Source: Gemmatirosa kalamazoonensis
GTDB taxonomy: Bacteria > Gemmatimonadota > Gemmatimonadetes > Gemmatimonadales > Gemmatimonadaceae
Assembly (NCBI RefSeq): GCF_000522985.1
Contig: NZ_CP007130.1
Location: 930,001-994,000 of the forward strand
DNA: 64,000 nucleotides
Direction of reading: 5' to 3'
Shown here in pieces: positions 1-64,000 of this stretch (position 1 is its first letter; every line of letters starts with the position of its first letter). Both the position numbers and the translations under genes were made by a program. The notes under the pieces were generated by a model. It worked only from the letters and a program-made list of their open reading frames with translations. It was not told the origin of the DNA and did not search any database.

Positions 1-1
1 G

Positions 2-700
2 GGGCTCGTGCCGTCGCTCTTTCCGCGGTGGGTGGAGGTGGGCGGGCGCGACTCGCTGCGCGCTCGCCTCGCCGACATGTCGCTCCGGCCGCGGCTCGTG
101 AAGGAGATGCGCGAGAATCTCGACCGGCGCGGCGGCGCGTCGCGGCTCCAGTTCCAGCGCTACGCGCCCGACCACTCGATCGAGGGGAAGACGCTGCAGC
201 AGGTCGCCGACGAGCGGAAGCTGGATCCGATCGACGCGGCGATCGCGCTCGCCGCGAAGGGCGACGCCGGCATCACGTCGTTCAACATGGACGAAAAGGA
301 CATCGCCACGTTCATGCGCCAGACGTGGACGATGACGTGCTCCGACGGCGACCTGGTGCCGATGGGGCAGGGGGTGCCGCACCCGCGCGCGTACGGCACG
401 TTCCCGCGGAAGATCCGGAAGTACGTCGTCGAGGAGAAGGTCATCCCGCTCGAGACGGCGATCCACTCCATGACCGGCCTCCCCGCCGCCGTCTTCCACG
501 TCGCCGACCGCGGCACGCTCCGCGCCGGCGCGTTCGCCGACGTCGTCGTGTTCGACCTCGCGAAGGTGCGCGACAAGGCGACCTACACCGAGCCGCACCA
601 GCTCTCCGAGGGAATGGTCTACGTCCTCGTGAACGGCAAGCTGGCCGTCGACGGCGGCAAGGTGACCGACGCGCGCGGCGGGCGCGTGTTGCGGCGCTGA
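2..700 (+). CDS. D-aminoacylase / N-acyl-D-amino-acid deacylase family amidohydrolase, C-terminal part
   Basis: This gene enters from the left edge; the frame is open to base 2, so only about 232 C-terminal residues of a family usually near 500-580 are seen. Family landmarks are present: a TCSDGD segment where D-aminoacylases carry a catalytic Asp, then HPRAYGTFPR, a TxxPA segment, and the closing ADVVVFD...VLVNG strand typical of metal-dependent amidohydrolases. The expected role is hydrolysis of N-acyl-D-amino acids or related amides. The N-terminal metal-binding HxH half and any signal peptide lie outside the window, so cellular location cannot be judged. No gene follows closely; a repeat-rich spacer separates it from the next hydrolase. 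Confidence 0.85.
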   Translation, partial: GLVPSLFPRWVEVGGRDSLRARLADMSLRPRLVKEMRENLDRRGGASRLQFQRYAPDHSIEGKTLQQVADERKLDPIDAAIALAAKGDAGITSFNMDEKDIATFMRQTWTMTCSDGDLVPMGQGVPHPRAYGTFPRKIRKYVVEEKVIPLETAIHSMTGLPAAVFHVADRGTLRAGAFADVVVFDLAKVRDKATYTEPHQLSEGMVYVLVNGKLAVDGGKVTDARGGRVLRR

Positions 701-893
701 GCAAATGCATCGACCGCCGAGGGCCGCAGAGCGCCGCAGAGCCTTTGCATTTGAACCACAGAGGACACGGAGGACAACCACTTTTATTGGTGTCCTCTGT
801 GTCCTCTGTGTCCTCTGTGGTAAGAAGCCGTTGAAGTAGTTGTCGTTCTCTGCGGCCCTCTGCGGCCCTCTGCGGTTCAAACACACCGTGCAC
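701..893. repeat. Intergenic nested inverted repeat, copy A
   Basis: This spacer is built from two nested inverted repeats of iterated 8-10 nt units. The outer left arm (about 714-741) repeats GGCCGCAGAG-like units, and the outer right arm (about 847-876) repeats CTCTGCGGCC. Inside, ACCACAGAGGACAC at 755-768 is answered by TCCTCTGTG repeated three times at 792-818. No reading frame of note lies inside. The same outer arms recur at 14080-14377 and 19964-20105. The RNA could fold into a long stem. Function is unknown. Confidence 0.8.
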
Positions 894-895
894 TC

Positions 896-3096
896 ATGTC
901 GTTAGTCCGCTACGCTCTCGCCTCCGCCGCCGCGCTGTCGCTCGGGACCGCTGCGCCCACGAACGTCAGGCACCGCCCGCCCGGCCCCCCGCCCGAGATC
1001 GCGAGCCACGTCGAGGTTCTCCGCACCGCGCACGGCGTCCCGCACATCCGCGCCGAGAACCTCGAGGCGGCCGGGTATGCGCTGGGCTACGTCATGAGCG
1101 AGGACTACGGCGCGCGCGTCGTGCTCGGCCTGCTGCGCGGGCGCGGCGAGAGCGCGCGCCTGTTCGGGCGCGACTCGCTCGAGGGCGACTTCTCCAACCG
1201 CATGTCGTACGCGCGCGCCGTCGCCGGGTGGCCCACGCTCGACGACGACACGCGCGCCGTCTACACCGGCTTCGCCGAGGGCGTCACGCGGTGGGCGGAG
1301 CTGCACCCCGAGGCGCTCCCCGCCGGCTTCGACGCGCGGTTCACCGGCTACGACGTGCTGTCGTACGAGGTGAACGTCGCCACGCCGGCGCAGGCGGCGC
1401 GCTTCCTCGCGCGCCTCGACCCGTCCGCCCGCCCGTTGGGCCGCCGCGCCGCGCAGCAGCCCGAGGGCGACCCGGTGGAGACCGAGCCGCTCGTCGGCTC
1501 CGACGCCGACGTCGGGTCGAACGCGTGGGCGCTCGCACCGAGCCGCACGAAGTCCAAGCGCGCCATCCTGCTGCGCAACCCGCACCTGCAGTGGAACGCC
1601 GGCTACTACGAGGCGCACGTCACGGTGCCGGGGAAGGTCGACTTCTACGGCGACTTCCGCGTCGGCTCCCCGTTCTCCGTCGTCGGCGGCTTCAATCGCG
1701 ACCTCGGCTTCGCGACGACGAACAACGATCCGCTGCTGTCGCAGATCTACGCGCTCGACGCCGACACCGCGAAGGCCGACCACTACCTGCTCGACGGCGC
1801 GTCGCTCCCGCTCCAGCGCGAGGAGGTGACCGTGGAGTACGCCGACGGCCAGGCGATCGCCACCGAGACGCGCGGCATGTGGCGCACCACGCTGGGCCCC
1901 GTCGTCGCGCGGCAGAACGGCAAGATCTACGTCCTCCGCGCCGCCGGCGACGGCGACGTGCGCGGCGGCGAGCAGTTCCTGCGCATGATGCAGGCGCGCT
2001 CGCTCGACGAGTTCAAGACCGCCATGCGCATGCGCGCGCGCGCGTGACGTCGAACTTCACCTACGCCGACCGCGCGGGGAACATCTACTACGTGTGGAAC
2101 GGCTCCGTCCCCGACCTGCCGCACCCCAGCGGCGGCGACTCGCTGGCCGTGCCGGCGCGCCGCACGTCGGACGTGTGGACGCGGCTCATTCCGTACGACT
2201 CGCTGCCGCAGATGCTGAACCCCAGGGGCGGCTACCTGCACAACGAGAACGACCCGCCGTACTACGCGAACATGCGGCAGCCGCTCGACTCCACGCGCTA
2301 TCCGTCGTACATCTCGCGGCCGCGCCTCGGGCTCCGCAGCCAGCACGCCATCTCGCTGCTCGACAACGACCGCAAGTTCTCGCTCGAGGACGTCGTGAGG
2401 ACGAAGCACTCGTATCGCATGCTGCTCGCCGAGCGCGTGCGCGACGACCTCGTGAAGGCCGTGCGGGCGAGCAACCCGAGCCCCGACGTCGCGCGCGCGA
2501 TCGACGTGATCGCGAAGTGGGACGGCACGGTCGCGCCGGAGTCGAAGGGCGGCATGCTGTTCGAGACGTGGTGGCGCCGCTACACCGCTGGCACGCGCGC
2601 CGACACGATGTACGCCGAGCCGTGGACTCCGGCCCAGCCGACGGCGACGCCACGCGGCATCCGCTTCCTGCCGAGCGCGGTCGAGGCGTTCGCGTGGGCC
2701 ACCACCGAGACGGCGCGCCGCTACGGCGCGGTCGACGTGGCGTGGGGCGACGTGCACCGCGTGCGCATGGGCAGCGGGCCTAACGCGGTCGACGTCCCCG
2801 TCGGCGGCTGCAGCGGCGACATCGGGTGCTTCCGCGTCCTCTCCTACCGCCAGGAGCCCGACGGGAAGCTCGCCGCCACGGTCGGCGACGGCTGGGTCCT
2901 CGCCGTGGAGTTCGGGAAGGACCAGCCGCGTGCGTACTCCGTGCTCGCGTACGGCGAGAGCTCGAGCGACGCGTCGCCGTTCCACAGCGACCAGGCGGCG
3001 ATGTTCGCGCGCGGCGAGCTGAAGACCGTCGCGTGGCTGCCGAAGGACGTCGACGCGCAGACGGTGAAGCGCTACCGGCCGGGCACGGAACGGTAG
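896..3096 (+). CDS. Penicillin acylase family N-terminal-nucleophile hydrolase, interrupted by a frameshift
   Basis: Two frames together encode one acylase of about 732 residues: 896-2047, then the +1 frame from about 2045 to 3096. The first part has a Sec-type signal peptide and the autoprocessing site GSNAW, with Ser near residue 208 as the expected nucleophile. The second resumes with SNFTYADRAGNIYYVWNG, a conserved family block, and runs to the usual C-terminus. The break lies in a run of six GC dinucleotides at about 2032-2043. Removing one GC unit restores the frame with no change in family spacing (MRMRARVTSNFTYAD). The family makes periplasmic amide hydrolases such as penicillin, aculeacin and acyl-homoserine-lactone acylases; the substrate cannot be told. 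The break could be a sequencing error, a slippage-switchable gene or recent inactivation. Confidence 0.85.
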
Positions 3097-3113
3097 CCGA
3101 GCGTCGGGCCGCC

Positions 3114-3905
3114 GTGCCGCGCGTCGCGTGGGCCACCGATCTGCACCTCGACCACGCCGACGCCGCGGCGCGCGCGCGGTTCGTCGACGAGGCGAGTGCG
3201 GCGGCACCCGACGCGCTGCTCCTCGCCGGCGACGTCGGCACGGCGTCGACCATCGGCGGCCACCTCGAGACGCTCGAGCGCGCGCTCGCCTGTCCGATCT
3301 GGCTCGTGCTCGGCAACCACGACTTCTACGGGTCGAGCATCGCCACGGTGCGCGCCGCGATGCTCGCACGCGGCGGCGCGGCGCGCTGGCTCCCCGCCGC
3401 GGGCGTCGTCTCGCTCAGCCCCACGACCGCGCTGCTCGGGCACGACGGGTGGGGCGACGCGCGCTGCGGCGACTACTGGGGCTCCAGCGTGCTGCTGAAC
3501 GACTTCCGCTTCATCGAGGAGCTCGCGTGGCTCGACCGTGCGACGCTCTTCCCGCGTCTCCGCGCACTCGGCGACGAGGCCGCGCGCTACTTCGCGCGCC
3601 AGCTTCCCGCGGCGCTCGAGCGGCACGAGCGCGCGATCGTCGTCACGCACGTCCCGCCGTTCGCCGAGGCGGCGTGGCACGACGGGGGCATGTCGGACGC
3701 CGAGTGGCTTCCGTACTTCGCGTGCGGCGCGGCCGGCGAGGCGCTGCTCGAGGTCATGACCGCGCGCCCCGACCGCGAGGCGCTCGTCCTCTGCGGCCAC
3801 ACGCACGGCGCGGGCGAGCTGCAGCCGCTCCCGAACCTCCGCGTGCTCACCGGCGGCGCCGAGTACGGCGCGCCGCGCCTGCAGGGTGTGCTCGACGTGG
3901 CGTGA
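3114..3905 (+). CDS. Calcineurin-like metallophosphoesterase
   Basis: A 263-residue cytoplasmic protein with all five metallophosphoesterase signatures in order: DLHLD near the N-terminus, GDVG, GNHDFYG, THVPPF and GHTHG near the C-terminus. These residues hold the two-metal centre that hydrolyses phosphate mono- or diesters. I chose the GTG at 3114 because the first catalytic strand (VAWATDLHLD) follows at once and the upstream codons in frame belong to the end of the acylase. It starts 17 bases after the acylase stop, so co-transcription is likely, although the two functions are not obviously related. The physiological substrate is unknown. Confidence 0.8.
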   Translation: MPRVAWATDLHLDHADAAARARFVDEASAAAPDALLLAGDVGTASTIGGHLETLERALACPIWLVLGNHDFYGSSIATVRAAMLARGGAARWLPAAGVVSLSPTTALLGHDGWGDARCGDYWGSSVLLNDFRFIEELAWLDRATLFPRLRALGDEAARYFARQLPAALERHERAIVVTHVPPFAEAAWHDGGMSDAEWLPYFACGAAGEALLEVMTARPDREALVLCGHTHGAGELQPLPNLRVLTGGAEYGAPRLQGVLDVA

Positions 3906-3933
3906 GTGCGCTCGGCACGGACCAAGCCGGCCG

Positions 3934-4367
3934 TCAGTCGATCCTCCGCGACAGCCAGTGGAGCACGTCGAGGCAGAACTGCTGGTCGTCGCTCCCGGGC
4001 ACGTTCATCCCGCCGCGACCTCCGCAGCCGTGAACGCGGGCGTCGCGGGACCGTCGCTCCCGCTCGCGTTCGCGATCACGAGCACCGTAGCGCCCCGGAG
4101 CGACGCGTCGGTGAACCGCGCTCGACCCGGCTCGACGCGATAGCCGTCGTGGCGCAGCAGCGCGACGAACGGCGCGTAGCGGCCGGCGACCGTGTGGAAG
4201 TTGTGGTGCGCCTCGTCCAGGCGGACGATCGGGCCGGTCGCGCGATACGCGGGGCGCGCGACCGTGGCGTGGTACGCGGTGTCCGGACCCTGCTGCGCGC
4301 CGAGAGCGTTAGGCGCGCGGGACGAGAGCGCGATCAGCGCGGCGACGGCGAGGCGGCGGTCGGTCAT
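3934..4367 (-). pseudogene. Remnant of a secreted ThuA/DUF4350-like protein with an internal deletion
   Basis: Reading leftward from ATG 4367, a signal peptide ending near ALGAQQ is followed by about 90 residues (DEAHHNFHTVAGRYAPF, then VLVIANA) resembling the N-terminal half of secreted ThuA/GATase-like or DUF4350 proteins. The frame stops at 4005. In another frame the sequence resumes directly as GMNVPGSDDQQFCLDVLHWL and stops at 3934, which looks like the C-terminal end of the same kind of protein. The centre, which I estimate at over 100 residues, is missing. The join lies in a run of GCGGCGGG. The family name is from memory of conserved blocks and is tentative; the deletion pattern is seen directly. 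Confidence 0.55.
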
Positions 4368-4549
4368 CGATGGGGTGTCCCGCGGAGCCTCGGGGTCGGG
4401 CGCGGCCTGCTCGACGCTTCGCTCGTTCGCACTGGATGTGGCTCCGCTGCACACGCTCTCCAGCGCCCGACCCCGGCTCCCATCGGACCGCTCGTCTCGT
4501 GCGGCACACCATGCGCGCGCTCGCGTCGTTCCGCAAGCGCGCGCGCGGA

Positions 4550-5908
4550 TCACGCCGCCGAGAGCCCCTCCACCGTCTTCGGCATGGACGCCGTGCGCTG
4601 CGCGATGACGACGCTTCCCGAGATCACGTCCGCGCCGCCCGACAGGTCGTCCAGACCGCCGCCGCGATACGCTTCCTCGCCGTGCTCGCTCCAGTCGAGG
4701 CCCGTGAGCTCGTCGGCGAGCGGCACGCGCAGACCGACCGTGGCCTTCAGCGCGACGACGATCGCCGCCGTGACCCCGCCGCAGAACAGCATCGTCGCGA
4801 CGACCGCGATGGCCTGCACGCCGAGCTGTCCCGGATTGCCGGCGAGCAACCCATCGGCGCCGGCGGGGTTCACCGCCTTCGTCGCGAACACGCCGGTGAG
4901 GAGCGCGCCGACGATCCCCGCCACGCCGTGGCACGCGAACACGTCGAGTGCGTCGTCGAGCCGCGCGGAGAATCGTGACCGCAGCTGCATCGCGCCGTAG
5001 CTCGCGGCCGCGCCGATCGCGCCGACGGCGACCGCGGCGAGCGGCGTCACGAAGCCGGCCGCCGGCGTGATCGCGACGAGGCCGATCACGGCGCCCGTCG
5101 CCATGCCGACCGCCGTCGTGCGCTTCGTGCGGACGAGGTCGAGCAGCATCCACGCCGTCATGGCCGCGGCGGCGGCGGTGTGCGTGGCGACGAACGCGCT
5201 GCCGGCGAGCCCGTTGGCGGCGAGCGCGGAGCCCGCGTTGAAGCCGAACCAGCCGAACCAGAGCAGCCCCGCGCCGATGACGGTGAACGGCACGTTGTGC
5301 GGCACGAGCGTCGCGCGTCCCACGTCGCGCCGCCGGCCGAGCATGATCGCGCAGACGAGCGCCGACGTGCCCGCGCTGATGTGCACGACCGTGCCGCCGG
5401 CGAAGTCGAGCGCGCCGAGCGTGCGCAGCCAGCCGCCGGTGCCCCACACCCAGTGCGCGAGCGGGTCGTAGATCAGCGTCGTCCACGCGAGCACGAACAG
5501 CAGGTACGTCGGGAACTTCATCCGCTCCACGACCGCGCCCGAGATGAGCGCGACGGTGATCGCGGCGAACATGACCTGGAACATCGCGAACGCCGCGTGC
5601 GGGATCGTCGCCGCGTAGTCGCCGTTAGGCACCGCGCCGACGCCGGCGAAGCCCGCCCACTGCAGCCCGCCGACGAGCGAGCTGCCCGTGCCGAACGCGA
5701 GCGCGTAGCCGACGATCACCCACTGCACCGAGACGATGCCGAGTGGCGCCATGCTCATCGCGAGCGTGTTCAGCGAGTTCTTGCTGCGCACGAGCCCACC
5801 GTAGAACAGCGCGAGCCCGGGAAGCATGAGCATCACGAGCGCGGCCGAGGCGAGCACCCACGCGGTGTCGCCCGCCGAGATGGCGAGTGCTGGGGCACCG
5901 GGCTGCAT
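4550..5908 (-). CDS. amtB: Ammonium transporter (Amt family)
   Basis: A 452-residue polytopic protein with the Amt fold of about 11 membrane helices. It carries both pore histidines in their usual settings (GGTVVHISAG and FACHGVAGIVGA), the FYGGLVRSKN block near residue 40 and the FGWFGFNAGSAL helix. It conducts ammonium/ammonia across the inner membrane. The start ATG at 5908 overlaps the TGA stop of the P-II gene by one base, the classic glnK-amtB arrangement, so P-II probably docks onto and blocks this channel. The C-terminal tail is long and ends with LDWSEHGEEAY, the segment that contacts P-II in characterised Amt proteins. Expression should come from the promoter region at 6357-6399. 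Confidence 0.93.
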   Translation of the reverse strand: MQPGAPALAISAGDTAWVLASAALVMLMLPGLALFYGGLVRSKNSLNTLAMSMAPLGIVSVQWVIVGYALAFGTGSSLVGGLQWAGFAGVGAVPNGDYAATIPHAAFAMFQVMFAAITVALISGAVVERMKFPTYLLFVLAWTTLIYDPLAHWVWGTGGWLRTLGALDFAGGTVVHISAGTSALVCAIMLGRRRDVGRATLVPHNVPFTVIGAGLLWFGWFGFNAGSALAANGLAGSAFVATHTAAAAAMTAWMLLDLVRTKRTTAVGMATGAVIGLVAITPAAGFVTPLAAVAVGAIGAAASYGAMQLRSRFSARLDDALDVFACHGVAGIVGALLTGVFATKAVNPAGADGLLAGNPGQLGVQAIAVVATMLFCGGVTAAIVVALKATVGLRVPLADELTGLDWSEHGEEAYRGGGLDDLSGGADVISGSVVIAQRTASMPKTVEGLSAA

Positions 5909-6309
5909 CAGCCCACCTCGACTTCGACGTCGTGCTGGGCGCGGCGCTGCACCTCGTCGGCAGTCACCGGCGTGAGCGCCTCGACGTCGCGCTCGGCGGT
6001 GCGGATGCGGATGACCTGCTCCAGCGGCTGCACGAAGATCTTGCCGTCGCCGACCTCGCCGGTGCGCGCGGCGGAGAGGATGGCCTCGATGCACGGCTCC
6101 ACGAACGGCTCGGAGCACGCCATCTCGATCTTCACCTTGTCGCGGAACTCGAGCACGAGCGACGAGCCGCGATAGTGCTCCACGAGCTCCTTCTCGCCCC
6201 CATGGCCGCTGACGCGGGAGAGCGTCATGCCGGTCACGCCGGCGCGGAAGAGGGCTTCCTTGACGGCGCGGAGGCGCTCGGGGCGCACGACGGCGGTGAT
6301 GAGCTTCAT
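5908..6309 (-). CDS. glnK: P-II family nitrogen regulatory protein (GlnK/GlnB-like)
   Basis: A 133-residue P-II protein, somewhat longer than the usual 112. It begins MKLITAVVRPERL and has the B-loop segment TGEVGDGKIFVQPLE followed by RIRTAERD. P-II trimers bind ATP, ADP and 2-oxoglutarate and regulate the ammonium channel, here encoded immediately downstream. The T-loop reads YRGSSLVLEFRDKVKIE; standard proteins have YRGAEYxxxF, so the tyrosine that is uridylylated in Proteobacteria is replaced by Leu. The tip is therefore probably not modified by GlnD, although binding-based control could remain. The C-terminus carries an extra QRRAQHDVEVEVG tail. Confidence 0.92.
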   Translation of the reverse strand: MKLITAVVRPERLRAVKEALFRAGVTGMTLSRVSGHGGEKELVEHYRGSSLVLEFRDKVKIEMACSEPFVEPCIEAILSAARTGEVGDGKIFVQPLEQVIRIRTAERDVEALTPVTADEVQRRAQHDVEVEVG

Positions 6310-6356
6310 GAGGATTGGCGGCAGAGGGTGTGGTCGGGTGCAGCCTCGTCGAGGGG

Positions 6357-6399
6357 ACGATAGGCAGTGACCACCAGGGTGTCAAGCAATCCGCGCACC
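6357..6399 (-). promoter_or_regulatory. Overlapping sigma-70-like and sigma-54-like promoter for glnK-amtB
   Basis: On the minus strand TTGACA (6380-6385) stands 17 bases from TATCGT (6357-6362), a good vegetative promoter leaving a leader of about 40 bases before the P-II start. Overlapping its upstream edge, TTGGTGCGCGGATTGC has GG at 6398-6399 and GC at 6386-6387, exactly 10 bases apart, with a TTGC element, as in -24/-12 promoters. The sigma-54 half is a weaker match at the GCAC positions. Nitrogen-responsive dual control is an inference. Confidence 0.5.
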
Positions 6400-6466
6400 A
6401 ATTGCAAAATTGCGTGCACACCTGTCCGTTGGTTGGGGCAAGATTCCGCTAGCTGCTCGCGAAAAC

Positions 6467-6481
6467 GTGCAGAACTTGCAC
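6467..6481. promoter_or_regulatory. Candidate operator: GTGCA-N5-TGCAC dyad upstream of glnK
   Basis: A perfect 5-bp-arm inverted repeat, GTGCA GAACT TGCAC, lies about 80 bases upstream of the -35 element of the P-II promoter. A GTGCAC palindrome sits closer at 6414-6419. The same half-site recurs three times in front of the SusC gene (7181-7201). This stretch is visibly less GC-rich than its surroundings, as regulatory DNA often is here. The binding protein is unknown. Confidence 0.35.
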
Positions 6482-6526
6482 AAATCGTCGCACGCGACGA
6501 CGAGCCTCACAGGGCCCGAAACGACG

Positions 6527-6557
6527 CCCGGCCCCGTCGCGGGGCGACGGGGCCGGG
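6527..6557 (-). terminator. Hairpin terminator after the plug-domain gene
   Basis: A perfect 14-bp stem, CCCGGCCCCGTCGC at 6527-6540 pairing with 6544-6557, closes a 3-base loop 45 bases beyond the stop of the leftward plug gene. A short TTT follows on the minus strand. It probably ends that transcript before the P-II regulatory region. Confidence 0.6.
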
Positions 6558-6601
6558 TGGGCGGAGCCGGTGGCGAGCGGCGCGGGTCTCGGCGGTGACC
6601 C

Positions 6602-7099
6602 TCAGCGCGCGCGTCGGGTCGTAATCACGATGACGCCGTTGGCGCCCCGCACGCCGTAGTACGAGGCCGCGGCGTCCTTCACGATCTCGATGCGCTGGAC
6701 GTCGCGCGGCTCGATCCCGCGCAGGTCGGCCAGGGCGCGGGTCGCGCCGTCGATGATGACGAGCGGCTCGTTGCTCGACCCGAACGAGCTGGTGCCGCGG
6801 ATCTGGATTGAATAACCGCTCCCCTGCTGGGTCACCGTGACGCCGGTGAACCGCGCCTGGATCATCTGCTCGACGCGGGTGAACCGCTTTCGCTCCTCGT
6901 CCGTGAAGTCGACCGCTTGCGTCGCCGAGCTGCGGCTCCGCTCCGCCCGCGCGCTCCGCGCCGAGTCCGCGCTCGCCACGCGTGCGCGCTCCGCCTCGAG
7001 GTCGGCCGAGTTGCGGCGCGCGCACGCGGCGGACACCGCGCACGTCGTGAGCGCGACGAGGGCGACGCGTACGCCGCGATCCACCGCTGGATGTGTCAT
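6602..7099 (-). CDS. Lipoprotein consisting of a stand-alone TonB-receptor plug domain (upstream paralogue)
   Basis: A 165-residue protein. I start at ATG 7099 because it is followed by a lipoprotein signal peptide (VALTTCAVSAAC); the longer frame would put it out of place. After about 45 charged residues comes a plug domain: RVEQMIQARFTGVTV, IQIRGTSSFGSSNEPLVIIDG, then IEIVKDAAASYYGVRGANGVIVITT. These are the hallmarks of SusC-type receptor plugs, but no beta-barrel follows. It is divergent from the SusC gene, and a paralogue of the same length closes the other side of the SusCD pair. A periplasm-facing lipid-anchored plug could compete with or assist receptor gating; that is inference. Confidence 0.8.
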   Translation of the reverse strand: MTHPAVDRGVRVALVALTTCAVSAACARRNSADLEAERARVASADSARSARAERSRSSATQAVDFTDEERKRFTRVEQMIQARFTGVTVTQQGSGYSIQIRGTSSFGSSNEPLVIIDGATRALADLRGIEPRDVQRIEIVKDAAASYYGVRGANGVIVITTRRAR

Positions 7100-7180
7100 G
7101 CTCGCGCCCCCGTGAGGTGGGGTTCCGCCATCGCCGCACCGGCCGCCCATAGTTAGGGCGCGGCCGCTCGGGCCGCTAGA

Positions 7181-7201
7181 GTGCAGTTGCACGTTTGTGC
7201 A
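7181..7201. promoter_or_regulatory. Candidate operator with three alternating half-sites between the plug and SusC genes
   Basis: GTGCA at 7181, TGCAC at 7188 and GTGCA at 7197 alternate in orientation and form two overlapping dyads with 2- and 4-base spacers. They lie in the divergent promoter region between the plug-domain lipoprotein and the SusC receptor. The half-site matches the dyad at 6467-6481 upstream of glnK, which suggests a common regulator. No -35/-10 pair was convincing here. Confidence 0.4.
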
Positions 7202-7290
7202 GGAATGGACGTTTGACGACCGGCGCTACGCGTGCCAGCATATCGCCTGTTCGTGGAACGAAGTCGCGACCTATCACGGAGGAGGTCCGG

Positions 7291-10200
7291 ATGTCCCCGA
7301 CCGACCGCTCGACACGGTGGCGCACGACGATGTGCGCGCTCGTGCTCCTCGTCACGCCGCTCGCCGCCCAGGCGCAGAATGCGCAGAGTACCGGCACGAT
7401 CAGCGGCACCGTGACCGACTCTGCGGGGACGCCCGTCGCGGGCGCCCGCGTCACCGTCGAGGGGACCGCGCTCGCGATCGGCTCCGGACAGACGGGCCGC
7501 TTCACGCTCGCCGGCGTTCCCACGGGCACCCGCGTCGTCAGCGCGCGCGTGCTCGGCTACCGTCCGCAGAACCAGACCGTCACCGTCACCGCCGGCGCCA
7601 CGGCGACGGTGAACTTCCGCCTCGGCCGCGCGCCGGTGGAGCTCGCGACCATCGTCTCCACCGGCTACGCGACGCAGACGAAGGCGACGATGACCGGCGC
7701 CGCCGAAGTCGTCGGCGGCGAGGAGATCCAGAAGCGCCCGGTCGCGAACATCTCCAAGGGGCTGCAGGGCTTCATGCCCGGCGTCGTCGTGCGCGACTTC
7801 GGCGGGCGGCCCGGCAGCGACGGCGCGCAGATCCGGATCCGCGGCGCCGGCACGTTAGGCGACAACGGCGCGCTCATCCTCGTCGACGGCGTGGTGGGCG
7901 AGATCAACAACCTCGACCCGCTCGACATCGAGAGCGTGTCGGTGCTGAAGGACGCCGCGTCGGCCGCCATCTACGGCGCGCGCGCCGGCAACGGCGTCGT
8001 CATCATCAAGACGCGCCGCGGCCGCAACACGGGCAGCCTCAAGGTCACCTACGACGGCTACGCGGCGACGCAGGCGGCGCAGGACATGCCGCAGCGCGTC
8101 GACATCCGCACCGAGCTGAACGCGGTGAACCAGGTGTACGTCAACTCCGGCCAGGCGCCGAAGTACACCGCGGGCTACATCGACAGCACCGCGAACGGCC
8201 TCGACCCGATCAAGTACCCGAACACGAACTGGCTCAACCTGATCTACAAGAGCGCGCCGATGCAGGACCACACGGTGCGCGTCACGGGCGGCAACGACCT
8301 CGCGCAGCTCTCCCTCTCGGCGAACCATTTCGACCAGGAGGGGATCCTCACGACGGAGAACTTCTACCGCCGCACGACGCTGCGCGGCAACTCCGACTTC
8401 AACGTCACGAAGAAGCTCACCGCCGCCGCGGACCTCATGCTCATGGACGAGCACGTGGTGCGCCCGCGCGGCGAGGGCGACGCGCAGTTCCGCGCGCTGC
8501 ACGACACGCCGCCGACGTCGCTCGCGTTCTACCCCGACGGCTCGTACAGCTGGTCGAAGAGCGCGTTCAATCCGGTCGCGCTGCTCCGCGAGCAGGGGAA
8601 CGTGAACTCGCGCTGGCGCACCGCGTCGCTCAACACCCGCGCCGTCTACGACTGGAAGAACGGCCTCAAGGTGAGCGGCTACTTCACGGGCGACAACAAG
8701 GACAACCGCGACCTCGACTTCCGGCCCGCGTACCGCTTCGTCGACGAGGCCACGCCCACCGTGGCGCGCATGGAGAACGTGCGCAACGTCTCGCGCGACA
8801 CGCGCAACAACGACTACAACATCGAGGTCCAGGCGACGGGCGAGTACGAGCGGATGTTCGGCTCGCACCAGACGCACCTGCTCGTCGGCTACGACCAGCG
8901 CCAGAGCGATCACGACGACGTGTTCGCCGAGCGCCAGGGCGCGTACAACAACGACCTGCAGCTGCCCGGGCAGGGCGACGCGTCGTTCCAGAACACCGGC
9001 AGCAACGCGCGGACGTCGCGCCTCGTCGGCATCTTCGGCCGCTTCAACTACAACTGGAACAACCGGTACCTGTTCGAGGCGAACCTCCGCCGCGACGGCT
9101 CGTCGCGCTTCGGCCCGAACAAGAAGTACGGCACGTTCCCGTCGTTCTCCGCCGCGTGGCGCCTCTCCGAGGAGCCGATGCTGCGCGGCCGCCTCGGCTT
9201 CATCGACGACCTCAAGCTGCGCGGCTCGTGGGGCCGGCTCGGCAACGACCGCATCGGCGACTACCTGTTCCAGCAGACCATCAACCTCAACTCGGGCAAC
9301 TACACGTTCAACAACGCGCTCGCCTCCGGCGCGACGCCGGGACGCATCGCGAACCCCGACATCGGGTGGGAGACGACCGAGCAGACGAACGGCGGCGTCG
9401 ACATGGAGCTGCTGCGCAACCGCCTCTCCATCACGGGCGACGTCTACCGCAAGATCACGACGGGCATCCTGCTGCAGATCCCGATCTCGTCGCTCGTCGG
9501 CGCGACGGCCCCGACGCAGAACGCCGGCGCGGTGAGCAACGTCGGCTGGGAGACGGGGATCAACTGGCGCGACCACATCAGCGCGCTGAACTACCAGATC
9601 GGCGTCAACCTGTCCGACAACAAGAACCGCATCACCGAGCTGCCGGGCGGTGACCAGATCGGGAGCGGCACGATCCGCCGGGTCGGCGAGCCGATCGACG
9701 CGATCTTCGGCATCCGCGCCGTGGGCATCTTCCGCGACTCGGCGGAGCTGAAGTCGTGGGCGACGCAGGTGCCGGGGAAGACGGGGCCCGGGGACCTCAA
9801 GTACCAGGACCAGAACGGCGACGGCAAGATCGACGGCAACGACCGCATCGTCATCGGCGATCCGTTCCCGCACTACATCTGGGGCGCGAACCTCTCGGCG
9901 CAGTTCAAGCGCCTCGACGTGAGCCTGCTGTTCCAGGGCGTCGGCAAGCAGGACGCGTACATGGACGGCGCGCTCATCGAGGGGCCGACGTGGGAGAACT
10001 TCTTCCCCGAGTATCTGCGCGACAGCTGGACCCCGCAGAACCTCGACGCGAAGTTCCCGCGCTTCGTGTTCCGCTCGGACCACAACCACAACGCGCCGGG
10101 CCGCAACTCGTGGTGGGTGCGCGACGCGCGCTACGCGGCGCTGAAGAACGTGAACGTGGGCTACACGCTGCCTAACGGTCTGGTGCACCGCGCCGGCCTC

Positions 10201-10353
10201 GGGAGCGCGCGCTTCTACGTCGCCGGCACGAACGTCTACACGTGGTCGAAGATGAAGGGGCTCCTCCCGGCGGAGCTCAACCCGAGCTCCTCGCGCGGCA
10301 CGTACTACTACCAGACGCGCAACTGGAGCATCGGCACGAGCCTCAGCATGTGA
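7291..10353 (+). CDS. SusC/RagA family TonB-linked outer-membrane receptor
   Basis: A 1020-residue receptor. ATG 7291 follows a GGAGG ribosome site and opens with a Sec signal peptide ending in AQAQ; the longer frame from 7195 lacks this. A carboxypeptidase-regulatory-like domain (GTISGTVTDSAGTPVAGARV to about residue 110) precedes the plug, with IRIRGAGTLGDNGALILVDG and VLKDAASAAIYGARAGNGVVIIKT. The rest is a large barrel ending in TSLSM. Partnered with the SusD gene 56 bases downstream, it should form a TonB-energised complex that imports an oligomeric nutrient such as glycan or peptide. The substrate is not evident from the neighbours. Confidence 0.93.
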   Translation: MSPTDRSTRWRTTMCALVLLVTPLAAQAQNAQSTGTISGTVTDSAGTPVAGARVTVEGTALAIGSGQTGRFTLAGVPTGTRVVSARVLGYRPQNQTVTVTAGATATVNFRLGRAPVELATIVSTGYATQTKATMTGAAEVVGGEEIQKRPVANISKGLQGFMPGVVVRDFGGRPGSDGAQIRIRGAGTLGDNGALILVDGVVGEINNLDPLDIESVSVLKDAASAAIYGARAGNGVVIIKTRRGRNTGSLKVTYDGYAATQAAQDMPQRVDIRTELNAVNQVYVNSGQAPKYTAGYIDSTANGLDPIKYPNTNWLNLIYKSAPMQDHTVRVTGGNDLAQLSLSANHFDQEGILTTENFYRRTTLRGNSDFNVTKKLTAAADLMLMDEHVVRPRGEGDAQFRALHDTPPTSLAFYPDGSYSWSKSAFNPVALLREQGNVNSRWRTASLNTRAVYDWKNGLKVSGYFTGDNKDNRDLDFRPAYRFVDEATPTVARMENVRNVSRDTRNNDYNIEVQATGEYERMFGSHQTHLLVGYDQRQSDHDDVFAERQGAYNNDLQLPGQGDASFQNTGSNARTSRLVGIFGRFNYNWNNRYLFEANLRRDGSSRFGPNKKYGTFPSFSAAWRLSEEPMLRGRLGFIDDLKLRGSWGRLGNDRIGDYLFQQTINLNSGNYTFNNALASGATPGRIANPDIGWETTEQTNGGVDMELLRNRLSITGDVYRKITTGILLQIPISSLVGATAPTQNAGAVSNVGWETGINWRDHISALNYQIGVNLSDNKNRITELPGGDQIGSGTIRRVGEPIDAIFGIRAVGIFRDSAELKSWATQVPGKTGPGDLKYQDQNGDGKIDGNDRIVIGDPFPHYIWGANLSAQFKRLDVSLLFQGVGKQDAYMDGALIEGPTWENFFPEYLRDSWTPQNLDAKFPRFVFRSDHNHNAPGRNSWWVRDARYAALKNVNVGYTLPNGLVHRAGLGSARFYVAGTNVYTWSKMKGLLPAELNPSSSRGTYYYQTRNWSIGTSLSM

Positions 10354-10409
10354 CGGCGCGCGACCATACGCGCCACCGCACACGGGCCCACCTTCATCTC
10401 GAGATTCCG

Positions 10410-12008
10410 ATGACTTCCAGACTCCGCCTCCTGCTGGCCTGCGCGGCCGCTCTGCCGATCGCGCTCGCCGGCTGCAAGCCCGACAAGCTGCTCGACGTCG
10501 TGTCGCCGACCACCGTGTCGGACGACATCTTCTGGTCGCAGGAGAACGACGCGGTCATCTTCCTGAACGGCACGTACAGCGCGCTCCCGTCGTGGATCAC
10601 CGTCATCGAGCTCGACGGCCTCACCGACGACGGCACGACGAACCGCCAGTTCGACGACCGCTACGTGTACTCCGACGGATCGTTCGATCCGCAGAAGCCC
10701 TATTCGCGCAACCACTGGAACAACTTCTACAACGGCGTCGCCCGCGCGAACGCGCTGATCGCGAACATCGACCGCATCCCGGCGGGTCGCATCGACCCGG
10801 CGCGCAAGGCGCGGTACGTGGCCGAGGCGAAGTTCCTGCGCGGCGTGTTCTACCTGCAGCTCGTGAGCATGTTCGGCGATGTGCCGATGCCGCTCACGCC
10901 GCTCACCGACGCCGAGGCGCGGAAGATGACCAACACGCCGGCGGCGAAGATCTACGACCAGGTCCTCGCCGACCTCGACGCCGCCGCGGCCGTGCTGCCG
11001 ACGACGTACACCGGCGCCGACGTCGGTCGCGCGACGAAGGGCGCGGCACTCGCGTTCAAGGCGCGCGCCGCGCTGTACGCCGGCCGCTACCAGATCGCCG
11101 CCGACGCCGCGAAGGCGGTCATGGATCTCGGCATCTACCGGCTGAACGCCGACTACGGGCAGCTCTTCCTGTACGCCGGCGAGAACAGCCCCGAGATCAT
11201 CTTCGCGCACAAGTACTCGAAGACGGCGCAGGCGGCGGGGCAGAACAACAACATCTTCGGCGAGTTCGGCCCGCCGTCGAACTCCGCCAGCGCCCACATG
11301 GTGCCGATCCGCAACCTGGTCGACTCGTACCAGATGACGGACGGCAAGTCGATCAAGGACTCGCCGCTGTACAACCCGGCGCCGGACAAGATGTACCTCA
11401 ACCGCGACCCGCGTCTCGCCGCGACGATCCTGTTCCCCGGCGCGTCGTGGGACGGCCGCACGTTCGACTCGCGGCCGAAGCCGCTCTCCACGCAGCCCGA
11501 GGCGATCGACCTGCAGAACGAGAACACGTCGGTGACCGGCTACTACATCCGCAAGTGGATCGACCTCACCGACAAGACCGACCGCGGCAACGGGGGCATC
11601 GACGTGAGCCTGATGCGCTATGCCGACGTGCTGCTGATGTACGCCGAAGCGAAGCTCGAGGCGGGGCAGCCCGACGCGTCGGCGCTCGCCGCGCTGAACC
11701 AGGTGCGCGCGCGCGTGAGCATGCCCCCGGTGGCCGCGCTCACCCGTGACGCGGTGCGCTACGAGCGCCGTGCCGAGCTCGCGTTCGAGGGGCTGCGCCT
11801 GTTCGACATCCGCCGCTGGAAGATCGCCGAGCAGGTGATGCCGACGCCCGTCGTGACGGGGATCGACTACATCGACGCGAGCGGCCAGCTCCGCACCGCC
11901 ACCGTCCCCGCCTCCGCCCGCGCGTTCCCGCAGCGCGACTACCTGTGGCCGATCCCGCAGGCGGAGCTCGATCTCAATCAGAACCTGAAGCAGAACCCCG
12001 GCTTCTGA
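10410..12008 (+). CDS. RagB/SusD family nutrient-binding outer-membrane lipoprotein
   Basis: A 532-residue protein starting at ATG 10410, with a lipoprotein signal (ALPIALAGC) and the SusD TPR-like scaffold: AEAKFLRGVFYLQLVSMFGDVPMP and a C-terminal RYERRAELAFEGLRLFDIRRWK block, which are family hallmarks. It ends with YLWPIPQAELDLNQNLKQNPGF, the standard SusD closing motif. It forms the surface lid that captures ligand for the SusC channel encoded just upstream. The gene pair appears to be an operon. The hairpin at 12017-12090 lies directly behind its stop. Confidence 0.93.
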   Translation: MTSRLRLLLACAAALPIALAGCKPDKLLDVVSPTTVSDDIFWSQENDAVIFLNGTYSALPSWITVIELDGLTDDGTTNRQFDDRYVYSDGSFDPQKPYSRNHWNNFYNGVARANALIANIDRIPAGRIDPARKARYVAEAKFLRGVFYLQLVSMFGDVPMPLTPLTDAEARKMTNTPAAKIYDQVLADLDAAAAVLPTTYTGADVGRATKGAALAFKARAALYAGRYQIAADAAKAVMDLGIYRLNADYGQLFLYAGENSPEIIFAHKYSKTAQAAGQNNNIFGEFGPPSNSASAHMVPIRNLVDSYQMTDGKSIKDSPLYNPAPDKMYLNRDPRLAATILFPGASWDGRTFDSRPKPLSTQPEAIDLQNENTSVTGYYIRKWIDLTDKTDRGNGGIDVSLMRYADVLLMYAEAKLEAGQPDASALAALNQVRARVSMPPVAALTRDAVRYERRAELAFEGLRLFDIRRWKIAEQVMPTPVVTGIDYIDASGQLRTATVPASARAFPQRDYLWPIPQAELDLNQNLKQNPGF

Positions 12009-12016
12009 CGAAGCGC

Positions 12017-12090
12017 GAGGGCAGGAGGGCAGGAGGGCAGGAGAGGTTCGGACTCTCCTGCCCTCCTGCCCTCCTGCCCTCCTGCCCTCC
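12017..12090. terminator. Bidirectional iterated-repeat terminator between SusD and plug gene
   Basis: Three to four tandem GAGGGCAG units (12017-12045) are mirrored by CTGCCCTC units (12053-12090), giving a stem of nearly 30 bp with a short loop (GTTCGGA). It fills the whole gap between two convergent genes, so it can serve both. The tandem structure suggests growth by replication slippage. Confidence 0.7.
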
Positions 12091-12093
12091 GCG

Positions 12094-12591
12094 TCAGCGG
12101 ATCCGGTGCGTCGTGACGACGATCACGCCGTTGCCGCCGCGGACGCCGTAGAGGCTCGCCGCGGCGTCCTTCAGGACCTCGATGCGGACGACGTCCTTCG
12201 GGTTGACGCTCGAGAGATCGCTCACGCTGTTCATCGTCGCGCCGTCCACGATGAGCAGCGGCTCGGTGCCCGAGTTGAACGACTCCGCGCCGCGGATGTG
12301 GATGTGGTAGCCGGCGCCGTTCGCCGACACCTCGACGCCGGAGAACTTCGCCTGGATCATCTGCTCCACGCGCGTGAAGCGGTCGCGGTCCGCGTCGGTG
12401 ATGTCCACCGCCTGCAGCCCCGAGCTCACGCGCCGCTTCGCGGCCTCGCCGCGGAGGGAGTCGAGCTGACCGGCGGTCGCCACCTGCGGGTCCGTGCGCG
12501 AGGCCGCGCCGTGGGCACAGGCCACGCCGGTCGAGAGGATGCCCGCGCAGGCCGCGAGCCGGAGGGACCGGTGCAATTCAGAGTGTCGCAT
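12094..12591 (-). CDS. Lipoprotein consisting of a stand-alone TonB-receptor plug domain (downstream paralogue)
   Basis: A 165-residue paralogue of the 6602-7099 product, with the same layout. A signal peptide with a cysteine (LSTGVACAHG) precedes a short charged linker, then RVEQMIQAKFSGVEV, IHIRGAESFNSGTEPLLIVDG and IEVLKDAAASLYGVRGGNGVIVVTT. No barrel follows. It converges on the SusD gene across an iterated-repeat terminator, so the SusCD pair is bracketed by two plug lipoproteins, both on the minus strand. The near-identical last 25 residues of the two suggest gene duplication, and the KDAAA-x-YGVRG-NGVIV box indicates both descend from a SusC-type plug. Confidence 0.8.
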   Translation of the reverse strand: MRHSELHRSLRLAACAGILSTGVACAHGAASRTDPQVATAGQLDSLRGEAAKRRVSSGLQAVDITDADRDRFTRVEQMIQAKFSGVEVSANGAGYHIHIRGAESFNSGTEPLLIVDGATMNSVSDLSSVNPKDVVRIEVLKDAAASLYGVRGGNGVIVVTTHRIR

Positions 12592-12762
12592 GCTGGCTCC
12601 CGTCGCATCGAGGTGTTCCCATCGCGCGGACCGCATCGCCCACATAGGTAGGTCGCGGACGCACCGGGCGCCAGCGCGAACGTCGGGACAGATTCCTGGG
12701 ATGCGACAGACCCCGGAGTCACGCTCGGCGGACTCGTGCGACATCTCGCCGGCCGCGCGGTC

Positions 12763-14076
12763 ATGACCGACGCCGATCGCCCCACGCGCCCCGCGCTCCC
12801 CGCGCGGCGCGCGCGCGGCGCGTGGCTCGCGCTCGCGCTGCTGACGCTCGCGAACGTGTCGGGGTTCGTGGACCGGCAGGTGCTGAGCCTTCTCGTGGAG
12901 CCGATCCGCCACGACCTCTCGCTCACCGACACCCAGGTGAGCCTGCTCATGGGCCTCGGCTTCGTCGTCGTGTCGTCGACGCTCGCGCTGCCAATGGGAC
13001 GCGTCGCGGACACGCGCAGCCGCCGCGGGCTGCTCGCCGCCGGCGCCGCGGCGTGGAGCCTCGCCACGACGCTGACCGGGCTGGCGCGCGGCTACGGGCA
13101 GCTGCTCGTCGCGCGCATGGCGGTCGGCGCGGGCGAGGCGGCGCTGCAACCGGGCGCGATCTCGCTGCTCGCCGACCTGTTCCCGCCGGCGCAGCTCGGG
13201 CGCGCGATGAGCGTCTACACGTTAGGCACGTTCCTCGGCTCGGGCATCGCGTACGTGCTCGGCGCGTGGGGGATCGCGTTCGCCGCCGAGCACCTCGCGA
13301 CGTGGCCGGTGCTCGGCGCGGTGCGGCCGTGGCAGAGCGTGTACCTGCTCGTCGGGCTCGTGAGCTTCGTCGTCGCGCCGCTCCTGCTGCTCGTGCGGGA
13401 GCCGCCGCGCCGCGAGACGGCGCGCGTGCCGGTGCGCGCGGTGGCGGCGTACGTGCGCGCGCACGCCGACGCCGTGGTGCCGCTCAGCCTCGGCTTCGCG
13501 TGCTCGGCGGCGGTGAACTACGGCATCGCCGGATGGCTCGCGACGTTCTTCGTGCGCACGCACGGGTGGAGCGCGGCGCGCGCCGGCGTGCTGCAGGGCT
13601 CCCTCACGATGACCGTGGGCGTGCTCGGCGCGCTCGGCGGCGGGTGGCTCTCCGACCGGCTCGTGCGACGCGGGCGCGTCGACGGGCCGCTGCTCGTCGG
13701 CGTCGTCGGCGCGTTAGGCATGCTGGTGTGCGCCGGCGCCTACCCGCTGCTCGCGTCGGCGACGGCGGCCGCGGTGCTGCTCGTGCCGGTGAACGTGTTC
13801 GCGGCGCTGCCGTGGGGGCCCGCGAACGCGGCGATGGCGGAGCTGATGCCGGAGCGCATGCGCGGCCAGGGTGCCGCGCTCATGCTGCTCGTGGTGAACC
13901 TCGTCTCCGGCGCGTTAGGCCCGACCGCCGTGGCGCTGGCGACCGACCGGCTGTTCGGCGGCGCCGCGGGGCTGCGCTACGCGCTGTCGACCGTGTCCGT
14001 GGTGGGCATGCTGCTCGCCGCAGGGCTGCTGCTCGCCGCACGCGGGCCGTTCCGGCGCACCGTGCGCGGCGCGTGA
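12763..14076 (+). CDS. MFS transporter, Spinster/hexuronate-type
   Basis: A 437-residue carrier with twelve predicted membrane helices. The first is ALLTLANVSGFVDRQVLSLL, and the FxDRQ pattern is typical of Spinster-like MFS proteins. The loop 2-3 signature reads GRVADTRSRR. A second half begins after a cytosolic loop rich in Arg near residue 220. It should move an organic solute or lipid-like metabolite across the inner membrane; the substrate is unknown. It stands alone, preceded by a divergent plug gene and followed by a repeat-filled convergent spacer. Three GTTAGGC heptamers fall within the gene, each read as Leu-Gly. Confidence 0.82.
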   Translation: MTDADRPTRPALPARRARGAWLALALLTLANVSGFVDRQVLSLLVEPIRHDLSLTDTQVSLLMGLGFVVVSSTLALPMGRVADTRSRRGLLAAGAAAWSLATTLTGLARGYGQLLVARMAVGAGEAALQPGAISLLADLFPPAQLGRAMSVYTLGTFLGSGIAYVLGAWGIAFAAEHLATWPVLGAVRPWQSVYLLVGLVSFVVAPLLLLVREPPRRETARVPVRAVAAYVRAHADAVVPLSLGFACSAAVNYGIAGWLATFFVRTHGWSAARAGVLQGSLTMTVGVLGALGGGWLSDRLVRRGRVDGPLLVGVVGALGMLVCAGAYPLLASATAAAVLLVPVNVFAALPWGPANAAMAELMPERMRGQGAALMLLVVNLVSGALGPTAVALATDRLFGGAAGLRYALSTVSVVGMLLAAGLLLAARGPFRRTVRGA

Positions 14077-14079
14077 CCT

Positions 14080-14377
14080 TGAGGGCCGTAGAGCACATCG
14101 ATGGGGCGAGGTGCCAGGCGAGTACTCTGGGGATCCACGTGCGATTGAAAAGATCTCGCGATCCTCTTCATCGCCGTTGGATCCCCAGGGTACTCGTCTA
14201 TCCCTCGAACCTGTCGAAGAGACCGTCAACTGCCATTGACCACGGAGGGCACAGAGCACACAGAGGAGAACCCTTCAAGAGAAGAAGTTGGTTTCCTCCG
14301 TGCCCTCTGTGCCCTCTGTGTTTCAATTCAAAGAGAGCAGTCCTCTGCGGCCCTCTGCGTCCTCTGTGGTTCATTGA
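14080..14377. repeat. Intergenic nested inverted repeat, copy B, with an extra palindrome
   Basis: This 315-base gene-free gap between two convergent genes holds three repeat layers. The outer arms are GAGGGCCGTAGAG near 14083 and the CTCTGCGGCC series at 14344-14371. The inner arms are CCACGGAGGGCACAGAG at about 14238-14254 and CTCCGTGCCCTCTGTG near 14297. Between the outer left and inner left arms sits a separate stem, AGTACTCTGGGGATCCA (14121-14137) against TTGGATCCCCAGGGTACT (14178-14193). Its CTGGGGAT core is shared with copy C. No ORF is convincing here. Confidence 0.75.
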
Positions 14378-14391
14378 CGAGCAATGTCCGC

Positions 14392-17300
14392 TCAGGCGTC
14401 GCGCGGCGCGCGCAGCACGCTCGTCACGGCCTGCAGCAGCGCCTCGCCGGTGAACGGCTTCTCGACGAAGCCGTCCGCCGGTTCCACCGCGCCGCGGTCG
14501 ACGTAGCCGGAGAGGTACACCACCGGCAGCGCGGGGCGGTCGGCGCGGATCTGCGCGACGAGCTCGCGGCCACCCATCTCCGGCATGCGCAGGTCCGTCA
14601 CGCAGCACACGATGTCCGCGCCGTGCTCGCGCCAGACGAGCAGCGCGTCCGCCCCGTGGCGCGCCTCGAGCACCGCGAAGCCGTGTCGCTCCAGCACGCG
14701 CCGCGTCGTCAGCCGTACCGATGCCTCGTCCTCCACGACGAGCACCGTGCCGCGGCCGCGCGGCAGCGACGTGCCGCCGCCGCGCTCCGCCGCGGCCACG
14801 CGTCCACCCTGATACGGCAGCAGGATCGTGAACGTCGCGCCGGCGCCCGGCTCGCTGTCGACGTGCACCGCGCCACCGGCCTGCGTGACGATGCCGTACA
14901 CCGTGGCGAGGCCGAGCCCCGTGCCGGCGCCGACCGCCTTCGTCGTGAAGAACGGCTCGAAGATGTGCGCGCGCGTCGTCGCGTCCATGCCGTGGCCGGT
15001 GTCCGAGACCGTCAGGCGCACGTAGCGTCCCGGTCCCGGCGTCCAGCCCTGCGCCTCGCGCGGCGAGAGGCGCACCACGTCGGTCACGAGGGTGAGCGTG
15101 CCGCCGGTGCCGGCGCGCCCGTGCGCCGTGGTCAGCATCGCGTCGCGCGCGTTCACGGCGAGGTTGAGGAGCACCTGCTCGAGCTGCCCGCGGTCGGCGC
15201 GCACGACGGCCGGCCGCTCGGCGAGCGTCGTCGCGAACGCGATCTCCTCGCCGAGCACGCGGCGCAGCAGCGCCTCCGCGCCGCGCACGACGTCGTTCAC
15301 GTCGATCTCCTCCGACTGCACCACCTGCTTGCGGCTGAACGCGAGCAGCTGGCGCACGAGCGCCCGCGCGCGCTCCGCCGCCTGCGCGACCTGCGCGAGA
15401 TCCTCCTGCGCCTGGTGGTCGGGATCGATGTCGTTGCGCGCGAACTCCAGGTTCCCGTTGATGACGGTGAGCAGGTTGTTGAAGTCGTGCGCGACGCCGC
15501 CGGCGAGCTGCCCGACGGCCTCCATCTTCTGCGCCTGCCGCAGCTGCGCTTCGAGCCGCACGCGCTCGGAGACGTCGATCAGCACCACCACGCCGCCGAC
15601 GATGCGGCCTTCCGCATCGCGCACCGGCTCGGCCGCGCTCAGCACCGTCGCGCTGCCGCCGTCGAGGCGCTCCAGCTCCAGCTCGCGCGGCGGCGTGGAC
15701 TCGCCGCGCAGGGCACGCGTGAGCGCGCGCTCGTCGTCCGTGAGCGGACGATTGCTGCCGCGCAGGCGGGCGCGGTAGCGGCCGTAGCCGTCGACGTGCT
15801 CCGCCGTGACGTCGCCGCCCCACAGCGCACGCGCCTGCCGCGTCGCGCGCACGATGCGTCCGTCGGCGTCGGCGAAGATGACGCCCGCCGGGAGCGCCTC
15901 GAGCACCGCCTCGAGCCGCGCGCGCTCCACGTCGGCCGCGGAGCGCGCCCGCGCTTCGGCCTCCTCCGCCTCGCGACGCGCGGTGATGTCCTCCACGGTG
16001 CCGAGCGAGCTCTCGGGCTCTCCCGCGGCGTTGCGCAGCAACACCATGTGCCCGCGGATCCAGCGCGTGCGGCCGTCGGGGAGCACGATCTGGTACTCGC
16101 TCGAGAACTGCGCGCCCGCCGCGAACGCCGCGATGCCGTCGCGGCGGAGGCGCGATGCCTCCTCCGGCGTCATGCGCGTGAGCCAGCCGTTGCCTAACGC
16201 GGCCTCGCCGCGGAGCTCCCAGATCTCCTCGTAGCGCGGGTTCGCGTAGAGCACGCGCCCGTCCGCGTCGCCGAGGAAGATCCCGACGGGGGCCGCCGCG
16301 GCGAGCTGACGGAAGCGCGCATCGTTCGCGCGCCGCTCGGCCTCGGCGTGCTTCTCCGCCGTGACGTCGGCGACGATCGCGATCATGCCGGTGGGCCGGC
16401 CGTCGGCGTCGCGCTGCCGGCGCAGCGTGGAGTGCACCCACCGTACGGTGCCGTCGGCGCGGCGCAGCCGGTACTCCGACGTCGTCTCGTCCGCCTCGCC
16501 GGCGAGGAACGCGTGCGCGTCGCGCTCGGCCGCCGCGAGGTCGGCGGGGTGCATCGCGGCGCGCCACGTCGCGTCGGTGATCTGCTCCAGGTCGATGCCG
16601 AGGATCTCGGCGAACCGCTCGTTGCGGTAGAGCGCGTTCCCGGTCGCGTCGAGCAGCGCGATGCCGGCCGGCGCCGCCGCGGCGAGCGTGCGGAACCGCG
16701 TCTCGCTCTCGCGCAGCCGCTCGGCGTCGGCGTGGCGGTCGCTGACGTCGTGCGTCACGCTGAGCGCGGCGACGACGTTGCCGGCGTCGTCGCGCAGCGG
16801 TGCGGCCCGCGTCTCGACGCGGCGCGTGTGTCCGCCGAGCGTCACGATCTCGAGCTCCGCGCGCGCCGCCGTTCCGCCGAACACGCTGGCCAGCACGCGA
16901 CGCAACGCGCCGCGATGCCGCGGCACGACGATCTGCTCCACGGGGCAGCCGATCACCGCGTCGCGCGACGGCGCCTCGAGCATCGCGAGCCCCGCGCCGT
17001 TCATGTCGAGCAGCGTGCCGTCGCGCGCGACGACCTTGATGCACTCCGGCACCGTGTCGAGCACCGCGTGCAGGTAGCGCGTGCCCTCGACCCCGGCCGC
17101 CGCGTCGCTCCACGGCTCGCCGTCGAGCAGCAGCAGCGCGCCCTCGGGGCTCGGCACCACCCGACCGGGCACCGGCTCGCTCACGGTCGTCGCGCGCTGC
17201 GTCGCGACGGCGGCGGCGATCGCGTCGTGCAGCACATCCGCCGCCGGCAGCACGTCGGCGAGCGAGCGCCCCACGAGCGCCACGTCGCCGAGTCCGAGCA

Positions 17301-17421
17301 GCGCGGCGGCGTCGTGGGTGGCGTGAGTGCAGCGGCCGCTGCGATCGAGAACCAGGAATGCGGGAGCCGCGGGGGCGTGCGGCTCGGCGGACGGCGAGAC
17401 GCGGACGGGCGAGGCAGTCAT
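14392..17421 (-). CDS. Hybrid sensor histidine kinase with five PAS-type domains and C-terminal receiver
   Basis: A 1009-residue soluble kinase; I start at ATG 17421. Five successive PAS-like domains occupy about residues 15-615. Two of them begin with the near-identical blocks RFRTLAAAAPAGI and RFRQLAAAAPVGI, suggesting internal duplication. The phosphoacceptor His is in GGVAHDFNNLL near residue 645. The ATPase domain has NLAVNARDAML, DTGHGMD and FFTTKAVGAGTGLGLAT. A receiver follows, with its phosphoacceptor Asp near residue 943 (VTDLRMPEMGG) and the final Lys in VEKPF. No membrane segment or signal peptide is seen, so it senses a cytoplasmic cue. Both phosphotransfer partners lie in one chain; the output protein is not adjacent. 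Confidence 0.9.
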   Translation of the reverse strand: MTASPVRVSPSAEPHAPAAPAFLVLDRSGRCTHATHDAAALLGLGDVALVGRSLADVLPAADVLHDAIAAAVATQRATTVSEPVPGRVVPSPEGALLLLDGEPWSDAAAGVEGTRYLHAVLDTVPECIKVVARDGTLLDMNGAGLAMLEAPSRDAVIGCPVEQIVVPRHRGALRRVLASVFGGTAARAELEIVTLGGHTRRVETRAAPLRDDAGNVVAALSVTHDVSDRHADAERLRESETRFRTLAAAAPAGIALLDATGNALYRNERFAEILGIDLEQITDATWRAAMHPADLAAAERDAHAFLAGEADETTSEYRLRRADGTVRWVHSTLRRQRDADGRPTGMIAIVADVTAEKHAEAERRANDARFRQLAAAAPVGIFLGDADGRVLYANPRYEEIWELRGEAALGNGWLTRMTPEEASRLRRDGIAAFAAGAQFSSEYQIVLPDGRTRWIRGHMVLLRNAAGEPESSLGTVEDITARREAEEAEARARSAADVERARLEAVLEALPAGVIFADADGRIVRATRQARALWGGDVTAEHVDGYGRYRARLRGSNRPLTDDERALTRALRGESTPPRELELERLDGGSATVLSAAEPVRDAEGRIVGGVVVLIDVSERVRLEAQLRQAQKMEAVGQLAGGVAHDFNNLLTVINGNLEFARNDIDPDHQAQEDLAQVAQAAERARALVRQLLAFSRKQVVQSEEIDVNDVVRGAEALLRRVLGEEIAFATTLAERPAVVRADRGQLEQVLLNLAVNARDAMLTTAHGRAGTGGTLTLVTDVVRLSPREAQGWTPGPGRYVRLTVSDTGHGMDATTRAHIFEPFFTTKAVGAGTGLGLATVYGIVTQAGGAVHVDSEPGAGATFTILLPYQGGRVAAAERGGGTSLPRGRGTVLVVEDEASVRLTTRRVLERHGFAVLEARHGADALLVWREHGADIVCCVTDLRMPEMGGRELVAQIRADRPALPVVYLSGYVDRGAVEPADGFVEKPFTGEALLQAVTSVLRAPRDA

Positions 17422-17509
17422 TGAGTCGGGACGGCGGACGGCGGGCGCAGGCGCGGCGCCCACCGGAAGATATTCACGCCACCCCGCCTGACCGTCGAGC
17501 CCGGCTCGA

Positions 17510-18127
17510 TCAGTGCCAGAACAGCCGCCGGATCCCGGTCGCGCCCCGCCGCCGGATGCGCCACCAGATCACGATGCCGGTGAGCGACAGCACCGCGAGC
17601 GCGAGCCCCCACCCCATCGCGACCACCAGTCCGCCGTCGCCGAACGCCTCGCCGCTGTGCAGCCGGTACAGGAACGGCTTGTCGGCGTAGTCCTCCACCG
17701 ACACGAGCGCGCCGGTGCGCGCGTTCACGACGAACTGCCGGTCCTCGCCGCCGCCGCGCTTGCCGGTGAACACCGCCACCGTCGGCGCGGGGCCCTTGAA
17801 CTGCACGATCACCTTGTCCACCGGCGCGTCCGGGCTCTGCGCGGCGACGGTGGCGAGCGCCCGTCCGACGCTCGCCGTCCACTCGGCGGCCGCGCTGGCC
17901 GTCGACACGGGGCTCGTGACCGTGCGCAGCTGCTCGCGCAGCGCCTCGTCCTCGCCAAAGAACTCGGTGCCGGCGACGACCACGCCGGTGAGCGCGGACC
18001 AGAGCAGGAACACGGCGGCGGGAAAGCCGATCCACCGGTGCCACCGGCGCCAGAACGCGACGCTGCGGCGGCTGGGGGGCAGGTGCTCGCCGGGAGCGCG
18101 CGGTGTGGTCGGCGTCGAGAGTGTCAT
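17510..18127 (-). CDS. PepSY-associated TM protein
   Basis: A 205-residue inner-membrane protein with a short cytoplasmic N-terminus, one membrane helix (WIGFPAAVFLLWSALTGVVV), a periplasmic PepSY-like region containing QFVVNARTGALVSVEDYADK, and a second helix (MGWGLALAVLSLTGIVIWW) ending in a basic tail. The segment LYRLHSGEAFGDGG resembles the HTGxxFG block of PepSY-TM proteins, which are often linked to iron or siderophore reduction. It is shorter than the four-helix versions and may be the two-helix form. It is divergent from the histidine kinase at 18212 and shares that kinase's upstream region. Confidence 0.75.
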   Translation of the reverse strand: MTLSTPTTPRAPGEHLPPSRRSVAFWRRWHRWIGFPAAVFLLWSALTGVVVAGTEFFGEDEALREQLRTVTSPVSTASAAAEWTASVGRALATVAAQSPDAPVDKVIVQFKGPAPTVAVFTGKRGGGEDRQFVVNARTGALVSVEDYADKPFLYRLHSGEAFGDGGLVVAMGWGLALAVLSLTGIVIWWRIRRRGATGIRRLFWH

Positions 18128-18211
18128 TCGTCGGGAGGAAGGAAGAGCGGCGGCCCGCAGTATCGTGCGGGGGTCGCCCGCGGTCTACCCCGCGCCCATT
18201 CTTCGCTTCAC

Positions 18212-19960
18212 ATGCCGCGCTCCGGATCCACCTCATCGACCGCCCCGACCCAACGCGCCACCGATCGCGCCACCGACCGCCGCCACGCGCGGCAGGACGA
18301 GATGCTGGCCGCCGTCGACGTCGGGCTGTGGTACTGCGACCTCCCGTTCGACGAGCTGCAGTGGGATCGCACCGTGAAGGAGCACTTCTGGCTGGCGCCG
18401 GACGCGCGCGTGACGATCGACACGTTCTACGAGCGGCTGCACGTCGACGACCGCGAGCGCACGCGCGAGGCGATCGAGCGGTCCATCGCGACCCACGCGC
18501 CGTACGACATCGAGTACCGCACCGTGGCGCCCATCGACTCCCCCCGCGCGGGCGAGGTGCGCTGGTTGCGCGCGATCGGCAACACGTTCTACGACGACGC
18601 CGACCGCCCGATCCGCTTCGACGGCGTGACGGTGGACGTGACGGCGCAGAAGCACGCCGCGGAGGCGCTGCGCGACGCCGAGCAGCGGCTGCGCGAGGAG
18701 GCGCACCTCGTCGAGACGCTGCACCGGATCGGCGCGGGGCTCGCCATCGAGTTCGACGTCGACCGCATCGTGCAGACGGTGACCGACGAGTCCACGCGGC
18801 TCACCGGCGCGCAGTTCGGCGCGTTCTTCTACAACGTGCTGAACGAGAAGGGCGAGTCGTACATGCTCTACACGATCAGCGGCGTGCCGCGCGACCACTT
18901 CTCGAAGTTCCCGATGCCGCGCAACACGCACGTGTTCGATCCGACGTTCAAGGGCCTCGGCACCGTGCGGTCGGACGACATCACGAAGGACCCGCGCTAC
19001 GGCCAGAACCCGCCGTACCACGGCAAGCCGAAGGGGCACCTGCCGGTCGTGAGCTATCTCGCGGTGCCGGTGAAGTCGCACGACGGGACCGTGATCGGGG
19101 GCCTGTTCTACGGCCACGCCGAGCCGGGGATGTTCAGCGAGCGGCACGAGCGGCTCGTCGAGGGGATCGCGGGATGGGCGGCGCTCGCCATGGACAACGC
19201 GCGGCTGTTCGCGGCGCAGCGGCGCGCGCGCGCCGAGGCGGAGGACGCGCGCGCCGAGGCGGAGCAGGCGAACCGCGCGAAGAGCGACTTCCTCGCCGCC
19301 ATGAGCCACGACCTGCGCACGCCGCTGAACGCGATCGGCGGCTACGCACAGCTCGTGGAGCTCGGCGTGCACGGTCCCGTGACCGACCAGCAGCGCGAGG
19401 CGCTGTCGCGGCTGCGTCGCGCGCAGGAGCACCTCCTGACGCTCATCAACGACATCCTGAACTTCGCGCAGATCGAGGCCGGCAAGCTGTCGCTCGTGAT
19501 CGGCGACGTGGACGTCGCGACGCTGCTCGAGGAGCTGCAGACGTTCATCGAGCCGCAGGCCGCGGCGCGCGGGCTGACGTTCCGGTGCGAGCACGGGCCC
19601 GCGGCGGCGGTGCACGCCGACCGCGAGCGCGCCGCGCAGGTGGTGCTCAACCTCCTCACGAACGCGGTGAAGTTCACGGAGCCCGGCGGCGCGGTGCGCG
19701 TGCTCTGGCGCGCCGACGGCGACGCCGTGCGCATCTCCGTCGCCGACACGGGGCGCGGCATCTCGGCCGACCGGCTGGAGTCGATCTTCGACCCGTTCGT
19801 GCAGGCCGCGGCGAAGGTCAGCGAGCGCACGCAGGGCGTCGGCCTCGGGCTGGCGATCAGCCGCGACCTCGCGCGCGCGATGGGTGGCGACCTCACGGTC
19901 GACAGCGAGGTCGGCGTCGGGAGCACGTTCACGTTGACGCTGCCGCGGGCGGCTCTTTGA
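18212..19960 (+). CDS. PAS-GAF sensor histidine kinase
   Basis: A 582-residue kinase. Residues about 30-150 form a PAS-like domain (MLAAVDVGLWYCDL to VDVTAQKHAAEAL). Residues about 170-340 form a GAF domain (HRIGAGLAIEFDVDRIVQTVTDES). A short coiled linker leads to MSHDLRTPLNAIGG, with the phosphoacceptor His near residue 366, and an ATPase domain with LLTNAVKFTEPGG, DTGRGIS and GVGLGLAISRDLARAMGG. No membrane helix or receiver is present, so it must pass phosphate to a separate regulator, none of which lies next to it. ATG 18212 is the first start after the divergent PepSY gene. Confidence 0.9.
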   Translation: MPRSGSTSSTAPTQRATDRATDRRHARQDEMLAAVDVGLWYCDLPFDELQWDRTVKEHFWLAPDARVTIDTFYERLHVDDRERTREAIERSIATHAPYDIEYRTVAPIDSPRAGEVRWLRAIGNTFYDDADRPIRFDGVTVDVTAQKHAAEALRDAEQRLREEAHLVETLHRIGAGLAIEFDVDRIVQTVTDESTRLTGAQFGAFFYNVLNEKGESYMLYTISGVPRDHFSKFPMPRNTHVFDPTFKGLGTVRSDDITKDPRYGQNPPYHGKPKGHLPVVSYLAVPVKSHDGTVIGGLFYGHAEPGMFSERHERLVEGIAGWAALAMDNARLFAAQRRARAEAEDARAEAEQANRAKSDFLAAMSHDLRTPLNAIGGYAQLVELGVHGPVTDQQREALSRLRRAQEHLLTLINDILNFAQIEAGKLSLVIGDVDVATLLEELQTFIEPQAAARGLTFRCEHGPAAAVHADRERAAQVVLNLLTNAVKFTEPGGAVRVLWRADGDAVRISVADTGRGISADRLESIFDPFVQAAAKVSERTQGVGLGLAISRDLARAMGGDLTVDSEVGVGSTFTLTLPRAAL

Positions 19961-19963
19961 ATT

Positions 19964-20105
19964 GAAACGCAGAGGGCCGCAGAGAACATCAACAGCAATA
20001 CCTGGGGATGAAAGGATCCCAGGATCCTAGGAATCCTTTCATCCCCAGATCTTTTGCCGTTCGAAGAGGCAGTCCTCTGCGGCCCTCTGCGTCCTCTGCG
20101 GTTCG
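19964..20105. repeat. Intergenic nested inverted repeat, copy C
   Basis: The outer arms are as in copies A and B: AACGCAGAGGGCCGCAGAG at 19964-19982 and the CTCTGCGGCCCTCTGCG series at 20075-20104. The inner element differs. A perfect 16-bp stem, CTGGGGATGAAAGGAT (20002-20017) with ATCCTTTCATCCCCAG (20033-20048), closes a 15-base loop that is itself partly palindromic. The CTGGGGAT end matches the extra stem in copy B. It lies between the kinase stop and the molybdenum hydroxylase genes. Confidence 0.78.
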
Positions 20106-20182
20106 ATGTCGTTCGCACCGCGTCACGCGCGTCTCGTCCCTGACGTCTGGCGCCTCGCACGCGGGCCCCGGAGCTTCGGCCC

Positions 20183-20653
20183 ATGCCACCGATCTCCCTG
20201 CGCGTGAACGGCCGGCCGCACTCCGTCGACGCCGACGCGAACACGCCACTGCTCTGGGTCCTGCGCGAGACGCTCGACCTCACCGGCACGAAGTTCGGCT
20301 GCGGGATCGGCGCGTGCGGGGCGTGCATGGTGCACGTCGATGGGGCGCCGGTGACGTCGTGCGTGACGCCGCTCGGCGCGGTCGCCGGGAAGGCGGTGAC
20401 GACGATCGAGGGGCTCGACCCGCGCGGCGCGCACGCGGTGCAGCGCGCATGGACGGAGCACGACGTGCCGCAGTGCGGCTACTGCCAGGCCGGCCAGCTC
20501 ATGTCCGCCGCGGCGCTGCTCGCGCGCCGGCCGTCGCCGACCGACGCCGACATCGACGACGCGATGTCGCGCAACCTCTGCCGCTGCGGCACCTACGACC
20601 GCATCCGCGCCGCGGTCCACCGCGCGGCCGAGCTCCGGGGCGCGGCGCGATGA
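20183..20653 (+). CDS. 2Fe-2S subunit of a xanthine-oxidase-family hydroxylase (isoquinoline 1-oxidoreductase alpha type)
   Basis: A 156-residue two-cluster iron-sulfur protein. The plant-type ferredoxin cluster is held by CGIGACGAC and a later Cys (TSC). The C-terminal four-helix cluster is held by CGYCQAGQ and CRCGTY. It relays electrons from the molybdenum site of the next gene's product. The start and the ATGA overlap with the downstream gene show a two-gene operon. There is no FAD subunit, consistent with the IorAB branch that passes electrons to a cytochrome or quinone rather than NAD. Confidence 0.92.
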
Positions 20654-22860
20654 GCGTGCCTGACGCCGACGCTCGATCGGCCATCACGCGCCGCGACTTC
20701 GTCACCATCGGCACGACGGTGCTCGGCGGGCTGCTCGTCGGCGTGCGCGCGGCGCCGGATGCGCTCGCGCCTAACGCGTTCGTGCGGCTGGAGCCCGACG
20801 GCGCGGTGGTGATCGTCGTCGCGCGTCCGGAGATGGGGCAGGGCGTGCGCACGACGCTCGCGATGCTCGTGGCCGAGGAGCTCGATGCGCCGTGGGAGCG
20901 CGTGCGCGTGGAGCAGGGCGATCTCGACCCGTCGCGCTACGGCGAGCAGTACACGGGCGGCAGCGCGGTGGTGCGCACGTCGTGGGAGCCGCTGCGGCGT
21001 GCCGGCGCCGCGGCGCGGGCGCTGCTCGTCGGCGCGGCCGCGGCGCGGTGGGGCGTGCCGGTCGCGGAGTGCACCACCGAGCCGGGCGAGGTCGTGCACG
21101 CGGCGACCGGCCGACGCGCCGCGTACGCCACGCTGCTCGACGACGCACGGCGTGGGACGCCGCCGGCCGAGCCGCCGCTGAAGGAGCCGGGCGCGTATCG
21201 GATCATCGGCCGGCCGACGCGTGGCGTGGACGTCCCGGACATCGTGACCGGCCGCGCGCGGTACGGCGTCGACGTGCGCGTGCCGGGGATGCTGTTCGCG
21301 AGCGTCGAGCGCAGTCCGGTGTTCGGCGGCCGGCTCGCCGCGGTCGACGACCGAGCGGCGCGCGCGTCGCGGGGCGTCGTCGCCGTGGTGCGGATCGACG
21401 CCGACGCGATGCCGGCGTTCGCGCCGAACAGCCCCAAGCCGCCTAACGGCGTCGCCGTCGTCGCCGACGGCACGTGGCACGCGACGGAGGGGCGCCGCGC
21501 GCTGCGGCTCACGTGGGACGCGCGCGGCGGCGAGGTGGAGAGCACGCGCCGCATGCGGGACGAGGCCGTCGCCGCGTCGGGCCGCGCGCCGCGCCTCGTG
21601 CGACGGAACGACGGCGATGTGGATCGCGCGCTCGCCGGCGCCGCGCGCACGCTGGACGCCGTCTACGAGGTGCCGCTGCTCGCGCACGCGCCGATGGAGC
21701 CGATGAGCTGCACCGCCCACGTGCGCGTCGACAGCTGCGAGATCTGGGCGCCGACGCAGAACCCGGAGGACGTGCGCGACGTCGCCGCGCGCGTCACGGG
21801 GCTCGAGCCGTGGCGCATCACGGTGCACGTCGTGCGGATGGGCGGCGCGTTCGGCCGGCGCTTCTACTCGGACTTCGCGGCCGAGGCGGTCGCCGTGTCG
21901 AAGCAGGTCGGGCGCCCGGTGCAGGTGGTGTGGACGCGCGAGGACGACGTGCGCCACGACTTCTATCGACCGGCGGGCTACTACCACATGCGCGCGGGGC
22001 TCGACGCGAGCGGCGCGCTCGTCGCCTGGACGCAGCACCTCGTGAACGCGTCGCGCGGCCACTACCTGAACTGGCCCCCGGGCGACGGGCAGCGCGAGCT
22101 CGATCCCGGCGAGCTGGAGCCGTTCGACGCGCCGGCGGGGCTGGTGCCGAACGTGCGGCTCGGCTACACGCCGCTCGCGTCGCGCATCCCGCGCGGCCAG
22201 TGGCGCGCCGTGGAGCCGTCGTCGACGGTGTTCGTGTCGCAGTCGTTCCTCGCCGAGGCGGCGCAGGCGGCGGGGCAGGATCCGCTTCCGTACCAGCTCG
22301 CGCTGTTAGGCGCGCCGCGCACGCTGCCGTTCTACGGCGGCACCTACGACACCGGCCGCCTGGCCGCGGTGCTGCGCGTCGCCGCGGAGCGCGGCCGGCT
22401 CGGCGAGCGCGTGCCGCCTAACGAGGGGCGCGGGATCGCGGGGTCGTACTCGAACGGCATCTACGTGGCGCACGTCGCGCACGTGGCCGTCTTGCCCGAC
22501 GGCGCGGTGCGTGTGAAGCGCGTCGCGACCGCCGTGGACGCGGGCCGCGTCGTGAACCCGCTCGGCGCGCGCGCGCAGGTGGAGGGCGCGATCGTCTACG
22601 GGCTGTCGGCAGCGCTGAAGCAGGAGATCACCGTCGAGAGCGGGCGCGTGGTGCAGCGCAACTTCGACGACTACCCGGCGCTGCGCATCCACGAGGCGCC
22701 GGCGATGGACGTTACGTTCGTGCCCGGCGGCCCGGCGCCGCGCGGGCTCGGCGAGGGCGCCCTGCCGTCGATCGCGCCGGCGGTGACGAACGCGATCTTC
22801 GCGGCGACCGGGGTGCGGGTGCGGCGGCTGCCGGTCGGGCGCGTGACGCGCCGCGCCTGA
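20650..22860 (+). CDS. Molybdopterin-binding subunit of a xanthine-oxidase-family hydroxylase (isoquinoline 1-oxidoreductase beta type)
   Basis: A 736-residue catalytic subunit overlapping the iron-sulfur gene by ATGA. A Tat-type leader ([20 protein letters not shown]) points to export as a folded complex with its partner. Family blocks include [40 protein letters not shown], the conserved [21 protein letters not shown], and near the end [23 protein letters not shown] with the glutamate expected at the active site. It should hydroxylate a heteroaromatic or aldehyde substrate using water; the substrate is unknown. Cofactor-insertion chaperones (XdhC type) are not in the window. Confidence 0.92.
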
Positions 22861-22983
22861 CGTCGGCGCGCATCGCTCGGCGCTCGCACCGTGCGGGCGC
22901 GTTGCGGCGCACATGGCGGGGCGCCCGGTGGAGCACCATACTCGGGAGCGGCCGATCGAACGCCCCTCCCCACCACGCCGGCC

Positions 22984-24096
22984 ATGCTCACCTCGCTCAC
23001 GATCAACCGCGTCACCTACGACGCCGTCCACCTGCTGTCGCTGCTGCAGCAGGCCTATCCCCAGCAGTCGCCGCCCGCGTCTGGCAACGGCGCCGACGCG
23101 AAGGGATGGCAGACACCGTGGAAGCCGGATGCGGCTCGCGAGTGGTTCTGGTGCGCGAAGCGCATCGCCCGGTACACGCGCAAGGAGAAGTTCGACATCG
23201 GCACCGCGACGGACGCGCCGGGCGCCCAGTTCTGGTTCGACGTGGGCGGGCAGCTCATATCGATCGCCGCCAACACGCTGTACGCGCGCTACCACGGCGC
23301 AGTGCCGACCGTGCCGCCGAAGGGCGCTCCGGGGAAGCTGAAAGCCGAGATCTCCTACGCCGGCATCTACATGAAGCTTCTCGAGGACCACCAGAACCAC
23401 GTCTCCGACACGGCCACGGCGGCCGCCATCCGCGCCATCCTCTCCGGCGGCACGGCCGCCGGAAACGACCAGGCCCTCACGCTGCTCGTGTCGGTGATGT
23501 TCCTGTCGGAGGTCGCGCGCAACCACACCGCGTTTCACACGGGGCTGATGCTCCTCGACCTGATCGAGAAGGGGATCAAGGTCGACACGAGCACCTTCCA
23601 GTACACGCTGCAGAACTCCCTCTGCAACCCCGGGACGATCGATGCGCTGGTGGCGAGAAGGACCGTGCCGACCACGCCGGTGCCGAAGCTGACGGGCGAG
23701 GCGGATGTGAAGCCCGCCAGCGGCGGCGAGCAGGCGATCGTCGCGGCGGGCATGGGCCTGGCGCCGATGAGCCACGCGTTGTCCGAGTCGGGCGGTGCAC
23801 TCGATCTCGCGGGGCGCGGCCGCTTCGTGCCCGCCCAGACGCAGCCCACCGATCCGATGAGCCAGACCCGTCGCAAGGAGGCCACCCTGCTGATCCGCTG
23901 GCTGTTCGAGGCGCTGAAGAAGAAGGGCGGCGTGGAGGTCGCGGTGGGCGACGGCGCGATCGCGTTCGATCGATCCCAGCCCTACAACTTCGACGATCGA
24001 TACTTCGCCGACACCCCGGGGGCGGGGATGATGGACATGGTCCACGCGATGCCGCTGCTGGCCCAGCGCGCGAGCACCCTCGACTGCATGCTCTAG
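22984..24096 (+). CDS. Unassigned protein, 370 residues
   Basis: I do not recognise this family. ATG 22984 opens [21 protein letters not shown]; there is no signal peptide or membrane helix. Residues about 60-85 are aromatic-rich ([20 protein letters not shown]). The middle (residues 125-210) looks helical. A linker near 225-300 holds Pro/Gly-rich stretches. The C-terminal part has [21 protein letters not shown] and ends in Cys-Met-Leu. Codon use is less extremely GC-biased than the adjacent genes, and it holds no GTTAGGC heptamer. It stands alone between the hydroxylase operon and the sortilin-like gene, with no co-transcribed partner. Confidence 0.7.
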
Positions 24097-24214
24097 CCGC
24101 GCGGCGCCCTCTCCCGCGCCGGGAGTAGCGCCGAGCGAGTGCACGGGCGGTATCATTCCGACGCCCGACGCGTCACGCCCAACGCGTCATGCTTCACGCG
24201 TCACTCGCTCTCCC

Positions 24215-27200
24215 ATGCTCCGTCGCATCGCGCTCCTCGCCGTTCTGTTAGGCACGCCCCTCGCCGCTCAGCAGCCGCCCGCCCGTCAGCCGGCGCCCGC
24301 GCCCCGCCGCGGCGCCCCGCAGGACTCCGGCCGCGCCCGCACCCTGGGCTCCGACACCACGCGGAACCGCCGCGCCGCGAACCAGGACACCGCCGGTACG
24401 TCCGGGGCCGGGCCCGGGGGCGGGGCGCCTAACGATTCCGCGGGGGGCGGCGAGCGCGGCGGCGGTCCGCTCGCCGGCATGCGGCTCCGCGCCATCGGCC
24501 CGGCGATGATCTCGGGCCGCATCAGCGACCTCGCCGTCCATCCGCGCGACAGGAAGACGTGGTACATCGGCGTCGCCGCCGGCGGCGTGTGGAAGACGAC
24601 GAACGCGGGCACGACGTGGACGCCGGTGTTCGACGCCCAGAGCTCGTACTCCATCGGCACCGTCGTCATCGACCCGAAGAACCCGAACGTCGTGTGGGTC
24701 GGCACCGGCGAGAACAACGCGCAGCGCGCCGTGAACTACGGCGACGGCGTGTACAAGTCGGTCGATGCGGGGCGCACGTGGACGAACGTGGGTCTCCGCG
24801 AGTCGGAGCACGTCGGCAAGATCGTCATCGACCCGCGCAACTCCGACGTCGTCTACGTCGCCGCGCAGGGGCCGCTCTCGGTGAAGGGCGGGGACCGCGG
24901 GCTGTACAAGACGACCGACGGCGGACGCACCTGGAAGCAGGTGCTTCCCGGCGGCACGTGGGCCGGCGTGAGCGACGTCGTGCTCGACCCGCGCAACCCC
25001 GACGTGCTGCTCGCCACGACGTGGCAGCGCGTGCGCCGCACCTACGGCTACATCGCCGGCGGGCCGGAGAGCGGCGTGTGGCGCTCGACCGACGGCGGCG
25101 CGACGTGGAAGCGCTCGCAGGCCGGGCTGCCTAACGACGAGCTGGGACGCGTCGGTCTCGCCGTGTCGCCCGTGAACCCGGACGTCGTCTACGCCATCCT
25201 CGAGGCGGCGAACGACCGCGGTGGGTTCTACCGCTCGCGCGACGGCGGCGTGACGTGGGAGCGGATGAGCGACTACAACACGACGGGCCTCTACTACGGC
25301 GAGATCTTCCCCGACCCGGTCGACGTCGACCGCGTGTACGCCGTCGACGTGCGCAACATGGTGACCGAGGACGGCGGCCGCACGTTCCGGCCGGTGGGCG
25401 AGCGCGACAAGCACGTCGACAACCACGTGATCTGGATCGACCCCGCCGACGTCGACCACCTGCTGATCGGCTGCGACGGCGGGTTGTACGAGTCGTTCGA
25501 CCGCGGCCAGACGTACAAGTACTTCGCGAACCTCCCGTTAGGCCAGTTCTACCGCGTCGACACCGACACCGCGACGTTCTACCACGTCTACGGCGGCACG
25601 CAGGACAACAACTCCGTGGGCGGCCTGTCGCGCACCCGCAGCAGCGCCGGCGTGACGAACGCCGAGTGGTTCGTGACCGCCGGCGGCGACGGCTTCGTGT
25701 CGCGCGTCGACCCGCAGGACCCGAGCACCGTCTACGCGGAGTCGCAGCACGGCAACATGCAGCGCTTCGACCTGAAGACCGGCGAGAGCGTGAACATCGT
25801 GCCGCAGCCGGAGCCGGGCGAGCCGGGGCTCCGCTGGTACTGGGACTCGCCGATGATCGTGAGCCCGCACAAGCACACGCGCCTCTACTTCGCCGCGCAG
25901 CGGCTGTACCGGAGCGAGGACCGCGGCGACTCGTGGACGCCGGTGAGCCCCGACCTGTCGCGCGGCATCGACCGCGACAAGCTGCGCCTCATGGACCGCG
26001 TGTGGAGCATCGACGCCGTGGCGCGCAACACGTCGAGCTCGTTCTTCGGCGCGATCGTCGCCGTCGCGGAGTCGCCGCTGAAGGAAGGGCAGCTCTGGAT
26101 CGGCACCGACGACGGCACGATCCAGGTGAGCGACGACGGCGGCGCGCACTGGTCGAAGACGGAGCGCTTCCCCGGCGTCCCCGACACGACGCAGGTCGCG
26201 CGCATCACGCCGTCGCGCCACGATGCGCGCACCGCGTACGCCGCGTTCGACAACCACATGTCGGGCGACTACAAGCCCTACGTGCTGAAGACGACGGACC
26301 TCGGCCGCACGTGGACGCCGATCGCCGGCAACCTGCCGCAGCGCGGCACGGTGTACGTCGTGATCGACGATCCGAAGGACGCGAACATCCTGTACGCGGG
26401 CACGGAGTTCGGGCTGTTCTTCACGCGCGACGGCGGAGCGACGTGGACGCGCCTGCGCGGCGGGCTCCCGACGATCCAGGTGCGCGACCTCGCGATCCAG
26501 GAGCGCGACGACGATCTCGTGGTCGCGACGTTCGGCCGGTCGTTCTACGTCCTCGACGACCTCGCGCCGCTGCGCGCGCTCACGCGCGAGGTGGCGGCGC
26601 GCGAGGGCGCGCTGCTGCCGATCCGCCGCGCGCCGCTGTACGTCCAGTCCAACACGTTCGCCGGCGGCACGAACGGGACGCAGGGGAGCGGCTTCTTCGC
26701 CGCGCCGAACCCGCCGTTCGGCGCCGTGATCCCGTACTACCTGCGGACCGAGATCCGCACGCGCCGCGCCCAGCGCCAGGCCGCCGAGCGCGCGCTCGCG
26801 CGACGCGGGGCCGACGTGTTCCCGCCGTCGTGGGACTCGCTGCGCGTCGAGGACCGCGAGGAGGCGCCGGCGATCGTGCTCACCGTCACCGACGCCGCGG
26901 GCAAGGTGGTGCGCCGTCTCACTGGCCCGGCGCAGGCGGGCGTGCAGCGCGTCGTGTGGGACCTGCGCTGGGCGGGACCGACGGCGCCCAACGCCGGCGC
27001 GCAGCGCGGCGGCGGGGGCGGCGAGGAGGGCGACGAGGGCGGGCCGCGCGGCGGCGGCGCGGGGCCGCTCGTCGTGCCGGGTGCGTACCGCGTCGCGATC
27101 GCGAAGCGCGTCGACGGCGTGGAGACGCCGTTAGGCACGCCGCAGACGGTCGAGGTCTACATGCTCGACAAGGACGCCACGCCGCGCGCGGCCGCCGTGC

Positions 27201-27661
27201 TCGCGTTCCAGCAGCGGGTGACCGATCTGCAGCGCGCGGTCGCCGGCGCGAGCGCGTACGCGGGCGAGCTGTCGACGCGCGTGCAGGCGCTGGAGCGTGC
27301 CGTGCGCGAGACGCCGGGCGCGGACGCCAAGGTGGCGGGCGACGTGCGCGCACTGTCGTCGCAGCTGCGCGACCTGCGTGAGGCGTTCACCGGCGACCCC
27401 ACGATCGCGCGCCGTCAGGAGCCGACGCCGCCGTCGCTCCTCGGGCGCGTGGGCATCATGGCGCAGGGCACGCGGTCGCTCGGCGCACCGACCGCCACCC
27501 AGCGGCGGCAGTACGACATCGTCGCCGCCGACTTCGCGAAGGTCCTCGGCCAGCTCCGCAGCCTCGCCACCACCGACCTCGCGCGCGTCGAGACGGCGGC
27601 GGAGGCGGCGGGGGTGCCGTGGACGCCCGGGCGGATGCCGGAGTGGCGGGCGAACCCGTGA
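24215..27661 (+). CDS. Secreted sortilin/VPS10-like BNR-repeat beta-propeller protein
   Basis: A 1148-residue exported protein with a Sec signal (LLAVLLGTPLAAQQ) and a low-complexity Pro/Arg linker. Two seven-bladed-propeller-like regions follow, marked by Asp-box/BNR repeats such as WKTTNAGTTW, YKSVDAGRTW, YKTTDGGRTW, WRSTDGGATW and YRSRDGGVTW. The C-terminal 300 residues include a Gly-rich insert and a helical segment (VTDLQRAVAGASAY). Such VPS10-like proteins are abundant in Gemmatimonadota and Acidobacteria; binding of peptides or glycans is presumed, and glycosidase labels in databases are not proven. The gene is alone and followed by the hairpin at 27706-27730. Confidence 0.88.
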   Translation: MLRRIALLAVLLGTPLAAQQPPARQPAPAPRRGAPQDSGRARTLGSDTTRNRRAANQDTAGTSGAGPGGGAPNDSAGGGERGGGPLAGMRLRAIGPAMISGRISDLAVHPRDRKTWYIGVAAGGVWKTTNAGTTWTPVFDAQSSYSIGTVVIDPKNPNVVWVGTGENNAQRAVNYGDGVYKSVDAGRTWTNVGLRESEHVGKIVIDPRNSDVVYVAAQGPLSVKGGDRGLYKTTDGGRTWKQVLPGGTWAGVSDVVLDPRNPDVLLATTWQRVRRTYGYIAGGPESGVWRSTDGGATWKRSQAGLPNDELGRVGLAVSPVNPDVVYAILEAANDRGGFYRSRDGGVTWERMSDYNTTGLYYGEIFPDPVDVDRVYAVDVRNMVTEDGGRTFRPVGERDKHVDNHVIWIDPADVDHLLIGCDGGLYESFDRGQTYKYFANLPLGQFYRVDTDTATFYHVYGGTQDNNSVGGLSRTRSSAGVTNAEWFVTAGGDGFVSRVDPQDPSTVYAESQHGNMQRFDLKTGESVNIVPQPEPGEPGLRWYWDSPMIVSPHKHTRLYFAAQRLYRSEDRGDSWTPVSPDLSRGIDRDKLRLMDRVWSIDAVARNTSSSFFGAIVAVAESPLKEGQLWIGTDDGTIQVSDDGGAHWSKTERFPGVPDTTQVARITPSRHDARTAYAAFDNHMSGDYKPYVLKTTDLGRTWTPIAGNLPQRGTVYVVIDDPKDANILYAGTEFGLFFTRDGGATWTRLRGGLPTIQVRDLAIQERDDDLVVATFGRSFYVLDDLAPLRALTREVAAREGALLPIRRAPLYVQSNTFAGGTNGTQGSGFFAAPNPPFGAVIPYYLRTEIRTRRAQRQAAERALARRGADVFPPSWDSLRVEDREEAPAIVLTVTDAAGKVVRRLTGPAQAGVQRVVWDLRWAGPTAPNAGAQRGGGGGEEGDEGGPRGGGAGPLVVPGAYRVAIAKRVDGVETPLGTPQTVEVYMLDKDATPRAAAVLAFQQRVTDLQRAVAGASAYAGELSTRVQALERAVRETPGADAKVAGDVRALSSQLRDLREAFTGDPTIARRQEPTPPSLLGRVGIMAQGTRSLGAPTATQRRQYDIVAADFAKVLGQLRSLATTDLARVETAAEAAGVPWTPGRMPEWRANP

Positions 27662-27705
27662 CGGACTTCAGAACCGGCGCGCGCGTGCCGAGAACATAGT
27701 GGGAT

Positions 27706-27730
27706 GCCCCGCGACACCTCGTCGCGGGGC
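27706..27730 (+). terminator. Hairpin terminator after the propeller gene
   Basis: A perfect 10-bp stem, GCCCCGCGAC and GTCGCGGGGC, closes a 5-base loop 45 bases after the propeller stop. It spans the first ATG (27704) of the PilZ frame. That argues that PilZ translation starts lower, at 27764. Confidence 0.55.
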
Positions 27731-27763
27731 CGCCCCCGTCGTCGCCGCCACGCAGCCGTCCCG

Positions 27764-28111
27764 ATGCCCGTTCCCAATCGCCGCGAGAGCTACCGCGTCG
27801 CCTACCCCCTGAGAGCCAGCCCGACGTTCGCGTGGAACGGGGTGACCGCGCGCGTGATCGACTGCTCGGAGCACGGCTTCTGCGCGCAGCTCGATCCGCA
27901 CCGGACGCTGCCGGCGATCGGCTCCGAGATCGCGGGACGCATCGTCTTCCTCGACGGCTCGTCCGTCGACGTGCACGGCGTCGTGCGCCACGAGCGCGAG
28001 CACGTCATCGGCGTGCAGCTCGAGAATCCCGGCGTGCCGTACCGCGTGCTGCTCTGGGAGCAGGTGCGGCTCCGCGCGCTCGAGTCGGGGTGGGTCGAGG
28101 TCGGGGACTGA
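27764..28111 (+). CDS. PilZ domain protein (cyclic-di-GMP receptor type)
   Basis: A 115-residue single-domain protein. The two PilZ ligand motifs are present: NRRESYR near the N-terminus (RxxxR type) and DCSEHG (DxSxxG) about 25 residues later. These residues bind cyclic-di-GMP in characterised members. The upstream ATG at 27704 would add 20 Arg-rich residues, but it is inside a terminator hairpin, so I prefer ATG 27764. No enzyme or motility gene is adjacent, so the output is unknown. It converges on the TraR-like gene. Confidence 0.8.
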   Translation: MPVPNRRESYRVAYPLRASPTFAWNGVTARVIDCSEHGFCAQLDPHRTLPAIGSEIAGRIVFLDGSSVDVHGVVRHEREHVIGVQLENPGVPYRVLLWEQVRLRALESGWVEVGD

Positions 28112-28183
28112 TCGCCGCGAGGTAGCCGAGCGCGTACCCCGCGACGTCGGGCAGCGCAATGCCGACGGCCGACCGCGCGACAC

Positions 28184-28621
28184 TCAGCCCGCGTAGCGGT
28201 CGTTGTGCTCCGCGCTTCGCGCGTCGGCCTCGGCCGCACGTCGCGCTGTGGCGCCTGCCGGCGGGTCGTCCACGCGCGTGCGCGCCCACGGGATGATCTC
28301 CAGGCGCTCGAACGGGATCTCCTCGCCGGTGCGCTCGTCGCGCCCGAAGTGCTCCGGCTGCGCGTAGAGCCGCTGCAGCGCCTCGTCGATCGCCTGCAGC
28401 TCGCGCGTGAGGCGCGACGCCTCCTGCGCGTCGAGCTCGCGGTCGAACCCGTCGGACCCTTCGTCCGCGGGGTGGAATGGGAACTTCGATAGGTCGCCGC
28501 TCGCGTCCTGACCCGTGACTGCCAGTTCTTCGTCGTAACGGCCGAGCGCGCGGAGTACGCGCGTACGCTCCCCGCGCAACCGTCGAGCGAGGTGCTCGCG
28601 TTGCGATTGGCTCAGCGGCAT
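28184..28621 (-). CDS. TraR/DksA-like protein lacking the zinc-finger cysteines
   Basis: A 145-residue protein with the coiled-coil N-terminus of TraR/DksA proteins (RREHLARRLRGERTRVLRALGRYDEEL, then ELQAIDEALQRLYAQPEHFG). The C-terminal block RTGEEIPFERLEIIPWARTRV aligns with the DksA/TraR zinc-finger segment (CGEPIPxARLEAxPxA). All four metal-binding cysteines are absent; the protein has no Cys at all. Canonical members enter the RNA polymerase secondary channel. A metal-free version might still do so, as seen in some cysteine-poor DksA forms, but that is inference. Its neighbours are unrelated. Confidence 0.8.
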   Translation of the reverse strand: MPLSQSQREHLARRLRGERTRVLRALGRYDEELAVTGQDASGDLSKFPFHPADEGSDGFDRELDAQEASRLTRELQAIDEALQRLYAQPEHFGRDERTGEEIPFERLEIIPWARTRVDDPPAGATARRAAEADARSAEHNDRYAG

Positions 28622-28879
28622 GTGCGCTCCCGTCGGATGGTGCAGGATGATCGGCGGCGCCCGCGACGCGCGTCGAGCGCTCGACACGATCGTACACTCG
28701 AGTGCCTCGCGCGCGCTACGGCGACGGCCTGCGACCGGTCCGCGCGTCAGGACGTCACCGCCGCGGCGACGCGACCCCTGACCGCATCGCGCCTGACTGC
28801 AGCGCGCCTAACGGTGTCGTAGAGCGGCGCTGCGCGGCTGGTCGGAGCCGATCGTCCACGCTGCTCGCCGCGGCGTCGC

Positions 28880-29311
28880 CTAACGCCGCGCCGCCTCCCA
28901 CTGCCGCAGGTCCGCGTCCTCGCCCTCGCCGCCCGGCCGGCCGTCGCGGCCGTAGCTCTGCAGGTCGAAGCCCGACGGGTTGGCCTGTCCCGGCGACGCG
29001 TACACGTAGGGATGCCCCCACGGGTCGACGGGCACTTCCTTGCGCAGGTACGGCCCGCGCCAGTTCGCCGCGCCGGGCGGCGCCTTCCACAGTGCCTCCA
29101 GCCCGTCGCGCGTCGACGGATAGCTGCCGTTGTCGAGGCGATACGTGTCGAGCGCCGCGCCGAGGATCTCCATCTGCGCGCGCGCGGTCGTGTCCTTCGC
29201 GGCGCCGACGTGGCGGAACACGTTCGGCGCGACGAGCGTGGCGAGGATCGCGATCACGATGATGACCACGAGGATCTCGAGCAGCGTGAAGCCGGGGCGG
29301 GCGCGGGACAT
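28880..29311 (-). CDS. gspG: Type II secretion system major pseudopilin GspG
   Basis: A 143-residue pseudopilin. The prepilin peptidase site is GFTLLEILVVIIVIAILATLV, with cleavage expected after Gly8 and the obligatory Glu5 of the mature chain present. The body has the GspG signature YRLDNGSYPSTRDGLEALW and WGHPYVYASPG. It normally polymerises into the secretion pseudopilus. No other gsp gene is nearby, so it is an orphan here or belongs to a dispersed system. The gene ends with a TAG stop inside a GCCTAAC heptamer. Confidence 0.9.
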   Translation of the reverse strand: MSRARPGFTLLEILVVIIVIAILATLVAPNVFRHVGAAKDTTARAQMEILGAALDTYRLDNGSYPSTRDGLEALWKAPPGAANWRGPYLRKEVPVDPWGHPYVYASPGQANPSGFDLQSYGRDGRPGGEGEDADLRQWEAARR

Positions 29312-29467
29312 GCCCGGAGGATGACACGGCGAACCGGACCACGCCACCGGGGGCCGGCCGGTGTGGCGCGCCGGCACAGCGATTCGCCGGGCGGAGACGT
29401 ATCCCAGGAGCCGAGGCCGGGTGACCGGTCGGGCCCACCCCTCGTCCCACCACCCCCGCGAGGCCGC

Positions 29468-32400
29468 ATGAGGCACCCCCTCTCGCGTACCCCCTGGCTC
29501 GCCGCTGCCCTCGTGGCCGCGGCGGCGACGGCCGGCGCCCAGAGCGCGCAGCCGATCGACCAGGAGTACACGGCGAAGATCAAGCAGAACCTGTCCGACC
29601 CGCGCATCTCCACCGAGCTGGTGGACCACCTGCCGGCGTCGGCCACCGTCCCCACGCCGCTCAAGTTCCTCGGCCACATCGTCGGCCAGAACGGGGAGCT
29701 CGACCACGCGGCCGACATCCACCGCTACCTCAAGGCCGTCGCCGACGCGTCGAACGGGCGCGCGAAGCTGTGGACGATCGGCCGGACCGAGGAGGGGCGC
29801 GACCTCGTCCTCATGGCCATCGCCGACCCGCAGACCATCGCGCGGCTCGACGACTACAAGGGCTATCTCAAGGCGCTCACCGACCCGCGCAAGACCACCG
29901 AGGCGCAGGCGCAGCAGCTGTTAGGCACCGCGAAGCCCATCTACTACATCACGAGCGGCATGCACTCGCCGGAGAGCGGCGGCCCCGAGATGCTGATGGA
30001 GCTCGCCTACCGCCTCGTCGTCGAGGAGACGCCGCTCGTCCAGAACGTGCGCAACAACGTCATCACCTTCATCACGCCGGTCATCGAGGTCGACGGGCGC
30101 GAGAAGATGGTCGACACGTACTACTGGAACAAGGCGAACCGCGCCACCGTCGGGAACCTGCCCCTCATGTACTGGGGCAAGTACGTCCAGCACGACAACA
30201 ACCGCGACGGCATGGGGCAGTTCCTCGAGCTGACGAAGGCCGTCACGCGCGTGCAGAACGAGTGGACGCCGACGATCATGCACGACCTGCACGAGGCGCA
30301 GACGTACCTCTACGCCTCGACCGGCACCGGCCCGTACAACGACGCGCTCGACCCCATCACGGTCGACGAGTGGTGGATGCTCGCGAAGAACGACGTCATG
30401 GAGATGACGAAGCGCGGCGTGCCCGGCGTGTGGACCTACGGGTTCTACGACGGCTGGGTGCCGAACTACATGTTCTTCATCGCGCACTCGCACAACGCGA
30501 CCGGCCGCTTCTACGAGGTGCAGAGCTACGGGCCCGACCCGTACGTCGTGAAGCCCGCCGCGACGACGACGAGCCGCGAGTGGTTCCGCCCGAACCCGCC
30601 GCTGGACTCCATCAACTGGGGCCCGCGCGCGAACACGAACATCCAGGAGTCGGCGATCCTGTTCGCGCTGAACCACGTCGCGAACAACAAGCACACGTAC
30701 CTCGAGAACTACTGGCTGAAGAACAAGCGCGCGGTGGCGAAGGCGCACACCGCCGGCCAGATCACGGCGTGGGTCATCCCCGCCGACCAGCACGCGAAGC
30801 AGAACGCCGCCGAGGCGGTGAACGACCTGCGCACGCAGGGGCTCGAGTTCCACCGCGCGACGAGCGCGTTCCAGGCGGGGAAGGTGAGCGTGAAGCCGGG
30901 TGACTACATCATCCGCGGCGACCAGCCGTTCCGCACCATCGCCGACATGTACTTCTCGCTCCAGAACTTCTCGCCGACGAACCCGTCGCCGTACGACGAC
31001 ACCGGCTGGACGTTCCCGCTCATGCGGAACCTCACGATCGCCGAGGTCACCGACCCCGCGATCCTCGACGCGCCGATGTCGCCGCTGCCCTCGGCGCCGG
31101 TCGTCGCCGCGGGCGGCGTGACGGGCAAGGGCAACACCGTCGTCGTCGACAACACGAGCGACAACGCGCTCGTCTCGTTCCGCTTCAAGCTGCGCGACGT
31201 GAAGATGGACGCGGCCGAGGAGGGCTTCGACGCCGCCGGCCGCCACTTCGGCCCGGGCGCGATCGTCGTCCGCGGCGCGCGTGCCCGCATCGAGCCGGAG
31301 CTCAAGCGGCTCGGCCTGTCGGGCTACGCCGTCGCGTCGCTGCCTAACGGCGTGAAGACGCACCCGCTCGACGTCCCGCGCATCGGCTACGTGCACTCGT
31401 GGACGCGCACGCAGGACGAGGGCTGGTGGCGCGCGGCGCTCGACACCTACGGCGTGCCGTACAGCTACTTCGGCGAGCCGGAGCTGAAGAAGGGCAACCT
31501 GCGCGCGAAGTACGACGTCATCATCTACCCGTACGGCGGCACGCCGCTCGGCAACAACGCGGCGGCGGCGGGGCAGTTCGCGGCGGGCGCGGGCGGCGGT
31601 GGCGGTCCCACGTCGCGCGGCCGCGACGGTGGGCAGGTCGGCACGCAGCCGGTCCCGTACAAGAAGACCGCGCAGTTCCCGGCGCTGGGCTACCCCGATT
31701 CCACCGACGACGTGCGCGGCGGCGTCGGGGCGGACGGGTTCAAGGCGCTCTACGAGTTCGTGCGCGCCGGCGGCACGCTCATCACCGAGGGCAACACGGC
31801 GCAGAACCTCGTCGAGCTGAAGATGACGCCCGGTGTGACGTCGGAGGCCGGCCGCGGGCTGTTCGCGCGCGGCACGATCCTGCGCGGCGTGGTGGCCGAC
31901 AGGACGAGCCCCCTCGTGTACGGCTACGAGTACGACGAGTTGCCGGTCTACTTCAGCAGCGGGCCGCTGTTCAACGCGAGCAACCTGCCCGCGGTGCAGG
32001 TCGCCGCGGGCGCGAACGCCACCGGGCGCGCGGGCTCCGTCGCGCAGAACACCACGCCGATGGCGACGCCGCTGAAGCTCTCGCCGTGGGATCCGGCCCG
32101 GACCGGCACCGCCTACGGCGTCGCGTCGGTCACCGGCCCGAGCGCGGCCGCGGGCCGCGGCGGCTTCGGTGGCGGCGGCGGTGGTGGTGGCGGCTTCGGT
32201 GGGCAGGGCGCCGGCGGCACGCCGCCGGACCTCGGCCTCGCCGCCGAGCCGAACGCGCGGCCGCGCGTCGTGCTGCAGTTCCCCGCGAAGGCGGACGACA
32301 TGCTGCTCTCCGGCACGCTGGAGAACGGCCAGCTCCTCGCCAACCGCGCGCAGCTCGTCGACGAGTCGCTCGGCAAGGGCCACATCGTCCTGTTCGCGAT

Positions 32401-32530
32401 CCGCCCGTTCTGGCGCTGGCAGACGCAGGGCACCTACGCCCTCGGCTTCAACGCGATCCTGAACTGGAACGATCTCGACGCGGGGCGCGGCATGCCGGTG
32501 ACGAAGGAAGCGACGTCGAATACGCACTGA
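29468..32530 (+). CDS. Secreted M14-family zinc carboxypeptidase-like protein
   Basis: A 1020-residue exported protein. ATG 29468 precedes a Sec signal ending in TAGAQ. The M14 domain (residues about 90-400) has the zinc ligands in HSPESGG (HxxE), a later MHDLHEAQTYLYAS segment likely providing the third ligand, and an NNRDGMGQ block. The C-terminal 600 residues contain an unassigned region, Gly-rich inserts and a Rossmann-like stretch (YDVIIYPYGG). Extra length compared with classical carboxypeptidases of about 300-400 residues is common in this secreted subgroup. Predicted to trim peptides in the periplasm or outside. Confidence 0.85.
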   Translation: MRHPLSRTPWLAAALVAAAATAGAQSAQPIDQEYTAKIKQNLSDPRISTELVDHLPASATVPTPLKFLGHIVGQNGELDHAADIHRYLKAVADASNGRAKLWTIGRTEEGRDLVLMAIADPQTIARLDDYKGYLKALTDPRKTTEAQAQQLLGTAKPIYYITSGMHSPESGGPEMLMELAYRLVVEETPLVQNVRNNVITFITPVIEVDGREKMVDTYYWNKANRATVGNLPLMYWGKYVQHDNNRDGMGQFLELTKAVTRVQNEWTPTIMHDLHEAQTYLYASTGTGPYNDALDPITVDEWWMLAKNDVMEMTKRGVPGVWTYGFYDGWVPNYMFFIAHSHNATGRFYEVQSYGPDPYVVKPAATTTSREWFRPNPPLDSINWGPRANTNIQESAILFALNHVANNKHTYLENYWLKNKRAVAKAHTAGQITAWVIPADQHAKQNAAEAVNDLRTQGLEFHRATSAFQAGKVSVKPGDYIIRGDQPFRTIADMYFSLQNFSPTNPSPYDDTGWTFPLMRNLTIAEVTDPAILDAPMSPLPSAPVVAAGGVTGKGNTVVVDNTSDNALVSFRFKLRDVKMDAAEEGFDAAGRHFGPGAIVVRGARARIEPELKRLGLSGYAVASLPNGVKTHPLDVPRIGYVHSWTRTQDEGWWRAALDTYGVPYSYFGEPELKKGNLRAKYDVIIYPYGGTPLGNNAAAAGQFAAGAGGGGGPTSRGRDGGQVGTQPVPYKKTAQFPALGYPDSTDDVRGGVGADGFKALYEFVRAGGTLITEGNTAQNLVELKMTPGVTSEAGRGLFARGTILRGVVADRTSPLVYGYEYDELPVYFSSGPLFNASNLPAVQVAAGANATGRAGSVAQNTTPMATPLKLSPWDPARTGTAYGVASVTGPSAAAGRGGFGGGGGGGGGFGGQGAGGTPPDLGLAAEPNARPRVVLQFPAKADDMLLSGTLENGQLLANRAQLVDESLGKGHIVLFAIRPFWRWQTQGTYALGFNAILNWNDLDAGRGMPVTKEATSNTH

Positions 32531-32532
32531 AC

Positions 32533-32660
32533 GAAACGGCGGCGCTGGTATGGCGGCGCTGAAACGGCGGCTCTGAAACTGCGGCGCTGAACGCGCGCGG
32601 TATCAGCGCCGCCGTTTCAGCGCCGAACCATCAGCGCCGTCTCTTCAGCGCCGCCGCACC
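32533..32660. repeat. Iterated inverted repeat across a convergent gene junction
   Basis: Units of GGCGGCGCTGAAAC recur in direct orientation at 32537-32590, and their complement GTTTCAGCGCCG recurs at 32603-32660. The pair can fold into several alternative stems. The right arm runs into the coding end of the kinase gene, where it encodes the AALKRRR tail. It probably terminates both convergent transcripts. Confidence 0.65.
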
Positions 32661-35237
32661 GAGCATGCTCGGCGCGGCAAGGACGCCTAACGCGACGACG
32701 CCCCAGAGTGCAAAGGCGGACGTGTCCGCGCGCAGAAGGGCGACCGCGTCGGGCAGGCCCGCGTACACGAACGCGGCGACCAGTCCCGCGAGCACGCCGA
32801 AGCGCCACACGACGAACGCCAGCAGCAGCATCCACGCGACGCCGTACGCCGCGGTGATCGGCCCGTCGACCGGCAGCGCGCCGAGCGTCGCCACCGCCGC
32901 GACGGCGGCGAACGGGACCACGGCGGGCAGGCGGCGCGCCGCGGCCGCGGCGAATGCCAGCGCCATCGCCGCGACGACGAGCGTGCCGCCCAGGATGCCG
33001 TTCACGAGCGCGAGCGGCGGCACGGTCAGCTCGAACGCGTTGGGCAGGGCGCCGCTCCACTCGCCGGCGCGCTGCGCCAGCCAGGCCACGGCCGCCTCGA
33101 GTCCGGTGCCCAACAGCGCCGCGGCCGTGCCGAGCAGCGCCGCGGCGGGCAGCTCCGGCGCGTCCCACCGCGCGCGCACCGCGTCACGCGTGCCCGCGAA
33201 CAGCAGCGGCGCGCGCTGATGGCTCAGCGACTCGGCGGCGGCGAGCGCGCCGGCGAGCGCGCACAGCAGCGCCGGCGCCGAGACCACGAAGCCGATCGTC
33301 TCGCTCACCCACCCGTGCGTGTCGGCCGTCGACGGCGCGCTCGCGTCGAGCCACACCGTGCGCACCATCGCCGCCAGGAGCGCCAGCACGCCGGGGAGCG
33401 CGAGCCGGAGCCCGAGCCCCCACTGCACGTCGTCCACGCGCGACCGTCGCACGCCCACCGCCGTCGCGATCGAGAACACGAGCACCGCGAGCCCCACGAG
33501 CGAGCCGCCCTTCCACTCGAGCCACAGGTCGTGCCACGCGCTCGGCGCGCCCGCCGGCAGATCCGCGGACTCGCGGTACAGCGCCACGTGCGCGCCGCGC
33601 ACGCCCACCGTCACGCGCGTCGTGACGGAGTCGCCGCGCGCGCTCCGCACGGTGCTGCCCGGGACGCGCCACGCGAACGCGTGGTCCGCGCGGGGCACGG
33701 TCGCCGCGATCGGGCGCAGCGAGTCGACGTGCCAGCCATGCACGGCCAGCGTCCGCTCGGCGAGCGTCCGCGCGGCCGCCGGCGACAGTCGCGCGCCCCA
33801 CGACGTCGTGTCGGGCGCGATGCGCTCGAGCCCCGTCACGCGCGTGCCCGCCCCGGCCACCGTCACCTGCCACACCTCGTCGCGCGCGCGGTCGTAGGCG
33901 CTCACGCGCCACGCCCACCCGGTGCCGTCGCGCTCCGCCCGCGCCGCGGCGCCCGCGGTGCCTAACGCGCCGCCGAGCCACCGCAGCAGCGAGTCGCGCT
34001 GCACGAGCTCCGCGCGCTCCGCGAGTCCCGCCGGGGCGCCCTCCGCGCGCATCGCGCGCTCCGCCGCCGCGACGGCGGCCTCGCGGGCCGACGCCTGGCG
34101 CACGCCGGCCGCCGGCGACAGCGCGCCGCCTGACGCTGCGGTGAGCGCCGCGCCCACCACCGCCGCCACGCCAGCGGGCCGCCGCCAGCGCGCGAGCAGC
34201 GCACGCACCGCGGCCGCGCGCGCGTCGCGCGACGGCCACCGCCGCCGCGTGCCGAACGCCGGCGTCGTCGCCACGCTCTCGCCGAGCGCCGCGGCGAACG
34301 CGTCCATCGACGGGAAGCGGTCCGCCGGGTCGCGGGCGAGCGCGCGGGCGAGCGCGTCGGCGAGCACCGCCGGCACGTCGGCGCGCAGCGCATCGGCGCG
34401 CGGCGCGGGCTGCGTCGCCTGCTGGTACAGGTAGCTCTGGAACGACTCCGCCTCGAACGGCAGCCGCCCCGTGAGCATGAGGAAGCCCACCGTCGCCAGC
34501 GCGTACTGGTCGGTGCGATGGTCGAGGTTTCGTTCGCCCGCGCTCTGCTCGGGACTCATGAACTGCGGGCTCCCCATCACGAACCCGGTGTGCGTCAGGT
34601 TCATGTCGACCGCGTCGGCGATCTTCGCGATGCCGAAGTCCATCACCACCACGCGGCGCTCGGGCCCCTCGAGCATGAGGTTCTCCGGCTTCACGTCGCG
34701 GTGCACGACGCCCGCGCGGTGCGCGGCATGCAGCGCGCCCGCCGCCTCGCGCAGCACGCGCACGCTCTCGTCCACGCCGAGCGTCCCCTCGCGCCGCACG
34801 GCCGCGGCGACGTGCTCGCCGTCGATGAGCGGCATCACGAAGTACACGACGTCGTCGGCGTCGCCCACCGCGTAGATCGGCACGACGTGCGGGTGCCGCA
34901 GCTGCGCCACGGTCTCCGCCTCGAGCCGGAACCGCTCGCGCACCAGCGCGTTGGTGGCGAGATCGGCGCGCAGCGTCTTGATCGCGACCTGCCGCTTGAG
35001 CTGCGAGTCCCACGCCGCGTACACCTCGGCGAACCCGCCGCGGCCGACGAGCCAGCGGATCTCCCACGCCGGGCCGAGCGCGCGCTGCAGTCGGTCGCGC
35101 ACCTCCGGCTCCGGGGCCGCGCGGCGCGGCTCGCGCGCATAGACGCTGGTCGCCGCCGTGCCACACGTCGGGCAGTACGCGGCGTCGGGCGGCAGATGGG
35201 CGCCGCAGCCCGTGCAGGCGCGGGTCAGGGTGGTCAT
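32631..35237 (-). CDS. Zinc-ribbon serine/threonine protein kinase with multi-pass membrane tail
   Basis: An 868-residue kinase. A zinc ribbon (CTGCG and CPTCG, residues 8-26) precedes the kinase domain at about residues 58-320, with VGRGGFAEVY, the ATP-binding Lys in VAIKTL near residue 87, HRDVKPEN, DFGIAK and SPEQSAGE. After an Ala/Arg-rich linker come a helix (AGVAAVVGAALTAASGG), a periplasmic-type domain and about eight further hydrophobic helices filling the last 300 residues. It signals from the inner membrane; substrates are unknown. It sits 61 bases behind a second kinase gene on the same strand, so the two may be co-transcribed. Confidence 0.88.
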   Translation of the reverse strand: MTTLTRACTGCGAHLPPDAAYCPTCGTAATSVYAREPRRAAPEPEVRDRLQRALGPAWEIRWLVGRGGFAEVYAAWDSQLKRQVAIKTLRADLATNALVRERFRLEAETVAQLRHPHVVPIYAVGDADDVVYFVMPLIDGEHVAAAVRREGTLGVDESVRVLREAAGALHAAHRAGVVHRDVKPENLMLEGPERRVVVMDFGIAKIADAVDMNLTHTGFVMGSPQFMSPEQSAGERNLDHRTDQYALATVGFLMLTGRLPFEAESFQSYLYQQATQPAPRADALRADVPAVLADALARALARDPADRFPSMDAFAAALGESVATTPAFGTRRRWPSRDARAAAVRALLARWRRPAGVAAVVGAALTAASGGALSPAAGVRQASAREAAVAAAERAMRAEGAPAGLAERAELVQRDSLLRWLGGALGTAGAAARAERDGTGWAWRVSAYDRARDEVWQVTVAGAGTRVTGLERIAPDTTSWGARLSPAAARTLAERTLAVHGWHVDSLRPIAATVPRADHAFAWRVPGSTVRSARGDSVTTRVTVGVRGAHVALYRESADLPAGAPSAWHDLWLEWKGGSLVGLAVLVFSIATAVGVRRSRVDDVQWGLGLRLALPGVLALLAAMVRTVWLDASAPSTADTHGWVSETIGFVVSAPALLCALAGALAAAESLSHQRAPLLFAGTRDAVRARWDAPELPAAALLGTAAALLGTGLEAAVAWLAQRAGEWSGALPNAFELTVPPLALVNGILGGTLVVAAMALAFAAAAARRLPAVVPFAAVAAVATLGALPVDGPITAAYGVAWMLLLAFVVWRFGVLAGLVAAFVYAGLPDAVALLRADTSAFALWGVVALGVLAAPSMLGAAALKRRR

Positions 35238-35298
35238 GAGACCCCGACGATGCCGCCCGCGTGCTCGGGCGGCATGGGTCGAACGACCCAGCCGCCGC

Positions 35299-36834
35299 CT
35301 AACGCCGGTCGAACGCCGCGACGATCGCCGACGACACGAGGTCCTGCAGCGCGAGCACGTTCGTCGTCTGCCCGTCGAAGGTGCGCGACCACACCGTCGA
35401 CTCGATCGCCGGATCCACCGCGCGCACCGTCACCCGCACCCGCTCCCCCTCGCGCTGCACCGTCCCCTCGAGCAGCAGCGTCACGCCGAGCGTGCGCGCG
35501 ATCTCCACCGGCGCCGCGCGCCGCGCGCGCAGGGCCGCGGATCCGGACTGCGACGCGACGCGCATCCCCGGCACGCCCGCGAGCGCCGTCGCGATCTCCG
35601 CCGTCAGCCCCTCGCCGATCGACGCCGCGCGCTCGTCGCGTCCCACGGCGTCGAACGACAGCACGGCGATGGAGCGCGCGAGCGGCGGCGGCGACGGCAG
35701 CGTGAGCGCGGCGCCGGCGGCCGCCGCGACCGCGGTGGAGTCGGCGGCGCGCGACTTCGTTCCCGGCCGCAGCGCCCACAGCGCGCCGACCGCGACGATC
35801 ACCGCCACGAGCGGCAGCGCGAGCGTGAGCAGCTGCGACCGCCGCCGCCGCGCGACGACCGGCGGCGTCGCGAACGCGCCGCTCAGGATGTCCGGCTCCT
35901 CCAGCGTGCGCAGCACCTCGGCCGCCGAGCGCGGGCGACGCGTCGAGTCCTTCTCCAGGCAGTGCATGATGAGCGCGGCGAGCGCCATCGGCACGTCGTA
36001 GCGCCGCGCCGCGATCGGCGGCGGCGTCTCCGACATCTGCGCGGTGAGCAGCGCCTGCGGCGTGCGGCCGTGGAACGGCGGCGAGCCGACGAGCATCTCG
36101 TACATCACCACGCCTAACGCGTACAGGTCGGCGCGGAAGTCCACGTTCGGGTCGGCGGCGGCCTGCTCCGGCGCCATGTACGCCGGCGTGCCTAACGACG
36201 TGCCGATCGCCGTCAGCGTCGCGCCCCCCCCGGCCCCCGACGGTCGCTCCGGCAGCGGCCGCGCGCGCCGCTCGCCGCTGCTCGGCCGCGCCGCCGACGC
36301 CTGCAGCGCCTTCGCCACGCCGAAGTCCGTCACGACCGCCGCGCCCGCGGAGAGCAGGATGTTGCCCGGCTTGATGTCGCGGTGCACCACGCCGCGCCCG
36401 TGCGCGAACGACAGCGCCCGCGCGACGTCGCGCGCCACGCTCACCGCCTCGCGCACCGACACCGGCCCGCGCACGAGCCGCTCGCGCAGCGACTCCCCGT
36501 CGACGTACGGCATGACGAAGTACGGCACGCCCTGCGCGGCGCTCCCTTCGCCCGCGCCGCCGGCCGGCTCGGCGAACGTCCCCGCCGAGAGCACGGGGAC
36601 GATGTTGGGGTGCTGCAGCCCCGCCGCGAGCTCCACCTCGCGCCGGAACCGCTCGACCGACAGCGCGGCGGCGAGCGTCGGCCGCAGCACCTTGATCGCC
36701 ACGCGGCGGCCGAGCGTCTCGTCGATCGCGACGAACACGCGCGACATGCCGCCGCCCCCGAGCTCGCGCTCGATGCGGTAGCGGTCACCCAGCTCCGCCT
36801 GGAGCCGGTCGAGGACGTCCTGCTCGTCGGTCAC
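35299..36834 (-). CDS. Serine/threonine protein kinase with C-terminal TolB-like/FlgO-type domain
   Basis: A 511-residue kinase: LGGGGMSRVFVAIDETLGRRVAIKVL (Lys near residue 48), HRDIKPGN, DFGVAKAL, GTPAYMAPEQAAADP. A membrane helix (LLTLALPLVAVIVAVGALWAL) separates it from an outer domain of about 120 residues starting SIAVLSFDAVG and continuing GEGLTAEIATALAGVPGMRVASQSG. This is the TolB-like pattern common in kinases and adenylate cyclases of this group. The stop TAG lies inside a GCCTAAC heptamer. It is divergent from the ADOP permease at 36945, which could share its promoter region. Confidence 0.9.
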   Translation of the reverse strand: MTDEQDVLDRLQAELGDRYRIERELGGGGMSRVFVAIDETLGRRVAIKVLRPTLAAALSVERFRREVELAAGLQHPNIVPVLSAGTFAEPAGGAGEGSAAQGVPYFVMPYVDGESLRERLVRGPVSVREAVSVARDVARALSFAHGRGVVHRDIKPGNILLSAGAAVVTDFGVAKALQASAARPSSGERRARPLPERPSGAGGGATLTAIGTSLGTPAYMAPEQAAADPNVDFRADLYALGVVMYEMLVGSPPFHGRTPQALLTAQMSETPPPIAARRYDVPMALAALIMHCLEKDSTRRPRSAAEVLRTLEEPDILSGAFATPPVVARRRRSQLLTLALPLVAVIVAVGALWALRPGTKSRAADSTAVAAAAGAALTLPSPPPLARSIAVLSFDAVGRDERAASIGEGLTAEIATALAGVPGMRVASQSGSAALRARRAAPVEIARTLGVTLLLEGTVQREGERVRVTVRAVDPAIESTVWSRTFDGQTTNVLALQDLVSSAIVAAFDRR

Positions 36835-36944
36835 GTTGCGGACGATGACGACCGGACGACGCGAAATGAAGGCCTGGGACGAACCGAGCTGGCGCGGGGG
36901 TGCGCCGGCGCGGAGAATCTCGACGCACCCGAACCGGAGGCGTC

Positions 36945-39353
36945 ATGATGTCGTTGGGCAAGGACGTCCGCCTCGCCGTGCGCGCGCTCGCGCGCAGCCG
37001 CGGCTTCACCGTCGTCGCCGCGCTCTCGCTCGCCCTCGGCATCGCCGCGTGCACGCTGATCTTCAGCGCGCTCGACACGCTGATCCTCCGCGCGCTCCCG
37101 TTCGAGGCGCTCGATCGCCTCGTCGGCATCTCGGAGACGACGCGCGACTGCCCGTCGTGCAGCAGCTCGGTGGGCGACTACGCGGTGCTGCGCCGCGACG
37201 CCCGTGCGCTGCGCGGCGTGGCGACGACGGTGCCGTGGAGCGGCACGCTCGCCGGACGCGACGGCGCCGAGCGCGTGGAAGGGCGTCGCGTCACGCCCGG
37301 CTTCTTCGCGCTCCTCGGTGCGCGGCCCGCGCTCGGGCGCACGTTCGACGGCGACAGCCTCGCGCCGCCGCCGCTGCGCTCCGTGGTCCTCGGCGACCGA
37401 CTGTGGCGCACGCGCTTCGGCGGCGACTCGACGATCGTGGGGCGCACCATCACGCTGAACGGCCTCGCGTACACGGTCACGGGCGTCATGCCGCCGCGGT
37501 TCGCGTTCGGCGGCGTCGACGACCTCTGGATCCCGCTCTGGTTCTCGCCCGGGCAGGAGCGCGATCACCTCTCGCACGGCTACCTCCTCGCCGCGCGCCT
37601 CGCCCCCGGCGCCACGCGTGCGCGACTCCAGACGGAGCTGGATGGGATCTCGAAGCGCATCGCGGCGACGTACCCGGAGCAGAACCTCGGCATGCGGCTG
37701 CGCGCGAGGCCGCTGGCCGACGCGCTCGTCGGGGACATCCGACGCTACTTCGTGCCGTTGCTCGCCGGCGTCGGCTTCGTGCTGCTCATCGTCTGCGCGA
37801 ACGTGGCGAATCTCACGCTCGCCCGCGCGAGCGAGCGACGGCGCGAGATCGCGCTGCGCGCGGCGTTGGGCGCGCGCCGGTGGCGCGTCGCGCGACAGCT
37901 CCTCGTCGAGAGCGCGCTCCTCGCCGCCGCGGGCGTGGTGCTCGGACTCGGCGTCGCGGCGGTGTGCGTGCCGGTCCTGCGCGGCGGCGTGCCCGCGCAT
38001 CTGCGCCAGTCGCTCCCGGGATGGGACGCGCTCGCGCTGGACGCGCGCGCCGCGGGGTTCTCGGTCGCCGTGGGTGTCGCGTGCGTGCTGCTGTTCGGCG
38101 TCGTTCCCGCGCTGCGCTCGTCGCGCCCCGATCTCTCCGCCGCGCTGAGCGAGGGGAGCCGCGGCTCGACGAGCGCCGACGGCGGCTCGCTGCGCCGCGC
38201 GCTCGTCGTCGCGCAGCTCGCGCTCGCGCTGTCGCTGCTCGCCGGCGGAGCGCTCATGACGCGCAGCCTCGCGAAGCTCGTCGTCGCCGACACGGGCTTC
38301 CGCGCCGAGCGCGCGCTCACCATGGCGCTGCAGGTGCCCGCGCGGAAATATGCCGGCGCGGACGCCGCGCGGCGGTTCGTCGAGCGCACGCGCGCGCAGA
38401 TCGCGGCGCTCCCCGGCGTCGCCGCGGTCGCCGGCACGTGGAACCTGCCGCTCAGCGGTGAGCGCAACTTCACGCAGTACGACCTCGCCGGCCGCGCGCC
38501 CACGCCGCTCGCCGAGCAGCCGAGCGCCACCGACGCGTGGGTGACGCCCGGCTACTTCGCGGCGTTGGGCATCGCGCTGCGACAGGGACGCGACTTCACC
38601 CCGCAGGACGACTCCACCGCGCCACGCGTCGTGCTCGTGAGCGAGTCGTTCGCGCGGCGCGCGTGGCCCGCGGGCGACGCGATCGGGCGCGGCGTGATCA
38701 CGAACGGCACGACGTACGCCGTCGTCGGCGTCGTCGCCGACGTGCGGCAGGATGGCGTGGAGATCGCCGCCACGCCGGCGATCTACCGCGACATCGAGCA
38801 GACCTCCGGCGGCATCCCGACGGCGCTCGTCGTGCGCGCGCGCGCCGAGCCCACGGCGCTCACCGCGTCGATCCGCCGCGCGCTCTCGGCGATCGATCCC
38901 GACGCGGCGATCGCCGACGTGCGCACCATGCCGCAGGTCGTCGGCGACTATCTCGCTCCGTGGCGGCTGCTCGCCGCGCTCCTCGGCGCGTTCGCCGGCG
39001 CGGCGCTCGGCATCGCCGCGGTCGGCATCTACGGCGTGATGGCGTACGCTGTCGCGCAGCGCACGCACGAGATCGGGATCCGCATGGCGTTAGGCGCCGA
39101 GCGCGCTCGCGTGATGACGATGGTGCTGCGCCAGGCGATGGCGCTCGTCGCCGCGGGCGTCGCGTTCGGCGCCCTCGGCGCGCTCGGCACCGCGCGCGCC
39201 CTGTCGTTCCTGCTCTACGGCGTCGGCGCCGGCGACCCGCTCGCCCTCGGCGCCGTCGTCGCGCTGCTCGCCGTCGTCGCGCTCGTCGCGGCGTGGGTGC
39301 CCGCGCGGCGCGCGGCGCGAGTAGACCCGGTAGTTGCTCTACGAGCGCCGTGA
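36945..39353 (+). CDS. ADOP-type MacB/FtsX family ABC permease (no adjacent PadR)
   Basis: An 802-residue duplicated permease. An N-terminal helix (GFTVVAALSLALGIAACTLIFSALDTL) leads to a MacB-type periplasmic domain, then three helices with the block ANVANLTLARASERRREIALRAALGA. A second periplasmic domain and helices end with AVAQRTHEIGIRMALGAER. It closes with ARVDPVVALRAP, the usual ADOP C-terminus. These permeases lack a fused ATPase and work with a MacB-like ATP-binding protein in export or mechanotransmission. Unlike the other two ADOP genes in this window it lacks the soluble N-terminal extension and a PadR neighbour. Confidence 0.88.
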   Translation: MMSLGKDVRLAVRALARSRGFTVVAALSLALGIAACTLIFSALDTLILRALPFEALDRLVGISETTRDCPSCSSSVGDYAVLRRDARALRGVATTVPWSGTLAGRDGAERVEGRRVTPGFFALLGARPALGRTFDGDSLAPPPLRSVVLGDRLWRTRFGGDSTIVGRTITLNGLAYTVTGVMPPRFAFGGVDDLWIPLWFSPGQERDHLSHGYLLAARLAPGATRARLQTELDGISKRIAATYPEQNLGMRLRARPLADALVGDIRRYFVPLLAGVGFVLLIVCANVANLTLARASERRREIALRAALGARRWRVARQLLVESALLAAAGVVLGLGVAAVCVPVLRGGVPAHLRQSLPGWDALALDARAAGFSVAVGVACVLLFGVVPALRSSRPDLSAALSEGSRGSTSADGGSLRRALVVAQLALALSLLAGGALMTRSLAKLVVADTGFRAERALTMALQVPARKYAGADAARRFVERTRAQIAALPGVAAVAGTWNLPLSGERNFTQYDLAGRAPTPLAEQPSATDAWVTPGYFAALGIALRQGRDFTPQDDSTAPRVVLVSESFARRAWPAGDAIGRGVITNGTTYAVVGVVADVRQDGVEIAATPAIYRDIEQTSGGIPTALVVRARAEPTALTASIRRALSAIDPDAAIADVRTMPQVVGDYLAPWRLLAALLGAFAGAALGIAAVGIYGVMAYAVAQRTHEIGIRMALGAERARVMTMVLRQAMALVAAGVAFGALGALGTARALSFLLYGVGAGDPLALGAVVALLAVVALVAAWVPARRAARVDPVVALRAP

Positions 39354-39360
39354 AGGCGTC

Positions 39361-39450
39361 GACGGCGCGGGCGATACGGCGCGGGCGATACGGCGCGATG
39401 AAGCGCTAGCATCGCTCACATCGCTGAACTGCGCCGTACTGCGCCGTCGA
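39361..39450. repeat. Iterated inverted repeat between convergent permease and Rieske genes
   Basis: The unit GGCGCGGGCGATAC occurs twice directly (39364-39391), followed by a third partial copy. It is answered by TGCGCCGTACTGCGCCGT at 39430-39447. Further imperfect copies (CGGCGCGGTATCGCCGGCGC, 39491-39510) lie closer to the Rieske stop. Likely a bidirectional terminator. Confidence 0.5.
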
Positions 39451-39526
39451 GCGGTGCGAGCGTCGTTCGCGCATCATCGCGCCCCACCGTCGGCGCGGTA
39501 TCGCCGGCGCCGTTTGCGCTCTTGTA

Positions 39527-40090
39527 TCACCCGCGCATCACGGTGAGCGTCCGCGTCGCGGCATCGAGCTTCACCGTGTACTCGGTGAGCGCGCGCGTTG
39601 CCGGCCCCGCGGCCACGCGGCCGTTGCTGTCGAACTCCGAGCCGTGACAGAAGCAGCGGATGCGGCTCCCCGTGAAGTCGCCCACCGTGCACTGCTCGTG
39701 CGTGCAGATGCTGGTGAACGCGCGGAACTGGTCGGGGCCGACGTTGATCACGATGACGTCGGGACGTCGGCCGCTCGTCGCGTCGCGGACGTCGTTGTCA
39801 CCGCCGTTCGTGATGAGGAACCCGCCGGGCTGCGCGAGCGCGGTCACGCTCGTGAGCGGGATCCACACGACGCCGTTCGAGAACGTGACGCCGCTCGCGC
39901 TCGGCCCCTTCACGCCACTCAGCCCCTCGCCGCCGCCGCACGCGCTCGCGAGCGCCGCGGCGAGCGCGGACCACGCCGCCGTCGAGACGAAGCCGCGCCG
40001 CGAGAGCGTGAGCGCGGCGAGCTCGCCGCATCCCGCGGGCGGTGTCGTGTCGTGTGCGTCGGCGGCGGGAAGCGTGGGCAGTGATCGCAT
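39527..40090 (-). CDS. Exported Rieske 2Fe-2S protein
   Basis: A 187-residue protein starting at ATG 40090. A twin-arginine type leader (SRRGFVSTAAWSALAAALASAC) ends in a possible lipobox. The Rieske fold supplies CTHEQC and CFCHGSEFD, the two Cys-x-His pairs that bind the cluster, and the terminal strands are TRALTEYTVKLD. It resembles stand-alone Rieske proteins that accept electrons in periplasmic oxidations, rather than the quinol:cytochrome subunit, since no cytochrome b gene is adjacent. The segment between the leader and the cluster (SNGVVWIPL, FLITNGG) is typical of this small class. Confidence 0.85.
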   Translation of the reverse strand: MRSLPTLPAADAHDTTPPAGCGELAALTLSRRGFVSTAAWSALAAALASACGGGEGLSGVKGPSASGVTFSNGVVWIPLTSVTALAQPGGFLITNGGDNDVRDATSGRRPDVIVINVGPDQFRAFTSICTHEQCTVGDFTGSRIRCFCHGSEFDSNGRVAAGPATRALTEYTVKLDAATRTLTVMRG

Positions 40091-40299
40091 CGTCGGCGGT
40101 TCGGGGCGGCGGGGGGAGCGAAGCGTGGGACCCACGAGGTCGTCGGGGCGCAGCGGCCGACTATTCCCGTACGCCATCGTGCTGCGCCGGGGAATAGTGT
40201 GTGGTGTCGACGCGACTCCGGGCAATGTCATCGCGCCGGATGACGCATGTCGCACGCATGCGCGTCGCGCATCAACCCTCGGGCCGGAGAATTCCCCCC

Positions 40300-40845
40300 A
40301 TGCTCTCACCCCTCGCGACGCGTCGCCGCGTCGTCGCTGCGACCGTCGCTGCGCTCACCGGCGGGGCCGCGCTGCTCGCCTTCGCTGCGTGCAGCAGCGA
40401 CGACTCCACCACCACGACCCCCGCCGGTCCGCCGACGACGTTCGTCACCACGCTGAGCGCCGCGAACGAACGCCCCGTCGTGAACGCCCCGGGCACCGGC
40501 ACCGCGACCGTCACGTTCACGAGCAGCGTGCCCGGCGGGCCGCTCACCGGCGGCACGTACACCGTCACCGTGCAGGGGCTCACCGGCGCGCCCACCGCGT
40601 CGCACATCCACGCCCCGGCCGACGTCAACACGTCGACGGGCGTGCTGCTGAACTTCAACCCGGCGTCGGTCACGACGACGAGCGGCACGTTCAGCGCCGG
40701 CTTCTCGCAGGCCGACATGCGCAACCAGGCCGTGTCGATCGACTCGCTCGTGAAGCTCGTGCGCGCCGGCCTCGCCTACGTCAACGTGCACACGTCCACG
40801 AACCCCGGCGGCGAGATCCGCGGGCAGCTCGTACCGAAGCCGTGA
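40300..40845 (+). CDS. CHRD-domain lipoprotein
   Basis: A 181-residue lipoprotein with signal and lipobox ALLAFAACSS at the N-terminus, a Thr-rich linker, and a CHRD domain (about residues 45-180): FVTTLSAANERP, GTATVTF, ASHIHAPAD and the closing VNVHTSTNPGGEIRGQL. CHRD domains occur in chordin and in many secreted bacterial proteins; their bacterial role is unknown. It faces the Rieske gene divergently across 209 bases and ends at an iterated-repeat hairpin. Confidence 0.85.
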   Translation: MLSPLATRRRVVAATVAALTGGAALLAFAACSSDDSTTTTPAGPPTTFVTTLSAANERPVVNAPGTGTATVTFTSSVPGGPLTGGTYTVTVQGLTGAPTASHIHAPADVNTSTGVLLNFNPASVTTTSGTFSAGFSQADMRNQAVSIDSLVKLVRAGLAYVNVHTSTNPGGEIRGQLVPKP

Positions 40846-40917
40846 GCGCGGAGCGCGGAGCGCGGAGCGTGGAGTGCGTTAGGCTCCACGCTCTACGCTC
40901 CACGCTCCACGCTCACT
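40844..40917. terminator. Bidirectional iterated-repeat terminator with GTTAGGC in its loop
   Basis: Four GAGCGCG-like 7-base repeats (40844-40874) face the complementary CTCCACG series (40883-40917). The apical loop is TGCGTTAGG, enclosed by GGAG and CTCC. It fills the gap between the CHRD gene and the convergent ADOP gene, whose stop at 40913 lies inside the right arm. Confidence 0.65.
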
Positions 40918-43549
40918 CTCCTCGCAGCACGACCACCGGATCCGTCCGCGCCGCGCGCCGCGCGGGGAGATAGCTCGCCGCGAGCGCGACGCCAACCAGG
41001 ACGATCGACGCGCCCGCGAGCACGCCGCCGTCCGCGGGCCGCACCCCGAACAGCGCGCCGGCGAGCAGCCGCGCGCCGGCCAGCGACGCCGCGATGCCTA
41101 ACGCGCCGCCCGCCGCCGCGAGGCGCAGCCCGCGTCCAACCACCAGGCGGCGGATCACCGTCGGCGTCGCGCCGAGCGACGCACGCACCCCGAGCTCGCC
41201 CCGACGCTGCGCCACGGCGTACGCCATCACGCCGTAGAGGCCCACCGCGGCGAGCACCAGCGCCGTCGCCGCGAACGCGCCGAGCAGCACGAGCACGAAG
41301 CGGCGCGGCGCCGTCTGCGCGCGCAGGAGCGTCTCTTCCGTCGTCACGTCGAACACCGGCTGGTCGGGATCGATCGCGCGCAGCGTCGCGCGCACCGAGG
41401 GAGCGAGCGCCGCGGCGGGCGTTCCCGGCGCCGCGCGCACCACCAGCGTCACCCATCGCCACGCCGACTGCGCGGCCGAGACGTACAGCTGCCCCACCGC
41501 CGGCGCGTCGAGCCCGGCGTGCCGCACGTGCCCCACGACGCCGACCACGCGCATCCACGTCGTGTCGCCGCACGTCACCCGCATCCCGATCGGCGATCCG
41601 TTGGGCGCGAGCCGGCGCGCGAACTCCTCGTCCACCACCGCCACCCGCTCGTGCCCCGCAGCATCGGTCGGCTCGAACGTGCGTCCGGCGCGCAGCGGGA
41701 TGCCGAGCGCCGCGAAGTATCCCGCGCTCACGATGAAACGCTCGGCGTCGAGCTTGTCGACGCCGGGCCGCAGCGGCTCGCCGTACACGTCCACGCCCAC
41801 GTGGTCGTAGTTGTCGCCGAACGGCATCGTGCTCGTCACCGCCGCGGCGCGCACCGCCGGCAGCGCCGTGAGCCGGCCGATCAGCGCGTCGTACATGGGC
41901 CACAGCCTGTCGCGCGGGTACTTCGACGCCGGCAGGTTCATCGACATCGCGAGCACGCCCTCGGCCCGCACGCCGGGATCGACGCGCTGCAGCCGCACGA
42001 GGCTCTTCACGAGCAGGCCGGCGCACGTCACGAGCGCGAGGGCGAGCGCGAGCTGCGTCACGGCGAGCGCGTCGCGCGCGCGCAGCGATCCACCGGTCGT
42101 GCCGCGCCCGCCGGCCTTCAGCGTCGCCTGCGGGTCCGTGCGCGCGGCGTGCAGCGCGGGCACCAGCCCCGCCACGAGCGCCGTCGCCGCGAGCACGAGC
42201 AGCGTGAACGCGAGCACGCGTCCGTCGAGTCCTGCGGGCTGCGCGCGCACCACCGCCGGCGCGAGGCCCAGCGCGCCCCGCAGCGCCACCGCCGCGAGCG
42301 CGGCGCCGGCCACGGCGCCGAGCGCGGCGATCACGAGACTCTCCGCGAGCACCTGCCGCACCACGCGTCCGCGTCCCGCGCCTAACGCCGATCGCACCGC
42401 GAACTCGCGCGCCCGCGCGAGGCCGCGCGCGATGAGCAGGTTCGACAGGTTCGCGCACGCCACCACGAGCACCAGCCCCGCCGCGCCGAGCAGCAGCAGC
42501 AGCGCGCGTCCGGCGTCGCCCACCACGTGGTCGCGCAGCCGCGTCACCGCCGCCTCGAGTCCCTTGTTCTCGAGCGGGTACGCGGCGCGCAGCCGCGCCG
42601 AGATGCCGCGCATCTCGAGACGCGCCCGCTCCAGCGTCACGCTCGGCGCGAGCCGCGCGAGCGCGCTCAGGTAGCGCGCCGAGCGGACGTCGGTCGAGTC
42701 GAACGTGTTGTTCCCCCACACGTCCGCGTCGAGGATGTCCGGCCCGTGGAATCCCGCGGGGAGCACCGCGATCACCGTGCGCGGCACGCCGTTCAGCGTC
42801 ACGGCCGTGCCCACGACGTGCGGATCGGCGCGCAGCCGGCGGCGCCAGAACCCGTCGCTCACGACGACGATCGGCGCGCTGCCGGCCTCGTTGTCCGACG
42901 GCAGCATCGGTCGCCCGAGCGCCGGCACCACGCGCAGCACGTCGAACATCCCGGCCGTGACGAGCGCGCCCTTCACGCGCTCCGGCTCTCCGGCGCCGGT
43001 GAACGCGGGCCCCCATCCGTTGAACAGCGCCATCGCCTCGAAGCTGTGGCTCGCGCGCTGCCAGTCCACGAAGTTCGGGTACGACGTCGTCATGCCGCGC
43101 AGCCCGCTGCCGATGCTCACCTCGCCGAGCGTCACGATGCGGTCGCCGTCGCGGCAGGGGAGGGGGCGCAGCAGGACGGCGCTCACCACGCTGAACACCG
43201 CCGTCGTCGCGCCGACGCCCAACGCGAGCGTGAGCACGGCGACGAGCGCGAAGCCCGGGCTCGCGCGCAGCGTGCGCCACGCGAACCGCACGTCCTGTCG
43301 CAGCGCGTCGAGCGCCGCCACGCCGGTCGCGTCGACCACCCGCTCGCGCGCGCGTGCCGGATGCCCGAACCGTGCGCGGGCCGTGCGCGCCGCGTCAGCG
43401 GGCGACGCGCCCGCGTGGCGCGCGTGCATCGCGTCGAGATCCATGTGGAAGCGGAGCTCCTCATCGAGCTCGGCGCGCCACGCGGCGCGGTCGAACAGCG
43501 CGCGCCGGAGCGCGCTCAGTCGGTAGCGGACGGCGTCGAAGGCGGACAT
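40913..43549 (-). CDS. ADOP-type ABC permease paired with a PadR gene (leftward)
   Basis: An 878-residue duplicated permease. Its cytosolic N-terminus (ELRFHMDLDAMHARHAGASPADAARTARARFG) is the characteristic ADOP extension. Two MacB/FtsX units follow, each with a periplasmic domain; blocks include ANLSNLLIARGLARAREFAVRSALGAGRG and AVAQRRGELGVRASLGAT, and it ends ARTDPVVVLRGE. The PadR gene lies 15 bases upstream on the same strand, so the regulator and permease form an operon. Such permeases are presumed to act with a separate ATPase in export of peptides or drugs. No ATPase gene is in the window. Confidence 0.92.
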   Translation of the reverse strand: MSAFDAVRYRLSALRRALFDRAAWRAELDEELRFHMDLDAMHARHAGASPADAARTARARFGHPARARERVVDATGVAALDALRQDVRFAWRTLRASPGFALVAVLTLALGVGATTAVFSVVSAVLLRPLPCRDGDRIVTLGEVSIGSGLRGMTTSYPNFVDWQRASHSFEAMALFNGWGPAFTGAGEPERVKGALVTAGMFDVLRVVPALGRPMLPSDNEAGSAPIVVVSDGFWRRRLRADPHVVGTAVTLNGVPRTVIAVLPAGFHGPDILDADVWGNNTFDSTDVRSARYLSALARLAPSVTLERARLEMRGISARLRAAYPLENKGLEAAVTRLRDHVVGDAGRALLLLLGAAGLVLVVACANLSNLLIARGLARAREFAVRSALGAGRGRVVRQVLAESLVIAALGAVAGAALAAVALRGALGLAPAVVRAQPAGLDGRVLAFTLLVLAATALVAGLVPALHAARTDPQATLKAGGRGTTGGSLRARDALAVTQLALALALVTCAGLLVKSLVRLQRVDPGVRAEGVLAMSMNLPASKYPRDRLWPMYDALIGRLTALPAVRAAAVTSTMPFGDNYDHVGVDVYGEPLRPGVDKLDAERFIVSAGYFAALGIPLRAGRTFEPTDAAGHERVAVVDEEFARRLAPNGSPIGMRVTCGDTTWMRVVGVVGHVRHAGLDAPAVGQLYVSAAQSAWRWVTLVVRAAPGTPAAALAPSVRATLRAIDPDQPVFDVTTEETLLRAQTAPRRFVLVLLGAFAATALVLAAVGLYGVMAYAVAQRRGELGVRASLGATPTVIRRLVVGRGLRLAAAGGALGIAASLAGARLLAGALFGVRPADGGVLAGASIVLVGVALAASYLPARRAARTDPVVVLRGE

Positions 43550-43564
43550 GGCGGTCCCTCGTGT

Positions 43565-43903
43565 TCAGGCTCGATCGAGCACGCGCGCGATGGCGAGCGA
43601 GACGCGGTCGTAGCGGGCGAGCTCCTCGCCGAGCCGCGCCCGACCGCTGTCGGTGATGGTGTAGTAGCGCGCGCGCCGCTTCGTCGGCGTCTCGCCCCAC
43701 GCCGACGTCACCCACCCCTTCCGCTGCAGGCGGTCGAGCGCCGGGTACAGCGACCCCTGCTCGACGCGGAGGACGTCGGCCGAGACCCGCTCGATGTGCT
43801 GCGCGATGGCGTAGCCGTGCATCGTGCCGAGGGCGAGGGAGCTCAGGACGAGCATGTCCAGGGTGCCGGGGCGCAGCTCGTCGCGGGTCGGTGCGTCGCT
43901 CAT
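43565..43903 (-). CDS. PadR family transcriptional regulator (leftward)
   Basis: A 112-residue winged-helix repressor: LVLSSLALGTMHGYAIAQHIE, then the recognition part LRVEQGSLYPALDRLQRKGWVTSAWGE and the wing TKRRARYYTITDSGRARL. PadR proteins typically repress their own operon and release on binding a small planar ligand. It is the first gene of the leftward regulator-permease operon and is divergent from a second PadR gene 130 bases away. Confidence 0.92.
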   Translation of the reverse strand: MSDAPTRDELRPGTLDMLVLSSLALGTMHGYAIAQHIERVSADVLRVEQGSLYPALDRLQRKGWVTSAWGETPTKRRARYYTITDSGRARLGEELARYDRVSLAIARVLDRA

Positions 43904-43973
43904 GGGAAGTCCGTCTACAGGTAGATAGGCTACATATGTGAAAGGTTTGTCCGGGCGTCAAGCACGCCGTCTT

Positions 43974-44027
43974 TCCCCTTGCGTCACCAGGGAGCGGATC
44001 CCATCTTCCCTTGCGTCACCAAGGGAG
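43974..44027 (+). promoter_or_regulatory. Tandem dyads in front of the rightward PadR gene
   Basis: Two direct copies of a 20-21 base element, CCTTGCGTCACCA(A)GGGAG, lie at 43974-43994 and 44007-44027. Each is a dyad with arms TCCCTT and AAGGGA (copy 2 perfect). The second copy ends 7 bases before the PadR start codon and includes its purine-rich ribosome site, so a bound protein or folded RNA could block translation or transcription. This fits PadR autoregulation but is unproven. Confidence 0.5.
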
Positions 44028-44033
44028 AGCCCC

Positions 44034-44381
44034 ATGTCCGACTCCGAGCTCAACGTCCTCCGCAGCAGCCTCGATCTCGTCATCCTGAAGGCGCTCATCT
44101 GGGGCCCGCGCCACGGATACGCCGTCGCGGAGTGGGTCGAGCACGCGACCGACGACGTGCTCCTGCTCGAGGAGGGCACGCTCTACCCGGCGCTCCACCG
44201 CCTCGAGCGCAAGGGCTACGTCAGCACCGAGTGGGGCGTCTCCGACAACAACCGGCGCGCGAAGTTCTACCGGCTCACCCCCGCCGGCCGCGCCCAGCTG
44301 AACGCCACCTCGCCCACCTGGCTGCGGCACGCCGAGGCGATCGCCCGCGCGCTCCGCACCGAGTCGCCGGAGCTCGCATGA
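44034..44381 (+). CDS. PadR family transcriptional regulator (rightward)
   Basis: A 115-residue winged-helix repressor with LVILKALIWGPRHGYAVAEWVEHA, LLLEEGTLYPALHRLERKGYVSTEWG and the wing NNRRAKFYRLTPAGRAQL. The start ATG at 44034 is preceded by GGGAGAG. Its stop overlaps the ADOP permease start by ATGA, so it is translationally coupled to the gene it most likely controls. The divergent 43565-43903 regulator has the same fold but clearly differs in sequence. Confidence 0.92.
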   Translation: MSDSELNVLRSSLDLVILKALIWGPRHGYAVAEWVEHATDDVLLLEEGTLYPALHRLERKGYVSTEWGVSDNNRRAKFYRLTPAGRAQLNATSPTWLRHAEAIARALRTESPELA

Positions 44382-47065
44382 CCGGCCGCTCGCTCCCCGA
44401 CGGCGTCCGCCGCGCGTTCCGCCTCGTCGTCGGCGGCCGCGCCGCGCAGCGCCAGGCCGCCCGCGACGTCGACGACGAGATCGCGTTCCACCTCGCGATG
44501 CGCGCCGACCGCCTCCGCGCCGCCGGCCTCTCCGACGACGAGGCGCTCGCCGCCGCGCACCGGCGCTTCGGCGACGTCACGCGCGTGGCCGAGGCCTGCC
44601 GCGTCGAGGACGACGCGCGCGACCGCGCCATCGGCCGCGGCGAGCTGTTAGGCAGCGTGTGGCAGGATGCGCGCTTCGCGCTCCGCGGCCTCGTCCGCAC
44701 GCCGCTCACCACCACCGCCGCGCTGCTCACGCTCGCCCTCGGCGTCGGTGCGACGACGGCGATCTTCAGCGTCGTCTACGGCGTGCTCCTGCGGCCGCTC
44801 CCGTACCGCGAGCCCGATCGGCTCGTGCAGCTCTGGCAGACGGCGCGGGTCACCGGCGATGCGCACAACCCGCTCTCGGTGCCGACGTACCGCGACTGGA
44901 AGGAGCGCGTCCGCGCGTTCGACGGCACGATGGCCTACGCGTTCAATCGGATGACGCTCGCCGACCGCGACGGCACGCCGGAGCAGGTGCGCGGCGCCAT
45001 GCTGTGGGGCGACGTGGCCCGGGTGCTCGGCACGCGCCCGCTGCTCGGTCGCTCGATCATGGAGTCCGACGCGCACGACCCCGTGGCGGTGCTCGGCGAG
45101 GGACTCTGGCGTCGCCGCTACGGCGCCGACCCCCACATCGTCGGACGCTCCATTCGCATGAACGGCGTGCCGCACACGGTGGTCGGCGTCATGCCGGCGC
45201 GGTTCCGCTTCGGCAGTCCCGACGTCGAGCTGTGGACCGGCTACGCGCAGATCCTCGCCGACACGCTGTGGAGCACGCAGCGCGGGCGTCGCTTCCAGCG
45301 CGTCATCGCGCGGCTGAAGCCCGGCGTCACCCCGGCCGCCGCGGCAGCGGATCTGAGCGCCGTCGCGCGCGAGCTCGGGCGCCTGTACCCGGACAACGAG
45401 GCGAACACCGGCGCGGTGCTCGTGCCGCTGCGCGAGGAGCTCGTCGGCGACGTGCGCCCGGCCCTGCTCGTCCTGTTCGGCGCCGTCGGCTGCGTGCTGC
45501 TCATCGCCTGCGCGAACGTCGCGCACCTGCTGCTCGCCCGCGCCACCGCGCGCGAGCGCGAGCTCGCGGTGCGCGCGGCGTTGGGCGCCGGACGCGGGCG
45601 CGTCGCGCGGCAGCTCCTCACGGAGAGCCTCGTCCTCAGTGCGCTCGGCGGCGCGTTGGGCATCCCGCTCGCCTACGTGGGCGTGCGTGTTCTGGCGCGC
45701 CTCGCCGGCGACTCCGTTCCGCTCATGGAGACGGTGCGCGTCGACGCGTCGGCGCTCGCGTTCACCGCGGCCGCCGTCGCCGTCACCGGGGTGCTCGTCG
45801 GGCTCGCGCCCGCGCTGCGCTCCGCACGGCGCGATCTCGCGTCGAGCGTGCGCGAGGGCGCTCGCGGAGCTGGGCAGAGCCGCCGGCAGCACGGCGTGCG
45901 CGGCGTGCTCGTGACGCTCGAGGTGGCGCTGTCGCTGCTCCTGCTCGTCGGCGCCGGCACGCTGCTCCAGAGCTACGTCCGCCTGCGCGCCGTCGCTCCC
46001 GGCGTCCGCACCGACGGCGTGCTCGCCGCGCTCGTCGCCGCGAGTCCCACGAAGTATCCGGATGCCGCGCGCCGCGTGGCGCTCTACGATCGCGTCGCCG
46101 AGCGCATCTCCGCGATCCCCGGCGTGCGCGCCGTCGGCACCTGCGACTGCATGCCTCCCGAGCACGTCAGCCAGTCCGGGGGCGTGCTGGTCGAGGGCGT
46201 CGACCCGGGGAGCTCGTGGCCGATCGTGCAGCAGCCGCGCGCCGGCGCCGGGTACTTCGCCGCGTTAGGCATCCCCGTGCGCGCCGGGCGCGCGTTCACC
46301 GCTGCCGACCGCATCGACGCGCCGCCCGTCGCCGTCGTGAACGAGACGTTCGCGCGCCGCCTGCTCGGCGGGAGCGGCGACCTCGCGCGCGCGGTCGGCC
46401 GACGCATCACGATGGACGGCACGACCTGGATGACCGTGGTGGGCGTCGTCGGTGACGTGCACTACAGCGGGCTCGCGGCGCCGGTCGATCCGCTGATGTA
46501 CACGCCGTTCGCGCAGGCCCCGTCGCCCGGGATGGACCTGTTCGTGCGCACGGGAGACGATCCGGCTCGTCTCGTCCCCGCGGTGCAGCGGGCGCTGCTC
46601 GAGATCGATCCGGAGCTGCCGCTCTCCATGGCGCGACCGCTCGAGGCGGCGGTGCTCGAGTCGATCGCCGCGCCGCGCTTCCAGACGACGCTGATCACGC
46701 TGTTCGGCTGCGTCGCGCTCGCGCTCGCGGTGGTCGGCGTGTACGGCGTCGTCGCGTACGGCGTGACGCAGCGGCAGCGCGAGATGGGGGTGCGCGTCGC
46801 GCTCGGTGCCGGACGCGCGCGCGTGCTGCGGCTCGTCGTGTCGCAGGCGCTCGGACCGGTGTGGGCCGGCGTGGCGATCGGTCTCCTTGGCGCGCTCGCG
46901 GGGGCGCGGGTGCTCGGACGCTTCGTGTACGCGACGAGCGTGCACGAGCCGGCGACGTACGTGGCGGTCGCGGGCACGCTGGTCGCGGTCGCCGCGGCGG
47001 CGGCATACCTGCCGGCGCGCCGCGCGGCAGCGGCGGACCCGGCGTCGGTGCTGCGCGCGGACTGA
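44378..47065 (+). CDS. ADOP-type ABC permease paired with a PadR gene (rightward)
   Basis: An 895-residue duplicated permease beginning with the ADOP extension (DEIAFHLAMRADRLRAAGLSDDEALAAAHRRFGDV). Helix TTTAALLTLALGVGATTAIFSVVYG opens the first MacB/FtsX unit. ANVAHLLLARATARERELAVRAALGAGRG marks its cytosolic turn, and GVTQRQREMGVRVALGAGR marks that of the second. It closes with AAADPASVLRAD. ATGA coupling to the PadR gene shows a regulator-permease operon, a mirror image of the leftward pair. Role: probable efflux or lipid/peptide export with an unlinked ATPase. Confidence 0.92.
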   Translation: MTGRSLPDGVRRAFRLVVGGRAAQRQAARDVDDEIAFHLAMRADRLRAAGLSDDEALAAAHRRFGDVTRVAEACRVEDDARDRAIGRGELLGSVWQDARFALRGLVRTPLTTTAALLTLALGVGATTAIFSVVYGVLLRPLPYREPDRLVQLWQTARVTGDAHNPLSVPTYRDWKERVRAFDGTMAYAFNRMTLADRDGTPEQVRGAMLWGDVARVLGTRPLLGRSIMESDAHDPVAVLGEGLWRRRYGADPHIVGRSIRMNGVPHTVVGVMPARFRFGSPDVELWTGYAQILADTLWSTQRGRRFQRVIARLKPGVTPAAAAADLSAVARELGRLYPDNEANTGAVLVPLREELVGDVRPALLVLFGAVGCVLLIACANVAHLLLARATARERELAVRAALGAGRGRVARQLLTESLVLSALGGALGIPLAYVGVRVLARLAGDSVPLMETVRVDASALAFTAAAVAVTGVLVGLAPALRSARRDLASSVREGARGAGQSRRQHGVRGVLVTLEVALSLLLLVGAGTLLQSYVRLRAVAPGVRTDGVLAALVAASPTKYPDAARRVALYDRVAERISAIPGVRAVGTCDCMPPEHVSQSGGVLVEGVDPGSSWPIVQQPRAGAGYFAALGIPVRAGRAFTAADRIDAPPVAVVNETFARRLLGGSGDLARAVGRRITMDGTTWMTVVGVVGDVHYSGLAAPVDPLMYTPFAQAPSPGMDLFVRTGDDPARLVPAVQRALLEIDPELPLSMARPLEAAVLESIAAPRFQTTLITLFGCVALALAVVGVYGVVAYGVTQRQREMGVRVALGAGRARVLRLVVSQALGPVWAGVAIGLLGALAGARVLGRFVYATSVHEPATYVAVAGTLVAVAAAAAYLPARRAAAADPASVLRAD

Positions 47066-47278
47066 TCCGTCCCGTCGGGGCGGGACTGGCGCGGGTCGCC
47101 GTCGGCGGTCAGGTTGTGCCTCTCGCGCGCCTCGCGCGCGTCGACGGGGCGCCGTCGGCGTGCCGAGCGCGCCGCCGTCCGACCCGCCGCTCCACGCCCT
47201 GCGCGCCATGCTCGTCGGTCTCCGTCGTCACGAGTTCGCGTCGTCGTCTCACCCGCGCGCCACGTCGCGTTGCGCGCG

Positions 47279-48955
47279 ATGACGTCGGAGGACGATTTCT
47301 GCGCCCACGCCGTCGCGAGCGGCGGGGCCGGAGTGGTCGCCGAGCGCCTCGACGGCGTCATCGCCGACGCGAACGAGGCCGCGTGCCGGATGCTCGGCTA
47401 TCCGCGTGACGATCTCGTGGGAAAGCCGTACTCGGTGCTCTGCGTCCCCGAGGACCGCACGAGCCAGTCCACGCTCCGCGCGGCGCTGGTCGCCGGCAAG
47501 CGCGCGTCGCACGTCGGGCGCTGGCGCTACGTGCGACAGAACGGCACGACGCTCGTCGCCGACGTGATCACGTCGCGCGCGCCCGACGGCGGCGACGGCC
47601 CGCGCCACATCGTGTGGGTGCTCCACGAGCGCCTCGCCCCGGCCCCCGACGATCCGGTGCCGGACGCGGCGGTGGTCGGCGAGCGGCTCGAGTCGTTAGG
47701 CATGCTCGCCGGCGGCATCGCACACGACTTCAACAACGTGCTCGCCGTGGTGCGCGGCAATCTCGAGTTCGCGCGCGACGCGCTGGAGGAGCAGGTCCCC
47801 GACGTGCGCACCGCGCTCGCCGACCTCCACGCCGTGGAGCGTGCGGCGGAGCGCGCGACGTCGCTCGTGCGGCAGCTGCTCGCGTTCGGCCGCATGCAGA
47901 CGCGCTCCCCCGAGTCGCTCGACCTGAACGCGGTCGTGCGCGACGTCCTGCCGCTGCTGCGGCTCTCCGTCGGCGGCGAGATCCCGGTCCAGCCGCATCC
48001 GGCGCCGTCGCTCCCGCGCGTGGTCGCCGACCGCACGCAGATCGAGCAGGTGCTCATGAATCTCGTCGTGAACGCGCGCGACGCGGTCGTGGAAGCGGTG
48101 TCGCAGTCGGAGGCGGAGGGGAGCGCCGAGGGCACCGTGCATCGCATCACCATCTCGACGACGTACGCCACGCTCGACGACGCGGGCGCCGGCCGCGTCG
48201 GCGTGCCGCGCGCGGGCGAGTACGTCTGCGTGTCCGTCACCGACACCGGCATCGGCATGACCGAGGAGACGCGCGCGCGCATCTTCGAGCCGTTCTTCAC
48301 CACGAAGTCGGTCGACCGCGGCACCGGCCTCGGGCTCGCCGCGGCGTGGGGCATGGTGCGCCAGTCCGGCGGCGCGATCCACGTCGAGACGCGCTACGGC
48401 GCCGGCAGCACGTTCGCCGTCTACCTCCCATCGATCACGTCGCCGGCGATCGACGGCGACGCCGACCGCAACGGCGACCTCCCGTCGCGCGACCCGTCGG
48501 AGCGTGCGCGCGCGGTGCGCGAGCGTGGCCCGGCACGCCGGACGGTGCTGCTCGCCGAGGACGACCACGCGGTGCGGCGGGTGACCGCGCGGATCCTGCG
48601 CGGCGCCGGCTACCGCGTGCTCGAGGCGGGCGACGGCGCGGGCGCGCTCGAGCTGTGGCGCGCCTACGGCAGCGAGATCGACGCGCTCGTCGCCGACATG
48701 CGCATGCCGCGCCTCGGCGGCGAGTCGCTCGCGCGCATCGTCGCGACGGAGCAGCCGGGCTTCCCGGTGGTGCTCATGACCGGTGGTGCCGGCGGCGGCA
48801 ACGGTCACGGCGAGCGGGGCGCGGGCAGTGCGGCGCACACCGAGGTCCTCGCGGCGCGCGCCGGCGACGTCCCGCCGCTCGAGAAACCGTTCGCCGCCGC
48901 GTCGCTGCTCGACCGGCTGGCCGCGCTGCTGCCGGCGGGCGACGCGGTGCGTTAG
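47279..48955 (+). CDS. PAS hybrid histidine kinase with receiver
   Basis: A 558-residue soluble kinase. A PAS domain (residues about 15-120: GVIADANEAACRMLGYPRDD) precedes GGIAHDFNNVLAVV, with the phosphoacceptor His near residue 149. The ATPase domain has NLVVNARDAV, DTGIGMT and FFTTKSVDRGTGLGLAAAWGM. The receiver (about residues 425-550) has its phosphoacceptor Asp near residue 473 (VADMRMPRLGG) and ends with LEKPF. It is the same architecture as the five-PAS kinase at 14392 with a single PAS. ATG 47279 is preceded by about 210 bases of GC-rich spacer without a clear promoter. The TAG stop lies in a GTTAGGC heptamer. Confidence 0.88.
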   Translation: MTSEDDFCAHAVASGGAGVVAERLDGVIADANEAACRMLGYPRDDLVGKPYSVLCVPEDRTSQSTLRAALVAGKRASHVGRWRYVRQNGTTLVADVITSRAPDGGDGPRHIVWVLHERLAPAPDDPVPDAAVVGERLESLGMLAGGIAHDFNNVLAVVRGNLEFARDALEEQVPDVRTALADLHAVERAAERATSLVRQLLAFGRMQTRSPESLDLNAVVRDVLPLLRLSVGGEIPVQPHPAPSLPRVVADRTQIEQVLMNLVVNARDAVVEAVSQSEAEGSAEGTVHRITISTTYATLDDAGAGRVGVPRAGEYVCVSVTDTGIGMTEETRARIFEPFFTTKSVDRGTGLGLAAAWGMVRQSGGAIHVETRYGAGSTFAVYLPSITSPAIDGDADRNGDLPSRDPSERARAVRERGPARRTVLLAEDDHAVRRVTARILRGAGYRVLEAGDGAGALELWRAYGSEIDALVADMRMPRLGGESLARIVATEQPGFPVVLMTGGAGGGNGHGERGAGSAAHTEVLAARAGDVPPLEKPFAAASLLDRLAALLPAGDAVR

Positions 48956-48975
48956 GCGGCCCGTTAGGCAGGTCG

Positions 48976-49983
48976 TCAGGCGCGGCGTCGCGCGTACACC
49001 TCGAGCCACGGCGCCCACTCCGCCTCGTCGCCGGCCAGGAGGCGAAGGGCGCCCTTCAGCAGCCGCTCCTCCCACGCCGCCCACGGCCGCGTCCACTCGT
49101 CGGCGATGGGCACCAGCGCGTCGCCGTACACGCGCACGACCTCGAAGCCGAGCGGCTCGAGCAGACGTCGCAGCGACCCCGGCGTGAATCCGTGCCGATA
49201 CGGGAAGGCGAGCAGGTTGTTGTGCGCGAGCAGCCGCTCCGCCACCGGCCCGAGCGGCCCGTCGAGTCGCTCGCGGATCGCGGCGTAGAACGCGCCGTTA
49301 GGCACCCGCAGCGCCAGCACGCCGCCCGCGCCGAGCAGCGCCGCCGTGCGGTGCGCCGCGCCGCGCGGGTCGGGGAGCTGCTCGAAGCAGTTCCACACCG
49401 CGACCGCGTCGAACGCGCCGGCCACCGTGTCGCCGCGGGCCGCGTAGCCGTCGAGGTCCGCCTCCTCCACCTCGACGTCGTCACCCACGGCCTCGCGCGC
49501 CACGGCGAGCGCCGCGGCGTTGATGTCGATCCCCGTCGCGCGCCATCCGCGACGCGCCGCCGCGGCGAGGAAGCCGCCGACGTAGCTCCCCACCTCGAGC
49601 ACGCGCCCGCGGCGGCCGAGCACCTCCTCCAGCCGCTCGGCCTGTGCGCCGTACGCATCGCGCTGGGTGTCGTGCAGCGCGCGCAGCGCGTCCGCCTCGA
49701 CCGCCTCGTCGGCGTACGCCTCGCGCAGCGCGATGTCGCGCTCGCGCGGGTTGCGGTACACGAGCGTGCACTGCGCACAGCGCGCGAGGCCGAGCGGCAG
49801 CCGCTGGGAGAACGCCACGCGATCGACGAGCCGCTCGACCGGCACGCCGGGTCGCAGCCGCGCGTCGTGGAACGCCCACAGCCGCTCCTGCTCGGCGCGC
49901 AGCGCGTCGCCGTCGGCGAGCGTGTCGCCGGGCGCGTGGCCGCACACGGGGCACGCCGTGAGCTCGTACGTCGCCGTCGTCAC
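48976..49983 (-). CDS. Class I SAM methyltransferase with N-terminal zinc ribbon
   Basis: A 335-residue protein read from GTG 49983. A zinc-binding pair CPVCG and CAQC flanks residues 10-75. The methyltransferase fold follows: motif I VLEVGSYVGGFLAAAARRGWRATGIDI, an acidic motif (EADLDGYA), AVAVWNCFEQLPDP and LALRVPNG. This is the arrangement of methyltransferase-11-type enzymes acting on sugars or small molecules. No sugar-nucleotide gene is adjacent, so the target is unknown. It converges on the hybrid kinase across 20 bases that contain two GTTAGGC copies. Confidence 0.85.
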   Translation of the reverse strand: MTTATYELTACPVCGHAPGDTLADGDALRAEQERLWAFHDARLRPGVPVERLVDRVAFSQRLPLGLARCAQCTLVYRNPRERDIALREAYADEAVEADALRALHDTQRDAYGAQAERLEEVLGRRGRVLEVGSYVGGFLAAAARRGWRATGIDINAAALAVAREAVGDDVEVEEADLDGYAARGDTVAGAFDAVAVWNCFEQLPDPRGAAHRTAALLGAGGVLALRVPNGAFYAAIRERLDGPLGPVAERLLAHNNLLAFPYRHGFTPGSLRRLLEPLGFEVVRVYGDALVPIADEWTRPWAAWEERLLKGALRLLAGDEAEWAPWLEVYARRRA

Positions 49984-50035
49984 GGAAGGGAGCGGACGCG
50001 CGTCGCGGCGTGCCGACGCGCCTAACGGCGGACGG

Positions 50036-50881
50036 TCAGACGGCCGCCGTGGGCGGAGCGCCGGCGGTCGCGATCGTGGCCGCGAACGCGGCGAGCACCG
50101 GCGCCGCGCCGTCCTGCCGCGCGTCGCGCACCTTGATCCCCGCGTACCGCCGCAGCGCGTTGCGCAGCCCGTTCCCCGACGGGAAGTGGAGCGTGATCGC
50201 CACCTCGTCCACCGTGTCGGCGCGGTCGGCGAGCATGCGTGCCGCGAGCAGCAGTCGGCACCAGGTGAGGATCTCACGGGGCGCCGGCACGCCGGCTCGG
50301 CGCGCGCGGTCGACGAGCGCCTGGCGGCTGATCCCGAACGCGCGCGCGACGTCGGGCACCGTCGCCGCGTCGCCGTGGTGCTCGAGGCAGTAGCGCACCA
50401 CCGGCATGATCGACGACGGGACGATCGCCTCGACGTCGGCCACGAGGCGGTCCGCCGCGGCGCGCTGCCCGGCCTTCGCGAGCGCCGCGCGCAGCGCGAG
50501 GCCGCGGTCGTCCACGCCCTCGACGATCAGCTCGTGCACACCGGCGCGGGCGAAGTCGAGGATCGCCGACGAGAGGTCCGTCATCCGCGCGTAGCCGACG
50601 ACGACGGCGTCCGGCTGCGCCGCGCGAATGCTTTGGATCACGGCATCCGTCGGCACGTGATCCGCGTCACGCGCTTCCACGACGACCACGCCCCACCGTC
50701 GGTCGGTCAGCGCCGCGCGCAGCTCGGAGATGCGCTCGACGCGATGGATCCCCACAGTCGACACGGACCGTCCCGGGCTCCCCGAGGGGCCGGGCCGGAT
50801 CGCCTGGTTCAGCCGCGCCACCGCTTCACGGTCGCACAGCAAGGCCAGCACGTCGCCGCGTCGCGCCGTGGTGCTCACCAT
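50036..50881 (-). CDS. AraC-type DNA-binding regulator with receiver-like N-terminal domain
   Basis: A 281-residue regulator from ATG 50881, preceded by a strong TGGAGGAGG ribosome site. The first 130 residues resemble a receiver fold (VERISELRAALTDRRWGVVVVEARDADHV, DAVVVGYARM) but I do not see a clear phosphoacceptor Asp. The C-terminal part carries the AraC helix-turn-helix pair: VPDVARAFGISRQALVDRARRAG and TVDEVAITLHFPSGNGLRNALRRYAGI. It is divergent from a gene for a 69-residue lipopeptide and next to a TPR protein gene, and it may control the lipopeptide gene through the dyad at 50956-50973. Confidence 0.82.
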   Translation of the reverse strand: MVSTTARRGDVLALLCDREAVARLNQAIRPGPSGSPGRSVSTVGIHRVERISELRAALTDRRWGVVVVEARDADHVPTDAVIQSIRAAQPDAVVVGYARMTDLSSAILDFARAGVHELIVEGVDDRGLALRAALAKAGQRAAADRLVADVEAIVPSSIMPVVRYCLEHHGDAATVPDVARAFGISRQALVDRARRAGVPAPREILTWCRLLLAARMLADRADTVDEVAITLHFPSGNGLRNALRRYAGIKVRDARQDGAAPVLAAFAATIATAGAPPTAAV

Positions 50882-50955
50882 CCTCCTCCACTGCAGGGCC
50901 CGCAACGGTCGGCACAACAAATCGTACGGCTGTGCGTTACCGGTTGACGCGTGGT

Positions 50956-50973
50956 GTGGTCACTTGTCACCAC
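50956..50973. promoter_or_regulatory. Candidate operator dyad between AraC regulator and lipopeptide gene
   Basis: GTGGTCAC and GTCACCAC form an 8-bp-arm imperfect inverted repeat with a 2-base centre. Extended copies of GTGG/CCAC surround it (50951-50985), and TTGACG stands just upstream at 50944. It lies midway between the divergent AraC-type gene and the small lipopeptide gene, a natural position for autoregulation. Confidence 0.4.
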
Positions 50974-51033
50974 GTGTGGGCGTGGTGCAGGGCGCCAGTA
51001 CATCCCTACAGCACACCCCGTTCGGAGTCCTTC

Positions 51034-51243
51034 ATGCGCCCTGTGTTCGTTCGCTCCGTGCTGCGGCTCGTGACGATCGCCGTCCCCACGGCGGTCGCCT
51101 TCGGTCTGGCCGCTTGCCGCAGCGTGACCGGCCCCGGTGAATCGCCGCGTGCTGCCGCGCGCGACTCCGCCTCCATTGCGCAGCGCGCCACGCATCTCGG
51201 CGACACCGCCGCCGCGAAGTGCTGCGTGCAGCCCTGGTACTGA
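51034..51243 (+). CDS. Small lipoprotein of 69 residues with a terminal CCVQPWY tail
   Basis: ATG 51034 encodes a signal peptide (LVTIAVPTAVAFGLAAC) with the lipobox Cys at residue 28, leaving a mature chain of about 42 residues. Ser/Ala/Arg residues dominate until the end, AAKCCVQPWY, with a vicinal Cys pair and two aromatic residues. I do not know the family. The coding call rests on the well-formed lipobox and the regulatory context. It lies between the divergent AraC-type regulator and a convergent TPR protein gene. Confidence 0.6.
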   Translation: MRPVFVRSVLRLVTIAVPTAVAFGLAACRSVTGPGESPRAAARDSASIAQRATHLGDTAAAKCCVQPWY

Positions 51244-51326
51244 GCGCGCACAGCCCGCGCCTGCGCGCTCCCGATCGGAGCCGCGAGTACCCACCGCAGC
51301 CGATGCGACGACTCCCCGCCGCCGAC

Positions 51327-52682
51327 TCATCGCGCCAGCCTCTCCGCGTACCGCCGAGCGGCCGGCAGCGCTTCGAGCGTGCGCAGCACGGCCTGGACGC
51401 GCGGCGACTGCGGCGCGGCGACGCGCCGTGCGCGTGCCGCGTCGCGTGTGGGACGCTGGGCGCCGAGCGACACGGCGTCGGTGACGCGCTCCGCGCGCAG
51501 CCGCACCTCGTGGAACGCGCCCGCGGCGGCGAGATCGGAGGACCGCGCCGCGTACTCGGCGGCGCGCGGATCGCCGATGGCGAGCAGCGCCTCGGCGAAC
51601 GCGGCGAGCGCCTGCGCGTTCTCGAATGGCTGGCCGGAGCGGCCGATCGTGCGCTCGAGATCGCGCGCGAGATGCTCCACCAGTCGCCGCTCGCCGAGCG
51701 CCGCGGCCGCACGCGCGGCCGCGCCGATCGCCGGCAGACGGATGCGCGCGAGATCGCTCAGCTCCAGCGCACCGAGGCACGCACTGAGCGCCGCGCGGTG
51801 CTCGCCCGCGAGGTGCCCGGCCTCCGCCAGGTTCACGAGCGCCTCCGCGCGCTGGTCCGGCGCGTCGGGCGACGTCTGACGGAGCGCGGCCCAGCCATGC
51901 GGGAGCGCGGTCTCGATGTCGCCGGCCGTCACCGCGGCGATGAACAGGCCCTGGTGCGCGGCGCGTCGCATCTCCACCGAGCCGGCGCGGCGCGCGGCGA
52001 CCACCGCACGCCGGAAGCAGCGGCGCGCCTCGGGGTAGTTGCCGCGCATGTTCGCGACGACGCCCATGCCGAGCAGCGCGCGGGCGCGGACGTCGGTCGC
52101 GTGCGCCGGACGCGCCACGTCGAGCGCGGCGCGGTACGACTCCCGCGCCGCCTCGAGCGCGCCGAGCTGCCGCGCCGCGCGCCCCTGCTGGGCGAGCAGC
52201 AGTCCCTCGCAGCGGGCGCCGAGGATGGGCGCGGCGGCGAGCCGCAGCGCCGCGAGATTCGTGAGGGCGAGTCGGAACGCGCCCGCCATCTCCTGCTCCG
52301 CGACGAGCCGCTGCAGCGCGGCGACCGCGCTCTCGCGGTCGCCGTCGGACGCACCGCCGAGGAGCCGACCGAGCGCGTGCAGCGCATCGCCTGCCGCGGC
52401 CGCGGCGTCGAGCGCCCGCGTCGCCGCATCGTCGTCCGCGGCATGTCGGCCGCGCGTCGCCGCGACGACGGCCTGCACCGCGTCGCCGCCGGCAGCGAGC
52501 AGGGCGGGGCGGTCGGCATGGCCGAGCGAGGCCGCGCGGGCGAGCGCATGGGCGGCGATCAGCCAGGCGTCGTCCGCTGCCCCGATGGGCGATCGACCGC
52601 CCAGCCGCGCTACGTCCTCGCGGTAGGCGTCGAAGGGAGCGACGGGTGCGAGCAGGTCGGGTTCGTGGGCGAGGCGCGTCAC
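51327..52682 (-). CDS. TPR-repeat protein, cytoplasmic
   Basis: A 451-residue protein without signal or membrane helix. Helical repeats of TPR size fill about residues 140-400: AARQLGALEAARESYRAALDVARPA, VVANMRGNYPEARRCFRRAVVAA, AALSACLGALELSDLARIRLPAIGAA and FAEALLAIGDPRAAEYAARSSDLA. The N-terminal 130 residues are Ala-rich helical. Such scaffolds bind peptides or proteins. It converges on the small lipopeptide gene. I cannot tell whether the two interact, but the combination with an AraC-type gene invites that idea. The start ATG 52682 was taken as the first in frame after the divergent gene at 52826. Confidence 0.7.
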   Translation of the reverse strand: MTRLAHEPDLLAPVAPFDAYREDVARLGGRSPIGAADDAWLIAAHALARAASLGHADRPALLAAGGDAVQAVVAATRGRHAADDDAATRALDAAAAAGDALHALGRLLGGASDGDRESAVAALQRLVAEQEMAGAFRLALTNLAALRLAAAPILGARCEGLLLAQQGRAARQLGALEAARESYRAALDVARPAHATDVRARALLGMGVVANMRGNYPEARRCFRRAVVAARRAGSVEMRRAAHQGLFIAAVTAGDIETALPHGWAALRQTSPDAPDQRAEALVNLAEAGHLAGEHRAALSACLGALELSDLARIRLPAIGAAARAAAALGERRLVEHLARDLERTIGRSGQPFENAQALAAFAEALLAIGDPRAAEYAARSSDLAAAGAFHEVRLRAERVTDAVSLGAQRPTRDAARARRVAAPQSPRVQAVLRTLEALPAARRYAERLAR

Positions 52683-52825
52683 GTCGGGATTCGATCCGGA
52701 ACCATTCCTGGCCGTCCATGCGACGTCGCCGAACGCGGGCCGGGTCGGCTCTCTGCCCTAGGATACAGAACGATCCCGGCTCCAACTAGTGGCGGCGACG
52801 CCACAGGTCCCGTGGCGGGTACTGC

Positions 52826-53665
52826 ATGAGGCCCGCCACGTACGCGCCGATCTACGTGCCGATCCTCCCCGTGGAGCCGAGCCAGCTCGCCGGGCTCGCC
52901 GCCACGAGCGAGGAGGTGAAGGCGTCGCTCACGCCGCTGTTCGACGTCGTGTCGTTCGGTCCCGAGCTGGCCGACGGCGGTGGCGGCGTCGAGCGCGCGC
53001 TCTCGCGCCAGCTCGACGCGATCGCCAGCGCGTGGGGCGACCGGCGCGCGTACCTCGACTGCCGCACCGGCCGCGGCGACGAGCGTCTTCCCGACGGACG
53101 CGTGCACCTCGCGCATCTGTTCGACGAGGAGCAGGCGCGCGGACTGCGGCTCGTCCCCGTGACCGGGCTGCAGCGCCCGACGGCGTACCAGCTCGCGGTG
53201 GCGGCGGCGGCGAGTGAGCGCGAGCGCGGCGCGTGCCTCCGCCTCGAGCTGGCCGACCTCGGCGACCGCTGGCGCATCGACACGTGCGTGCACTCGTTCC
53301 TCGCCGCGCAGCGGCTCGCGCCGGAGATGCTCGACCTGCTCGTCGACATCGGCGAGATCGGCCACGCGCGGCTGCCGCTGCTGGAGATCACGGCGCGCGC
53401 GGTGCTCGAGCCGCTCGCGCTGCTCGCGCCGTGGCGATCGGTGATCCTCGCCGCGTCGGCCCCGTCGCCCGCCGCCGGCGGGCACTCGGCCGCGGCGCGC
53501 AACGCGTGGATGCTGTGGCGCTTCCTCGCCAACTCGTCGGCGCTCGGGCAGCGGTTGCGCTTCAGCGACCACGCCGCGGCCGGTCCCGAGCCTGCCGATT
53601 TCGCCGTCGCTGCGGCGACGACCGAACACCTCACCGTGGTGGTCGAGCAGCTCGCTGCGCTCTGA
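52826..53665 (+). CDS. Beta-protein-like (T4 beta protein family) protein
   Basis: A 279-residue cytoplasmic protein. The opening YAPIYVPILPVEPSQLAGLAATSEEVKASLTPLFDVV resembles the start of the so-called Beta protein family (YVPILKxKxGEYxAL...PLIEV), found in phages, mobile regions and defence islands; the function of the family is unknown. The rest alternates strands and helices in a TIM-barrel-like way (AYLDCRT, GLRLVPVTGL, ACLRLELADL, RLPLLEITARAV, SVILAASA). It is shorter than the usual 340-360 residues at the C-terminus. Recognition rests on the N-terminal pattern only. Confidence 0.5.
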   Translation: MRPATYAPIYVPILPVEPSQLAGLAATSEEVKASLTPLFDVVSFGPELADGGGGVERALSRQLDAIASAWGDRRAYLDCRTGRGDERLPDGRVHLAHLFDEEQARGLRLVPVTGLQRPTAYQLAVAAAASERERGACLRLELADLGDRWRIDTCVHSFLAAQRLAPEMLDLLVDIGEIGHARLPLLEITARAVLEPLALLAPWRSVILAASAPSPAAGGHSAAARNAWMLWRFLANSSALGQRLRFSDHAAAGPEPADFAVAAATTEHLTVVVEQLAAL

Positions 53666-53703
53666 CGCGCGGCTGGCCGACCTCCCTCTACCCGAACGAT
53701 TCC

Positions 53704-53973
53704 ATGCTCCGCGTCCGCCGCTCCCTTCCGCGCCGTCCCGCGCCGTCGTCGTCGCGCACGTACGTCGTGCTCGCCGTCGGGGAGCCCGCCACGGCCGGCG
53801 GCGTGCGCGCGTTAGGCACGCTGAGCGCCCCCTGCCGAGGTGCGGCGCGTGCCCTCGCGCAGGCGCTGCACGCCGACGTGCTGCCGTGCCGGCTCCGCGT
53901 GGTCGCGGCGGGGAGCGCGCCGGGCGACCTCGTGGCGCGCGCGCTCGCCTGCGACGGCCAGGCCGTGGCCTGA
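53704..53973 (+). CDS. Unassigned small protein, 89 residues
   Basis: ATG 53704 opens an Arg-rich N-terminus followed by a likely alpha/beta fold (TYVVLAVGEP, then GAARALAQALHADVLPCRLRVVAAG). It starts 38 bases after the Beta-protein-like gene and could be its operon partner. A GTTAGGC heptamer inside is read as Leu-Gly. No family is recognised and the ORF is short in a GC-rich genome, so the call is tentative. Confidence 0.35.
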   Translation: MLRVRRSLPRRPAPSSSRTYVVLAVGEPATAGGVRALGTLSAPCRGAARALAQALHADVLPCRLRVVAAGSAPGDLVARALACDGQAVA

Positions 53974-54179
53974 GGGCGCCTAACGGGGCGGGGCGGCTCC
54001 GACCGGTCCCGGCCGGTCCCAGCCGGTGAACGGTTCGTCACGCGGGAGCCCGGCCTCCGCCCTCGGGCGCGAAAAAAAGCATCCCTCCGATTCGTGTGAG
54101 TGTCGTATGTTGAGACGCGCCGCCCCGGACACGGGACGGCGCGTCACGCGCCGGGCTCACCCTCATCGCCGCAGCCGCC

Positions 54180-55750
54180 ATGCGCCTCTCGTCCCTCGCT
54201 CGCCGGGCCTCGATCGGCCTGGCGCTCTGTGCCCTGGTCGTCGGAGCCGGAGCCGCCCTGCCGCGCCGCAGCCCGGAGGAGCTGCTCGGGCAGGTCATGA
54301 CGCTCGTGCGCGACCGGTACGCGGCGTCGGAAGTCACGGACGTCTACGCTGCCGCGGCGCGCGGGCTCGTGCGCGAGCTCGGCGACCCGTACAGCCAGCT
54401 CCTCTCGCCGAAGGAGCTCGAGGACTTCTCCCGCTCGACGCTCGGCCGGTACGCGGGCGTGGGCATGGAGGTGGTGCCGGTCGACAGCGCGTTCTACGTC
54501 GGCGAGGTGTTCCCCGGCGGCGCGAGCGAGGCGGCCGGCTTCCGGCGCGGCGACCGCGTCACGCGCGTGGACGGACGCGCCGTCGACGGGATGCCGCTCG
54601 ACAGCGTGGTGGGGCGGCTGCGCGGCGCGCCTAACAGCACGGTCGACGTGGAGACGCGCCGCGGCGCCGCCGGGCCGGCGATGGCGACGCTGCGCCGTGG
54701 CACGGTGCACGTGCCGGCGGTGCCGTTCGTCGTCGCGCAGCGCGGCATCGTCTACGTGCCGCTCCCCGGCGTCTCGGGATCGGCGGGCGCGGAGGTGCAG
54801 AACGCGATCTCGCGCGCGGCGTCGAGCGGCGCGAAGGGGATCGTGCTCGATCTGCGCGGCAACGGCGGCGGCGCGGTGGACCAGGCGGTGCGCGTGGTCA
54901 GCGGCCTGCTGCCGCCGCAGAAGCCGGTGCTGGAGATCCGCGAGCGCACGGGATCGATCGTGCTGCGCACCGAGCCGGGGCCGCAGGTGAACCTGCCGCT
55001 CGTCGTGCTGCAGGACGGTGGCACGGCGTCGGCCGCGGAGATCATCGGCGGCGCGCTGCAGGACCATGACCGCGCGCTCATCGTCGGCACGCGCTCGTTC
55101 GGCAAGGGGCTCGCCCAGTCGGTGTTCCCGCTCGACGGCGGATGGGCGCTCAAGCTGACGACCGCACGCTGGTTCACGCCGGCCGGCCGCTCGATCCACC
55201 GCGACCGCACCGCGGCCGACTCGGCGCGCCACGTCGCGCTCGTCGGCGACGTGCCGGCGGGGCAGGTGACGGAGGCGCGGGCGTTCCGCACGGCGGGGGG
55301 CGGCCGCTGCGCGGCGACGGCGGCATCGCGCCCGACGTCGTGGTGCCCTACGACACGTTAGGCGGCGCCGACCGCGCGATGGCGCTCGCCCTCGGCCGCG
55401 ACGGCGCGGGCGCGAACCGCGCCATCGCGCGTCTCGCCCACGAGCTCTCGCTGCGCGTGGACACGTCGTTCGCGGTGACGCCGGCGTGGCGCGAGCAGCT
55501 CCGCCGCGAGCTCGCACGCGAGCACGTCACGGTCGACTCCGTGCAGTGGGCCGCGGCATCGACGTGGGTCAACCAGCTCCTCGAGCAGCGCGTGGCGACG
55601 TTCGCGTTCGGGCCGGGCGAGGCGCGCCGCCGCGCGCTCGCCTACGACCGGCAGTACCAGGTCGCCGACTCGCTGCTGCGCGCGGCGACGACGGCGCGCG
55701 ACCTGGTCTTCCGCGTCGGGGCCACCGCGGCGACGAAGGGCGGGGCGTGA
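54180..55750 (+). CDS. S41-family carboxyl-terminal processing protease, interrupted by a frameshift
   Basis: Two frames jointly encode about 523 residues: 54180-55361 and, from about 55300, a second frame to 55750. The first has a signal peptide (LALCALVVGAGAAL), a PDZ domain (VFPGGASEAAGFRRGDRVTRVDG) and the protease core, with catalytic Ser in GGTASAAEI and Lys in SFGKGLAQS. It goes wrong after EARAFRTAGG; the second frame supplies the expected RPLRGDGGIAPDVVVPYDTLGG and the C-terminal helices. The break falls in a run of six G at about 55294-55300, and one extra G restores the frame. The family cleaves C-termini of periplasmic proteins. Homopolymer error is the simplest cause; real inactivation would still leave the catalytic core intact. 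Confidence 0.85.
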
Positions 55751-55781
55751 GCCGTTAGGCGCTCGGCGGGAGCCCGACGAC

Positions 55782-55810
55782 TTGTCGCCCCGCGGCACGC
55801 GCCGTAGTTT
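55782..55810 (+). promoter_or_regulatory. Sigma-70-like promoter for the outer-membrane barrel gene
   Basis: TTGTCG (55782-55787) and TAGTTT (55805-55810) are 17 bases apart, 60 bases upstream of the barrel gene's ATG. The same architecture, TTGACG-17-TAGCGT, stands upstream of the RCC1 lipoprotein gene, which supports a shared promoter type. Match to consensus is moderate. Confidence 0.4.
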
Positions 55811-55870
55811 CGCGCGGCCGTCGAGGTGTCCGCCGCGGTTCCCGTCGAGACTCTCTCACTCCATCCCGCC

Positions 55871-56446
55871 ATGCGCTGCGCGCTCACCCTCGCGTTGGTC
55901 ACCGTCGCCAGTGTGGCTCACGCACAGTCCGAGCGGCCGTACTCGATCCAGGCGGCGGGCCTCCTGACGTCGCTCAAGCTCGGGCGCACCGGCAACATCG
56001 GCGGCGCGGGGTTCGAGGTGCAGGGGCGCTACACGCCGCTCAGCAAGCTCTCGTACGGTGTCGGCGTGCAGTACAGCACGCACTCCTCGTTCAACCCGGG
56101 GCTGAACTCCGACGACAAGCTCACGCTGAGCGGCGTGTTCGTCGAGCCGCGCTACGCGGTCCCGCTCACGGCGGCGCGCGTCGGCGTCTACCTCGCGGGC
56201 CGTCTCGCCGGGCTCCGACAGACGAACAACTTCGGGTCGAGCTCCAGCGGCTGGGCGGTCGGCGCGGGCGCGGGCGTGCTGTTCCACCTCAACCAGCGCG
56301 TCGATCTCGATGGCGGCGGCGCGGTGATCCGCCAGTCGCTCGGCGACGTCACCCTGAACAGCGGCGGCGCGGCGACGTTCCCCTCGTTCACGGGCTACGT
56401 CGCGAAGCTCGGCCTCAACGTCGGCTTCGGCACGCGCAAGCTCTGA
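55871..56446 (+). CDS. Small outer-membrane beta-barrel protein
   Basis: A 191-residue exported protein: signal peptide ending VASVAHAQS, then alternating strand patterns with Gly and aromatic girdles (YSIQAAGLLTSLKLG, SYGVGVQYSTHSSF, GVYLAGRLAGLRQT, AVGAGAGVLFHLNQRVDLDGGG, GYVAKLGLNVGFGTRKL). The strand number suggests an eight-stranded barrel of the OmpX/OprF-N or opacity-protein kind. The last strand lacks the usual terminal Phe and ends Lys-Leu. Function unknown. It converges on the large kinase gene with only 12 bases between. Confidence 0.7.
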   Translation: MRCALTLALVTVASVAHAQSERPYSIQAAGLLTSLKLGRTGNIGGAGFEVQGRYTPLSKLSYGVGVQYSTHSSFNPGLNSDDKLTLSGVFVEPRYAVPLTAARVGVYLAGRLAGLRQTNNFGSSSSGWAVGAGAGVLFHLNQRVDLDGGGAVIRQSLGDVTLNSGGAATFPSFTGYVAKLGLNVGFGTRKL

Positions 56447-56458
56447 TCGCCGCCGCGG

Positions 56459-59659
<3,201 letters not shown>

Positions 59660-59767
59660 GCGCAAGGATGTGACGCGCGTCGCGGTCTCGCAACATCGGT
59701 TCTCGGGCCCGACGCGCGCCCCGTGATGGGCGGGATTCCACCCGGGTGCTATGGCTGAGACCGTCGC

Positions 59768-59796
59768 TTGACGCTCCCCGCGGGGCGCCGTAGCGT
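59768..59796 (+). promoter_or_regulatory. Sigma-70-like promoter upstream of the RCC1 lipoprotein gene
   Basis: TTGACG (59768-59773) and TAGCGT (59791-59796) stand 17 bases apart, about 160 bases upstream of the lipoprotein ATG, which would give a long leader. It matches the layout of the promoter proposed at 55782. The 296-base divergent spacer holds no other clear site. Confidence 0.35.
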
Positions 59797-59955
59797 CGCC
59801 ACCGGTGACCGAGCTGTGGCCGACTCGCCGGAGCAGTCCCCGTCGGCACGCGATCGAACGTGGCACGAACGTGAGGCGCCTCACGACGTCGTGAGCGCCA
59901 CCCCTTGCGCCGTCGCGGCGGCGCACCTCCCGCCAGTCACTCGCGACCGCCTCCC

Positions 59956-62343
59956 ATGCCACTCGCCCGTCTCGTTAGGCGCCGCCTCCTGGCCGCCCCC
60001 GCCGTCCTCGCCTGCCTAACGTTCGCCGCGTGCGGTGGCGGCGACACGCTCCGCGTCATCCAGCACGTGAAGAGCGTGGAGATCAACCCGTCGACGGACA
60101 CGGTGGACGTCGGCACGACGCGCACGCTGCAGGCGCGCGTCGTGCCCGACAATCCGGACGCCGAGGCGCCGCCGAACCTGTCGTCGATCACGTGGACGTC
60201 GTCGGACACGAGCCGCCTAACGATCAGCGCCGCGGGCTCCGCGGTGACCGTGTCCGGCAAGGCGGCCGGATCGGTCACGCTGACGGCGCGCTCCGTCGCC
60301 GACCCGAACGTCGCGGCGACGGCGCAGATCGTCGTCACGCCGCGGCCGGCGATCACGCTCGCGGTGGTCCCGGCCGCCGTGAGCCCGGTCGGCGGCCAGA
60401 CCGGCGCCGACGTCACCCTGACCCGGGTCGGCCGCGTCACGTCGCCCGTGGACGTCACGGTGGAGGACCTGCCTAACGGCGTGACCCCGACGGTGACGCC
60501 GGCGACGCTATCCGGCGGCGTGACGACGGCCCACGTCACGCTCGCCGTCGCGGGCGCTGCCACGCCGGGCGACTTCCCGCTCACCGTGCGCGGCAAGACG
60601 CAGGGCGTCAGCGACGCGACCGCGCCCCTCATGCTCCGCGTGCCCGGCTTCTCGCTCGCGCTGCCGACGAGCACGATCTCCGTCTCGCGGGGACTGAGCG
60701 GCGGGAGCACCGCACGGGTGGCCGGCGTCGGCGGGTTCGCGATCCCGGTGGCGCTCAGCCTCGACCCGGCGCCCCCCGGCATCAGCGCGACGCTGTCCAG
60801 GTCGACCGGCGCGGCCGGCGATACGGTGCGCATCTCCGCGCGTGTGGACTCGACGATGGGCGCCGGCACGTACCCGCTGACGCTGCGCGGTAAGGCGAAC
60901 GGGTTCGCCGACCAGATCGCGCGGCTCACGATCGCCGTTCCTCCGCCGGTGGCGGCGCGGCTCGTCGTCACGGCGGGCGACAACCAGGTCGCGGCCGGCA
61001 ACACGCCGACGCCCATCCAGCCCGCCGTCCGCGTCGTCGACGCGAACAACTTCCCGGTGCCTAACGTCACCGTCGACTTCCGCGTCACCGGTGGCGCCGG
61101 GAGCGTCACCACCCGCACCGACATCAGCGACGCGAACGGCATCGCACAGACGACCTGGACGCTCGGACCGTCGGGACCGAACACCCTCGTCGCGTCGGTC
61201 CCGAGCGTGCCCGCGGTACCGGCGGTGACGTTCAGGGCGACCGCCAGTACGGGGCTGACGTCGATCGTGCTCGGCGACGCCTTCTCATGCGGGATCAACT
61301 CGTCGCGCCAGGTGGTCTGCTGGGGCGACAACACGTACGGACAGCTCGGCGACGGGACGCGCACGTCGCGCGGGGTGCCGCGTACCGCCGGCACGTCCGC
61401 GCAGTTCACCCAGCTCGTCGCCGGTGCATCGCACGTGTGCGGGCTGACGACGAACGCATCGAACCAGGTGTACTGCTGGGGGCGCAACGTCGGCGGGGCG
61501 TTGGGACTCGGTGACACCCAGGACCGGCTGCTGCCCACGCCGATCCAGGGGACGACGCTCGCCAAGCTCTCCGCGCTCGCGGCGGGCACCGACTTCACCT
61601 GTGGGCTCACCGTGGCGACGGGCCAGGCCTATTGCTGGGGCGTCAACACCGACGGGCAGCTCGGCGACGGCACGACGACGAACCGGACGCGCCCCGTCAC
61701 GGTCTCCGGGGGCGCAACGTTCAGCGCGATCGCGGCGGGCGGTGCGCACACCTGCGGCACGACGACCGCCGGGGCGACGCTGTGCTGGGGACGGAACGCC
61801 GACGGCCAGCTGGGCGACAGCACCACCGCGGCGCAGGGCCGCCCGACGCTCGTGAAGGGCGGCCAGTCCTTCGTGTCGCTGTCGCTCGGCCTCGCGCACT
61901 CGTGCGCGGTCACGAACGCCGGCCAGGCGTACTGCTGGGGAAACAACGCGTCCGGGCAGCTCGGCGACGGGACGACGACGTCGCGGCTCACGCCGGCCCT
62001 CGTCGCCACGAACCAGCTCCTGAGCCGCATCGGCACGCACAGCGGGCACACGTGCGCCGTGACGTCCACGAGCGGCGCGCTGTGCTGGGGCGCGAACGCC
62101 GACGGGCAGCTCGGCGACGGTGGTACGGCGCCGCACGCGACGCCCGCTGCGGTCACCGGCGGGCTGCTGTTCACCACCGTCGACGTCGGCGCGTCGCACT
62201 CGTGCGGCATCGCCGGCGGCATCGGGTACTGCTGGGGGAAGAACGCGTCAGGACAGCTCGGCGACAACTCGACCACGAGCCGCGTCCAGCCGATGCCGAT
62301 CGCGCTCGGCGTCCTCGGGAACGTGCGCGTGCCAGATCGTTAG
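59956..62343 (+). CDS. Lipoprotein with Ig-like domains and seven RCC1 repeats
   Basis: A 795-residue lipoprotein (lipobox [11 protein letters not shown]). Residues about 35-130 form a Big_2-like domain ([27 protein letters not shown]). Two further beta-sandwich segments follow, then a Big_1/invasin-like domain ([36 protein letters not shown]) near 335-430. The end is a seven-bladed RCC1 propeller: seven CWGxNxxGQLGD repeats with paired Cys suggesting disulfides, for example CGIN and CWGDN. It is likely surface-displayed and binds a partner. The gene carries six GTTAGGC/GCCTAAC heptamers, in three different codon phases, the last forming its own TAG stop. It ends at the perfect terminator at 62361. 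Confidence 0.9.
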
Positions 62344-62360
62344 GCAGGGGGATACGTCAT

Positions 62361-62404
62361 GCGGCGCGGGCGGAGACCGTTAGGCCTCCGCCCGCGCCGC
62401 TTTT
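62361..62404 (+). terminator. Intrinsic terminator with GTTAGGC in its loop
   Basis: A perfect 15-bp GC stem, GCGGCGCGGGCGGAG at 62361-62375 pairing with 62386-62400, closes a 10-base loop (ACCGTTAGGC) and is followed by TTTT. It ends the RCC1 gene and, read in reverse, also lies behind the convergent secreted-protein gene. Confidence 0.85.
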
Positions 62405-62420
62405 CGATACCTCGTGCGCA

Positions 62421-62825
62421 TCAGCTCTTCACGCGGCCGCGCAGCACGCCTTCCTGCTCGCCGCGCGACCAGCGGCCGGTGACCTCGCCGCCGGTGACCC
62501 GCTGCGCCTGCTTCTCGAATACCAGCTCGAGGACGCCCTTCTCCGTCTCGCCGACGACGACGAGATCCTCGCCGTACACGAACACGCCCATGCGGTGCTC
62601 CGACTGATCCTTCGCGAGGCGGTAGCTCGCGACGAGCTGTCCCGCGGAGTCGCCGACGACGACGACCGCGGGCATGGTGCGGTCGTGGTTGTACGTCGCG
62701 ACGCGGAAGGTCGCGACGGGACGCGTGGCGGGCGTCGCGGACTGCGCAGCGAGTGGGGCGGCGGCGACGATGCCGGCGACGCCGAGCGCGCCCGTGAGCA
62801 CACGGGCAAGAGTGCGAGCGTTCAT
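62421..62825 (-). CDS. Secreted protein of 134 residues, family unknown
   Basis: ATG 62825 encodes a Sec signal peptide ending in PLAAQSA, and the mature chain of about 108 residues is rich in beta strands (TFRVATYNHDRTMPAVVVVGDSAGQLVASYRL, MGVFVYGEDLVVVGETEKGVLELVFE, GGEVTGRWSRGEQEGVLRGRVKS). The pattern suggests a small beta-barrel or lipocalin-like fold. I do not recognise the family. It converges on the RCC1 lipoprotein gene, separated by the shared terminator. Confidence 0.6.
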   Translation of the reverse strand: MNARTLARVLTGALGVAGIVAAAPLAAQSATPATRPVATFRVATYNHDRTMPAVVVVGDSAGQLVASYRLAKDQSEHRMGVFVYGEDLVVVGETEKGVLELVFEKQAQRVTGGEVTGRWSRGEQEGVLRGRVKS

Positions 62826-63264
62826 TGGAGAAGACCTCATCGAATGGTGAGCGTCGTGCATCGTCTCGTGTCGTCGATCGTGATGTTTCGCCGGCGTGAG
62901 GGCTCTACGCCGGGCCTCGTGGCGGAGTTTCAACGCCGCGCACACGGATGCATCACGCGCGATCGTTAGGCACGTCCGCGGGCGGACGACGGCACCATTC
63001 ATGGCATCGCGGACGCGAGCGGCTCCCGGTCCGGAACCGGGACGGAGCGGGCCTCCGCGCGCCGGCCGGCGGGGTTCACCTCGGTCGGGGCGGCGGCGGG
63101 CGCGGCGGCCGATCGATGCGGCCCGCGTCACGCTGGATCCCGGCTGGGCGGTGCCTGGCGGCCTCTGTGGTGTATCATTCACGTGCTAGCACTCGCGTAT
63201 CGATCGGCATGGGCCGGTCGTCATCACGTGAGCCGCACCGTTTTCCGTACCAGCAGTACCACAA
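62826..63264. other. Gene-poor spacer before the HNH gene
   Basis: This 439-base stretch has no convincing ORF. It contains one GTTAGGC (62965-62971), a hairpin TCCCGGT-CCGGA-ACCGGGA (63024-63042), and a perfect palindrome GTGCTAGCAC at 63183-63192 within a less GC-rich, promoter-like patch (TATCATTCACG at 63174-63184). The palindrome lies 73 bases before the HNH start and could be an operator. Confidence 0.5.
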
Positions 63265-63822
63265 GTGACCGCACGACCGACAAATCGTTCCCGCTCCGGG
63301 CCGAAACCGGGGGGCCGCCCAGCCGACGCCGCCCCCTCCCGCGCCCCGGAGCACCGCGGACATCCCGACCACAGCGGCCCCGAGCCGCGCGGGCGCCCCC
63401 GGCGCCGCAAATCCAAGGGTTCCGCCCCCGCCGTCCGCCTGACGTCGCTCCCGACCGGGCGCCGCGCCTATACCGACACCCGCGAGTGGCTGCTCGACCG
63501 CCACGGCCCGGTGTGCGCCTACTGCGGGTTGAAGCACGAGCCCACGGCCATCACGCTCGACCACGTGACCCCGCGGCGCGGGCAGACCGCGTACGACCGG
63601 CGCGACAACCTGGTCCTCGCCTGCCAGCGCTGCAACGGCAACAAGGCGGACACGCCGATCCTCGCCTTCCTGCTCGGCCGCCCTCAGCGGGCGGAGACGC
63701 TGCTCCGCTACGGGCAGCACCTGAGCCCCATGCTGCTCGACCTCGCGCGCCAGGTCGCCGGCGAGGAAGCGGCGGCCCGCGCCGAGCGGCTCGCCGACCC
63801 GGACTACCCGTACGCCGACTGA
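63265..63822 (+). CDS. HNH endonuclease
   Basis: A 185-residue protein from GTG 63265. A basic, disordered N-terminus (about 60 residues rich in Arg, Pro, Gly) precedes the nuclease: CAYCG, then TLDHVTPRRGQTAYDRRDNLVLACQRCNGNKAD, giving the two zinc Cys pairs and the catalytic DH-N-H pattern. This is the classic HNH layout of restriction-like, phage-packaging or DNA-repair nucleases. No partner methylase or toxin is beside it; the next gene encodes a lipoprotein. DNA is the likely substrate, but the biological role is open. Confidence 0.85.
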   Translation: MTARPTNRSRSGPKPGGRPADAAPSRAPEHRGHPDHSGPEPRGRPRRRKSKGSAPAVRLTSLPTGRRAYTDTREWLLDRHGPVCAYCGLKHEPTAITLDHVTPRRGQTAYDRRDNLVLACQRCNGNKADTPILAFLLGRPQRAETLLRYGQHLSPMLLDLARQVAGEEAAARAERLADPDYPYAD

Positions 63823-63828
63823 CCCCGC

Positions 63829-64000
63829 GTGGGCCGTCGCCCCCGGGTCTCCCGCGTGCCCCACGGGGCCGTCGCCGGTACCCTCGCCGTCAGCGCGCTC
63901 GTCGGCGCCTGCGCCCCCGCGCCGGTGCGCCGCCCCACCGTCCCCGCTCCGGTGACGGTCGAGCCCAGCCGCCTGGCCACGGTCGCCACGCTCGTCGCGG
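63829..64000 (+). CDS. Start of a lipoprotein gene, truncated by the window edge
   Basis: From GTG 63829 the frame stays open to base 64000, giving 57 residues. They form a lipoprotein signal (VAGTLAVSALVGAC) followed by a Pro/Val-rich linker (APAPVRRPTVPAPVTVEPS). The GTG lies six bases after the HNH stop; a second GTG at 63856 is an alternative start that fits a shorter signal peptide. No domain is visible before the edge, so the function is unknown. Confidence 0.55.
   Translation, partial: MGRRPRVSRVPHGAVAGTLAVSALVGACAPAPVRRPTVPAPVTVEPSRLATVATLVA

Follow-up and report, generated by a model that had tools for sequence, protein, structure and literature searches.

The window, a 64,000-nucleotide stretch of the Gemmatirosa kalamazoonensis genome, contains a complete SusCD pair with a short plug gene on each side. 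The susC gene (7291..10353, + strand; TIGR04056, 813.8 bits) encodes a signal, a carboxypeptidase-regulatory NTE, its own plug, and a barrel, and the gene downstream encodes the SusD lipoprotein lid (10410..12008, + strand; PF07980, 210 bits, E 6e-62). Both plug genes are on the opposite strand. Plug gene 1, which encodes P0001 (6602..7099, - strand), is divergent from susC, and a scan of the intergenic region of approximately 190 bp common to the two (7100..7290) found no sigma-70-like promoter pattern. Plug gene 2, which encodes P0002 (12094..12591, - strand), converges with susD at a distance of 85 bp. Between the two gene ends is a 29-nt perfect inverted repeat of the octamer GAGGGCAG (12017..12081), likely a shared hairpin or terminator; inverted repeats of this octamer are dispersed throughout the genome.

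P0001 and P0002 were both called as genes by a codon-usage gene caller and have the same layout, in which a short linker joins a lipoprotein-type signal to a SusC-type plug. They contain the motifs KDAAASYYGVRGANGVIV and KDAAASLYGVRGGNGVIV. The original prediction described them as two 165-residue plug paralogs flanking a full SusC/SusD pair, and its coordinates, lengths, and motifs are correct. Pfam searches returned nothing besides one Plug match (PF07715) for each protein, covering the C-terminal two thirds and scoring above the curated cutoff of 23.9 bits (53.1 bits and E 5e-14 for P0001, an assignment also supported by the family alignment; 51.9 bits and E 1e-13 for P0002). The Plug domain occupies 6632..6934 (- strand) in P0001, residues 57-157 in a Pfam numbering that includes one extra leading codon, and 12124..12438 (- strand) in P0002, residues 52-156. 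P0001 ends nine residues past the Pfam boundary. The SusC/RagA signature TIGR04057 is present in both (47.7 and 47.9 bits; cutoff 46.2). Scores for the full-length model TIGR04056 are far below its cutoff because there is no barrel (100.8 and 96.6 bits versus the 368 needed), with the match confined to model positions 87-206 of 981. The lipoboxes, VSAAC and TGVAC, are imperfect and have an atypical -3 residue; a hydrophobic signal and a lipobox-like cysteine, Cys26 in P0001 and Cys25 in P0002, are present.

The two paralogs are 51% identical over their full length (E 8e-56), and P0001 shares 30% identity with the plug of the intervening SusC. No relative of the pair closer than approximately 50% was found in the genomes searched. 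Because P0001 and P0002 are sister rows in trees (SH-aLRT 99-100) and do not group closely with the plug from their own SusC, they represent a lineage-specific duplication rather than a by-product of that SusC.

As the original prediction had suggested, we searched related genomes for plug-only proteins and their neighborhoods. With P0001 as the query and a cutoff of E 1e-19, matches were found in 60 of the 395 Gemmatimonadota genomes that make up the phylum group around the window's genome. Outside the window's genome there are about 70 matches, and with two exceptions their reading frames are short, roughly 130-490 codons, as opposed to the 1000 codons of a SusC frame. The search gave 22 matches above the cutoff in 395 Bacteroidota genomes. 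Three of these stand alone, all at GC-rich loci, and two of the three are nearly identical and have the order lipoplug-SusC-SusD, where lipoplug denotes a stand-alone plug of this family with a putative lipid anchor. Among the matches listed for eight Bacteroidota genomes (approximately 155 of 382), every one is in a frame longer than 800 codons, and a pattern scan of genome contigs mostly returned Bacteroidota SusC. A plasmid search gave no match. The match counts in the two phyla indicate that the family is common in Gemmatimonadota and rare in Bacteroidota, and the true numbers of members are higher, as strict thresholds catch only those near P0001.

In all 59 stand-alone plugs taken from fetched loci, the stop codon falls 0-8 residues past the end of the plug match. 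A lipobox-like cysteine follows a hydrophobic stretch in 56 of them, according to a permissive pattern of which a few calls are doubtful, and the linker is mostly 21-54 residues long. The cysteine is kept in more than 90% of aligned relatives in an alignment of 28 members. The original prediction was right that these are lipoprotein-type plugs without a barrel. Comparison of alignment columns with 74 SusC plugs defined a common core consisting of IRG, PLxxxDG, P-D, LKDA, YGxRGxNGV, and T. The SGxPG hairpin of SusC is absent from the stand-alone plugs, including the window pair, and the columns that distinguish the stand-alone group are few (46 E, 67 G, and 91 E).

Other differences concern the TonB box. 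A VxVGYG TonB-box segment is present in 13 of 15 testable SusC proteins and absent in 39 of the 59 stand-alone plugs, P0001 and P0002 among them. The tyrosine of VxxGYG is found in 97% of SusC proteins versus 39% of the stand-alone plugs that have the column, and both window proteins lack VxxGYG and have arginine at the aligned position. The TonB box of BT1763 spans D82-G88 (PMC7782687), and Y89 stacks with plug residue Y191 and barrel residue F558 in an aromatic lock (PMC7618045). In our alignment to the BT1763 PDB chain, with numbering obtained by subtracting the 25-residue signal, Y191 corresponds to the tyrosine of YGxRG and Y89 to that of TGY; the former is kept, and the latter, beside the TonB box, is lost in most. 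By this alignment, the window proteins keep the plug side of the aromatic lock and have lost the TonB-box side. The original prediction had offered free plugs as decoys for TonB. The VxVGYG-like segment before the plug in 20 of the 59 proteins, including all of those from genus g79, speaks for a decoy or competitor, but the scarcity of the segment and its tyrosine relative to SusC makes such a role very unlikely, at least for the window pair, in which the segment is missing.

Stand-alone plugs are also set apart from SusC plugs in trees. A first tree had 58 stand-alone rows and 77 SusC rows; all 58 stand-alone plugs fell into a group of 60 rows (SH-aLRT 97) together with two rows filed as SusC, of which one is a stand-alone plug in a long open frame of genome G118 (L111_7936) and the other a fragment (L072_2). 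With five rows added, 58 of 64 stand-alone plugs formed a pure group (SH-aLRT 97). The trees contain three to four label changes, some of them from misfiled or fragmentary rows. Most of the family thus appears to have a single origin, by truncation of SusC at the plug/barrel boundary, with a few extra origins possible because the alignment was short (132 columns), the trees were quick, and the stand-alone rows were chosen by their likeness to P0001.

If the window genes were random decaying fragments, as the original prediction recognized, neither synteny nor purifying selection would be expected in relatives. Both were found. Close lipoplug pairs in genera g22 and g79 have dN/dS values of 0.06-0.16, and values for neighboring SusC and SusD in g79 are 0.03-0.13; distant g22 pairs reach 0.46, with dS saturated or nearly so. 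Purifying selection on lipoplugs in these two genera is therefore about as strong as on the neighboring SusC and SusD, a result obtained in relatives, as the window pair has no close ortholog. Orthologs in g79 are directly beside susC. Those in g22 have the same position, with one exception among the species read: a glyoxalase-family gene, itself followed by copA, is on one side and envelope genes are on the other. In six genomes from two families, SusC and SusD are followed by one or more ASPIC/FG-GAP proteins and then by a lipoplug encoded on the other strand: the window's own, G006, G004, G144, G190, and G057, the last belonging to another family of the order. Decay of SusC genes has in its favor the in-frame stops of single members (G105, G384, and G430), but the precise C-terminal ends, conserved signal, low dN/dS, conserved synteny, separate clade, and phylum-wide spread rule it out for practical purposes and make it highly improbable. 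We regard it as almost certain that lipoplugs are a conserved, functional family of plug-only proteins.

What this function may be is suggested in part by gene neighborhoods. SusC or SusD is encoded no more than three genes away in 27 of 57 lipoplug loci, representing 14 of 22 genera. Such proximity would occur by chance in an estimated 2-5% of cases, given the 2-30 SusD matches per genome in the twelve genomes checked and roughly 4000 genes. The lipoplug gene is co-directional with and directly upstream of susC in g79 and at three other loci (L074, L113, and L252), and is downstream of susD at four (L082, L115, L226, and L238). Lipoplug function is somewhat more likely than not to be tied to SusC-type glycan uptake. 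The frequent adjacency to SusC or SusD, often co-directional and upstream of susC, could also be accounted for by an assembly or quality-control factor that, while BAM inserts SusC, keeps the barrel closed in its nascent or empty state or guides its plug. However, the majority of SusCD pairs in these genomes lack a lipoplug, which argues that SusC assembly is not generally lipoplug-dependent and makes such a factor distinctly unlikely.

Other loci point away from SusC. Many relatives have no SusCD nearby, and the g22 lipoplug, beside copA and a glyoxalase-type gene, speaks against a SusC-linked role. Further recurring neighbors are glycan genes, namely GH26, a GDSL esterase, a xylose-isomerase-like TIM barrel, and DUF6807. 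One interpretation is that the plug fold has been repurposed as a small periplasmic or surface lipoprotein for binding or sensing that makes no contact with a barrel and serves glycan-use loci or, in g22, metal loci. The g22 loci, the missing SGxPG hairpin, and the association of subgroups with different catabolic neighbors (DUF6807 with the TIM-barrel isomerase, GDSL esterase, GH26, or ASPIC/FG-GAP) are consistent with this interpretation. A repurposed fold is nonetheless rather unlikely, as the SusC plug core has been kept, including the tyrosine that contacts the barrel and TonB-box segment in BT1763, and distinguishing columns are few. The arrangement in the window is itself exceptional. 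In the survey of relatives, no other SusCD pair was flanked by plug genes on both sides, and no orthologous bracket was found in the genomes searched; a tandem lipoplug pair is present in G336. The idea of the bracket as a system therefore did not hold up.

The window's genome (7.48 Mb, four contigs, with the window on the 1.04-Mb contig) encodes approximately 35 full-length SusC proteins, 26 SusD matches, and six stand-alone members of the plug family (contig and position C4:936605, C4:942097, C3:309902, C4:45461, C2:390122, and C4:868568). The member at C3:309902 is approximately 110 bp behind a SusD, that at C2:390122 is behind SusC-SusD-GH26, and that at C4:868568 is between two SusCD pairs. 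A plug-like lipoprotein behind a SusD at C2:5268831 (L125) was dropped as a member because it is too divergent, with an end branch of 5.75. We considered a split receptor, in which free plugs would serve plug-less barrels, and rejected it: a TIGR04056 search of this genome returned a single barrel without a plug, encoded by a gene frameshifted in a GC run. The lack of any intact plug-less barrel in need of a plug and the ratio of six lipoplugs to approximately 35 SusC proteins count against an action of lipoplugs on SusC. With the absence of SusCD near the g22 lipoplugs, this ratio also led us to discard the lipoplug as an obligate partner of every SusCD pair.

An AlphaFold2 model of mature P0001 has a pLDDT of 80, reaching about 90 across much of the plug core, and a pTM of 0.67. 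Its best matches in the PDB are the plugs of SusC, RagA, and BT1763, with TM scores of about 0.6. The model supports the plug fold and is not an independent test, since SusC plugs in the alignment bias it. In BT1762-63, the plug leaves the barrel in the closed, empty SusCD in vitro, extraction of the whole plug from the barrel has been proposed, and the step that resets it is unclear (PMC7782687). The isolated plug of FepA was unfolded (PMC11658791), which means that plugs on their own are not necessarily stable stoppers.

Taken together, the best explanation of the window pair is that P0001 and P0002 are lipid-anchored accessory plugs acting on SusC-type transporters, to which we assign a probability of roughly 0.4. 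Their anchor would be inserted in the periplasm-facing inner leaflet of the outer membrane, and the linker of 20-50 residues would position the plug beneath the periplasmic opening of a SusC barrel, where plugs enter. A plug tethered in this way could occupy or guard the mouth of the barrel while the resident plug is out of place during transport or assembly. Because the TonB box is absent, TonB should be unable to pull the window lipoplugs out, and the pair is best read as a putative periplasm-facing, TonB-blind accessory or spare plug. A single TonB-blind role would not fit all members, as approximately one third keep a VxVGYG-like segment. Docking on or sealing of SusC as such, one component of this explanation, is possible but doubtful. 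Its most specific form, in which lipoplugs would act in trans as TonB-blind corks, moving into a SusC barrel from its periplasmic side once the barrel's own plug has been pulled out, is unlikely; such corks would seal the outer membrane or hold the transporter closed, and the subset with a TonB box could be removed again.

How TonB-dependent transporters open without leaking is a question on which free plugs bear. Plugs that are under selection, often beside SusCD, and found both with and without a TonB box offer a tool for asking whether a plug can act in trans. Lipoplugs are an old family of soil Gemmatimonadota and could provide sugar-import channels with spare or regulatory corks. They are an added, recurrent component of SusCD loci in Gemmatimonadota, for which we found no dedicated study in the open-access literature searched. 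The plug domain and SusCD are themselves known; the same literature yielded no account of a plug family that lacks the barrel. Such genes are presumably labeled by automatic annotation as "TonB-dependent receptor plug domain-containing protein."

Several known systems share features with lipoplugs. In Bacteroidota, plugs are also fused to M56/BlaR1-type or alpha-2-macroglobulin proteins, which are multidomain and lie outside the TonB-dependent receptors. The NTE-plug-TonB_C and multi-NTE-plug proteins of the window's genome likewise have a plug without a barrel but are 360-530 residues long, with extra domains and a much weaker plug similarity. SusC/RagA transporters (TIGR04056; BT1763 and RagA) have the same plug with the SusC signature and are the best PDB matches in both sequence and fold. 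Compared to these transporters, the window pair lacks the barrel, the NTE, the TonB-box segment, and the SGxPG hairpin, and lipoplugs have a lipoprotein-type signal where SusC has a plain signal peptide. SusD and SusE/SGBP, lipoproteins of SusCD systems, are encoded next to susC and in this resemble lipoplugs with their lipoprotein-type signal, but their fold is different. SusD forms a lid on the cell surface; the periplasm-facing position of lipoplugs is a prediction.

In-frame stops interrupt the matched stretch in members of the stand-alone plug family (lipoprotein-type signal, linker and SusC-type plug, without a barrel) from relatives' genomes, namely G105:C5:22301, G384:C140:2738 and G430:C80:60091, and therefore some copies of this family may be decaying. 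A tandem pair of stand-alone plug genes is present in another relative, G336 (locus L235:1260-2407). In the window's own genome, G000, a highly divergent plug-like lipoprotein of 155 aa (L125:2245-2712, equivalent to G000:C2:5268744-5269211) is encoded immediately after a SusD and falls outside the main family.

Arrays of the octamer GAGGGCAG occupy window positions 12017-12089 and many sites across contigs C2, C3 and C4 of G000. The octamer had 302 overlapping matches at ≤1 mismatch, compared to 0 in the reversed control, and its arrays are frequently arranged as facing inverted pairs. Arrays lie directly behind two stand-alone plug genes, P0002 (12094-12591, minus strand) and C4:45461, and are possibly a spreading terminator-like hairpin. 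What looks like a further dispersed repeat comprises mutually similar stretches at approximately 700-860, 14200-14400 and 20150-20300 of the window, with NHRGHRG-type peptides in the ORF list.

A SusC gene elsewhere in G000 (L123:1392-4708, equivalent to G000:C2:3078391-3081707) is disrupted by a frame change in a GCGCGCGC run close to the plug/barrel boundary, for which slippage, decay and assembly error are alternative explanations.

Contig C2 also encodes barrel-less proteins of 450-527 aa in which one to three carboxypeptidase-regulatory repeats precede a weak C-terminal plug (L128, positions 1702-3072; L129; L130; L131). A second barrel-less plug class in G000 carries the plug and a TonB C-terminal domain within a single protein (L126, G000:C2:239462-240562; L127, G000:C2:3112529-3113707). 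These proteins, of approximately 370-410 aa, consist of a signal peptide, a carboxypeptidase-regulatory domain, a degenerate plug and the TonB C-terminal domain, as confirmed with Pfam for four members of the class. Relatives include L242-L248, L254 and L255, and near full-length relatives occur in approximately 20 genomes from the same taxonomic family. An odd feature of this class is that a single periplasmic protein combines a plug with a TonB C-terminal domain.
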